Assembly: GCA_021846565.1 (NCBI GenBank)
Contig: JAJZWS010000004.1
Coordinates: 52,421 to 87,574 of the forward strand
DNA from: Bacillota bacterium
Lineage (GTDB): Bacteria; Bacillota; Sulfobacillia; Sulfobacillales; JAIMBI01
Direction: 5' to 3'
DNA length: 35,154 nt
Shown: one piece after another, positions 1 through 35,154 of the stretch
Layout of the letters: the number at the start of each line of letters is the position of its first letter
Numbering within the stretch: the stretch's first letter is position 1
Position numbers and translations under genes: made by a program
The notes under the pieces: generated by a model
The model's database searches: none
The model's input: the letters and a program-made list of their open reading frames with translations, nothing else
Told to the model about the DNA's origin: nothing

Positions 1-1
1 G

Positions 2-217
2 CTGGAGGTGCTGGGAGGGAAGGCGCTCACGCGCGCGGCGGGCGAGCATCCTCTCTTCGACGGATTGGCCGAGGTGCTGTGTGTAGGTCTTCCCAACCTC
101 CCCGCGCTCGCTCCGGGTGACAAGCACCTCACATGGCACGGTGAAAGGGTGTCGATCACGGGGGAGGCCGACCAGCTGACCATAACCGGTAATGACCTGG
201 TAATTGATCTGCCCTAA
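2..217 (+). CDS. C-terminal end of an unrecognised protein, cut by the window edge
   Basis: The frame is open from the first bases of the window to a TAA at 215-217, giving about 71 residues that end in ...LTITGNDLVIDLP. A GTG at 8 could be read as a start, but no ribosome binding site can be judged because the upstream sequence is missing. I read this as the tail of a longer gene entering from the left. No family is recognised. The alternation of hydrophobic and polar residues in the last 30 positions looks like a small beta-rich domain. It converges on the polyamine operon that ends at 421. Confidence 0.45.
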   Translation: MEVLGGKALTRAAGEHPLFDGLAEVLCVGLPNLPALAPGDKHLTWHGERVSITGEADQLTITGNDLVIDLP

Positions 218-374
218 CCCGTGAAGGGCTCCCTGGACCTCGGCCATGCTGGGGCGGCCGTGCACGCGAGGGAGACCGGTGATGAAGGCGTCCTGGTGCT
301 CGGTGGGCCGGACGGAGGGGTTCCGCATGGCCGGGCGACCCCGCCCGTCGAGTGACGAGCAGGCGCTGCCTGGC

Positions 375-414
375 GGGGCGATGCACGGCGACAGCTCAGC
401 GGCATCGCCGCCCC
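375..414 (-). terminator. Hairpin just after the agmatinase stop, possible terminator
   Basis: An imperfect inverted repeat pairs GGGGCGATGC at 375-384 with the sequence at 402-414, leaving a short bulge. It starts only a few bases after the stop of the last gene of the polyamine operon. There is no U-tract on either strand, so it would be a non-canonical terminator or an RNA-stabilising 3' hairpin. Confidence 0.28.
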
Positions 415-420
415 ATGGCG

Positions 421-1536
421 TCAGCGGGCGGTGGCCCCTGGGCCGGCCATCACCAGCAAAAGCTCCCGCACGAGCTTGGCGGCCAACAGCGCCGTGCGCT
501 GAGAAATGTCGGCCGCGGGCATGGTTTCCACCACGTCGGCCCCCACCAGCTGGACTTCGCGCAGCAGATGCAGCGCCTGGAACGCTTCGTCCGGCGTGAT
601 GCCGCCCGGCTCCGGTGTGCCGGTCCCCGGGAGATACGCGGGGTCGATCACGTCCACATCCAGCGTGAGATAGACGGGCCGGCCGCCGAGCGCCGGCAGC
701 ACTTCGGCCAGCGGCGCCAGCACGTGTCGGGGATGGAGCGTGGTGTGCGCCCGGGCCCACTGAAACTCCTCGCGGGTCCCCGACCGAATGCCAAACTGAT
801 GCACCGATCCGGGCTGGCAGCGCTCGGCCACCCGGCGCAGCACGGTGGCATGCGACAGCGGCTGTCCCAGGTACTGGTCGCGCAGGTCGGTGTGGGCATC
901 CCAGTGCACCACCGCCAGATTGGGCCAGCGCTCCAGGGCCGCCTCGATGAGGGGGAGCGCCACCAGATGCTCGCCGCCTAAGCCCACGACGCGCTGGCCG
1001 CGCGCCAACAGGGTACGCGCGGCCGCCCGTATCATGTCCAAACTTCGGGGGATATTGCCCACAGGAAGCTCCAGGTCACCCCAGTCACCCACGGCGTACT
1101 CCTCCAGGTCCCGGTCCAGCATGGGCGAATACGTCTCCAAGCCGTACGACGCTTCACGAATGCGGGTGGGTCCGAAGCGCGAGCCGGGCTGAAAGGACGC
1201 CGTCCAGTCCATGGGCAACCCCACCAGGACCACAGACGCGTCGCGGGCGTCTGGCCGCGTGCCAATGAAACGGTCTAGGCGAAAAAAGGCCGGGGGGCTC
1301 GCCTCCTCGGCCACCTCGCACAGCGGGGTGCCTACGGGCACCGTCGCCCCTTCGGGCACCAGCCACCGCACGACGACACCCGCCACCGGGGACGGGACCT
1401 CCGCGTTCACCTTGTCGGTGAGCACCTCCAAAAGAGACTCCTCGACGGCCACATGCTCCCCGGGTTGCTTCAGCCATGCGCCGACGGTGGCCTCGGAGAC
1501 GGTTTCCCCCAGCTGGGGCATCATGACGAGTTGCAT
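421..1536 (-). CDS. speB: Agmatinase-family ureohydrolase with an N-terminal lipoyl domain
   Basis: The 371-residue protein has two parts. Residues 1-76 are a lipoyl-attachment domain with the motif LTDKVNAEV, where K42 is the expected lipoylated lysine. From about residue 83 it is a ureohydrolase with the binuclear manganese ligands of the family: GGEH (H190), D213-A-H215-T-D217 and D293-V-D295. The expected reaction is agmatine to putrescine plus urea, or hydrolysis of N1-aminopropylagmatine to spermidine. The start chosen is the ATG at 1536, preceded by GGGGGAGGAGG; the frame stays open further upstream but only inside speE. It is the third gene of pdaD-speE-speB, 14 bases after speE. Ordinary agmatinases are about 290-310 residues and lack a lipoyl domain. 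The fusion is continuous in frame and the domain is nearly identical in its core to that of the E2 at 26306-27580. Function of the lipoyl arm is unknown. Confidence 0.9.
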   Translation of the reverse strand: MQLVMMPQLGETVSEATVGAWLKQPGEHVAVEESLLEVLTDKVNAEVPSPVAGVVVRWLVPEGATVPVGTPLCEVAEEASPPAFFRLDRFIGTRPDARDASVVLVGLPMDWTASFQPGSRFGPTRIREASYGLETYSPMLDRDLEEYAVGDWGDLELPVGNIPRSLDMIRAAARTLLARGQRVVGLGGEHLVALPLIEAALERWPNLAVVHWDAHTDLRDQYLGQPLSHATVLRRVAERCQPGSVHQFGIRSGTREEFQWARAHTTLHPRHVLAPLAEVLPALGGRPVYLTLDVDVIDPAYLPGTGTPEPGGITPDEAFQALHLLREVQLVGADVVETMPAADISQRTALLAAKLVRELLLVMAGPGATAR

Positions 1537-1550
1537 GCGCCTCCTCCCCC

Positions 1551-2387
1551 TCAGGTTTGCAGCAGCTCGGACACAAACGGCGGCAGCACAAACGCTGCCC
1601 GCTGGATGGCGGGGGTCCAGTAGCGCGTCGGCAGCGAGACGGTCCGCGCGTCCTCGGGCTGGGGCCCCTTGCTTCCCAGGCTGAAGCTCCACCAGCCGGA
1701 GGGATAGGTGGGCACCGGCGCGAGGTACAGGTGCACGTAGGGAAACACCGCCCGCATCGCGGCCTGCGCGTGGCGAATCAGGTGCGGCTGGAGCATGGGC
1801 GACTCCGTCTGCGCCACCAGGATGCCGTCCGGCGCCAGCGCCTCGTACACCGACCGGTAAAACGCCTCCCCAAACAGTCCGGTGGCCGGCCCGACCGGAT
1901 CCGTGGAGTCAATGATGACCACGTCCAGCTTCTCGGCCTGGGCCCCCTGCTCGCGCATCCACTGAATCCCGTCCACCAGATGCACGTGGGCGCGCGGGTT
2001 GTCCAGCTCCGTCGAAAGCTTCGGGAAGAACTGGCGCGCCACCGCCACCACCCGCTCGTCAATCTCCACCAGATGGGCGGCTTCAACGCCGGGATGGCGC
2101 AAGATTTCCCGAATCACGCCGCCGTCGCCGCCCCCCACCACGGCCACACGCTGGGGGTGGGGATGGATCGTCAGCGGCACGTGGGCAATCATCTCGTGGT
2201 AGAAAAATTCGTCCCGATCCGTGGTTTGGACCGCGCCGTCCAGCGCCAGGACCCGCCCGTACGCCGGGGTGTCCGCCACCAAGAGGTGCTGATACGGCGT
2301 GCCTTCCTGCCACAAGATCTCGCCGACGCGCAGGCCGAGCGTGACGTCGGGCGTTTGGTGCTCAGTGAACCAGATGTCCCCGCTCAT
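1551..2387 (-). CDS. speE: Spermidine synthase (polyamine aminopropyltransferase)
   Basis: A cytosolic enzyme of 278 residues that transfers the aminopropyl group of decarboxylated S-adenosylmethionine to putrescine, or possibly to agmatine. Visible family marks are the N-terminal WFTEHQTPD strand, YQHLLVADTPAYGRVLALDG, the binding motif VVGGGDGGVIREILRHPGV, the acidic VEIDE, and the DSTDPVGPATGLF loop with the catalytic-type Asp. Length is typical of bacterial SpeE. I start at the ATG at 2387, two bases after the pdaD stop, which suggests translational coupling; a GTG at 2399 would overlap pdaD. No speD (S-adenosylmethionine decarboxylase) lies in the window, so the aminopropyl donor must come from elsewhere. 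Confidence 0.93.
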   Translation of the reverse strand: MSGDIWFTEHQTPDVTLGLRVGEILWQEGTPYQHLLVADTPAYGRVLALDGAVQTTDRDEFFYHEMIAHVPLTIHPHPQRVAVVGGGDGGVIREILRHPGVEAAHLVEIDERVVAVARQFFPKLSTELDNPRAHVHLVDGIQWMREQGAQAEKLDVVIIDSTDPVGPATGLFGEAFYRSVYEALAPDGILVAQTESPMLQPHLIRHAQAAMRAVFPYVHLYLAPVPTYPSGWWSFSLGSKGPQPEDARTVSLPTRYWTPAIQRAAFVLPPFVSELLQT

Positions 2388-2389
2388 GC

Positions 2390-2851
2390 TCAGTACCACA
2401 GCGCGACGGCGGCAAAGGCGCAGCCGATCCGTTCCACCCTGTGGTCGACGGCCCGCACCACCACGCGCGAAAGCTCACGGCGGCGGCTGGCAAACGCCTC
2501 GACCACCATCACGCGCACCCTGCGCTCCGCGTCTAGGCGGGTGCCGTGGCCGGAGTACTCCATGATGACGCCGTAGTGGTCATCCTCCCCGATGCCCACC
2601 GCGACCGCCGCGGCGATACACATGCCGGGCTCCTCCGACGTGATGGTGCCATACGCCGTTGGCGTAAGCGCCCCTTCGGGAATGTCGAGCTCTGGGACCT
2701 CGATCGCCCCCGGAGGTAGGATGGAACTAACGCGCACCAAGTTCAGGTTGCCAATGCCGGATGCCAACAGCGCGTTGTCAAAGGCGTTCAAGCGGGTCGG
2801 CCCTTCGGCCGTCCCTGCCAGCAGGGTAAATTTTCGCGGCGTCTCGAGCAC
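2390..2851 (-). CDS. pdaD: Pyruvoyl-dependent arginine decarboxylase
   Basis: This 153-residue proenzyme makes agmatine from arginine, the first step of the operon's pathway. The family signature NLVRVSSILPPGA is present at residues 37-49; self-cleavage is expected between S42 and S43, turning S43 into the pyruvoyl cofactor of the larger chain. The conserved EEPGMCIAAAVAVGI segment follows at about 83-97. The GTG start at 2851 is supported by GGGAGG seven bases upstream. It is the first gene of pdaD-speE-speB, with a good promoter at 2914-2941. The family is common in archaea and more scattered in bacteria. Confidence 0.93.
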   Translation of the reverse strand: MLETPRKFTLLAGTAEGPTRLNAFDNALLASGIGNLNLVRVSSILPPGAIEVPELDIPEGALTPTAYGTITSEEPGMCIAAAVAVGIGEDDHYGVIMEYSGHGTRLDAERRVRVMVVEAFASRRRELSRVVVRAVDHRVERIGCAFAAVALWY

Positions 2852-2913
2852 GCTCTGCCTCCCAGGTCACTCTCAAAAATTGTGCGCAGGCCCCACGCCC
2901 ACACACCCGACAA

Positions 2914-2941
2914 ATTATAGCGGCACATTGGGCGCCCGCAA
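2914..2941 (-). promoter_or_regulatory. Promoter of the polyamine operon
   Basis: On the minus strand TTGCGG (2936-2941) is followed after 16 bases by a perfect TATAAT (2914-2919). It points into pdaD with a leader of about 55 bases. Confidence 0.65.
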
Positions 2942-3058
2942 ACCCGGGCACGCTACCCAGCGAGGCACGCGGCTCGTTTTCGCCTCCTACGCGGGTCCCG
3001 TCCCGGCACCGCGCAGGTCAGACGATCGGGCGGAAGCTTAGAAAGGGAGTGACAGGAT

Positions 3059-5164
3059 TTGTCGACGCCGTCGCGGCGGACGCGGAGCCGGCGTCGCGCC
3101 TCGTGGTTGCGTCGCGCGGCCCAGCGCCTGGCGGACGCCGGGGCCAGCATGAGCCTGCCGGTGCTGCTGCTGGCCACGGTACTGGTGGCCCTGCCCGGCG
3201 TGTTTGTCATTTGGCCGCCGCCCACGCTACCCGCCGACACCCAGGTGTTAAGCCGCCACGGGCATCTCATTGCGCTGGTGTACGCAAGCGAGAACCGGAT
3301 TCCGGTGGCGGCGGCCGCCATCCCGGCCGTCATGCGCAACGCCATCGTGGCCATCGAGGACGACACCTACTGGGAAGAGCCCGCCGTGGACCCGGTCGGG
3401 ATCGCGCGCGCGCTGGTGGTGGACGTCACCAGTGGCCGCATCCTTGAGGGGGGCTCCACCATCACGCAGCAACTGGCCAAAAATCTTTATCTGTCGGACC
3501 AGCGGACCATCACTCGCAAGATCCAGGAGCTGGCCATCACCTTGAAGATGGGCGCGCAGTACTCAAAAGAAGAGATTCTGACCATGTACCTGAACGACGT
3601 GTATTTCGGCGAGGGGAGCTACGGCATCCAGGCCGCCAGCCAAACGTACTTTGGGCACCCCGTCGCGCAGTTGTCGCTGCCCGAGGCGGCGCTTTTGGCG
3701 GGTCTGGTCAATGCCCCGTCCGCCTTGGACCCCTACTACCATCCCACCGCCGCCCGCACGCGCCGCAACCAAGTGCTGGCGCGCATGGCGGCGCTGCACT
3801 ACCTTACGCCGGCCGCCGCGCGGGCGGCCGAAGCCACTCCCCTGGTGCTGGCGCGGGCCGTCCCCCCCGACGGGTCCACGGCGCCGTATTTCATCCAGTT
3901 CATGCGCTCGCAGTTGGCGGGGTTGGACCCCACCGCCGCCAAAAACTTTTTTGGCGGCGGGTATCGGATCGTCACCACGCTGAACCGCCAGGCACAGGCG
4001 GCGGCCAACCAAGCGATGGTGAACGACATGCCCGCCGTGACCGGCACGTATCAGGGGGCTGCCCAGCCCGAAGGGGCGGTGGTGGGTCTCAATCCCGCGT
4101 CGGGCAGCATCGAAGCCATGGTGGGCGGCCGCAACTTCGCCACCAGCACTTTTAACCGTGCGGTGTACGCGTACCGGCAGCCCGGGTCCGCCTTCAAATA
4201 CTTTCTCTACACCACGGCCATTGCCGCCGGTTTCCCCACGTCAACAATCAAAGTGTCGGCACCTGTCAGCTTCCCCAACGGCCACGGGGGCGTGTATACG
4301 CCGCACAATTTTGGCAATGTGTTTGCGGGGCCGCTCACCATGCGGCAAGCCATCGCCGAATCGGACGACATCGTGGCGCTCAAGTGGATGGCCGCGCTGA
4401 CCCCCCCGCGGGTGATTGCCATGGCCAAAAAGATGGGGGTTACCACCCCCATGGCCAACAACCTCACCACGGCGCTGGGGTCCAGTTCGGTGAGTCCCCT
4501 GGAAATGGCCAGCGCGGTGGCGCCGCTGGCCAATGGCGGGTTTCACATCACCCCTCGATCCATCATTTCGGTGCAGGACGCGAGCGGGGCCTACCTCGTC
4601 AAAACGTCTCCTCAGCGCTATCGCGTGTTGACGCCGCCCGTCACTTATGTGGTGGACCAGCTCTTTACGGCGCCACTCACGAGCCCCGTGGGCACCGCGC
4701 ACAACCTGACGAGCGTGTTCACCCGACCGGCCGACGCCAAAACCGGCACCTCGTCGCAGCAGCGCGACGCGTGGCTGGTGGGCTTCACGCCCCAACTCGT
4801 GGGCGTGGCCTGGACCGGCAACGACCAGGACACCCCGACGGGGCTCACCGGCGACCGCGGCGCGGGCCCCGTGTGGGCCGCCTTCATGCAGGGTGCGCTG
4901 GCGGGACAGCCGGTGAAGACCTTTCCTCAGCCGTCGGGCGTCGTGTGGCGCCGCGTTTGCCTCCACACGGGGCTGTTGGCGAACGGTTGCTGCACCAGCT
5001 ACCGGGAGGTGTTTCTCGTCAATCACCTGCCGCAGAAGGCTCCTGCCAACACCTGCGGGGGTACGGCGGGAGCACCCACAACGCCAAAGACGCCGCCACC
5101 GTCCAAAGCGCCCAAGTCTGCCGGATCGCTGCTGGACCGCATTTTCAAGGCAATCCTCCCCTGA
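3059..5164 (+). CDS. Class A penicillin-binding protein (glycosyltransferase/transpeptidase)
   Basis: A 701-residue bifunctional cell-wall synthase. A basic N-terminus is followed by one membrane anchor (about 31-52). The GT51 domain shows AIEDDTYWEEPAVD (catalytic-type E100), GGSTITQQLAKNLYL (131-145), RKIQEL and ILTMYLNDVYFGEGSYGI. The transpeptidase domain shows SAFK (S377, K380) and KTGT (561-564). The second transpeptidase motif, normally SxN, reads S435-D-D437, so the usual Asn is Asp. The C-terminus is Pro/Lys-rich (about 665-690). The start is TTG at 3059 with GGGAG nine bases upstream; no earlier in-frame start has a site. It is divergent from pdaD. The family is certain; whether the altered motif lowers penicillin binding or crosslinking is unknown. 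Confidence 0.93.
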   Translation: MSTPSRRTRSRRRASWLRRAAQRLADAGASMSLPVLLLATVLVALPGVFVIWPPPTLPADTQVLSRHGHLIALVYASENRIPVAAAAIPAVMRNAIVAIEDDTYWEEPAVDPVGIARALVVDVTSGRILEGGSTITQQLAKNLYLSDQRTITRKIQELAITLKMGAQYSKEEILTMYLNDVYFGEGSYGIQAASQTYFGHPVAQLSLPEAALLAGLVNAPSALDPYYHPTAARTRRNQVLARMAALHYLTPAAARAAEATPLVLARAVPPDGSTAPYFIQFMRSQLAGLDPTAAKNFFGGGYRIVTTLNRQAQAAANQAMVNDMPAVTGTYQGAAQPEGAVVGLNPASGSIEAMVGGRNFATSTFNRAVYAYRQPGSAFKYFLYTTAIAAGFPTSTIKVSAPVSFPNGHGGVYTPHNFGNVFAGPLTMRQAIAESDDIVALKWMAALTPPRVIAMAKKMGVTTPMANNLTTALGSSSVSPLEMASAVAPLANGGFHITPRSIISVQDASGAYLVKTSPQRYRVLTPPVTYVVDQLFTAPLTSPVGTAHNLTSVFTRPADAKTGTSSQQRDAWLVGFTPQLVGVAWTGNDQDTPTGLTGDRGAGPVWAAFMQGALAGQPVKTFPQPSGVVWRRVCLHTGLLANGCCTSYREVFLVNHLPQKAPANTCGGTAGAPTTPKTPPPSKAPKSAGSLLDRIFKAILP

Positions 5165-5198
5165 CGCTCCCGAGCCGGAGCAGGACTGTAAAATTATA

Positions 5199-5227
5199 TT
5201 GACATTGACGTCGCTCCTGTTTACACT
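5199..5227 (+). promoter_or_regulatory. Consensus promoter of the molybdate/tungstate importer operon
   Basis: TTGACA (5199-5204) and TACACT (5222-5227) are separated by 17 bases, with TG one base before the -10 (extended -10). The expected start of transcription is near 5234, giving a leader of about 37 bases to the ATG at 5271. This is the best-matching promoter in the window. Confidence 0.75.
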
Positions 5228-5270
5228 CGCCCAACAACGCCGCGCCCTGGGCGAACCAAGACAAGGTGGG

Positions 5271-6248
5271 ATGAGTGGGATGACTCTCCGGGGGAAGCAC
5301 TGGTGGGTGGCGTGTGGGGGGGCGCTGCTGATGCTGGCCGGATGCGGCGGGCCCACGGCCGCCCCCAAACCCTCGGTGAATGTGGCCTATGCGGGTTCGC
5401 TGGGCCCGGTGATGGACCTCGGCGTAGGCCCCGCCTTCCAGCGGGCCACGCACATTGCCTACCACGGGCGCGGTGCCGGCTCATTTGGGCTGGCGCGCGA
5501 AATTGCGGCCCACGCGATTGCCGCCGACGTCTTTTACAGCATTGGGGTCAAGCCCATCAAGGACTTGGGCGTTCGTCACCCCTGGGCCGCGTGCTTTGCC
5601 AGCGCACCCCTGGTGATTGTGTACAACCCCAAGAGCCCCTTCGCGCCCACCTTGGCCGCGATTGCCCAGGGCCATCAGTCCATTCAGTCCCTGTTCAGCG
5701 TGCTGAGCCAGTCCGGATTCAAGCTGGGCCGCACCAATCCCGCCACCGACCCCCAGGGCCAGGCGTTCTACCTCATGGTGATGCTGGCCCAGAAACTTTA
5801 TCATCTGCCGGCCAACACCGTGTCTGCGGTGCTGGGCGCCCCCGACAACCCTCACCAGGTATTGTCGGAAACGTCGGTCATCACCCAAGTGCAGGCGGGA
5901 ACCATCGACGCCGCCTCAGCATTCTTACCCGAAGCCAAGTCGCGCAACCTGCCGTACATCCCGCTGCCGCCCGCCCTGGACTTTGCCAACCCGGTCGACC
6001 AGGCGCTGTACGCCCAGGTGCACAAAACATTTCCCACGGTGGGGCTGGTCACCGGTCACGCGCTCCGCGTGTGCGCCACCATCCCGCCGGGGGTCCATGC
6101 CCAGACGGGCACGCGGTTTCTCGCGTACTCCCTGGGACGTGCCGCGCGCGCGTACTGGACGCGGATCGGCTACGAGTGGGGCCCACCCGCCTACGTCGGT
6201 CCCGCGTCGGCGGTCCCCGCCAGCGTGAAGCGTGCGCTCTCATCTTAG
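5271..6248 (+). CDS. Molybdate/tungstate-type ABC transporter substrate-binding lipoprotein
   Basis: A lipoprotein of 325 residues. The signal sequence ends in the lipobox LAGC (Cys25 from the ATG at 5271). The mature part begins with VAYAGSLGPVMD, the AGSL ligand-binding motif of WtpA/ModA-like oxyanion binders, and continues with GAGSFGLAREI and ADVFYSIG, where the binding protein contacts the oxyanion. It would capture molybdate or tungstate outside the membrane for the next two genes. The starts at 5271 and 5280 are both possible; a longer frame from 5199 lies on the promoter and is rejected. Specificity (Mo versus W) cannot be read from sequence. Confidence 0.82.
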   Translation: MSGMTLRGKHWWVACGGALLMLAGCGGPTAAPKPSVNVAYAGSLGPVMDLGVGPAFQRATHIAYHGRGAGSFGLAREIAAHAIAADVFYSIGVKPIKDLGVRHPWAACFASAPLVIVYNPKSPFAPTLAAIAQGHQSIQSLFSVLSQSGFKLGRTNPATDPQGQAFYLMVMLAQKLYHLPANTVSAVLGAPDNPHQVLSETSVITQVQAGTIDAASAFLPEAKSRNLPYIPLPPALDFANPVDQALYAQVHKTFPTVGLVTGHALRVCATIPPGVHAQTGTRFLAYSLGRAARAYWTRIGYEWGPPAYVGPASAVPASVKRALSS

Positions 6249-6288
6249 GGCCGCCCGGATCACCGAGCCGAGGCGCGGGGACCAGCGC

Positions 6289-7023
6289 ATGGCCCCCGGC
6301 TCCGTGGCGGCAGCAGGTCTCTTGGTGGCGCTTTTGGCCGCACCAGCCGCGGTGCTGCTGCTCGAAGGATGGGTGCACCGCGACGCCTTGGCGCCCGTGC
6401 CCACCACCCACTATCTGGGCACCTCGCTGGGGTCGGCGGCGCTGGCCCTGGCCATCATCGTGGGCGCTGGCACTCCGCTCGCCTGGTGGCTGACACGCCT
6501 GTCAGCGCGGGTGCAGGCCTGGGCAGAGGCTCTCTTGATCGTCCCGCTACTGCTGCCGCCACTGGTGCTGGGGCTCGCCCTGATATTTCTGTTGGGGCCC
6601 GATTCCGCCACCCATCTGGCGTGGACCAACGCATTTGCGGGCCTGGTGACGGCCGAGATTTATGAAGCCGCCCCCTACTTCGTCCTGGCGGCGTGGACCG
6701 CCATGCGCGCAGTGCCGTCCGCCATGGTGGAAGCGGCCACCACGCTGGGCTGGAGTCCCTGGCGGCTGGTCACCCGGCTGTATCTGCCACTGGCGGCCCC
6801 GGGCATGGCCATCGGCGCGGCCATGGCCTGGAGCCGGGCTATCGGAGCGTTTGGGGCCCCCATCGTGGTGAGCTATCACCCAGCCGGACTGCCCGTCGGG
6901 ATTTGGATCACGCTCGAGGACTTTGGCCTGCCGGCCGCCATGGCGCTGGCCCTGGTCCTGGTGGTCGCGGCGCTGCCCCTGCCGCTGTTGGCCACGGGAT
7001 TGGCTCGCCATGCTGAGCATTGA
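6289..7023 (+). CDS. Molybdate/tungstate-type ABC transporter permease
   Basis: A 244-residue integral membrane protein with five or six hydrophobic segments and the EAA loop EAATTLGWSPWRLVTRLYLPLAAPG, which docks on the ATPase. This fits ModB/WtpB. The ATG at 6289 is preceded by a purine-rich GCGGGGA; a GTG at 6232 would overlap the lipoprotein gene. Its stop overlaps the next gene's start by 14 bases, so the transporter genes are translationally linked. Confidence 0.85.
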   Translation: MAPGSVAAAGLLVALLAAPAAVLLLEGWVHRDALAPVPTTHYLGTSLGSAALALAIIVGAGTPLAWWLTRLSARVQAWAEALLIVPLLLPPLVLGLALIFLLGPDSATHLAWTNAFAGLVTAEIYEAAPYFVLAAWTAMRAVPSAMVEAATTLGWSPWRLVTRLYLPLAAPGMAIGAAMAWSRAIGAFGAPIVVSYHPAGLPVGIWITLEDFGLPAAMALALVLVVAALPLPLLATGLARHAEH

Positions 7024-7990
7024 CGTGGCCCACCCCCGGCTGTCGGGGGACCCCATCCGGGTTCGGGTGGACGCCGGCACGGTGTTGGGTGTCTACGGTC
7101 CCTCGGGCGCCGGCAAGACGACGTGGATCCGCATCCTGGCCGGGTTTCTCCCGGCCGTCGGCTCCGTGCGTCATCAAGGCCGCGAGCTGTTGACCACGCC
7201 CCCCTCCCGGCGCCCGCTCGCGTACGTGCCTCAAGCCGCGAGCGTGTTTCCCCACCTCACCGTCGCCCAGCAGGTGGCTGCCAGTCGTCCGGGCGCCCCG
7301 GCCGACGATGTGGCGAACCTGTTATCCGCGCTGGACATCGCGGCCCTGGCCCCGCGCCGAGGACGGACGCTTTCCGGTGGGCAGGCTGAGCGTGTCGTGC
7401 TGGCCCGGGCTTTGCACCGCCAGCCCCCCATTCTGCTGTTGGATGAGCCACTCTCCGCGGTCGACCCGAACACCCGGCGGCGTTGTCTGGCCCATCTTCA
7501 GAAGTGGGCGCGGGACCACCACGCACACGTGATTTGGGCCAGCCACGATTGGAGCGACCTTGATCGCTGGGCCGACGTCGTGCTGTTGCTGGTGGACGGG
7601 CGGTCAGCGGGCTTGAACACCCCCACCACGCTGCAGCGGGAGCCGCCCACGGCCGCCGCCGCCCGGCTTTTGGGGTACCACCCCCACGCCGGACGCTTTA
7701 TCCACCCAGCGCGGGCGCGCTGGACGGGCCCCGCCAGTCTCATGGTGCACGGCGTGGTATCTGATGTACGGGCTCGGGGTTTTGGCTGGCGCGCCACCCT
7801 CCTGCCCATCACCCCGGACGCCGACGCGAGCGATTGGCCGGTGGAGGCGTATGGCAGCGGTACGCCCCCGCGTCTGAACGAGCCGGTGTCCATCGGATTT
7901 GACACCCCGGCCCTGGAGGTGAGCCATGACAAAGCAACCGGGCGCCAACATTCGGCGCATCCGCACGCAGCTGGGCCTGTCGCAGAGTGA
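7010..7990 (+). CDS. Molybdate/tungstate-type ABC transporter ATPase
   Basis: A 326-residue ATPase with Walker A GPSGAGKTT (about 31-39), signature LSGGQAERV, Walker B ILLLDEPLSAVD and the switch His in WASHD. The C-terminal 100 residues (GVVSDVRARGFGWRATLLP) resemble the TOBE regulatory domain of ModC/WtpC. It energises import by the permease before it. The ATG at 7010 lies inside the permease end. Its last 65 bases overlap the following regulator in another frame, an unusually long overlap for this tightly packed operon. Confidence 0.85.
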   Translation: MLSIDVAHPRLSGDPIRVRVDAGTVLGVYGPSGAGKTTWIRILAGFLPAVGSVRHQGRELLTTPPSRRPLAYVPQAASVFPHLTVAQQVAASRPGAPADDVANLLSALDIAALAPRRGRTLSGGQAERVVLARALHRQPPILLLDEPLSAVDPNTRRRCLAHLQKWARDHHAHVIWASHDWSDLDRWADVVLLLVDGRSAGLNTPTTLQREPPTAAAARLLGYHPHAGRFIHPARARWTGPASLMVHGVVSDVRARGFGWRATLLPITPDADASDWPVEAYGSGTPPRLNEPVSIGFDTPALEVSHDKATGRQHSAHPHAAGPVAE

Positions 7991-8957
7991 ACTCGCGCGC
8001 CGAGCGGGCATCAGTCGGCAGTCGCTCTTAACCATTGAGCAGGGGCATGTGCCGCGCGCCGACACGGCCCTCCGGCTGGCGCTGGCGCTGGGCACCACGG
8101 TCGAGCAGCTGTTTACCCCGGGAGACGGCACCTGGGCAGCCCCCCCCACGCCCTTCGCGCGGTGGACCGAGGTTGGAGGTCGCCTGATTCTGCATCCCAC
8201 CACGTCGGTCCTGGCCGACGTGGCGGTACGTCAGGACGGGTCGCTCGCACCCCTGCCCGAGTCCCGCCCGCCCCACCGGGTGCTCACCATCGCCGGCTGC
8301 GACCCGGCGCTGCCCTTGGTGGCACGGCATCTGGAGCGCCAGCACCCCGGATGGTGGTGCGACGTGCTGCCGGTGCCCAGCCGGCGCGCGCTCGCCCTGC
8401 TGCAGGCCGGCCATGTTCATGTGGCCGGAATCCACCTGTTTCACCCGAGTGGCTACAACCGGCCGCACGTGGGTCCCACGGGTACAGCGCTGCAGGGGAT
8501 CCGCGCGACGGCGTTCGAGGTAGGATTCGCGGCGCGTAAGCCCCGTGCGCTCCAGGACTGGCCGTCGCTGTGGCGGGAGGGCACCGTGGCGATGGGGGCC
8601 CAGGGCGCGGAAACCGAGGCGCTGGCCCACCGCACCGCCGCCGCCCGCCAGTTGGGGCCGCCCGCCACGGCCCTGGTCAGCCAGAGCCATGGCGAGTCGG
8701 CCCGCCTGGTGGCCGAGGGACAGGCAGACCTCACGGTGGTACCGCGCCTCATTGCCGACGTGCATGGCCTCGCGTTTCAGCCCCTCGCCCTGCAGCCGTT
8801 TGATTGGGTGGCGGCGCTTCCGCTGTTGCCTGGGGTCGACCGGCTGCTGGCGACCCTGGCCGATCCAAGCTTACAAGCCGCCCTCGGGCACTTGGCCGGG
8901 TACTCCCTGGAGCTTTCCGGCCAGACGGTTTGGAACGTGGCCGCCGGGCACGCGTGA
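7926..8957 (+). CDS. XRE-type regulator with periplasmic-binding-protein-like sensor domain
   Basis: A one-component regulator of 343 residues. Residues 5-65 are an XRE helix-turn-helix (IRRIRTQLGLSQSELARRAGISRQSLLTIEQG). Residues about 115-325 form a binding-protein-like domain (RVLTIAGCDPALPLVARHLERQHPGWW ... GQADLTVVPRLIADVHGL), as in the PBP_like/LysR-substrate family often found beside molybdate transporters. I infer that it senses molybdate or tungstate and controls the operon in which it is the fourth gene. It starts with ATG at 7926, preceded by CTGGAGGTGAGCC, inside the end of the ATPase gene. Confidence 0.8.
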   Translation: MTKQPGANIRRIRTQLGLSQSELARRAGISRQSLLTIEQGHVPRADTALRLALALGTTVEQLFTPGDGTWAAPPTPFARWTEVGGRLILHPTTSVLADVAVRQDGSLAPLPESRPPHRVLTIAGCDPALPLVARHLERQHPGWWCDVLPVPSRRALALLQAGHVHVAGIHLFHPSGYNRPHVGPTGTALQGIRATAFEVGFAARKPRALQDWPSLWREGTVAMGAQGAETEALAHRTAAARQLGPPATALVSQSHGESARLVAEGQADLTVVPRLIADVHGLAFQPLALQPFDWVAALPLLPGVDRLLATLADPSLQAALGHLAGYSLELSGQTVWNVAAGHA

Positions 8958-9383
8958 CTGCCGGTCAAGACGAGGCAAACCAAGCCACACAAATGGCGCG
9001 CCAGATCGGTGCCCAACCGAGCCGGTCTCCGGCCCTAAAAGGGCCGCTCCAGCGATCCCGGCCCACAACCGGGCTCTCGCCGACACACGGGGCAAGCGTG
9101 CAGCGCTATGTGGCTGGCCAAGCCACCCCGTCGTTCCCTCGGCGGGCGCCCTCCTGACGCTCGGACGCGACCCGGCGGCGATCCTATCGGTCCACGCTCC
9201 GCGTTTTCGCCGAACGCTCCTCTGAACTTGGCCCCCGGTGGGACCGTTTCCCTCGATGGCGCGCGCGCCAGCCCCGGCCGAGAGTCCCCAGGTGGGAACG
9301 CGTGCCAGCCTATTCGATTGGAGGGGCACGAAAGGGCCGGATTCCCGTGTCCGTTAGGTCCCCGTGATCAGCGAGCGCTGGGT
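8958..9383. other. Gene-free stretch between importer operon and VapBC-type pair
   Basis: No frame here has a convincing start, ribosome binding site or family. The only structure seen is a perfect 6-bp inverted repeat, GGCCCT/AGGGCC, at 9031-9045 with a 3-base loop, lying 75 bases after the regulator stop. It lacks a U-tract and would be at best a weak terminator. Confidence 0.5.
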
Positions 9384-9785
9384 TCAGACGAGGTCGAACG
9401 CGGCTGGGTCGTGGATGCGGTAGACCCCAAAGTCCGAGTCGAGGGTAAACACACGATGACAACCCGTGAACTCTGCCGCAGCGACGAGAGAGCCGTCGGC
9501 CAAACCCATCGGGGTGTCTTGGTATTTCGCCATCAGCACGTGCATGCGCGGCACAACCTCCTTAAGATCCACAACCTCTAGCCGTTCGCTCAGCACCAGC
9601 GCCCAAAGGTGGTGCTGACCCGCCCACCCGCCGGCACGATGCATCAGGTACATGGCCTCGGTGAGCACCGGCCACGTAGTGACCAAGCGCCCGGGCAGCA
9701 CGCCCAGCGTCTTTGCCACGCGGACATGGTCCGCCTCCCCGCGATCGAGAAGCGCCACCAAGGGGCCGGTATCAATCAGTGTCAT
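9384..9785 (-). CDS. PIN-domain ribonuclease toxin (VapC type)
   Basis: A 133-residue PIN domain with the expected acidic metal-binding residues: D5 (LIDTGPL), E43 (LTEAMYL), D97 (LADGSL) and D116/D118 (TLDSDFGVY). Family members cleave specific RNAs, commonly tRNA, when released from their antitoxin. The ATG at 9785 overlaps the end of the upstream antitoxin by 14 bases, the standard arrangement for coupled expression. Confidence 0.85.
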   Translation of the reverse strand: MTLIDTGPLVALLDRGEADHVRVAKTLGVLPGRLVTTWPVLTEAMYLMHRAGGWAGQHHLWALVLSERLEVVDLKEVVPRMHVLMAKYQDTPMGLADGSLVAAAEFTGCHRVFTLDSDFGVYRIHDPAAFDLV

Positions 9786-10032
9786 GCGTCTGCCGTCGCG
9801 GTTCGGCCGCTAGAAGCTCGCTGTATACGTTGTGCGCCATGCGCGCATGTCCGCCTTGGCTGTTGATGGCCCCAATGACGTCCTGCAGGCGGTCGGCCAG
9901 AGAGTCCGCCAACACCTCACGGCAGCGCGCCGCGACCGCACCGCGTACAAACTCCGACTCGGTCACGCCCAAGCGCTTCGCGGCCACGTTCAGATTGCGC
10001 TCCAGCGTCTCACCCAAGCGGACGCTTGTCAT
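9772..10032 (-). CDS. Ribbon-helix-helix antitoxin of the PIN toxin
   Basis: An 86-residue protein beginning MTSVRLGETLERNLNVAAKRLGVTESEFVRGAVAARCREVL, a MetJ/CopG-like ribbon-helix-helix fold. It should bind its own operator and neutralise the PIN toxin encoded just downstream. The ATG at 10032 has GGGGGAGG seven bases upstream. The C-terminal half (QDVIGAINSQGGHARMAHNVYSELLA) is the likely toxin-binding part. An upstream GTG would lie on the promoter and is rejected. Confidence 0.8.
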   Translation of the reverse strand: MTSVRLGETLERNLNVAAKRLGVTESEFVRGAVAARCREVLADSLADRLQDVIGAINSQGGHARMAHNVYSELLAAEPRRQTHDTD

Positions 10033-10051
10033 CGCGCCACCTCCCCCACGA

Positions 10052-10080
10052 ATTGTATGACACGTTAGTCCCCTCCCCAA
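10052..10080 (-). promoter_or_regulatory. Putative promoter of the VapBC-type pair
   Basis: On the minus strand TACAAT (10052-10057) is preceded, after 17 bases, by TTGGGG (10075-10080). The -10 matches five of six consensus bases, the -35 three of six. Confidence 0.45.
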
Positions 10081-10511
10081 TACGCCACGCAGCCCACTGC
10101 CACAGGCATCACCACGGGTTGCCCAGCAGAGGAGCTATCCACGGACCCGAATTGCAGGGATTTCGCGTGTCGGGTGCTCGCGTGGACGCTTCGGTCAGCG
10201 CATGCCCGGGGGTGCGCACTCCTTGACATGTCAGCGTCTGGGCTCGGGGTTGTTCGCTCGACGGGCGTGCGGGAGAGGAGTGGAGCGGCCGTTCGGCCGG
10301 CGCGCCATGCGCATCAGGTCCGCCACGCCCACCCCGCGCCGCGGGCGGTCCTGCAACCACACGCCCTTGCCCACGCGAGCGGCTTGGCGGTCGGACTCGT
10401 CTCAGCGGTGGCGACCGGGCTGTCCATTCACGCGGCGAACCGACCCTGCTCTTGCCCCAAGGGATGTCTACGCGTTAACCTTGATCAGACTTCGTTGGAA
10501 CATTTGGTTGC
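10081..10511. other. Gene-free leader region upstream of the MFS transporter
   Basis: No gene with a ribosome binding site is seen. A TTGACA at 10223-10228 has no matching -10. Close to the attenuator are a four-codon frame (ATG at 10464, reading M-S-T-R-stop, with AAGGG immediately before it, which is too close for an efficient site) and a second open frame reading ...LIRLRWNIWLRRR. Either could be a leader peptide; neither is proven. Confidence 0.4.
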
Positions 10512-10533
10512 GAAGGCGGATTCCGGCGCCTTC
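10512..10533 (+). promoter_or_regulatory. Antiterminator hairpin of an MFS attenuator
   Basis: GAAGGCG (10512-10518) is perfectly complementary to CGCCTTC (10527-10533), with an 8-base loop. The 3' arm is the same sequence that forms the 5' arm of the terminator at 10527-10549, so the two hairpins exclude each other. Confidence 0.6.
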
Positions 10534-10559
10534 CGCTTGGCGGAAGGTGGCGTTTTTTT
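10527..10559 (+). terminator. Intrinsic terminator directly before the MFS start codon
   Basis: CCTTCCGC (10529-10536) pairs with GCGGAAGG (10540-10547) across a TTG loop, extended by a G-T and a C-G pair, and is followed by seven Ts (10553-10559). The MFS ATG begins at the next base. The only ribosome binding site, AAGGTGG (10544-10550), is in the 3' arm, so folding would block both transcription and translation of the transporter. Confidence 0.75.
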
Positions 10560-11804
10560 ATGACATCCACGTTATGGCCCGCGTCTCGAGAATTCCATCG
10601 CCTGTTGCTGGCCGCGACCACGAGTCGCTTTGGGTCGGGTTTCTTCAACATCAGCGTCACCTGGCTCTTGTACGAGCGCACCCACTCGGTGATCCTCCTC
10701 GGGGCCCTGTGGGGCTCCTATATGGCCGTCGGCGGCCTGTTCCAAGTGGGGGTGACTCGGTACCGGCTCGAGCGCCGGAGGCCGATGGTTTGGCTCGCCG
10801 TCGCCGCAGGCATCGTCCTGCTGGCCCCGTCTCTCGCGGCATCCCTGGAGATATTCCGTGTATGGGAGCTCTGGCCGGTGTTTGTCCTGGTGGGGCTCGT
10901 CATTCGACCACTCAATGCCGGGGTCCAGTCCCTGGTGCCGAACTATGTTGAACCGGACCTCCGTCGGAGCGCCAATGCCCTCCTCGTGGGCGCCACCGAG
11001 GCCGCCGCCGTCGTAGGCCCGGTGGTGGCGGGCATCGTTATCGCGCGCGGGGGGGCCCTTAGCGGACTCGAAATCGACGCCGTCGGCGTTCTCACCACGG
11101 CCGTCATCTTGGCCACTTTGCCGAGGGTGCCTCAACCGGCCATCGGTCTCGGGCCCGGACACGCGGCGATCATAGCGGCCGGAGCCCGACGGATCTGGCG
11201 TCACCGAGTGGTGCGACGGGTGGTTGCCTTGGCCGTCGTGGCGGAGTTTACCGATTCGGCGTACGCCGTGTTGTCCGTTCCCCTGGTGATCCTGGTCCTG
11301 CACCAGACCCCGGCAGGATTGGGGCTCCTGGAGGGAGCCCTGTCGGCCGGCATGGTGATCGGCAGTGGGGTCGTGCGCCACATTCCCCGGACCATCCTGA
11401 TCTCCACGCGATGGTGGACCGTGGGGTTCTTCTGCTTGCTGTATGCCATCCTCACGACCGTCCCGAGCCTCTCCTGGATGATTCCCATACAGGGGGCGGC
11501 GGGAGTCACACTGGCCATCTTTCAGGTGGAGAGCCAGACACGACTGCAGGCGCTCGTGGACGGTGACTTTCTCGGAACCCTCTTGATGTGGCAGGAGGGC
11601 CTGTCCCGAGGGGGCGCCAAGTCCCTGGGGTCGATAGGCGTAGCGCTGCTGGCCGTCCAGGCGGGCATCCCCGGCGCGTTTGTGCTGTTCGGCATCCTGG
11701 GGGCCCTCGTGTCCCTATGGCCAGCTCTCGGTCTTAGGCGCATGGACGTCAAAGAGCAAAACTTGCGAGCGGACCAGCGCGCCAGGAACGCGCAGTGGCC
11801 CTAA
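10560..11804 (+). CDS. MFS transporter, probably a drug exporter
   Basis: A 414-residue protein with about 10-12 hydrophobic segments. The first is LLLAATTSRFGSGFFNISVTWLLYERTHSVILLGALWGSYMAVGG, typical of the N-terminal half of macrolide-exporter-like MFS proteins (a ...R.G..f..ia..WlvyelT.S pattern). The central loop and the C-terminal half are also membrane protein; the last 20 residues are polar. It starts with ATG at 10560 directly after a terminator T-tract. Control by an attenuator is typical of ribosome-targeting antibiotic resistance genes, which supports but does not prove an export role. The substrate is unknown. Confidence 0.8.
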   Translation: MTSTLWPASREFHRLLLAATTSRFGSGFFNISVTWLLYERTHSVILLGALWGSYMAVGGLFQVGVTRYRLERRRPMVWLAVAAGIVLLAPSLAASLEIFRVWELWPVFVLVGLVIRPLNAGVQSLVPNYVEPDLRRSANALLVGATEAAAVVGPVVAGIVIARGGALSGLEIDAVGVLTTAVILATLPRVPQPAIGLGPGHAAIIAAGARRIWRHRVVRRVVALAVVAEFTDSAYAVLSVPLVILVLHQTPAGLGLLEGALSAGMVIGSGVVRHIPRTILISTRWWTVGFFCLLYAILTTVPSLSWMIPIQGAAGVTLAIFQVESQTRLQALVDGDFLGTLLMWQEGLSRGGAKSLGSIGVALLAVQAGIPGAFVLFGILGALVSLWPALGLRRMDVKEQNLRADQRARNAQWP

Positions 11805-11841
11805 CCCTGATCCTGTTCCTATCAGCCGGCCTCCGTGCGCC

Positions 11842-11861
11842 GGGCCCCTGCGAAGGGGCCC
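11842..11861 (+). terminator. Perfect 8-bp hairpin after the MFS gene
   Basis: GGGCCCCT (11842-11849) and AGGGGCCC (11854-11861) flank a GCGA loop, 38 bases after the MFS stop. The stem is very stable but no U-tract follows. It may end or protect the MFS transcript. Confidence 0.4.
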
Positions 11862-11961
11862 AGCTCGTGAGACGCCATCGAAAAGGTGTCCTGCCCAGTT
11901 GAATACGCGGCCCACGCCACGTGATGGCCTATTCTACGCAAAGGGTGACTCACGTCCGACC

Positions 11962-12318
11962 TCAGGAGTCTGCTGCCTCAAGAACTTTGGCGAGGGTTGG
12001 GAGCTCTCCGGCGGTCAGGTCCCGCAAGACTTCGATCCGCGCCCGTGCGGTCTGGTGGACGGTAAACTGCTCCCGCTTTCCAATGGTCACGATGATCACC
12101 TCGGCCTTTGGCACGGCATAAATGACCCGCATCCGATGGCCGGCCCGGATGGAGTATCGCCCAAACAGGTTGATGCCGGCCCGCTTGCCCAGCGGGTCAC
12201 CATACTGATAGGGATCAGCTTGGACCCGCGCCAATGCGGATCGAACCTGGAGCTGAACACTGTGATCCAACTCCAGAAAATCACGTGCGGAGGCCGGCGC
12301 AAAGCACACGTCAGCCAC
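11962..12318 (-). CDS. RelE/ParE-superfamily toxin
   Basis: A 118-residue protein with the RelE/ParE-like core: FAPASARDFLELDHSVQLQVRSALARVQADPYQYGDPLGKRAGINLFGRYSIRAGHRMRVIYAVPKAEVIIVTIGKRE. The order helix-helix, then beta strands with GRYSIRAGHRMRVIY, matches toxins that cleave mRNA on the ribosome or act on gyrase. It starts with GTG at 12318, overlapping the stop of the upstream antitoxin frame by eight bases. After the core it has about 35 extra C-terminal residues. The toxin frame is intact although its antitoxin is interrupted. Confidence 0.78.
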   Translation of the reverse strand: MADVCFAPASARDFLELDHSVQLQVRSALARVQADPYQYGDPLGKRAGINLFGRYSIRAGHRMRVIYAVPKAEVIIVTIGKREQFTVHQTARARIEVLRDLTAGELPTLAKVLEAADS

Positions 12319-12592
12319 GCTGGCGATTCTCCACGTCGGCCCAGGGAATTCTGGTTTCGCCAGCCTGCCGCCACTCTTCCAGTTGCCTCAGCGCTACGAC
12401 CGTCCAGTAGAGATCTTCGGCCTCTGCCTCCAACTCCGCCAAGGTGCGGTACTGGCCGAAGTCCAAAAGGACACCCACTGGCTGCCCGTGCTCCGTGATC
12501 ACCACCGGCCCTTCTTAGCGGGCCGCTTTCATAATGCGTCCCGCACCACGCTGAAGTTCCGACAGGCGCACGCGTGGTCCTTCGTGCTCCAT
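12311..12592 (-). pseudogene. Phd/YefM-type antitoxin split by an in-frame TAA
   Basis: From the ATG at 12592, preceded by GGGAGGAG at a good distance, the frame reads MEHEGPRVRLSELQRGAGRIMKAAR, then TAA at 12515-12517, then EGPVVITEHGQPVGVLLDFGQY and on to the stop at 12311. Both halves together make one Phd/YefM antitoxin (DNA-binding N-terminus, then the conserved PVVITEHGQPVGVL strand, then the toxin-binding C-terminus), so a single sense codon has become a stop. GTG codons at 12505 and 12502 could restart translation of a 64-residue C-terminal piece that may still neutralise the toxin but would lack operator binding. A sequencing error is the main alternative. Confidence 0.72.
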
Positions 12593-12740
12593 AGCCGCGT
12601 CTCCTCCCATGGTTTAAGCACCTCCGTACCCTCTGGGGTAGTGCGCAGCTGCATTATGCACTGCCTGCCGTCGGCGAACTGGCACGGCGAGGGCGATCAG
12701 GTGACGCGCGTGTCCGGGAGACGGCTACCGTGAGCTCAGC

Positions 12741-12766
12741 GCTCCGCCCCATGGAAGAGGCGGAGC
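12741..12766 (-). terminator. Hairpin after the DUF1858 gene
   Basis: GCTCCGCC (12741-12748) and GGCGGAGC (12759-12766) pair perfectly across a 10-base loop, about 30 bases beyond the DUF1858 stop. No U-tract, so the terminator role is tentative. Confidence 0.38.
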
Positions 12767-12795
12767 ACTGGCGGAGATCGGCCAATACCGGGCCG

Positions 12796-13020
12796 CTAGC
12801 CCGCCTCGTCTGAATGCCCAGCCTCCAAGGCGTCGGCCAGCTGGCGGAGAAACGCGGGAACGTTTTGCACCGCATTGTAAATGGCCGCTTCCTCCAGCGT
12901 TGACGTCAGCAGGACATAGCAGCCTGAGCAAAACACGATGCCATGATCCGCCAGCACCTCGGCCACGTGGGGATCCTGGAGGACCGCATCCACCACGCGG
13001 ACGTTTGACGGGCTGGCCAT
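12796..13020 (-). CDS. DUF1858-family small redox-disulfide protein
   Basis: A 74-residue protein: VRVVDAVLQDPHVAEVLADHGIVFCSGCYVLLTSTLEEAAIYNAV. The CSGC pair at about residues 31-34 and the helical frame match DUF1858, a domain often attached to or beside redox enzymes and thought to carry a reactive disulfide. Its ATG at 13020 overlaps the stop of the upstream PaaA-like gene by one base (TGATG), so the two are translationally coupled and probably act together. Confidence 0.82.
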   Translation of the reverse strand: MASPSNVRVVDAVLQDPHVAEVLADHGIVFCSGCYVLLTSTLEEAAIYNAVQNVPAFLRQLADALEAGHSDEAG

Positions 13021-13844
13021 CAACCCGCCGCCTGACCTTCTTCGGGCACGACATTCCAGTCCGGTGTCCAGGTGGGCATCGTGAGATGCGCTTCGGCAAT
13101 CACCTGGCTCACGTCGTCCACAAACGCCTGCCGCACCGCGTCGTTGTCCCGAAGCTTCAAGCCCCACTTTTGATAAATCGCGTTCCGCCGGGTCTTGGGC
13201 CGGCCAAACACGTTCATGATGCGGGGCCACCACCGCTCGAGACCCTCCTGGAGCTCGTCGTGCGTCGCGGGGTCGCGGCCCAACCGCCGGAGCCACGTGT
13301 CGCCGTGGGCGATGTGCATGCTCTCTTCCTTCATGATGCCCTGCATCACGCGCTTCCAGGGGCCATAGCTGCACTGCAGCACGTCCTCCAGCTGGTGGCC
13401 CGCCCCCCGGTCCATCAAGACGTTGAACAGCACAAAGTCCGACCACCGGTCGATGGGGTAGTAGAAAATATTCACCCGCTCGTCCTGGCCGGCGCGGGCC
13501 TGACCTAGGAAGTCTTTTTCCTCCACCCGGAGCGTGAAGTCGAACTGCTTCACCCGATCCCCTACGTCGACGCCCAGGTTCTCCAACAGCTTGTAAACCA
13601 CGCGGCCGTGCCGCACCTCATCCCGCGTGATGCTGGCCACGGCCAGCATCTCCGCCGGGGTGGGGGCTTTCATAATCCACGGCACGTAGCCAAACGCGCC
13701 GGCAATCTCGGAGTCCGCCTCCATCAACATGAGATGAATCAGGTTGTCTCGGTACTCCGGGGTCATCTCATCGGCTTCTTCCACCAGCTCGCCTCGCTGA
13801 ATGCGTTCCAGCAGCCGAGACTCCCGCTCTTGTTCCGCCGTCAT
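13020..13844 (-). CDS. PaaA-like diiron (ferritin-like) protein, phenylacetyl-CoA epoxidase family
   Basis: A 274-residue protein of the PaaA/PaaC family. Diiron-type carboxylate/histidine motifs are seen in LMEADSEIAGAFGYVPWI, ITRDEVRHGRVVYKLLENLG and IMKEESMHIAHGD. In PaaA these bind the iron pair that epoxidises the ring of phenylacetyl-CoA. None of the other Paa subunits (PaaB, C, D, E) or paaK is beside it, so a different substrate is likely here. The ATG at 13844 has AAGGGGGA at ideal spacing; a GTG directly before it is less likely. It forms a two-gene unit with the DUF1858 protein. Confidence 0.82.
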   Translation of the reverse strand: MTAEQERESRLLERIQRGELVEEADEMTPEYRDNLIHLMLMEADSEIAGAFGYVPWIMKAPTPAEMLAVASITRDEVRHGRVVYKLLENLGVDVGDRVKQFDFTLRVEEKDFLGQARAGQDERVNIFYYPIDRWSDFVLFNVLMDRGAGHQLEDVLQCSYGPWKRVMQGIMKEESMHIAHGDTWLRRLGRDPATHDELQEGLERWWPRIMNVFGRPKTRRNAIYQKWGLKLRDNDAVRQAFVDDVSQVIAEAHLTMPTWTPDWNVVPEEGQAAG

Positions 13845-13861
13845 CACGATTCCCCCTTGCG

Positions 13862-13877
13862 GCGCCCCATGGGGCGC
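13862..13877. promoter_or_regulatory. 16-bp perfect palindrome, candidate operator
   Basis: GCGCCCCATGGGGCGC is its own reverse complement. It lies between the putative -10 box (13892-13897) and the ribosome binding site of the PaaA-like gene, about where a repressor would block the start of transcription. As RNA it could instead form a leader hairpin. Confidence 0.5.
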
Positions 13878-13891
13878 TAGACATATAACCC

Positions 13892-13897
13892 ATTATA
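13892..13897 (-). promoter_or_regulatory. -10 box upstream of the PaaA-like gene
   Basis: A perfect TATAAT on the minus strand, 48 bases upstream of the ATG. No good -35 is seen at the proper distance, so an activator may be needed. Confidence 0.45.
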
Positions 13898-15073
13898 GCG
13901 TCGTGGGGGATTGCACGACTTGGCCCTCCGAATACGCCGTGTGAAGGCCCCATCCTGTCCCTGGCGCCGGCCCACGCCACCCGGCCGGTGCTTGCGCCGG
14001 ACACCGTCGCGGCGGGGGCGGCACCCGCACCACGGTTGCTGGGCTGGCCACGCGGGATCAGGGGTGGGCCGGGCTCACGCGCGTCTTCGCTGGTCGGCTA
14101 CCAGCCATTGGCCTCCTGATGTGGCGACGTGCGGCAGCACACCGTCGGCTTCTTGCTGTACGCGCTGGCCGGCGGGCGGACTTTGCCGACAGCTGCCCGA
14201 CCTGGCTGCGCCCATCACCGTGGCCTGCATGCCGGGCGCCTGGCGCTCGCGCGGTCAGGTGCCGACTCATCCCCCGAGACACCATCGCGCGGGTGTGCTC
14301 GTCCGAGCTTGACACCTACCGACCCCAGCCGACTCAAGGAGGGCCTTGGCAAATGAGGCTTCGTGCCGGGTCTTGTGATTCGTGGATCCCACTCCGCACT
14401 GGAGTCGTGGCCGATCCTGATCCCTTTGGGCACAAGTTAAAGACGGAAACTTTCGCATCTTTGGTTGACGATCAATAACGGGCATGGTACCGTGATCGAA
14501 CCTGGTCACTGAGAACAGAGGATCCCGTGGGGGTGTTTGCCCGGGCGCCGTCAACCCCCAGTCATGGCGGAGGGTCATGTCTGTCGGGAACAAACCGACT
14601 CGGCGACGGGTCGGCAGGGCGGCGGTTTCCGAGAACGGCCGACGGCACCGGCGAATCCGTCTTCTTTTGTGAGGGGTCCACCTGCCAGAGCCGGATCCAG
14701 ACACGACCGATCGGGAGGTCACCCTGACCATGGCGCAAGCCGGTCCCAAGAACGGTGAGCCGTACCACGCGAAGGGACCCTGTTCAGCGGGACCCGGACC
14801 ATGTGGCGTTGGTGGCGGTTCTCCAGACGCCGGCCTCCGGGAGCGGGCCGCCCGCCGCGGGTGGGCTCCCTCCAAGCTTTCGTGGCGGCGGGACGCGCGC
14901 ACCGAGGGCTGAATTGTGGCATGAGCCGTTCTCGCTCGTGAGCGTGTGTTCGCGGCGATTCGGCCCAGACCACGACGGCGTCCGCATTGACGGCGAAGTA
15001 AAGTCAGTCGGCCGCGCGGGCTGTGGGCTCGTCGGCCCAGGGCTTGCTCCTCGACCTAAAATAAGGAGGAAGA
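13898..15073. other. 1.2-kb stretch without a convincing gene
   Basis: Open frames on both strands lack ribosome binding sites, hydrophobic cores and recognisable families. A possible weak plus-strand promoter (TTGACG at 14465-14470, then TACCGT at 14488-14493 after 17 bases) would give a leader of about 570 bases before the APC permease. The stretch could be decayed gene sequence; no fragment is identifiable by eye. Confidence 0.45.
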
Positions 15074-15079
15074 GTGCTT

Positions 15080-16525
15080 ATGGCGACCGAAGGGGCGCCC
15101 CAGGGCTTGGCACGAAACTCGCTGGGACTCGGCCAGGTCATATTTCAATCAGCTTCCAATATGGCGCCGGGATTGTCGGCGGTGGCGGGACTTACGGGCG
15201 TAGCGGCGTTTGCCGGCGGCGCCATGCCGCTGTCGCTGCTCATCGCCCTCGTGCTGGCGGCCCTGTTGGTGGTTCCCGTGGTTCAGTATGCACGGCGACT
15301 CAGCAGCGCAGGCGGGTATTACACCTATGTCGCCCAGGGGGCAGGCCCCAAGGCGGGGTTGTATACGGCATGGACCTATCTGCTGTATGAGGCAGCCAGC
15401 CTCGCCGGCACGGTTTTGTTCTTCGGCTACCTGCTACCCGGACTGCTGCAGATCGACTTCGGGCTCACGGTGCAGCCTTGGATGTGGTGGCCGGCCGCGA
15501 TGCTCTCCGCCGCCTTCATTTGGTTCATGTCGTACCGCGGCATCAAAATCTCTCTGGGATACGCCTACGTCATGGGCATCATCGAGCTCGTTGTGTTCAC
15601 GATCGTGGGGATTGTTCTGTGGGGCAAATTCGGAGCGAGCGGCGGCACCACTCTATTCACGCCGAGATTTGCCCTTCACGGGTTCTCCAGCGTGATGATG
15701 GGCGTGATATTCGGATTCCTGAGCTTCACTGGCTTCGGAGCGGCGGTGACGCTGGGCGAGGAGTCTCAGAACCCACGCCGCAACATCACCATCGCCATTC
15801 TGGCCAGCGTCATCGGCATCGGGCTCTTTTACATCTTCATTGGGTACGCGTCGGTGGTGGCCTGGGGGCCCGACAAGATGGCCTCCTATGCCGGATCCAC
15901 GATTCCTTTCGTCACACTCACACTGAAGAACATGAGCCGGTTCTGGGTGTGGGCGCTCACGATCCTGACCCTGAACGGAAGCTTGGCGTGCGCGCTGGCC
16001 ATCCACAACGCACAGGTGCGCATGCTCTATGCGCTGGGACGCGACCGGGTGGTGATGCCTAAAGGCTTCGGCGTGGCGCACCCGACCTATAAGACCCCGT
16101 ACCGGGCCATTACCGCGCAGGCGCTCATCACCATTGGCGTGGTTACGCTGTTTGGATTGCTGTTCGGCCCGCTGGTCGGCTTCTTCGTGCTGGGGACCAT
16201 CGCCACACTGGGGGCGCTGTTGGTTCACCTCGGGGTGAACCTATCGGTGGGCGCCTTCTACCGCAAGCTGGGTGCCGTGCAGTGGCCCTGGCATTTCGGG
16301 CTGCCGTTGCTGGGAGCGGTCTTCATCCTGTTCCCGCTGTATTTCACCCTGGTGCCTGCCCCCGCCTACCCGGTGTCGCTGGCGCCATACATCGTCGGGG
16401 TGTGGCTCGTGGGAGGGCTGTTCGTCCTGTTTCGCCTCACCAAAAGACGGGCCTCCTCCGTCGCTCAGGCGGGCCAGATCTTTGAATCCGAGGAGCGGCG
16501 GTCGACCGGGGTTGCGCCGCGTTGA
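15080..16525 (+). CDS. APC-superfamily amino acid permease
   Basis: A 481-residue membrane protein with about 12 hydrophobic segments. The opening segment FQSASNMAPGLSAVAGLTGVAAFAGGAMPLSLLIALVLAALLVVPVVQYARRLSSAGGYYTYVAQG contains the APC-type helix I unwound region and the conserved SSAGGYYTYVAQGAGPKAG of helix III. FGFLSFTGFGAAVTLGEESQNPRRNITIAI is the helix VI signature. It should import amino acids or related amines with a cation. AGGAGG at 15064-15069 serves either GTG 15074 (spacing 4) or ATG 15080 (spacing 10); I take the ATG. Substrate is not predictable. Confidence 0.85.
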   Translation: MATEGAPQGLARNSLGLGQVIFQSASNMAPGLSAVAGLTGVAAFAGGAMPLSLLIALVLAALLVVPVVQYARRLSSAGGYYTYVAQGAGPKAGLYTAWTYLLYEAASLAGTVLFFGYLLPGLLQIDFGLTVQPWMWWPAAMLSAAFIWFMSYRGIKISLGYAYVMGIIELVVFTIVGIVLWGKFGASGGTTLFTPRFALHGFSSVMMGVIFGFLSFTGFGAAVTLGEESQNPRRNITIAILASVIGIGLFYIFIGYASVVAWGPDKMASYAGSTIPFVTLTLKNMSRFWVWALTILTLNGSLACALAIHNAQVRMLYALGRDRVVMPKGFGVAHPTYKTPYRAITAQALITIGVVTLFGLLFGPLVGFFVLGTIATLGALLVHLGVNLSVGAFYRKLGAVQWPWHFGLPLLGAVFILFPLYFTLVPAPAYPVSLAPYIVGVWLVGGLFVLFRLTKRRASSVAQAGQIFESEERRSTGVAPR

Positions 16526-16599
16526 GGCCGCGGCCGGGGGACGGGCGACGAGGCTGCCCCCCCCCTGCTGCGGTGAACCCTGGGACGCTCCCTGTCCGC

Positions 16600-16605
16600 T
16601 ATAAT
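16600..16605 (+). promoter_or_regulatory. -10 box of the DeoR-family gene
   Basis: A perfect TATAAT whose last bases coincide with an in-frame ATG at 16604. This favours translation from the downstream GTG at 16634 instead. No clear -35. Confidence 0.4.
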
Positions 16606-16633
16606 GAAGGCCAACGTGCACGGTGAGACACAT

Positions 16634-17446
16634 GTGAAAGCAGGGACGGCGTTGCTGAAGGCGGACCGGCAGACACGCATTCTAGAGGTGTTGCAAGAGA
16701 GCCAGGAAAGCATGCGCATCAGCAGCTTGAGCCAACTCCTGAACGTCGCCCCGGTCACGATTCGCCGCGACGTTCAGGAACTGGCACGGCAGGGCATGGT
16801 GCTGTCCCGGCACGGTGGGGTGACGGTTTTGAGGCCCCACGTGACGTTCGAGCCCGGCTACCAGGTTAAGCTCACCGAGGAGGCACAGGTAAAGGATGCA
16901 CTGGCTCGCCTCGCGGTGGGCCTCGTGGAGGAGGGCGGCACCATCTTCCTGGACGGCGGCACCACCGTCGGCGCCATGGTGCGCTACCTGGTGAATCGCC
17001 ATGTTACGGTGGTGTCCAACGCACTGAATGTCGCGAACGTGTTAGCGCGTTCCCGCTCTATCCGGCTCATCCTCATCGGGGGAGCCTTCAGGCCCGAGTC
17101 GCAGACGTTTCTCGGAACACGGGCCGTCCGCCAGCTGCAGGACCTGCGCTTCGACGTGGCGTTCATGGGGGCTGAAGGATTCGATGTTCACCAAGGGCTG
17201 GAAGTGCCCGACGAGGCGGACGCCGAGTTCAAAACCATGGCGGCCAAGTCCGCGAGTCAGGTTGTGGTGATGGCGTCGGGTTCCAAGTGCGGCCAGCGCC
17301 GCCTGTACCGCTTCGCCGAGTGGAAGGACGTTCAGGTGCTGGTGACCACGCCTGTGGAAGGCGTCGATGTCATCGGTGCGCTTCGGAACCACGGCACCCG
17401 TGTGATGGAAGCCAGCGGGCCGAGCGCATCTCCTCCAGGGGCCTGA
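16634..17446 (+). CDS. DeoR/GlpR-family transcriptional regulator
   Basis: A 270-residue repressor-type protein. The N-terminal winged helix-turn-helix shows RQTRILEVLQES...RISSLSQLLNVAPVTIRRDVQELARQGMVLSRHGGV, the DeoR signature. The C-terminal domain has GGTIFLDGGTTVGAMVRYL and VVSNALNVANVL, followed by LILIGGAFRPESQTFLG and the region with KTMAAKSASQVVVMASGSKCGQ, the sugar-phosphate-sensing fold of the family. I choose GTG 16634 because GGTGAG lies six bases upstream; the ATG at 16604 sits on a -10 box without a site. No sugar gene adjoins it, so the target may be itself or the APC permease upstream. Confidence 0.85.
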   Translation: MKAGTALLKADRQTRILEVLQESQESMRISSLSQLLNVAPVTIRRDVQELARQGMVLSRHGGVTVLRPHVTFEPGYQVKLTEEAQVKDALARLAVGLVEEGGTIFLDGGTTVGAMVRYLVNRHVTVVSNALNVANVLARSRSIRLILIGGAFRPESQTFLGTRAVRQLQDLRFDVAFMGAEGFDVHQGLEVPDEADAEFKTMAAKSASQVVVMASGSKCGQRRLYRFAEWKDVQVLVTTPVEGVDVIGALRNHGTRVMEASGPSASPPGA

Positions 17447-17972
17447 CCGCAGAACCTGCCACGACGATTCGGCGTCGGCCACCCGCGTGCCTCACTAGTC
17501 CGCACCACCCTCGGCCGGACGGGATCGGGTCAGCGGAACAGGATTCCGTCGGCTTCTTCGTGCCGGCGACGGGGCTGGTCACAGCGTGCAGCCGTGCGCA
17601 TTGCCTTCTCGTCCAGGCCGATCCCCCTGCCAGACGGTACCAGGCGGCGGAACCGGGTGACCACGGGCTGCAGCAGCCGCAAGGAAATCCCCCCGGCGCG
17701 AGGCAGGGCGCCACGGCACAATGCGGGCGGCCAAGCCGCTGCGGCAGTCCTGGCGGATGGACTCCAGCGCGGCAACACCCGCAGCAACAGAGGTTGACGT
17801 AGGTTTGGTCGCCGCCACCGGCGACACCACGGCCGCAAGGCCAGCCAAACTTGGCGGTGCCAGGCGTTCCTGCGATGCGCCCGTGTCGGCACACTACGGC
17901 ACCATGGTCCGTGGCCGGCCGACCGTTCGCACCATGGCGGATGGGACGGGCCTATAATGCGGCGTCCCGTAT
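17447..17972. other. Gene-free stretch after the DeoR gene
   Basis: No credible gene. A perfect TATAAT on the plus strand at 17953-17958 lacks a partner -35. On the minus strand all three frames are open for long stretches without a recognised domain, which may be a GC-content effect or an unrecognisable remnant. Confidence 0.4.
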
Positions 17973-18224
17973 CGTTGACATCCTCCCCACGGCTCATATG
18001 ACAACATCCTGTCAACCCCGGGACCGCTGGTGCCTTTTGGGCCGTGCCGGGCCAGACTCAAGAAGCGGGGCCGGGGGCGGAAAGCCGTCAGCGCTGGACA
18101 GGACCGGTACCTCGCAGGGATATCGTCGACGGTGGATCCCTCTCATATCCGCGGGCTCCCGGGTCCCCCCGGTACCGCAAGTTGGTATCTAAAGCCGGGG
18201 GTTTTACGCCCCATCTGATAAGCC
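17973..18224 (+). mobile_element. Possible orf-less IS200/IS605-type remnant
   Basis: The left side, TTGACATCCTCCCCACGG from 17975, resembles the left ends of many IS605-family elements that carry tnpB. The right side near 18185-18220 (a TCTAAAGCCGGGGGTTTTACGCCCC-like hairpin and then CTGATAA) resembles their right ends. About 170 bases between them contain no tnpA or tnpB. GTTGACA (17974-17980) and TGTCAAC (18010-18016) also form an inverted repeat. The resemblance is from memory of such ends, not from alignment, so this could be a small non-autonomous derivative or chance. Confidence 0.3.
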
Positions 18225-18247
18225 ACGGAGGCCGTCTGACGGGCCGA

Positions 18248-18865
18248 TCAGATCCAGCCTTGCTGGGTGGCGGTGTGGACGGCGGCCGCGCGGCTGGGTG
18301 CCTCCAGCTTCTGCATGGCGGAGGACAGGTAATTGCGAACGGTGCCGGCAGACAGGTACATGGCCCGGCCAATCGCGTCGGCGCTCTCGCCGCGGGCCGC
18401 CCGGCGCAGCACCTCCTGCTCCCGTTGCGAGAGCGGATTGCCGCCCGACGCCAGCGTGAGCTGGGCCAGCTCTTGGTCGATGACCCGCTCACCCCGCGCC
18501 AGACGCCGAATGCTGGTCGCCAGCTCCGCGACGGGCTGCTCCTTCAGCAGGAACCCCAGCGCCCCCGCGGCCAGCGCCCGCTCCAGATATCCGGGACGCG
18601 CAAACGTGGTCAGCATGGCCACCACGGTTGTCGGCGCCGCTCGGCGCAGCACCTCGGCCACTTGGAGCCCACTCATCGCGGGCAGCTCGATATCCAGAAG
18701 CACCACCGCCGGGTGGTGGGCCCGGACGGCCCGAATGCCGTCGGTACCGTCTTGGGCCGCTGCCACCACGTGCAGGTCTGGCTCCAGGTTCAGCAACCGG
18801 GTGATGGCGTCCCGAACCAGCTCCTGATCCTCCACCACCACCACGGTAATCGCGTCAGACTCCAC
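18248..18865 (-). CDS. NarL/LuxR-type response regulator
   Basis: A 205-residue regulator. The receiver domain begins ITVVVVEDQELVRDAI (acidic pocket E12, D13), with the phosphorylated Asp in VVLLDIELPAMSGL (D58), the switch Thr in MLTTF and the Lys in FLLKEQP. The C-terminal LuxR-type helix-turn-helix is LSQREQEVLRRAARGESADAIGRAMYLSAGTVRNYLSSAMQKLEA. The GTG at 18865 overlaps the kinase stop and has GGAGG upstream. It is the last gene of ABC ATPase - permease - kinase - regulator and most likely controls that operon in response to the kinase. Confidence 0.92.
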   Translation of the reverse strand: MESDAITVVVVEDQELVRDAITRLLNLEPDLHVVAAAQDGTDGIRAVRAHHPAVVLLDIELPAMSGLQVAEVLRRAAPTTVVAMLTTFARPGYLERALAAGALGFLLKEQPVAELATSIRRLARGERVIDQELAQLTLASGGNPLSQREQEVLRRAARGESADAIGRAMYLSAGTVRNYLSSAMQKLEAPSRAAAVHTATQQGWI

Positions 18866-19976
18866 GCCACGGCACCTCCAGCGCCAGCCGAAACCCGTCC
18901 GCCGTCTGCTCCGCCATGACGCGCCCCCCCTGGGCGGCGAACCGCTCCTGAACACCGATCAAGCCGGACCCACCGCCCACCGGGGGCACCGGCGTTCTAC
19001 CATTGTCGGTCAGCTCCACCGTGAGGCGGCGGCCGTCCGGCGTCAGTGCCAGGGAGAGTCGGCACCGGGTGGCGTTGCTGTGGCGCAGGATATTCGTGGC
19101 CCCTTCCTTTACAAAGAAGCCCAGGCCGCGATCCAGCGCCACCGGCACCTCCAAGTCCATGCCTGATTCGACCACCCGAATGCCAGAGGCCTCGAGCGTC
19201 GCCCGCGCATCGGCCCACTCATGGCGGAGCGACACCGCCTGCCAGCGGGACAGCATGCGGCGCACATCCCCCAAGGCATCGCGAGCCATCTGCGCCACCC
19301 GGAGCATTTCGTCCGCACCTTCCGGAGCCAGACCCCGCGCCTGCTGCGCCGCCAGCTCGGCGCGGACGGCGATGGCGGACAGGCGGTGCCCGACAACGTC
19401 GTGCAGGTCGCGCGACAGGCCCAAACGCTCCTCCAGCACGGCCATGTCCCGCAGCTGTTCCTCCGCCAGCCGCAGGCGCATCCCCATACGCCAGAAGCCG
19501 CCCCAGATCTGCATCGCCACGGCCACGGCCACAAAGGACAGGACCAGCGACCAGAAGAGCGCGGGGCTCAGGGGCATCACCCGCCAGGCCGCTGCCAGGA
19601 TCGCCGTAACGACGCCGATCCCCATGAGGGCCAGACGGCGGTCCACGAGAAACCCGAGGACGGGTCCCACGTACACCAGACCCCCCAGGGCGACGGGCAG
19701 ATTCAGGAGCACCGCCGCGAGGAGCGACAGCGCGGTCAGAACCCCGGCCCAGGCCAGCCGACCGGCATCGGTGAGCTGAAACGGCCGGCGCCACATGGCG
19801 CCGTACGCGGCCAGAAAGACCAACAGGAGTCCCAGACCGAGGACCACGCGGGCGGGCGGGCCGGGGTGCGCCGCGAACTGGCTTATGGGGTACAGGAGGT
19901 ACACGAGCCACACGCCTTGCGCCGCTGCTCTGGCCCACGGCCCCGGCCCAGCGCCCGGCAGACCCGCCTCTCCCAT
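18855..19976 (-). CDS. DesK/NarX-type membrane sensor histidine kinase
   Basis: A 373-residue kinase. Five or six hydrophobic segments fill residues 20-160 with hardly any extracytoplasmic loop, as in DesK-like sensors that read the membrane. Then come a short coiled coil, the HisKA_3 motif LSRDLHDVVGHRLSAI (H192) and an HATPase domain with KEGATNILRHSNATR and GSGLIGVQERF. It should phosphorylate the response regulator whose gene overlaps it by 11 bases. The ATG at 19976 has GGGAGGGGG upstream; the frame continues upstream only inside the permease gene. Confidence 0.9.
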   Translation of the reverse strand: MGEAGLPGAGPGPWARAAAQGVWLVYLLYPISQFAAHPGPPARVVLGLGLLLVFLAAYGAMWRRPFQLTDAGRLAWAGVLTALSLLAAVLLNLPVALGGLVYVGPVLGFLVDRRLALMGIGVVTAILAAAWRVMPLSPALFWSLVLSFVAVAVAMQIWGGFWRMGMRLRLAEEQLRDMAVLEERLGLSRDLHDVVGHRLSAIAVRAELAAQQARGLAPEGADEMLRVAQMARDALGDVRRMLSRWQAVSLRHEWADARATLEASGIRVVESGMDLEVPVALDRGLGFFVKEGATNILRHSNATRCRLSLALTPDGRRLTVELTDNGRTPVPPVGGGSGLIGVQERFAAQGGRVMAEQTADGFRLALEVPWRGV

Positions 19977-20056
19977 CGACCCCCTCCCATCCGACCCAGC
20001 GTGGCGCGCTGGGTCCCGACCCACTGTACGCAGCCAGGCTGGCCGGACGCCGCTCC

Positions 20057-20854
20057 CTATACCCGAGCCGTGTCCCTCCGAAACAGCCACGATGCCCCTC
20101 CCGCAAACAGCAGCAGCCAGACGGCCGCATTGGCCAGCCATGACGCGTGGAGCGCTCCGCCCATGAGCGGCCAGTGCACCAGCTGGTTCAATCCATAGAG
20201 GGGTGTATAGTGCGCGAGCGTCTGAACGATGGGCGGGAACTGGCTGAGCGGGATGAACAGCCCCCCACCAAACGCGAAAAACACCAGCACGAAACTCATG
20301 ACCTGCATGACGTTTTCCGACGGCAGCAGATAGCCGAGGCACAGCCCACAAGCGGTGAACAGCAGGGAGCCCCCCCACACGGCCAAGCCCGACGCCACCC
20401 AGAGCGACCCGGACATGACCGGCTTATGAGTGATGAGCCCCGCCGCGAACACCGCCGCGACGGCGATGAAGCCCAGCACCATGGCGGCCAGCATCTTCGT
20501 CGCGATATGGGCGGCGGGCGTCAGCGGCGTCACGCGCAGTTGCCGACTCCAGCCCGCCGCGCGTTCCAGCGAGACGACGGCGCCACCCCCGGTGGTGGAC
20601 AGCACGGCGCCGTACAGCGCCATGCTGATCATGATGAAGGCTGCCACGTTGCCGTGCCCGGCGCGCAGCCCCGCATACGATTTGTTCAGGCCGAACAGAA
20701 GAAAAAACATCACGGGCATGCCGATGGTGAACAGCAGTGTGCGCCGGTTCCGCAGTAGTCGCCGCACCTCGATCATTAAGACACCGAAGCTAAACCCCCC
20801 GAGCGGCGGCACGGCCGCCGTGGGACGCCCGTCCAGGACCCCGTGTCCCCTCAT
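20057..20854 (-). CDS. ABC-2 type exporter permease
   Basis: A 265-residue membrane protein with about six hydrophobic segments. It has an N-terminal VRRLLRNRRTLLFTIGMPVMFFLLFG, the family's cytosolic entry helix and first segment, then VSLERAAGWSRQLRVTPLTP, the coupling region, and a C-terminal LFGGG-like FFAFGGGLFIPLSQFPPIVQTLAHYTPLYGLNQLV. With the ATPase it should form a half-size exporter dimer for lipids, peptides or drugs. Start and upstream stop overlap as ATGA at 20854. Confidence 0.88.
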   Translation of the reverse strand: MRGHGVLDGRPTAAVPPLGGFSFGVLMIEVRRLLRNRRTLLFTIGMPVMFFLLFGLNKSYAGLRAGHGNVAAFIMISMALYGAVLSTTGGGAVVSLERAAGWSRQLRVTPLTPAAHIATKMLAAMVLGFIAVAAVFAAGLITHKPVMSGSLWVASGLAVWGGSLLFTACGLCLGYLLPSENVMQVMSFVLVFFAFGGGLFIPLSQFPPIVQTLAHYTPLYGLNQLVHWPLMGGALHASWLANAAVWLLLFAGGASWLFRRDTARV

Positions 20855-21786
20855 TCGTCTGCTCCCCTCCGCAGGGCCGGCTCCGCCGCGTCTTCCCCGG
20901 TTAGCGCAAGGAACGCTTCCTCGATGCCCGTCGCGTGAATCTCCAAGTCGCGAGCCGGCGTCTGGGTCAAAAGGTGTCGGGCCACCCGGTCCGCATCGAG
21001 GGAGCGAATCAGCACCGTCCCCCCTTGCAGCTCGACCTCGTCGGCGCCCGGCACACCGGCGAGCGCCTCGGCCGAAGCTCCGGGCCACGTGGCTCGGACA
21101 ATCCGGCCGGAAGCCTGGCTCTTCACGGCTGCCGCGGTTCCGTCGGCCACCACCCGGCCCGCGCGCAGCACGATTATCCGGTCCGCGTACGCATCGGCCT
21201 CCTCCAAATAGTGGGTCGCAAAAAATATAGTGCGGCCGCGCCCGGTCTCGTCGCGGATAGCCGCCCAAAAGTTCCGGCGCCCGACCACATCCATCCCCTG
21301 GGTCGGCTCGTCCAGGATCAGGAGGGCCGGATCGGGCAAGAGCGCCATGGCAAACCGAATTCGCTGCTGCTCGCCGCCCGAGCACTTGCCCACCGGCCGG
21401 TCAGCGATCGCTTCGAGGCCGGTGTGCTGCATCACGTCGTCGATGGGGCGGTGGCTGGGAAAAAGATAGGCAATATATTGCACCGTCTCCCGCACAGTCA
21501 GGTCGTGGAGGAGCCCTCCGGCCTGCATGACGGCCGCGACCAGGCCGCGGTGCACGGCTTCTTCGGGACCTAGCCCGCAGACGGCCACCGCACCCCGCGT
21601 GGGACGCTGGAGGCCCAGAATCATGTCGATCGTGGTGGTCTTGCCGGCGCCATTGGGACCCAAGAACGCTACGATCTCCCCGGGTTGGATGGTCAGGCTG
21701 ACGCGGTCCACAGCGGTCACGGCCCCAAACTGCTTCGAGACGGCATCCAACTGGACCGCGGGCGTGCCCCCTCCCCCACTGCTCAC
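20851..21786 (-). CDS. ABC-2 type exporter ATPase
   Basis: A 311-residue ATPase with Walker A GPNGAGKTTT, Q-loop VMQAGGLLHDLTVRETV, signature CSGGEQQRI (Cys instead of the usual Leu), Walker B LLILDEPTQGMD and switch His in FATHYLEEAD. The C-terminal 80 residues form the substrate-class-specific extension of DrrA/YhcG-like exporters. It starts with GTG at 21786 after GGGGGAT. It is the first gene of a four-gene operon with the permease, kinase and regulator, a layout known for drug- or membrane-stress-induced exporters. Confidence 0.9.
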   Translation of the reverse strand: MSSGGGGTPAVQLDAVSKQFGAVTAVDRVSLTIQPGEIVAFLGPNGAGKTTTIDMILGLQRPTRGAVAVCGLGPEEAVHRGLVAAVMQAGGLLHDLTVRETVQYIAYLFPSHRPIDDVMQHTGLEAIADRPVGKCSGGEQQRIRFAMALLPDPALLILDEPTQGMDVVGRRNFWAAIRDETGRGRTIFFATHYLEEADAYADRIIVLRAGRVVADGTAAAVKSQASGRIVRATWPGASAEALAGVPGADEVELQGGTVLIRSLDADRVARHLLTQTPARDLEIHATGIEEAFLALTGEDAAEPALRRGADE

Positions 21787-22360
21787 GCTGGCATCCCCCG
21801 GACCTCACACGCCTGGAGCATCCCGGACCGCACCCCGACCGCCCTATTTACCATAATCCATCCTCCAGTCGCATGCCGCCGACGGTGGATTGCGGCCCGG
21901 CCCCCTTTTAGAAGCCTAGCGCCTCGCCCGTCCCATTCTAAGCACAAAGGTCGCGCGGCTAGAAGTGTTAAGTGTCACTTTCGCCACCTGACACTTGTCA
22001 TCCCAAACCGCCGAGTCTAAGTGGCCGATGCAACGCCCAAGAGACCCTCGCTGCTGGACGTGCTGGTGGGGCCACGCCGTGGCACCGGAAGACCTGCGCC
22101 GTGAGCGCCGTTGAGATGGTCGTTCTGCCGCATCCCCTGGCGGCCGGGGCTGGCGAGGTGCACGGAGGCAGCGCCGCCGGATGTCTTCAAGTGGATCGCC
22201 CCACTGTCGGCAGGACCGCTGACCGCGCCATCCCTGCGGCCTGGGATCAAGCCTCTGGAGGAGCTACCCTAGAGGGCCTGCGTGACGGGCCGCCAGCGAT
22301 CTCTGGCCATCGGCGCTTGACCCCCACGGCCTGCGCTACGATGGCCAGGGAGGTGCACGG
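21787..22360. other. Intergenic stretch with an inverted repeat
   Basis: No gene is supported. The notable structure is the pair AAGTGTCA (21970-21977) and TGACACTT (21989-21996), a perfect 8-bp inverted repeat with an 11-base spacer. It may be a regulator site for the divergent genes or the end of a lost insertion sequence. Confidence 0.45.
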
Positions 22361-22543
22361 ATGGACCCACGCCAGTACTGCGCCACGTGCGAGCACATTC
22401 GGCATGTGACCGAGGCAGATCGGACATATTACCTGTGCAGCCGACTGGGCTGGACCACCGAGCCCCGCTGGCGGTTTCAGTGCTGGATGCCACGGCCGCT
22501 CGGGAAGCCCATGCCCCGCATCCAGGGCCCCAAGAATTCGTGA
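22361..22543 (+). CDS. Small cysteine-rich protein, possible zinc ribbon
   Basis: A 60-residue protein MDPRQYCATCEHIRHVTEADRTYYLCSRLGWTTEPRWRFQCWMPR... with four Cys at about 7, 10, 26 and 41, spaced like a small metal-binding fold (CxxC plus two single Cys). The ATG at 22361 has GGGAGG eight bases upstream, so the gene looks real although it stands alone between gene-free stretches. No family name is recognised. Confidence 0.65.
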   Translation: MDPRQYCATCEHIRHVTEADRTYYLCSRLGWTTEPRWRFQCWMPRPLGKPMPRIQGPKNS

Positions 22544-23029
22544 CGCCGACCCCTCGGGCAGACGTTGGACCCGCTGCCGAACAGCGGCTATACGACGGTC
22601 AACGGGTGGGGGGTGGTTCGGCCCGCCACCCTGCATTACTCCATCCGCCGGAAGACCTGCGCAATGACGGGGCCCGACCCCGCCCGCGCCAACGGCCGCA
22701 ACACGTGGGGGCCAGGCTCTGCGTCCACGGAGCGCCAGCATTCCTGGCTCAGATCCGCGGTGTCTCTGCGGCTGGCCCGCAGGCGGAAGCGACGTCCACT
22801 CGCCCTACGAGGTCATGGACCTCCTGCTCCGCACTGACCGCTCCGGTGACCGGACGCCGAAGATCAGGTCATCCACCGCCCGGGCGAGACAGGCCAAGTC
22901 CGGGTGTGCTCGCTCGGCATGCATTCCGGCCGAAACCGGATCGCGATGTCTCCCTGAAACATGGCGCACCTCTCTTGATATAGACGCCGACCTCGGGGCG
23001 GGGACGTGCTTTGGGAACGGTCAATGCGG
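22544..23029. other. Gene-free stretch
   Basis: Frames are open on both strands but none has a ribosome binding site or recognisable domain. No repeat or hairpin with a T-tract was seen. Confidence 0.45.
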
Positions 23030-23413
23030 TTACTGCAGCCGCAGCGAGGTCTTTCCGTCAAACCGCATGGCGTCATTGATGCGCAGGAGCGCCCCCGGGG
23101 CCATCGGCGTGGGCCACTCACGCGGCTTGGCCCACGTGAGCGCTGCCGCGTCCCCGGCCAGCAACTCAGCGCGAAACACCAGCGCCAGGCGGCTTGACTG
23201 CGGGCGTTGGTACAAACCCGCGAGGCTCCCCACCCCGATGTCCAGGTTGTGCGTCTCCTTCATGATGCGCATCAGGGCGGCTTCGGCCGACTCGCTCAGA
23301 TGAAACGGGCCCCCAGGCAGCTGGTGGCCCTCGGGCCCCGGCATCAGGCCCACGGCGCCTGCGCCGTTGGACAGCACCGCGTACACTTCGGTTACCACCC
23401 CTGGTTCACTCAC
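23030..23413 (-). CDS. Nudix-fold protein with a degenerate Nudix box
   Basis: A 127-residue protein with the Nudix order: an N-terminal strand VVTEVYAVLSNGAGAVGLM, then LPGGPFHLSESAEAALMRIMKETHNLDIG, then VFRAELLAGD. The box should read G-x5-E-x7-R-E-U-x-E-E-x-G-U; here the G, E and R positions are kept, but the R-E-U-x-E-E core is RIMKET and the later Gly is Asn. Metal binding and hydrolysis are therefore doubtful. I start at GTG 23413 because GGAGGA lies seven bases upstream; an ATG at 23431 lacks a site. It follows the PhzF gene by 62 bases on the same strand. Confidence 0.7.
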   Translation of the reverse strand: MSEPGVVTEVYAVLSNGAGAVGLMPGPEGHQLPGGPFHLSESAEAALMRIMKETHNLDIGVGSLAGLYQRPQSSRLALVFRAELLAGDAAALTWAKPREWPTPMAPGALLRINDAMRFDGKTSLRLQ

Positions 23414-23475
23414 CGTGCATTCCTCCAGCATTCGATCTTGAGTCGGACATACGAGAGTCGACCGTTACTCCACAA

Positions 23476-24327
23476 TCACTCGCCCATCTCGACCTCAGTG
23501 ACAAACACCGGGGCCACCCGGCCACCCACCGCCACCGACCCAGGACCGGTGTGATTCACGGTCAGCAGCACCTCCGAGGGACGCCCCATCTCAACCCCTT
23601 GGCTAATCACGTAGCGCGTGGGCTCGGTCACTCCGGCGGCCTGCGTCAGGATGACCCCCAGCACCGCGGCCGCACTCCCCGTGGCCGGGTCTTCCTCCAC
23701 CCCGGCCGCCGGAACAAAGACGCGCGCGTGGATGCGGGCTGCCGCGGTGAAGCTCCATACCAGCACGCCGGCCAGATGGTGCGCCTCCAACAGCCGCGTG
23801 ATCCGTTCAAGATTCGGCTTCACCGTCGCCACATGGTCCGACTGCAGCTGGACAGCCAAATGACCCACCCCCACCCACGCCGCCTGGGGCGGCAGAGCCA
23901 GCTCCATCCACAGCGTGGGGATGCCCAGCGCCGCCCCCACGGCCGGCGGATCCACCAAGTTCGCCAGCTCGCGCGCGGGCGGCTGAAACCAGACCGTCCC
24001 GTCGGACTCGTAGGACACCGGTGAGGCGCCGGCCTCCGTCACCTGCGTCGCCGAGGCGCCCTCCAGATGCCCCAAGTGGTGCAAGGCCCACGCCGCCCCG
24101 AGCGTGGGATGCCCCGCAAATCCCAACTCGCACGTGGGTGTAAAAATGCGGGCCCGGTAGCGTTCGGAAGACTCGGGCCAAACAAAAATGCTTTCCGACA
24201 GGTTCATTTCGCGAGCCCAGGCCTGGTACCGGTCGTCGGACAGGGTGGGCGGGTCGACGAACACCGCCAGCGGGTTGCCCCCCAGTCGCGCGGCACTGAA
24301 CACGTCCACCTGCATCAGCTGCGTCAC
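23476..24327 (-). CDS. PhzF-family isomerase-like protein
   Basis: A 283-residue PhzF/diaminopimelate-epimerase-fold protein: MQVDVFSAARLGGNPLAVFVDPPTLSDDRYQAWAREMNLSESIFV with the catalytic-type E45, RIFTPTCELGFAGHPTLGAAWAL, and a C-terminal ARVFVPAAGVEEDPATGSAAAVLG, the family's second signature. Family members isomerise small acids; the substrate here is unknown and there are no phenazine genes near. It starts with GTG at 24327, overlapping the preceding small gene's stop as GTGA. Confidence 0.88.
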   Translation of the reverse strand: MTQLMQVDVFSAARLGGNPLAVFVDPPTLSDDRYQAWAREMNLSESIFVWPESSERYRARIFTPTCELGFAGHPTLGAAWALHHLGHLEGASATQVTEAGASPVSYESDGTVWFQPPARELANLVDPPAVGAALGIPTLWMELALPPQAAWVGVGHLAVQLQSDHVATVKPNLERITRLLEAHHLAGVLVWSFTAAARIHARVFVPAAGVEEDPATGSAAAVLGVILTQAAGVTEPTRYVISQGVEMGRPSEVLLTVNHTGPGSVAVGGRVAPVFVTEVEMGE

Positions 24328-24515
24328 GCGCTGCCCCCCTCGCGCCGCCGAGCCTGCAGCGCCTGTTCCGGTTCAAAGGCCACTTCGTCCCCTTGCTCCG
24401 CGTCGTCGGCGAGCCACTGCAACAGCATCGCGTAGTAGGGGTCTCCCTGAGGGTCTGGCGGCGCCACCACGTCCTCGGTGCCCTGCAAAGCCTCCCGCGT
24501 GCGGCGCGGGCTCAT
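24324..24515 (-). CDS. Small acidic protein between lipB and the PhzF-family gene
   Basis: A 63-residue protein MSPRRTREALQGTEDVVAPPDPQGDPYYAMLLQWLADDAEQGDEVAFEPEQALQARRR... Its ATG at 24515 overlaps the lipB stop (ATGA) and its stop overlaps the PhzF gene start (GTGA). Coupling on both sides is the main evidence that it is translated. No family is recognised; the middle could form one amphipathic helix (YYAMLLQWLADDAEQ). A co-transcribed partner or chaperone role would be guesswork. Confidence 0.55.
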   Translation of the reverse strand: MSPRRTREALQGTEDVVAPPDPQGDPYYAMLLQWLADDAEQGDEVAFEPEQALQARRREGGSA

Positions 24516-25240
24516 GGGATAGCCGCCAGCGGTTCCGCCAGTCGGGCCAGGGCCACGTCCGCCGGGAGCGCTTCCCACGCACAACCCAGCGCAGCGCCCA
24601 AGTGCTGAAGCACGGCCGGCCGCATCGCCGCCAGGGTCGTGGGACGCCCGGTCAGGCGCACGAGCGACGTCACCCCCTTGTCATGAATGCCACACGGGAT
24701 GATGCCGGCAAAGTGACCCAGATTCGGGTTCACATTGAAGGCAAAGCCATGGGACGTTACGCGCTGGGACGCCTTCACCCCAATGGCGACCAGCTTCTCG
24801 TCGCCCACCCACACCCCCGTGTGCGGCGGAACGCGTCCCGCGGCTAGCCCCTCATCAGCCAACAAATTGATAAACGCCTGCTCCAAGTCCCGCAAGTATA
24901 CCAGCAAATCCCCGGCATGCCGGTCCAAGTGGAGAATGGGATACCCCACCTGCTGACCCGGCCCGTGATACGTGGCATCCCCGCCGCGATCCACATCAAA
25001 CAGCGCCACCCCCTGGCGCCGTCGTTCGTCGTCAGACCACAGCACGTTCGCGTGCGAGCCGCGGGCATGCCGACCCACGGTGAACACCGGGTCATGCTCG
25101 ACCAACAACAGCGTGTCGGGCCATTGACCGTCGCGCACGGCATCGTGGACCCGCCGCTGCCATTCGAGCGCCGCACCGTACTCCAGGCGACCCAGGTCAA
25201 TCACCCAGGCGGGATGCGGCGCACTGCTGAGCGCCCCCAT
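24512..25240 (-). CDS. lipB: Octanoyl-[acyl carrier protein]:protein octanoyltransferase
   Basis: LipB moves octanoyl groups from acyl carrier protein to the lipoyl-domain lysine, the first step of lipoate assembly. The 242-residue protein has LLLVEHDPVFTVGRHA, the RGGDATYHGPGQQVGYPI signature, K149 (DEKLVAIGVK) and the acyl-carrying Cys C183 in IIPCGIHDKGVTSL. It starts with ATG at 25240, one base after the lipA stop. Its natural targets in the window are the E2 lipoyl domain and, by sequence similarity, the lipoyl domain of the agmatinase fusion. Confidence 0.95.
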   Translation of the reverse strand: MGALSSAPHPAWVIDLGRLEYGAALEWQRRVHDAVRDGQWPDTLLLVEHDPVFTVGRHARGSHANVLWSDDERRRQGVALFDVDRGGDATYHGPGQQVGYPILHLDRHAGDLLVYLRDLEQAFINLLADEGLAAGRVPPHTGVWVGDEKLVAIGVKASQRVTSHGFAFNVNPNLGHFAGIIPCGIHDKGVTSLVRLTGRPTTLAAMRPAVLQHLGAALGCAWEALPADVALARLAEPLAAIP

Positions 25241-25241
25241 G

Positions 25242-26237
25242 CTAGGACGAAACCGCCACGCGCTCGGGCACCTGGGTGGCGGCATGGTAGGAACTGCGCA
25301 CCAAAGGACCGGATTCCACGTGCCGAAAGCCCATGGCCACCGCTTCCTGCTTCAGCACGGCAAACTCCTCGGGCGTATAGTAGCGCTCGACCGGCAGATG
25401 CTTCTGGTCTGGCCGCATGTACTGGCCCACGGTCAGCACGTCGACGTGGTGCGCCCGCATGGCACGAAACACGTCCAGCACCTCATCGTGCGTCTCCCCC
25501 AGGCCCACCATAATGCCCGACTTCGTCACCATCGCCGGGTCCTGCTGCTTGACCCGCGCCAAAAGCTCCATGCTGCGATCAAAGTTGGCCTTGGGGCGCA
25601 CCCAACTGTACATCCGCGGCACGGACTCGGTGTTGTGGTTCAGGATGTCGGGGCCCGCCGCCACGATGCGGCGAAGCGCCTTCCAGTTGCCCTGCAGGTC
25701 CGGAATGAGGAGCTCGACATTGCACGTGGGCAGTCGACGGCGAATTTCTTCGACACATCCCGCGAAAATGCTGGCGCCGCCGTCTTCCAGGTCGTCGCGC
25801 GTGACCGACGTAATGACCACGTGCTTGAGCCCCATATGCACGACCGAGTCGGCGACGCGCTTCGGCTCCCCCTGGTCAAACCACGTGGGCCGGCCCGTCT
25901 TGATGGCGCAGAATCCGCAGCTCCTGGTGCACGTGTCCCCCAGAATGAGAAACGTCGCCGTCCGCTGTTCCCAGCACTCGTACACGTTCGGGCACCGGGC
26001 CTCTTCGCACACCGTGTGCAGCTCGGCGGTCCGCATCAACTCTTTGAGCTCAATAAAGTGGGGGCCGTTGGACAGCTTGACCTTGAGCCACGGCGGCAGG
26101 AACTTGGCCTGCGCCGGCTGAGCCTTGCGATCAATGTGCCATGGATGGATGGGGAGGGTGGGGAGGGTTGCGGGCGCCGGATCCGCCCCGCCCTCCTCCC
26201 AACCCATGGCCACCGGTTGATTCATCTGGTCCGCCAT
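25242..26237 (-). CDS. lipA: Lipoyl synthase
   Basis: This radical-SAM enzyme inserts two sulfurs into protein-bound octanoyl chains. The 331-residue protein carries the auxiliary cluster cysteines C77, C82 and C88 ([12 protein letters not shown]) and the radical-SAM C103-x3-C107-x2-C110 (CTRSCGFC). The C-terminal RSSY motif that binds the auxiliary cluster is present (LVRSSYHA). The N-terminus is somewhat extended and Pro-rich (about 1-40). The ATG at 26237 has AGGAGGT upstream. It sits between the E2 gene and lipB in the dehydrogenase cluster. Confidence 0.95.
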
Positions 26238-26305
26238 CAGGTAGACACCTCCTCTGCGCGCCATCACCAGGTGTGAGCGGCTAAGCCAGTGGCCGCTCGT
26301 ATCGC

Positions 26306-27580
26306 CTAGTCGATGTTGCTGGAGGGCGTGAGGGCCTCCAGCTCTTTCTTCACGGTGTTGACAAAGAGAGCCGCCTCGGCCCCGTCCACCACGCGGTGGT
26401 CGAAACTGAGGCACAGGTTCACCATAGACCTGACGGCGATGGCGTCGCCCGGCATGACCACGGGGCGCTTGACGATGGACTCCATCGTTACGATGCCCAC
26501 CTCCGGCGCATTGATGATGGGATAGGTCAGCACCGTCCCCACCGCGCCAGTGTTGTCCAGCGTGAACGTGCCTCCTGACAGGTCCTCCAGCTTGAGGCGC
26601 CCGTTGCGTGCCCGCTGCGTCAGGTCCTGCGCCGCCTTCGCCAGGCCAATCACGTTTTTCTCATCCGCATCGTGCACCACCGGCACCACCAAGCCCCGCT
26701 CTGTCGCGGCGGCCACGCCGATGTTCACTCGCTTCTTCATGACGATCTGGTCGCCATTCCACTGGGCGTTCATGATGGGCACGGCCTTTAAGGCCCGCAC
26801 CACCGCCCGCAGCATGAACGGTAGGTACGTGAGGGGCACACCTTCACGCGCGCGGAACGCGTCCTTGTGCTGGGCGCGCAGCGCCACGAGCCCGGTCACG
26901 TCCGCCTCCACCATCAGCCAGGCGTGCGGCACGGTTTGCTTCGAGCGCACCATGCGCTCCGCGATCACACGCCGCACCTGACTCACGGGCTCCAGCGTGT
27001 CACCATCCTCAATCTGCGCCGGCGCACCGGCGGCCACAGCTGCCCCAGCGGCCGGCACCACGGGCATGGCGGGCTGAGGGGCAGCGGCCGGCGGCTTGGC
27101 CCCGGATTCGGCAAACTTCAGCACATCGTCCCGGGTGACGCGCCCGCCGGCTCCCGTACCCGTCACCGCGTCGGGATCCACCTGATGCTCGGCGGCCAGC
27201 CGACGCACCGCGGGTGAATAGCGCACCCCGTCTCGGCTGGGCGCCGCCTTGGGAGCAGCCGCCGGGGCTTCGACCGCGGCGGCCGTCGGTTCCGCCGACA
27301 CCGCCGGCTTGTCCGCCGGCGCGGACTCTGCCGCCTCGCCCGACCCGGTGTCCAACTCGCAGATGGGCGTCCCAATCGGCACCGTCGTGCCTTCTTCCAC
27401 CAGCAGCTTCACCACAGTACCGGCCGCGGGCGACGGCACCTCGGCGTTGACCTTGTCGGTCAGCACCTCCAGGAGCGACTCGTACTTCTCCACCTGGTCG
27501 CCCGGGTGCTTCAGCCACTGGCCGATGGTCCCCTCGGTTACACTCTCCCCCAATTGGGGCATCAACACTTGCTCCGCCAT
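26306..27580 (-). CDS. 2-oxoacid dehydrogenase E2 (dihydrolipoyl acyltransferase)
   Basis: A 424-residue E2. Residues 1-78 are the lipoyl domain with K43 in [10 protein letters not shown] Pro/Ala-rich linker of about 50 residues leads to the E1/E3-binding domain ([38 protein letters not shown], about 130-170). After a second linker the catalytic domain ends in [23 protein letters not shown], with the active-site His and Asp of DHRxxDG. It forms the complex core and passes acyl groups to CoA. The ATG at 27580 follows GAGGAGG. Whether the complex uses pyruvate or branched-chain oxoacids cannot be told by eye. Confidence 0.93.
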
Positions 27581-27629
27581 AGTGCCTCCTCGACTCCTTG
27601 TGGACTCCCTCACACCCTTGGGTCCGCTG

Positions 27630-28610
27630 CTAAAACGCGGCCAGATCCTTGGCGGCCGCCTCGATCTTCTCCGGCGTCACCAAAAACGCGTGCTCCAGGC
27701 TCGGCGCATACGGCATGGCCGGCACATCGGGTCCCGCGAGCCGCCGAATGGGGGCATCCAAGTGAAACAGCGCATGCTCGGCGATAAGCGCGCTCACCTC
27801 GCCGCCAAAGCCGCCGGTGAGGTTGTCTTCGTGCACCACCAGGACTTTGCCCGTCTTTTTGGCCGTCTTCAGGATGGCCTCGGTGTCCAGCGGCCGAATC
27901 GTGCGCAGGTCCAACACCTCCACGGAGACGCCCTGCTTCGCCAGGTTCTCCGCTGCCTTGAGCGACGAGTTCACGGTCATGCCCCACGAAATGATGGACA
28001 CATCCGTGCCTTCGCGCTTAACCTCCGCCTCACCCAGCGGAATGAGATACCGTTCATCGGGCACGTCGCCGCGAATGGACCGATACGCCCCCTTATGTTC
28101 CAAAAACAACACGGGGTCCTCGTCCTCAATCGACGCCGCCAACAAACCCTTGACATCGTAAGGGGTTGCGGGCATCACTACTTTCAAACCCGGCACATGG
28201 GCGAAAAACGCCTCGATGCTCTGCGAGTGGTACAGCGCCCCGTGAATGCCCCCGCCGTACGGGGCGCGAATCACGATCGGCACCCCAAACGTCCCGTTGG
28301 AGCGATACCGGATGCGGGCGGCCTCCTGAACGATCTGGTTCACGGCCGGAAAAATGAAGTCCGCAAACTGAATCTCGGGCACCGGCCGGAGTCCGTTGAT
28401 AGCGGCTCCAATGGCCGTCCCGATAATGGCCGACTCGGCCAGCGGCGAGTCCATCACCCGGTCCTCGCCAAATTCGTCCTGCAAACCCTCGGTGGCGCGA
28501 AACACACCGCCCCGCACGCCCACGTCCTCACCGTAGATGATGATGCGCGCGTCACGCCGCATCTCCTGCCGCAAGGTTTCGCGCACCGCTTCCAAATACG
28601 TCATCGCCAC
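27630..28610 (-). CDS. 2-oxoacid dehydrogenase E1 beta subunit
   Basis: A 326-residue E1-beta: MTYLEAVRETLRQEMRRDARIIIYGEDVGVRGGVFRATEGLQDEFGEDRVMDSPLAESAIIGTAIGAAINGLRPVPEIQFADFIFPAVNQIVQEAARIRYRSNG, and the conserved PYGGGIHGALYHSQSIEAFFAHVPGLKVVMPATPYDVKGLL. It completes the thiamine-diphosphate active site with an E1-alpha. It starts with GTG at 28610, supported by GGGAGG seven bases upstream; an ATG two codons later is the alternative. Only one beta gene serves two alpha genes upstream. Confidence 0.94.
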   Translation of the reverse strand: MAMTYLEAVRETLRQEMRRDARIIIYGEDVGVRGGVFRATEGLQDEFGEDRVMDSPLAESAIIGTAIGAAINGLRPVPEIQFADFIFPAVNQIVQEAARIRYRSNGTFGVPIVIRAPYGGGIHGALYHSQSIEAFFAHVPGLKVVMPATPYDVKGLLAASIEDEDPVLFLEHKGAYRSIRGDVPDERYLIPLGEAEVKREGTDVSIISWGMTVNSSLKAAENLAKQGVSVEVLDLRTIRPLDTEAILKTAKKTGKVLVVHEDNLTGGFGGEVSALIAEHALFHLDAPIRRLAGPDVPAMPYAPSLEHAFLVTPEKIEAAAKDLAAF

Positions 28611-28637
28611 TGCTCTGCCTCCCGCTTGCGAATGCGA

Positions 28638-29630
28638 CTAGAGTACCGCTTCGTGATACACATGCCGGCCCAGCGTGCTGGGATCCGGGTCCGGGGCCGT
28701 GTCGGCAAACTCGGTCGCGTCGTCCACCGCGGCCTTGGCTCGGTCTAAAACGGCCTTGTGCTGCGCGTCATCCAAGAGATGCTGTTCGCGCAACTCCTGC
28801 TCAAACACGACCAGCGGGTCGTGTTTCTTGGCCTCGGCCACTTCTTCGCGCGACCGATAGGCCCGGTCGTCGTCGTCGCTCGAGTGCGGAACAAATCGAT
28901 AGGTCTTGGCCTCGATAAGCGTTGGGCCTTCCCCGGCCCGCGCCCGCACGGCGGCGGCCCTGACTGCCTCAAACACTTTGATGGGGTCGTTGCCGTCCAC
29001 GACCACCCCGGGGATGCCGTAGCCCTGGGCGCGTGCCGCCACGTCAGGCACAGCCATCTGCTTTCTCGCCGGCACCGAGATGGCGTAGCCGTTGTTTTCG
29101 TTCAGAAAGATGGCGGGCAGCTTCATCACGGCGGCAAAGTTCAACGCCTCGTGAAAGTCTCCCTGCGACGTGGAGCCCTCACCGAAGGTGGCCATCGCCA
29201 CCGTGGGCTCGTGCTTCAGTTTAGCCGCCAGGGCAATGCCCGCGGCGTGCATCATCTGAGTGGTCACGACCGACCCAGTCGTGAGAATTTTTAAGTCCAC
29301 CGACCCCCAGTGAGCCGGCATCTGTCGTCCGCCCGAGTTCGGATCGTCGGCCCGGCCCATCAGGTGGAGAAAGACGTCGCGCGGCGTCATGCCCATCGCC
29401 AGCACCAGCGCCAAATCCCGATAGTACGGGACCACCCAGTCGTGCCCGCGATCCAGCGCAAACGCACTCGCAACTTGCGTCGCCTCATGCCCGTTGGACG
29501 AATAGACAACGGGGGCGCGCCCTAGGCGATTCATCACCCACATGCGATCATCCAGCACGCGTGCCAGCACCATGTGATAGTACATATCCATCAAAACCTC
29601 GGGAGTGAGCCCCTCCGACACGTCGGCCAC
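28638..29630 (-). CDS. 2-oxoacid dehydrogenase E1 alpha subunit, copy 2
   Basis: A 330-residue E1-alpha. Thiamine-diphosphate motif GEGSTSQGDFHEALNFAAVMKLPAIFLNENNGYAISVP; substrate and phospho-loop-like region YRFVPHSSDDDDRAYRSREEV. The GTG at 29630 has AAGGAG seven bases upstream, so the frame extension before it is dropped. It closely resembles the gene before it (29688-30707). A short GC hairpin with a following T-rich run on the minus strand (around 29671-29650) lies between the two alpha genes and might reduce read-through, changing their ratio. Confidence 0.92.
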   Translation of the reverse strand: MADVSEGLTPEVLMDMYYHMVLARVLDDRMWVMNRLGRAPVVYSSNGHEATQVASAFALDRGHDWVVPYYRDLALVLAMGMTPRDVFLHLMGRADDPNSGGRQMPAHWGSVDLKILTTGSVVTTQMMHAAGIALAAKLKHEPTVAMATFGEGSTSQGDFHEALNFAAVMKLPAIFLNENNGYAISVPARKQMAVPDVAARAQGYGIPGVVVDGNDPIKVFEAVRAAAVRARAGEGPTLIEAKTYRFVPHSSDDDDRAYRSREEVAEAKKHDPLVVFEQELREQHLLDDAQHKAVLDRAKAAVDDATEFADTAPDPDPSTLGRHVYHEAVL

Positions 29631-29687
29631 GATGATTCTCCTTTCCTTGCCCAAAAACACCGCAAAAGCGGCCTGCGAAAAAATCCC

Positions 29688-30707
29688 TTACGGCGCGTAA
29701 ACGTGGTCCAGCAAGGTGCCGGCATCGGGAACCGGCGACGCCAGCGCAAATTCCGTGGCGTCGTCCACCTCACCTTTGATGCGGATCATGAGCTGCTGTT
29801 CCTGTTGATCATCCCAGATCCCCTGGGACTCCATCCAGGAGCGGAACCGGGGAAGGGGATCCTGCGCCCGTTCGGCCGCCAAATCCTCCGCCGGCCGATA
29901 AGAGCGCTGGTCGTCGTCGCTCGAGTGGGACGTGAGGCGAACAACTTTGACATCCAACAACGACGGGCCCTCGCCGCGGCGCGCGCGGGCCACCGCCGCC
30001 TCGGTGGCTTGGTACACCGCCAGCGGATCCAAGCCGTCGACTTCAACGCCGGGAATGCCGTAGCCGGCGGCTCGCGCCGCCACGCTGCTGATGGCCATCT
30101 GCTTGGACACGGGAACAGAAATCGCGTAGCCGTTGTTTTCGCAGACGAAAATCACGGGCAGCCGGTGCACGCTGGCAAAGTTCAGCCCCTCGTGAAAATC
30201 CCCCTGGTTGGACGAGCCCTCGCCAAAAAATGCGGCCGCGACCGTGTCCTCCCCGCGGACGCGGGCCGCCAGCGCCACGCCCGCCGCGTGAAGAATCTGC
30301 GTGGCCACGGGCGACGATCCAGTGATGATCCGTCGGGCGGCGTGCCCCCAGTGGGAGGGCATCTGGCGGCCCCCGGAGCTGGGATCGTTGGCACGGGCCA
30401 AAAGCCCGCACATGACCTCCCGGGGCGTCACCCCAAAGGCCAGCACCAAGCCCAGATCCCGATAGTAGGGACAAAGAAAGTCCTGGGTGGGATCTAAGGC
30501 CATGGCGGTTCCCACCTGTGCGGCCTCATGACCCTGTCCGGAAATCACGAACGGCGCCTGTCCACCGCGGTTCATCACCCAGCAGCGCTCATCCAGCGCG
30601 CGGGCCATCACCATGTGGTAGTACATCTCGTGCAGCCGCTCGGTGGAGAGCCCGCCATCCGCTGACTTCTTGGCTGGCGCTTTGCCTTTGGCCTTGGCCT
30701 TGGCCAT
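29688..30707 (-). CDS. 2-oxoacid dehydrogenase E1 alpha subunit, copy 1
   Basis: A 339-residue E1-alpha paralogue. It has the same order of motifs as copy 2: LHEMYYHMVMARALDERCWVMNRGGQAPF, GEGSSNQGDFHEGLNFASVHRLPVIFVCENNGYAISVP and LTSHSSDDDQRSYRPAEDL. It differs by a Lys/Ala-rich N-terminus (MAKAKAKGKAPAKKSADGG) and many substitutions, so the copies are diverged, not recent duplicates. The ATG at 30707 has AAGGGG upstream, 16 bases after the dihydrolipoyl dehydrogenase stop. The two alphas may form alternative E1 enzymes with one beta, or one mixed enzyme. Confidence 0.92.
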   Translation of the reverse strand: MAKAKAKGKAPAKKSADGGLSTERLHEMYYHMVMARALDERCWVMNRGGQAPFVISGQGHEAAQVGTAMALDPTQDFLCPYYRDLGLVLAFGVTPREVMCGLLARANDPSSGGRQMPSHWGHAARRIITGSSPVATQILHAAGVALAARVRGEDTVAAAFFGEGSSNQGDFHEGLNFASVHRLPVIFVCENNGYAISVPVSKQMAISSVAARAAGYGIPGVEVDGLDPLAVYQATEAAVARARRGEGPSLLDVKVVRLTSHSSDDDQRSYRPAEDLAAERAQDPLPRFRSWMESQGIWDDQQEQQLMIRIKGEVDDATEFALASPVPDAGTLLDHVYAP

Positions 30708-30723
30708 GCTGTCCCCTTCTTCC

Positions 30724-32124
30724 CTAGACGTGAATGCCGTGTCCCTGCAGCACCAGGGCCGCTTCGTGCAACGTCTCGGACACCGTTGGGTGCGCGTGGA
30801 CGCTCTCGCCCACTTCCCACGCGGTGCCCTCCAGGAACTTGGCCAGCGCCATCTCGTTGATGAGGTCTGATGCATGCGGGCCAATGACGTGCGCTCCCAA
30901 TAGCGCGTCGGTCTCTGCATCCGCCACCAGCTTTACAAAGCCGTCGCCCTCCTGCAGGATGAGCGCCTTTCCGTTGGCCCGGAACGGAAACGTACCGGTT
31001 TTGACCTGATGGCCGGCCGCTTCGGCCTCCTCCTGGGTGACCCCCACGCTGGCCACTTCGGGCCGGCAGTACGTGACGCGCGGCACCCGCTCGGGGCTCA
31101 AGCCCTCGGGATGGTCCCCAGCGAGCGCCTCGACCGCAATCATGCCTTCGTGCGTGGCCACATGCGCCAACAGATACCCGCCGATGCAGTCCCCCGCCGC
31201 CAGTACGTGGGGCACGTTCGTCCGATAGGCGTCGTCCACCTCGACAAACCCGCGGTTCATCTTGATGCCCAGCGCCTCCAGGCCAATGCCTGCGGTCACC
31301 GCCTGGCGGCCAATGGCCACCAGCAGCACCTCCGCCTCCACCGCGACGGCCGCGCCCGCTTTCGGCTTGATCTTGGCGCTGACGCTCTTCGGGCCTACTT
31401 GGATGTCATCGACGGCGGCGCCGGCGTGAATGGTCATGCCTCGGCGCGTCAGCAGCCGCGTCAGCTCGGCCGCCACCTCCGCGTCGTCCTGTGGCAGGAT
31501 GTGCGGCAGCATCTCCACCAGCGTCACCTCGCTGCCAAAATCCCGGTACATCGAGGCAAACTCGACACCAATCGCGCCCCCCCCCACGATGAGCACCGAC
31601 GCAGGCACACTGTCCCGCTCGAGCACGTGATCCGACGACAGGACCCGCTGGCCATCAAAGGGCAGGTTCGGCAGCGGACGGGGCTCAGACCCCACCGCCA
31701 CCAGCACATCTTTGCCCGCCAGCGTCTCTTGGCCCTTCTCACCGTCCACCACCACCTGGGTGGCACTCGCGAGGCGGCCGGTGCCCTTGTAGACGGTGAT
31801 GTGGTGCTTCTTCATGAGAAACTCGACCCCGCGCCACAGCTGCGTCACGATCTTGCCCTTGCGCTTCATGGCCGCCGGATAGTCCAGGGAAAACGCGTCC
31901 TCCTTCAGCTTGATGCCCAGCTCTCCCACTTCATGGAGCTGATTTACGACGTCGGCCGTATGCAGCAGCGCCTTGGTCGGGATGCAGCCGCGGTGCAAGC
32001 AGGTGCCCCCCATTTTGTCCCGCTCCACCAGCGCCGTCTTCATGCCCAGCTGCGCGGCCCGAATCGCCGCCACGTACCCAGCCAAGCCCCCACCCAGCAC
32101 GACTAAATCAAATGACTCGGCCAC
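30724..32124 (-). CDS. lpdA: Dihydrolipoyl dehydrogenase (E3)
   Basis: A 466-residue flavoprotein that re-oxidises dihydrolipoyl groups with NAD+. FAD motif LVVLGGGLAGYVAAIRAAQLG, redox disulfide C42-x4-C47 in GGTCLHRGCIPTKALLH, NAD motif VLIVGGGAIGVEFASMYRDFGSEVTLVE, and the C-terminal HPTVSE with base H445 and E450. It starts with GTG at 32124 after AAGGAGG. It is the first enzyme gene of the cluster E3 - E1alpha - E1alpha - E1beta - E2 - lipA - lipB. It could serve both the E2 lipoyl arm and any lipoylated agmatinase. Confidence 0.95.
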   Translation of the reverse strand: MAESFDLVVLGGGLAGYVAAIRAAQLGMKTALVERDKMGGTCLHRGCIPTKALLHTADVVNQLHEVGELGIKLKEDAFSLDYPAAMKRKGKIVTQLWRGVEFLMKKHHITVYKGTGRLASATQVVVDGEKGQETLAGKDVLVAVGSEPRPLPNLPFDGQRVLSSDHVLERDSVPASVLIVGGGAIGVEFASMYRDFGSEVTLVEMLPHILPQDDAEVAAELTRLLTRRGMTIHAGAAVDDIQVGPKSVSAKIKPKAGAAVAVEAEVLLVAIGRQAVTAGIGLEALGIKMNRGFVEVDDAYRTNVPHVLAAGDCIGGYLLAHVATHEGMIAVEALAGDHPEGLSPERVPRVTYCRPEVASVGVTQEEAEAAGHQVKTGTFPFRANGKALILQEGDGFVKLVADAETDALLGAHVIGPHASDLINEMALAKFLEGTAWEVGESVHAHPTVSETLHEAALVLQGHGIHV

Positions 32125-32136
32125 ACCGATGCCTCC

Positions 32137-32328
32137 TTACGGGTTCCCCGCGTCTCCATCTGGGTCCGAGCGGCGGATGTCCTGGGTCGCGCCGCCGCCA
32201 GCGGGCGGTTGCACAAGGAATGCCCCACGCGCCATGCGCCGTGGGGCTGCGACGTGGAGCTTCCCAACCGGCGGATCGCTGCCGCCTCCGGGCAGCGATT
32301 GCACGTCGCGCGCCTGCGCCACCTTCAC
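32137..32328 (-). CDS. Possible small Pro/Gly-rich protein upstream of lpdA
   Basis: A 63-residue frame MKVAQARDVQSLPGGGSDPPVGKLHVAAPRRMARGAFLVQPPAGG... starts with GTG at 32328, preceded by AAGGTGG at a good distance, and stops at the bases forming the lpdA ribosome binding site. That position would suit a leader or coupled gene. Against it are its low-complexity composition, no family, and a perfect inverted repeat (32222-32247) inside it. Confidence 0.33.
   Translation of the reverse strand: MKVAQARDVQSLPGGGSDPPVGKLHVAAPRRMARGAFLVQPPAGGGATQDIRRSDPDGDAGNP
32222..32247. repeat. Perfect inverted repeat upstream of the dehydrogenase cluster
   Basis: GCCCCACG (32222-32229) and CGTGGGGC (32240-32247) flank a 10-base loop, about 100 bases upstream of lpdA. 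It could be an operator or an RNA hairpin in the leader. Confidence 0.4.
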
Positions 32329-32807
32329 CTTAGAGCCACCTTACCTCTTAGTATTGTCCCATGACAAGCGACGCGCCCCTTCGCCCGCGCCCGCGCGCCG
32401 AACGCTGGAGCCCCTCACACATCCACCATACCCAGAAACGGCCCCACGGCGCCACTTTTCGACATCCCCTCTCCACCCACCGGCCCAAAAGGCAGAACGT
32501 TCTGTGCGGCTGCGTCCCCGATAATGGGCGACTCTCCGGTTTTCATCGCGGACCGGATGCGACGAGAGCTGCGCACGCACCGCGCTTGGCTTATCTCAAG
32601 AGGACGGCTCGTTGGCCCGGCGCCCGTGTGCCGGATTGCGGCCGCAAGGCGGAACTGATGGACGGGGCCAACCGGCCCACTGGCCGGTACATTCGTGGCG
32701 CGCTGCGGGAACCGCACTGAATGGGTGCGAGGGGAAACGCGGGATGGCAGATGAGCCAACCAACGCACGAGGCTTCGTATGGCATCCGGCAGTATTTCGG
32801 TGTTCTA
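32329..32807. other. Gene-free stretch before the tandem repeat
   Basis: No credible gene. A weak minus-strand promoter for the dehydrogenase cluster may lie near 32336-32370 (TTGTCA with a poor -10 TAAGGT), and nothing else stands out. Confidence 0.4.
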
Positions 32808-32816
32808 TGCTATAAT
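32808..32816 (+). promoter_or_regulatory. Extended -10 promoter element before the tandem repeat
   Basis: TGC followed by a perfect TATAAT (32811-32816). AGGAGA at 32839-32844 and a GTG at 32855 follow, so a short gene could start at the repeat. No -35 is obvious, as expected for extended -10 promoters. Confidence 0.55.
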
Positions 32817-32854
32817 ATGGGTTCTAGCACACTCGCTTAGGAGAACAAACTGAC

Positions 32855-33085
32855 GTGGGTGTGGGGCTGGGTGCGTGGCCTGGGTCGTGTTGGCCTATGG
32901 ACACGACGACGCCTTCCTTGTGCACAACGTGCACCACGTGCACAACGTCACGGTTGTGGGGCTGGGTGCGTGGCCTGGTCGTGTTGGCCTATGGACACGA
33001 CGACGCCTTCCTTGTGCACAACGTGCACCACGTGCACAACGTCACGGTCGAGCCCAGTCCATCGCGGTGGCTTTCACGCTGCTGA
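32855..33085 (+). CDS. Possible small His-rich protein running through a tandem repeat
   Basis: From GTG 32855 (AGGAGA ten bases upstream) the frame codes 76 residues. Its second half reads WGWVRGLVVLAYGHDDAFLVHNVHHVHNVTVEPSPSRWLSRC, in the frame with the highest GC at third codon positions. The same peptide is coded in repeat unit 1 in another frame, because unit 1 has one extra G. The ancestral product may have been a small protein with one hydrophobic segment and a VHNVHHVHN motif that could bind metal. Start and reality are uncertain since several frames are open here. Confidence 0.35.
   Translation: MGVGLGAWPGSCWPMDTTTPSLCTTCTTCTTSRLWGWVRGLVVLAYGHDDAFLVHNVHHVHNVTVEPSPSRWLSRC
32860..33048 (+). 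repeat. Two tandem ~95-bp direct repeats, each with three 9-bp iterations
   Basis: Unit 1 (32860-32954, 95 bases) and unit 2 (32955-33048, 94 bases) are almost identical; unit 2 lacks one G. Near the end of each unit three 9-mers follow each other: GTGCACAAC, GTGCACCAC, GTGCACAAC. These are partly palindromic around GTGCAC. The pattern can be read as coding (VHN-VHH-VHN) or as iteron-like protein binding sites. Confidence 0.85.
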
Positions 33086-33220
33086 GCCCTCGGTTCCCGC
33101 CGTGGACCCCACTGCGGTTGCTCTCCGCGACCTGCTGTTGGGGTGAGGGGCTGGTTTTCTATTTCGCCGTGATGGGGCGGTTGTCCTTCAGTCCCACCCG
33201 GGCGTCCGCTGAAAGGCCGC

Positions 33221-33556
33221 CCTATGGGGTCAACATGGGTGCGCGGGTGATCACCGCGCTGGCGGGGCCCGCTTGGTGCTGGCGAGCGCTCACGCCGTAC
33301 TCGCGGCGGCCCTTCACGGGTTCATCGTCGGGTTGACCGTCATGCTGTGGGTTCTGGTCTGTGGAGCATGGTGGTCCCGCTGGGGATGTACACGGGGGGA
33401 CGGCCGTCTTGTCCACGATTCCCGGCCTCTGTATCGTGGCGGCCATCCCTGCACGGACTGGTCGTCGCCCTGGCAGCGTGGGCGACGACGATGGCCGGAT
33501 ACGTGGCGCATTCCATTGCCTGGCTGGTGCGGTTGCGCCATGAAGCCGCGCCCTAG
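33221..33556 (+). pseudogene. Membrane protein gene broken by frameshifts
   Basis: Hydrophobic segments continue one another across frames: MGARVITALAG, then (other frame) SAHAVLAAALHGFIVGLTVMLWVLVCGAWW, then STIPGLCIVAAIPA, then SLHGLVVALAAWATTMAGYVAHSIAWLVRLRHEAAP with the final stop near 33556. Each piece ends where the next begins, as expected for a former gene of about 110 residues with three or more small insertions or deletions. The family is not recognised. Sequencing errors could give the same picture. Confidence 0.45.
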
Positions 33557-33614
33557 CGGCCCGGGTCCGTTCTGAGCGCTCTGCCGCCTCGCGCCCCATC
33601 CCGACCGGGCTACC

Positions 33615-33630
33615 TGTGACGAACATCACA
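33615..33630. promoter_or_regulatory. Perfect CRP/FNR-family binding palindrome
   Basis: TGTGACGAACATCACA is TGTGA-N6-TCACA, the ideal half-site arrangement for CRP-type regulators. It lies about 200 bases before the small gene at 33831. No clear promoter was found at a standard distance. Confidence 0.5.
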
Positions 33631-33830
33631 AATCGCGGTCGTAGCTCCGTGATCGGACCCCGCGCGCCATGGCGGGCCAACCATGGACCTCGCATGGGGT
33701 CAATGGTCTCACGGAACTGCGCCGTCTGGTTTTCTCACAATGCACCATAGGCACCTAGCCGCCATGTGGACAGGGTCGTAGCTTAAGGTGCAGTGGGTCT
33801 TCCGGGTCATCCTCAGCAGGAGGCAGAGCC

Positions 33831-34097
33831 ATGGCGGGACCAGCATTGACGCAGGTGCCCTCGCATCGTGCCATCCACGACGCCGCCTTCGGCGAGGTGG
33901 AAGGCGCGGGTGCGTGGGCTTGTGTGCTGTGGGACTCGGAAGAGGACCAACGAATGCTCGATGCCCTGAATGCGCTGCTGGTGAAGATGGCGGCCCGAAT
34001 TCTCAACCACACCCAGGAGGAGGAGCCGGGTCTCTTCATCGAGCGAATGCGCGGCGACCCGGGGTGCCGCGCAAGGACTGATGCGCTGGTGGCGTAA
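33831..34097 (+). CDS. Small hypothetical protein
   Basis: An 88-residue protein MAGPALTQVPSHRAIHDAAFGEVEGAGAWACVLWDSEEDQRMLDALNALLVKMAARILNHTQEEEPGLFIERMRGDPGC... The ATG at 33831 is preceded by AGGAGG at seven bases, so it is likely to be translated. Mostly helical and acidic in the middle. No family is recognised. It could be the surviving part of a longer gene, as its surroundings are decayed. Confidence 0.5.
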   Translation: MAGPALTQVPSHRAIHDAAFGEVEGAGAWACVLWDSEEDQRMLDALNALLVKMAARILNHTQEEEPGLFIERMRGDPGCRARTDALVA

Positions 34098-34257
34098 CAC
34101 GTTGGGGGCATGAGGGGCCCATGCGGCAGCGCTTGCAAGTGGGAAGAGAAGGCGGCATCACGGCGGCGGGCTGACGTGACGCTCGCGGCGGTGCACCCGG
34201 CAGGTGGTTGTTGGGAAGAAGTCGGTCGGAGAGGAGTAGGACAAGGAGGCGTTTCGG

Positions 34258-34524
34258 ATGAGCAACGCGACCGTCACCAATCAAGATCGCGAAGACCTGA
34301 TCACGGTGCTGGGGCTTCGGTTTGGCCAGATGCCGCCAGACGTCGCCGCCGGCGTGCGGCAGGTGCACCACCCCGCGGAGATGGATCACCTGGTCCTGGC
34401 GGCGGCCAACGCTGCCACCCTCGCGGCATTCCGCCAGGAGCTCGGACGGCCGGGAATCCGCCTCGTGGGCGGGCGCTTTGACCCCCTGCGAGAGGCGCGT
34501 GACCGGAGAAGTGCCGGGAAGTGA
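34258..34524 (+). CDS. DUF4351-like small protein
   Basis: An 88-residue protein. The segment [52 protein letters not shown] resembles DUF4351, the C-terminal domain of many Rpn/PD-(D/E)XK transposase-like nucleases (pattern: L..Ll..rFG.lp..v...i......l..Ll..a..a.sl..f...L). The ATG at 34258 has AAGGAGG eight bases upstream. Here it stands alone without the nuclease domain, so it may be a split or relict gene. Confidence 0.6.
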
Positions 34525-35154
34525 ACAGAAGGCGGTCCGCGCTGCTGTGTTCGTGGGACTACCTGCAGCGCGGCCGAGCCATCAACGACGACTGGACCGA
34601 AGAGAATGGGCGCAGCGGGTGTGGGAACATCTGTGCCGCGGGCGCTGGCAGCATGACCGGGTGGTCCGCTCCACCCACGGCGTGAACGGTACGGGTTGCT
34701 GCGCTGGAACGTGGACATCAAAGATGGGATCGTCTCGTGGGAGACTGAGCAGACCGACTATCCCTCGCTGGGGGATGACGTGCCGGAGCACGAGCCGCGC
34801 GGCGCCAGCTGGTCAGTGACCCGGAGCGGCGCCCCCCGTATCAGCAGGTGCGAGCTAAAGGCGGACTCGTCCGCGCCACGTGGGAAACAGTGTCGGAAAT
34901 CTACCTGCCAGCGCCGCGGGAGCTCGCCGCGCTGGCCAGCGACTGGGTGGCCGAGGATCTCAAAGCGCCCATGCCCGGGGCCGCGGCCCAGATCGAGCAG
35001 ACCTGGAGGAATCCCACCCCTACCGGCCGCTGTTTGGCCTGATTCGCGCCGTCGGTGGGCTGGCGCCGACGGAACGGCCGCGTGTGGCGGTGGAGCGACG
35101 ATGTCAGGAAGTTGCCCGATCCCTTGGAGCACTCTCTCAGACCGGGGCGGCTAG
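34519..35154 (+). pseudogene. Gene in several frames, decayed, family uncertain
   Basis: Coding-like pieces follow one another in different frames: [25 protein letters not shown]; then [21 protein letters not shown]; then [34 protein letters not shown] (from about 34696); then [69 protein letters not shown]; then ESHPYRPLFGLIRAVGGLAPTERPRVAVERRCQEVARSLGALSQTG at the window end. At least four shifts are needed. The last piece vaguely resembles the C-terminus of IS21-type IstA transposases (HPeqgyR.clGllrLa..yg.eRleaAc), a weak match. It continues beyond the window. Confidence 0.45.

Follow-up and report, generated by a model that had tools for sequence, protein, structure and literature searches.

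A predicted terminator hairpin that adjoins the start codon and covers the Shine–Dalgarno sequence of an MFS transporter gene

Results

Genes and features at the locus

The 35,154-nucleotide stretch of DNA analysed here (hereafter the window) holds an MFS transporter gene (Table 1) whose product is weakly similar to TIGR00900 and EntS-like proteins, with scores far under the NCBIfam cut-offs; TIGR00900-type transporters form a broad group that includes the Mef macrolide pumps. The ATG at 10560 matches the N-terminus of homologs of ~40% identity, and no other ATG, GTG or TTG start fits. A pair of small minus-strand genes lies on either side (9384–10080 and 11962–12505), of which 9772–10080 (−) is weakly RHH_1-like and 11962–12318 (−) weakly ParE/YoeB-like; given these matches, toxin–antitoxin-like modules are possible on both sides of the MFS gene.

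Searching the 60 nearest genomes, 154 genomes of the class and the genome-contig collection identified a single ortholog (97.5% amino-acid identity), on JAJYPH010000122.1 of “Bacillota bacterium isolate DS3.bin47”. Divergence between the two is concentrated in two short blocks, 10090–10111 (a 14-nt indel) and 11764–11860 (a different gene 3′ end), which bracket a cassette that itself differs by ~2%.

Table 1. Coordinates of the features of the MFS leader, with those of another MFS leader family
Feature	Position	Strand	Remarks
Promoter-like region	10452–10480	+	TTGCCC-17-TTAACC in the window, TTGCCC-17-TAAAAT (9/12) in the ortholog; tentative
Possible anti-antiterminator hairpin	10490–10515	+	CTTCG 10490–10494 with CGAAG 10511–10515; weak
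Antiterminator hairpin	10512–10533	+	G10512–G10518 with C10527–C10533; identical in ortholog
Terminator hairpin	10524–10552	+	−21.3 kcal/mol; identical in ortholog
Shine–Dalgarno AAGGTGG of MFS gene	10544–10550	+	within terminator 3′ arm
T7 tract of terminator	10553–10559	+	read from sequence; abuts start codon
MFS transporter gene	10560–11804	+	414 aa; Pfam MFS_1
R1 leaders	L138–L152 and L154–L171 (18 genomes), e.g. L138:1370–1503		before MFS gene of 380–396 aa

No clear promoter for the leader was found in the window itself. The −10-like TAAAAT of the ortholog (10475–10480) would put the RNA start near 10487, downstream of the M-S-T-R frame discussed below; the window carries, on its + strand, 0.09 matches per kb that reach 9/12 or better, and three of the six SNPs of 10466–10494 sit in this hexamer. 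Farther upstream, at 10222–10232 (TTGACATGTCA), a −35-like hexamer without a mismatch overlaps a palindrome of 10 bp, TGACATGTCA, and the ortholog has the same sequence; no −10 partner was found for the hexamer, and the site is a possible operator.

The Shine–Dalgarno sequence lies within a predicted terminator that adjoins the start codon

Folding of the leader places a hairpin of 12 pairs and one mismatch immediately before the MFS gene (C10524–G10552, G10525–C10551, a G10526/G10550 mismatch, then 10527–10536 with 10540–10549), closed by a TTG loop at 10537–10539. The initial annotation had described a terminator with seven Ts adjoining the ATG, and this is borne out: the G+C-rich stem, short loop and T-rich tract within 0–2 nt of an intrinsic (Rho-independent) terminator are all present, and the tract runs into the ATG with no gap. 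The leader fold has a z-score of −2.1.

The same annotation had named AAGGTGG as the sole binding site and placed it in the terminator 3′ arm, and here too the calculation agrees, in that it is the gene's only good Shine–Dalgarno (SD) sequence. Its pairing energy with the anti-SD, −10.8 kcal/mol, is close to the strong quartile among 455 starts of the same genome (quartiles −11.3, −8.4 and −4.0 kcal/mol), and by the same measure no comparable site was found for any other start in 10440–10575. Within the terminator, 10544–10549 have an unpaired probability of 0.000–0.003 (paired at ≥ 0.99), with 10550 in the mismatch. A hairpin that acts as an off-switch, by stopping transcription at the start codon and hiding the ribosome binding site, looks real; the terminator is credible and its placement suggests regulation.

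A competing hairpin is present but less secure

The antiterminator proposed alongside this terminator is likewise present in the folds (7 bp, loop of 8, −11.2 kcal/mol), and the two hairpins are mutually exclusive in that both use 10527–10533. The antiterminator is modest and less secure than the terminator, being matched by chance at 2–9%: of the shuffled upstreams, 1.8% contain an exact 7-bp partner, and ~9% of shuffles, like ~9% of random genomic 46-mers, gain as much energy. Depending on the ends folded, the terminator state is 3–12 kcal/mol more stable, and when the antiterminator is forced the SD is only partly freed, being largely re-paired elsewhere in several contexts. The anti-antiterminator candidate, which competes with the antiterminator, is seen in folds of 10481–10551 and longer; G10494T in the ortholog breaks one of its pairs.

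Window and ortholog are identical over 10495–10765, with six SNPs in 10466–10494, and the two leaders, sequence-identical across both hairpins, offer no covariation of the arms. The ortholog apart, no further copy of the leader was found in the own genome or 60 relatives. No such hairpin occurs in the upstream sequence read for MFS paralogs and distant homologs (35–42% identity), and plasmids and MFS relatives at 35–42% identity gave no match or no comparable leader.

The junction is rare within the genome and recurs in the order

We found 162 sites combining a hairpin and a T tract in 939 kb (0.94 Mb) of the same genome, 46 of them intergenic (genes were called with a simple codon-usage script, so gene starts are approximate). 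The tail ends exactly on a start codon at two of these 46, the terminator described here and the pyrR leader, where translation more likely starts at a later ATG; two more sites lie close upstream of starts, in the thrS and pheS leaders, which look T-box-like when read by eye.

Across 61 genomes, a pattern search for the junction (SD-like AGGNGG, ≤ 4 nt, T6, ATG) returned 46 matches versus 15 for the reversed pattern, and many of them are plain SDs followed by a T-rich spacer, where no hairpin is present. Three matches with a hairpin follow SAM-I riboswitches (Rfam scores of 81–86 bits), at loci L110 and L128 (metY-like) and L123 (RuBisCO-like/mtnW-like; both labels are our reading of the proteins). 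At each, the SD sits in the 3′ arm of a terminator-like hairpin, followed by U6 and an ATG at 0 nt, so that from their sequences these leaders are apparent dual platforms for transcription and translation.

Two further hairpin matches (L117 and L118), with no match in Rfam, precede a different MFS gene, and tracing that gene gave 15 leaders. A covariance model of this group, R1, found 18 genomes of six genera in one family (f3) of the same order at 61–118 bits; a 19th match scored 29 bits. In 18 of 18 genomes the U-tract directly abuts the MFS start codon. A leader ORF is where expected in nearly all 18 (SD of −6 to −12 kcal/mol, mostly 11–21 codons), encoding for example MSLPLTIAQSPPRERSAQNSL or MFSPLMIDKAPPGERSARIPV and often M-F-S-P-L...P-P-R-E-R-S-A-R; starts were chosen automatically, so that the short peptides assigned to L159 and L171 are doubtful, and in L170 and L171 the frames after the start are short. 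A conserved block, GGGAGAGATCTGCC, is then followed by the terminator, CTCCCTCC...GGGGGG, and a GGGAG is able to pair with an upstream TCTCC or with CTCCC in the terminator; with hardly any variation in the arms, these pairs are not proven by covariation. A literature search joining Sulfobacillus (a guessed taxon) with attenuation and leader peptide found no paper, and R1 looks like an undescribed family of ribosome-mediated attenuators, judging by sequence. The window leader falls outside the R1 model (best 1.5 bits, E 0.86, versus 61–118 bits for the 18 clear matches). Behind SAM riboswitches, and in a leader-peptide family before another MFS gene, the junction suggests a recurrent design in the order.

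Leader frames of the window

Short frames in the leader had been put forward as peptides on which an antibiotic-stalled ribosome would throw the switch. This is not supported, because the frames are not conserved and have no good SD. The M-S-T-R frame loses both start and stop in the ortholog (ATG-TCT-ACG-CGT-TAA becoming ATC-TCG-ACG-CGT-AAA), and R-L-R there becomes R-L-L through G10494T; the R-L-R frame, without a good SD, meets its first stop no earlier than 10951 in the window, and an R-R-R in the same frame is kept in the ortholog. For short leader frames in the window no good SD was found, the best being −5.8 kcal/mol, at a TTG. The leader has neither the conserved SD-led short ORF nor the Arg/Lys-X-Arg/Lys arrest motif at the switch position that would define a ribosome-mediated attenuator.

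A long open frame at 10174–10563 (+) crosses the terminator, and its TGA (10561–10563) overlaps the MFS ATG, as ATGA, in both genomes; a U-UUU-UUA heptamer ends this frame. From the ATG at 10228 it has a strong SD-like match (spacing of ~13 nt) and spans the leader in both genomes, with a codon score of −0.12 per codon against 0.106 for the 5th percentile of genes, a non-coding value, and with mostly amino-acid-changing SNPs. We rejected a real gene at 10174/10228–10563 with translational coupling (non-coding codons, neutral-looking SNPs, no family) and a −1 frameshift at the heptamer, which is present but follows a frame that is not coding. A leaderless mRNA was also rejected, as the best promoter, TTGGCG-16-TATGAC, would start transcription at ~10571, past the ATG, as was a long structured leader from 10220, since structure before 10460 is no greater than in shuffles. 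With M-S-T-R and R-L-R lost, no useful SD and a non-coding ATGA frame, leader-peptide control is unlikely here on sequence grounds, although a leader peptide without an SD is conceivable.

No family of Rfam 15 reached its gathering score in the window, and at E up to 10 there was one chance match only in 10060–10600 (E = 9.8).

Discussion

A proposed default-off hairpin and its alternatives

We favour, at a probability of roughly 0.55, a default-off hairpin at which transcription ends, right at the start codon, and which masks the SD in any RNA that is read through; a signal would open it by way of the alternative hairpin. Computed results are the terminator, the placing of the SD, the hairpin that competes with the terminator, conservation in a single sister genome and the recurrence of the junction in the order; as to termination in vivo and regulated switching, we infer the following course. 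Transcription would begin upstream, perhaps near 10487 in the ortholog, and the RNA would fold into the strong terminator, whose U-tract meets the MFS start codon, such that most polymerases would release before the gene. In RNA that is read through, the terminator hairpin would cover the SD and translation would be lowered. The hairpin at 10512–10533, which forms earlier, would hold the terminator 5′ arm and thereby permit expression, were it stabilised or its competitor removed.

This reading is favoured because a strong hairpin, a T7 tract and an SD in its arm coincide, because 10495–10765 is identical whereas the 30 bases upstream hold six differences, and because the junction is rare in the genome yet recurs behind known or likely regulatory leaders of the order. 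It is weakened by resting on two near-identical genomes, by an antiterminator little above chance, by the lack of a recognised aptamer, an SD-led short ORF or a clear window promoter, and by MFS paralogs and homologs of 35–42% identity that are without such a hairpin. The attenuator reading of the initial annotation is supported in part, by the terminator, the SD placement, the exclusive hairpin and the recurrence of the junction; its leader peptide and antibiotic inducer are not supported.

The hairpin could instead be a constitutive throttle at which leaky read-through fixes a low level of expression; neither a signal nor a dedicated antiterminator would be involved, and the 7-bp hairpin would be incidental. 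The ~9% of shuffled or random upstreams that equal the antiterminator energy gain speak for this, as do Rfam scans and surveys of short SD-led leader frames that found no sensor, and a putative anti-antiterminator pairing that is weakened in the ortholog; the exact 7-bp partner is nevertheless present in just 1.8% of shuffles, and several comparable terminators shortly before genes of this genome and order are part of leaders that are regulated or probably so, such that we hold a throttle to be possible but rather unlikely. In an attenuator of the ErmK/MefA/BmrB/VmlR type, a ribosome that a drug stalls on a short leader ORF would free the antiterminator, and the gene itself fits such a scheme as a weak match to the TIGR00900 type, the broad group of the Mef macrolide pumps. 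In relatives, another MFS gene follows an SD-led leader peptide, and a frame (frame 1) crosses the terminator with its TGA overlapping the MFS ATG in both genomes, much as the bmrB terminator is also within a leader ORF (PMC4191407). Against this stand the unconserved M-S-T-R and R-L-R, short leader frames that all lack a good SD, the non-coding codon statistics and mostly amino-acid-changing SNPs of ORF 10228–10563, and the failure of the R1 model to match the window leader, which together make ribosome-mediated control improbable at this locus.

We give still less credence to a small, undescribed riboswitch, or a site for an RNA-binding protein, in ~10487–10523, with the hairpins as its expression platform. 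The ~35-nt tract feeding the hairpins is identical in both genomes bar G10494T, and the SAM riboswitches of the order share the junction; set against this, Rfam gave nothing up to E = 10, one chance match apart, the comparison spans two sequences, and no sign of an aptamer is seen past a weak fold. It is comparably far-fetched that the ~73-nt leader would be a very compact undescribed sensor (aptamer or protein site), its single hairpin both terminating and blocking the SD and the exporter’s substrate acting as inducer. Were the default-off hairpin to work as drawn, this lineage would need just one hairpin to control an uncharacterised exporter at the levels of transcription and translation alike. 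As the comparison set suggests a recurrent design in the order, orphan hairpins of such form can be used to find regulated genes that lack identified sensors.

Relation to known systems

Among neighbours in the order, the SAM-I platforms share with the window leader an SD in the hairpin 3′ arm, U6 and an ATG at 0 nt, and differ in carrying an Rfam-scored SAM-I aptamer, of which the window has none. R1 leaders resemble it in preceding an MFS gene, in the G-rich, SD-like 3′ arm of the terminator, in a U-tract at the start codon (18/18) and in competing GGGAG/CTCCC pairings; the SD-led leader peptide and the GGGAGAGATCTGCC block of R1 are both absent from the window leader, and the R1 transporter is of a different subfamily (24% identity to the window MFS, over a partial match).

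For the efflux genes mefA and bmrCD, attenuation works through drug-stalled ribosomes (PMC10314930, PMC4191407). In mefA–msrD and bmrB–bmrCD, as here, an intrinsic terminator precedes an efflux gene; those systems differ in having a translated leader peptide (MefAL, MTASMRLR, with the Arg/Lys-X-Arg/Lys arrest motif), whereas the window leader has an R-L-R that is lost in the ortholog and lacks an SD. Transcription and translation attenuation are combined in the vmlR leader of Bacillus subtilis (Takada et al, 2022, PMC9226507), and the likeness extends to a drug-resistance gene, a default terminator, overlapping antiterminator and anti-antiterminator, and a hairpin partly sequestering the SD. 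There, however, a uORF has its own SD, and the work is divided between SL-3, which terminates, and SL-4, which hides the SD (PMC9226507); in the window leader one hairpin would do both jobs, and no SD-led uORF was found. The kind of regulation is already known from vmlR, mefA and bmrCD.
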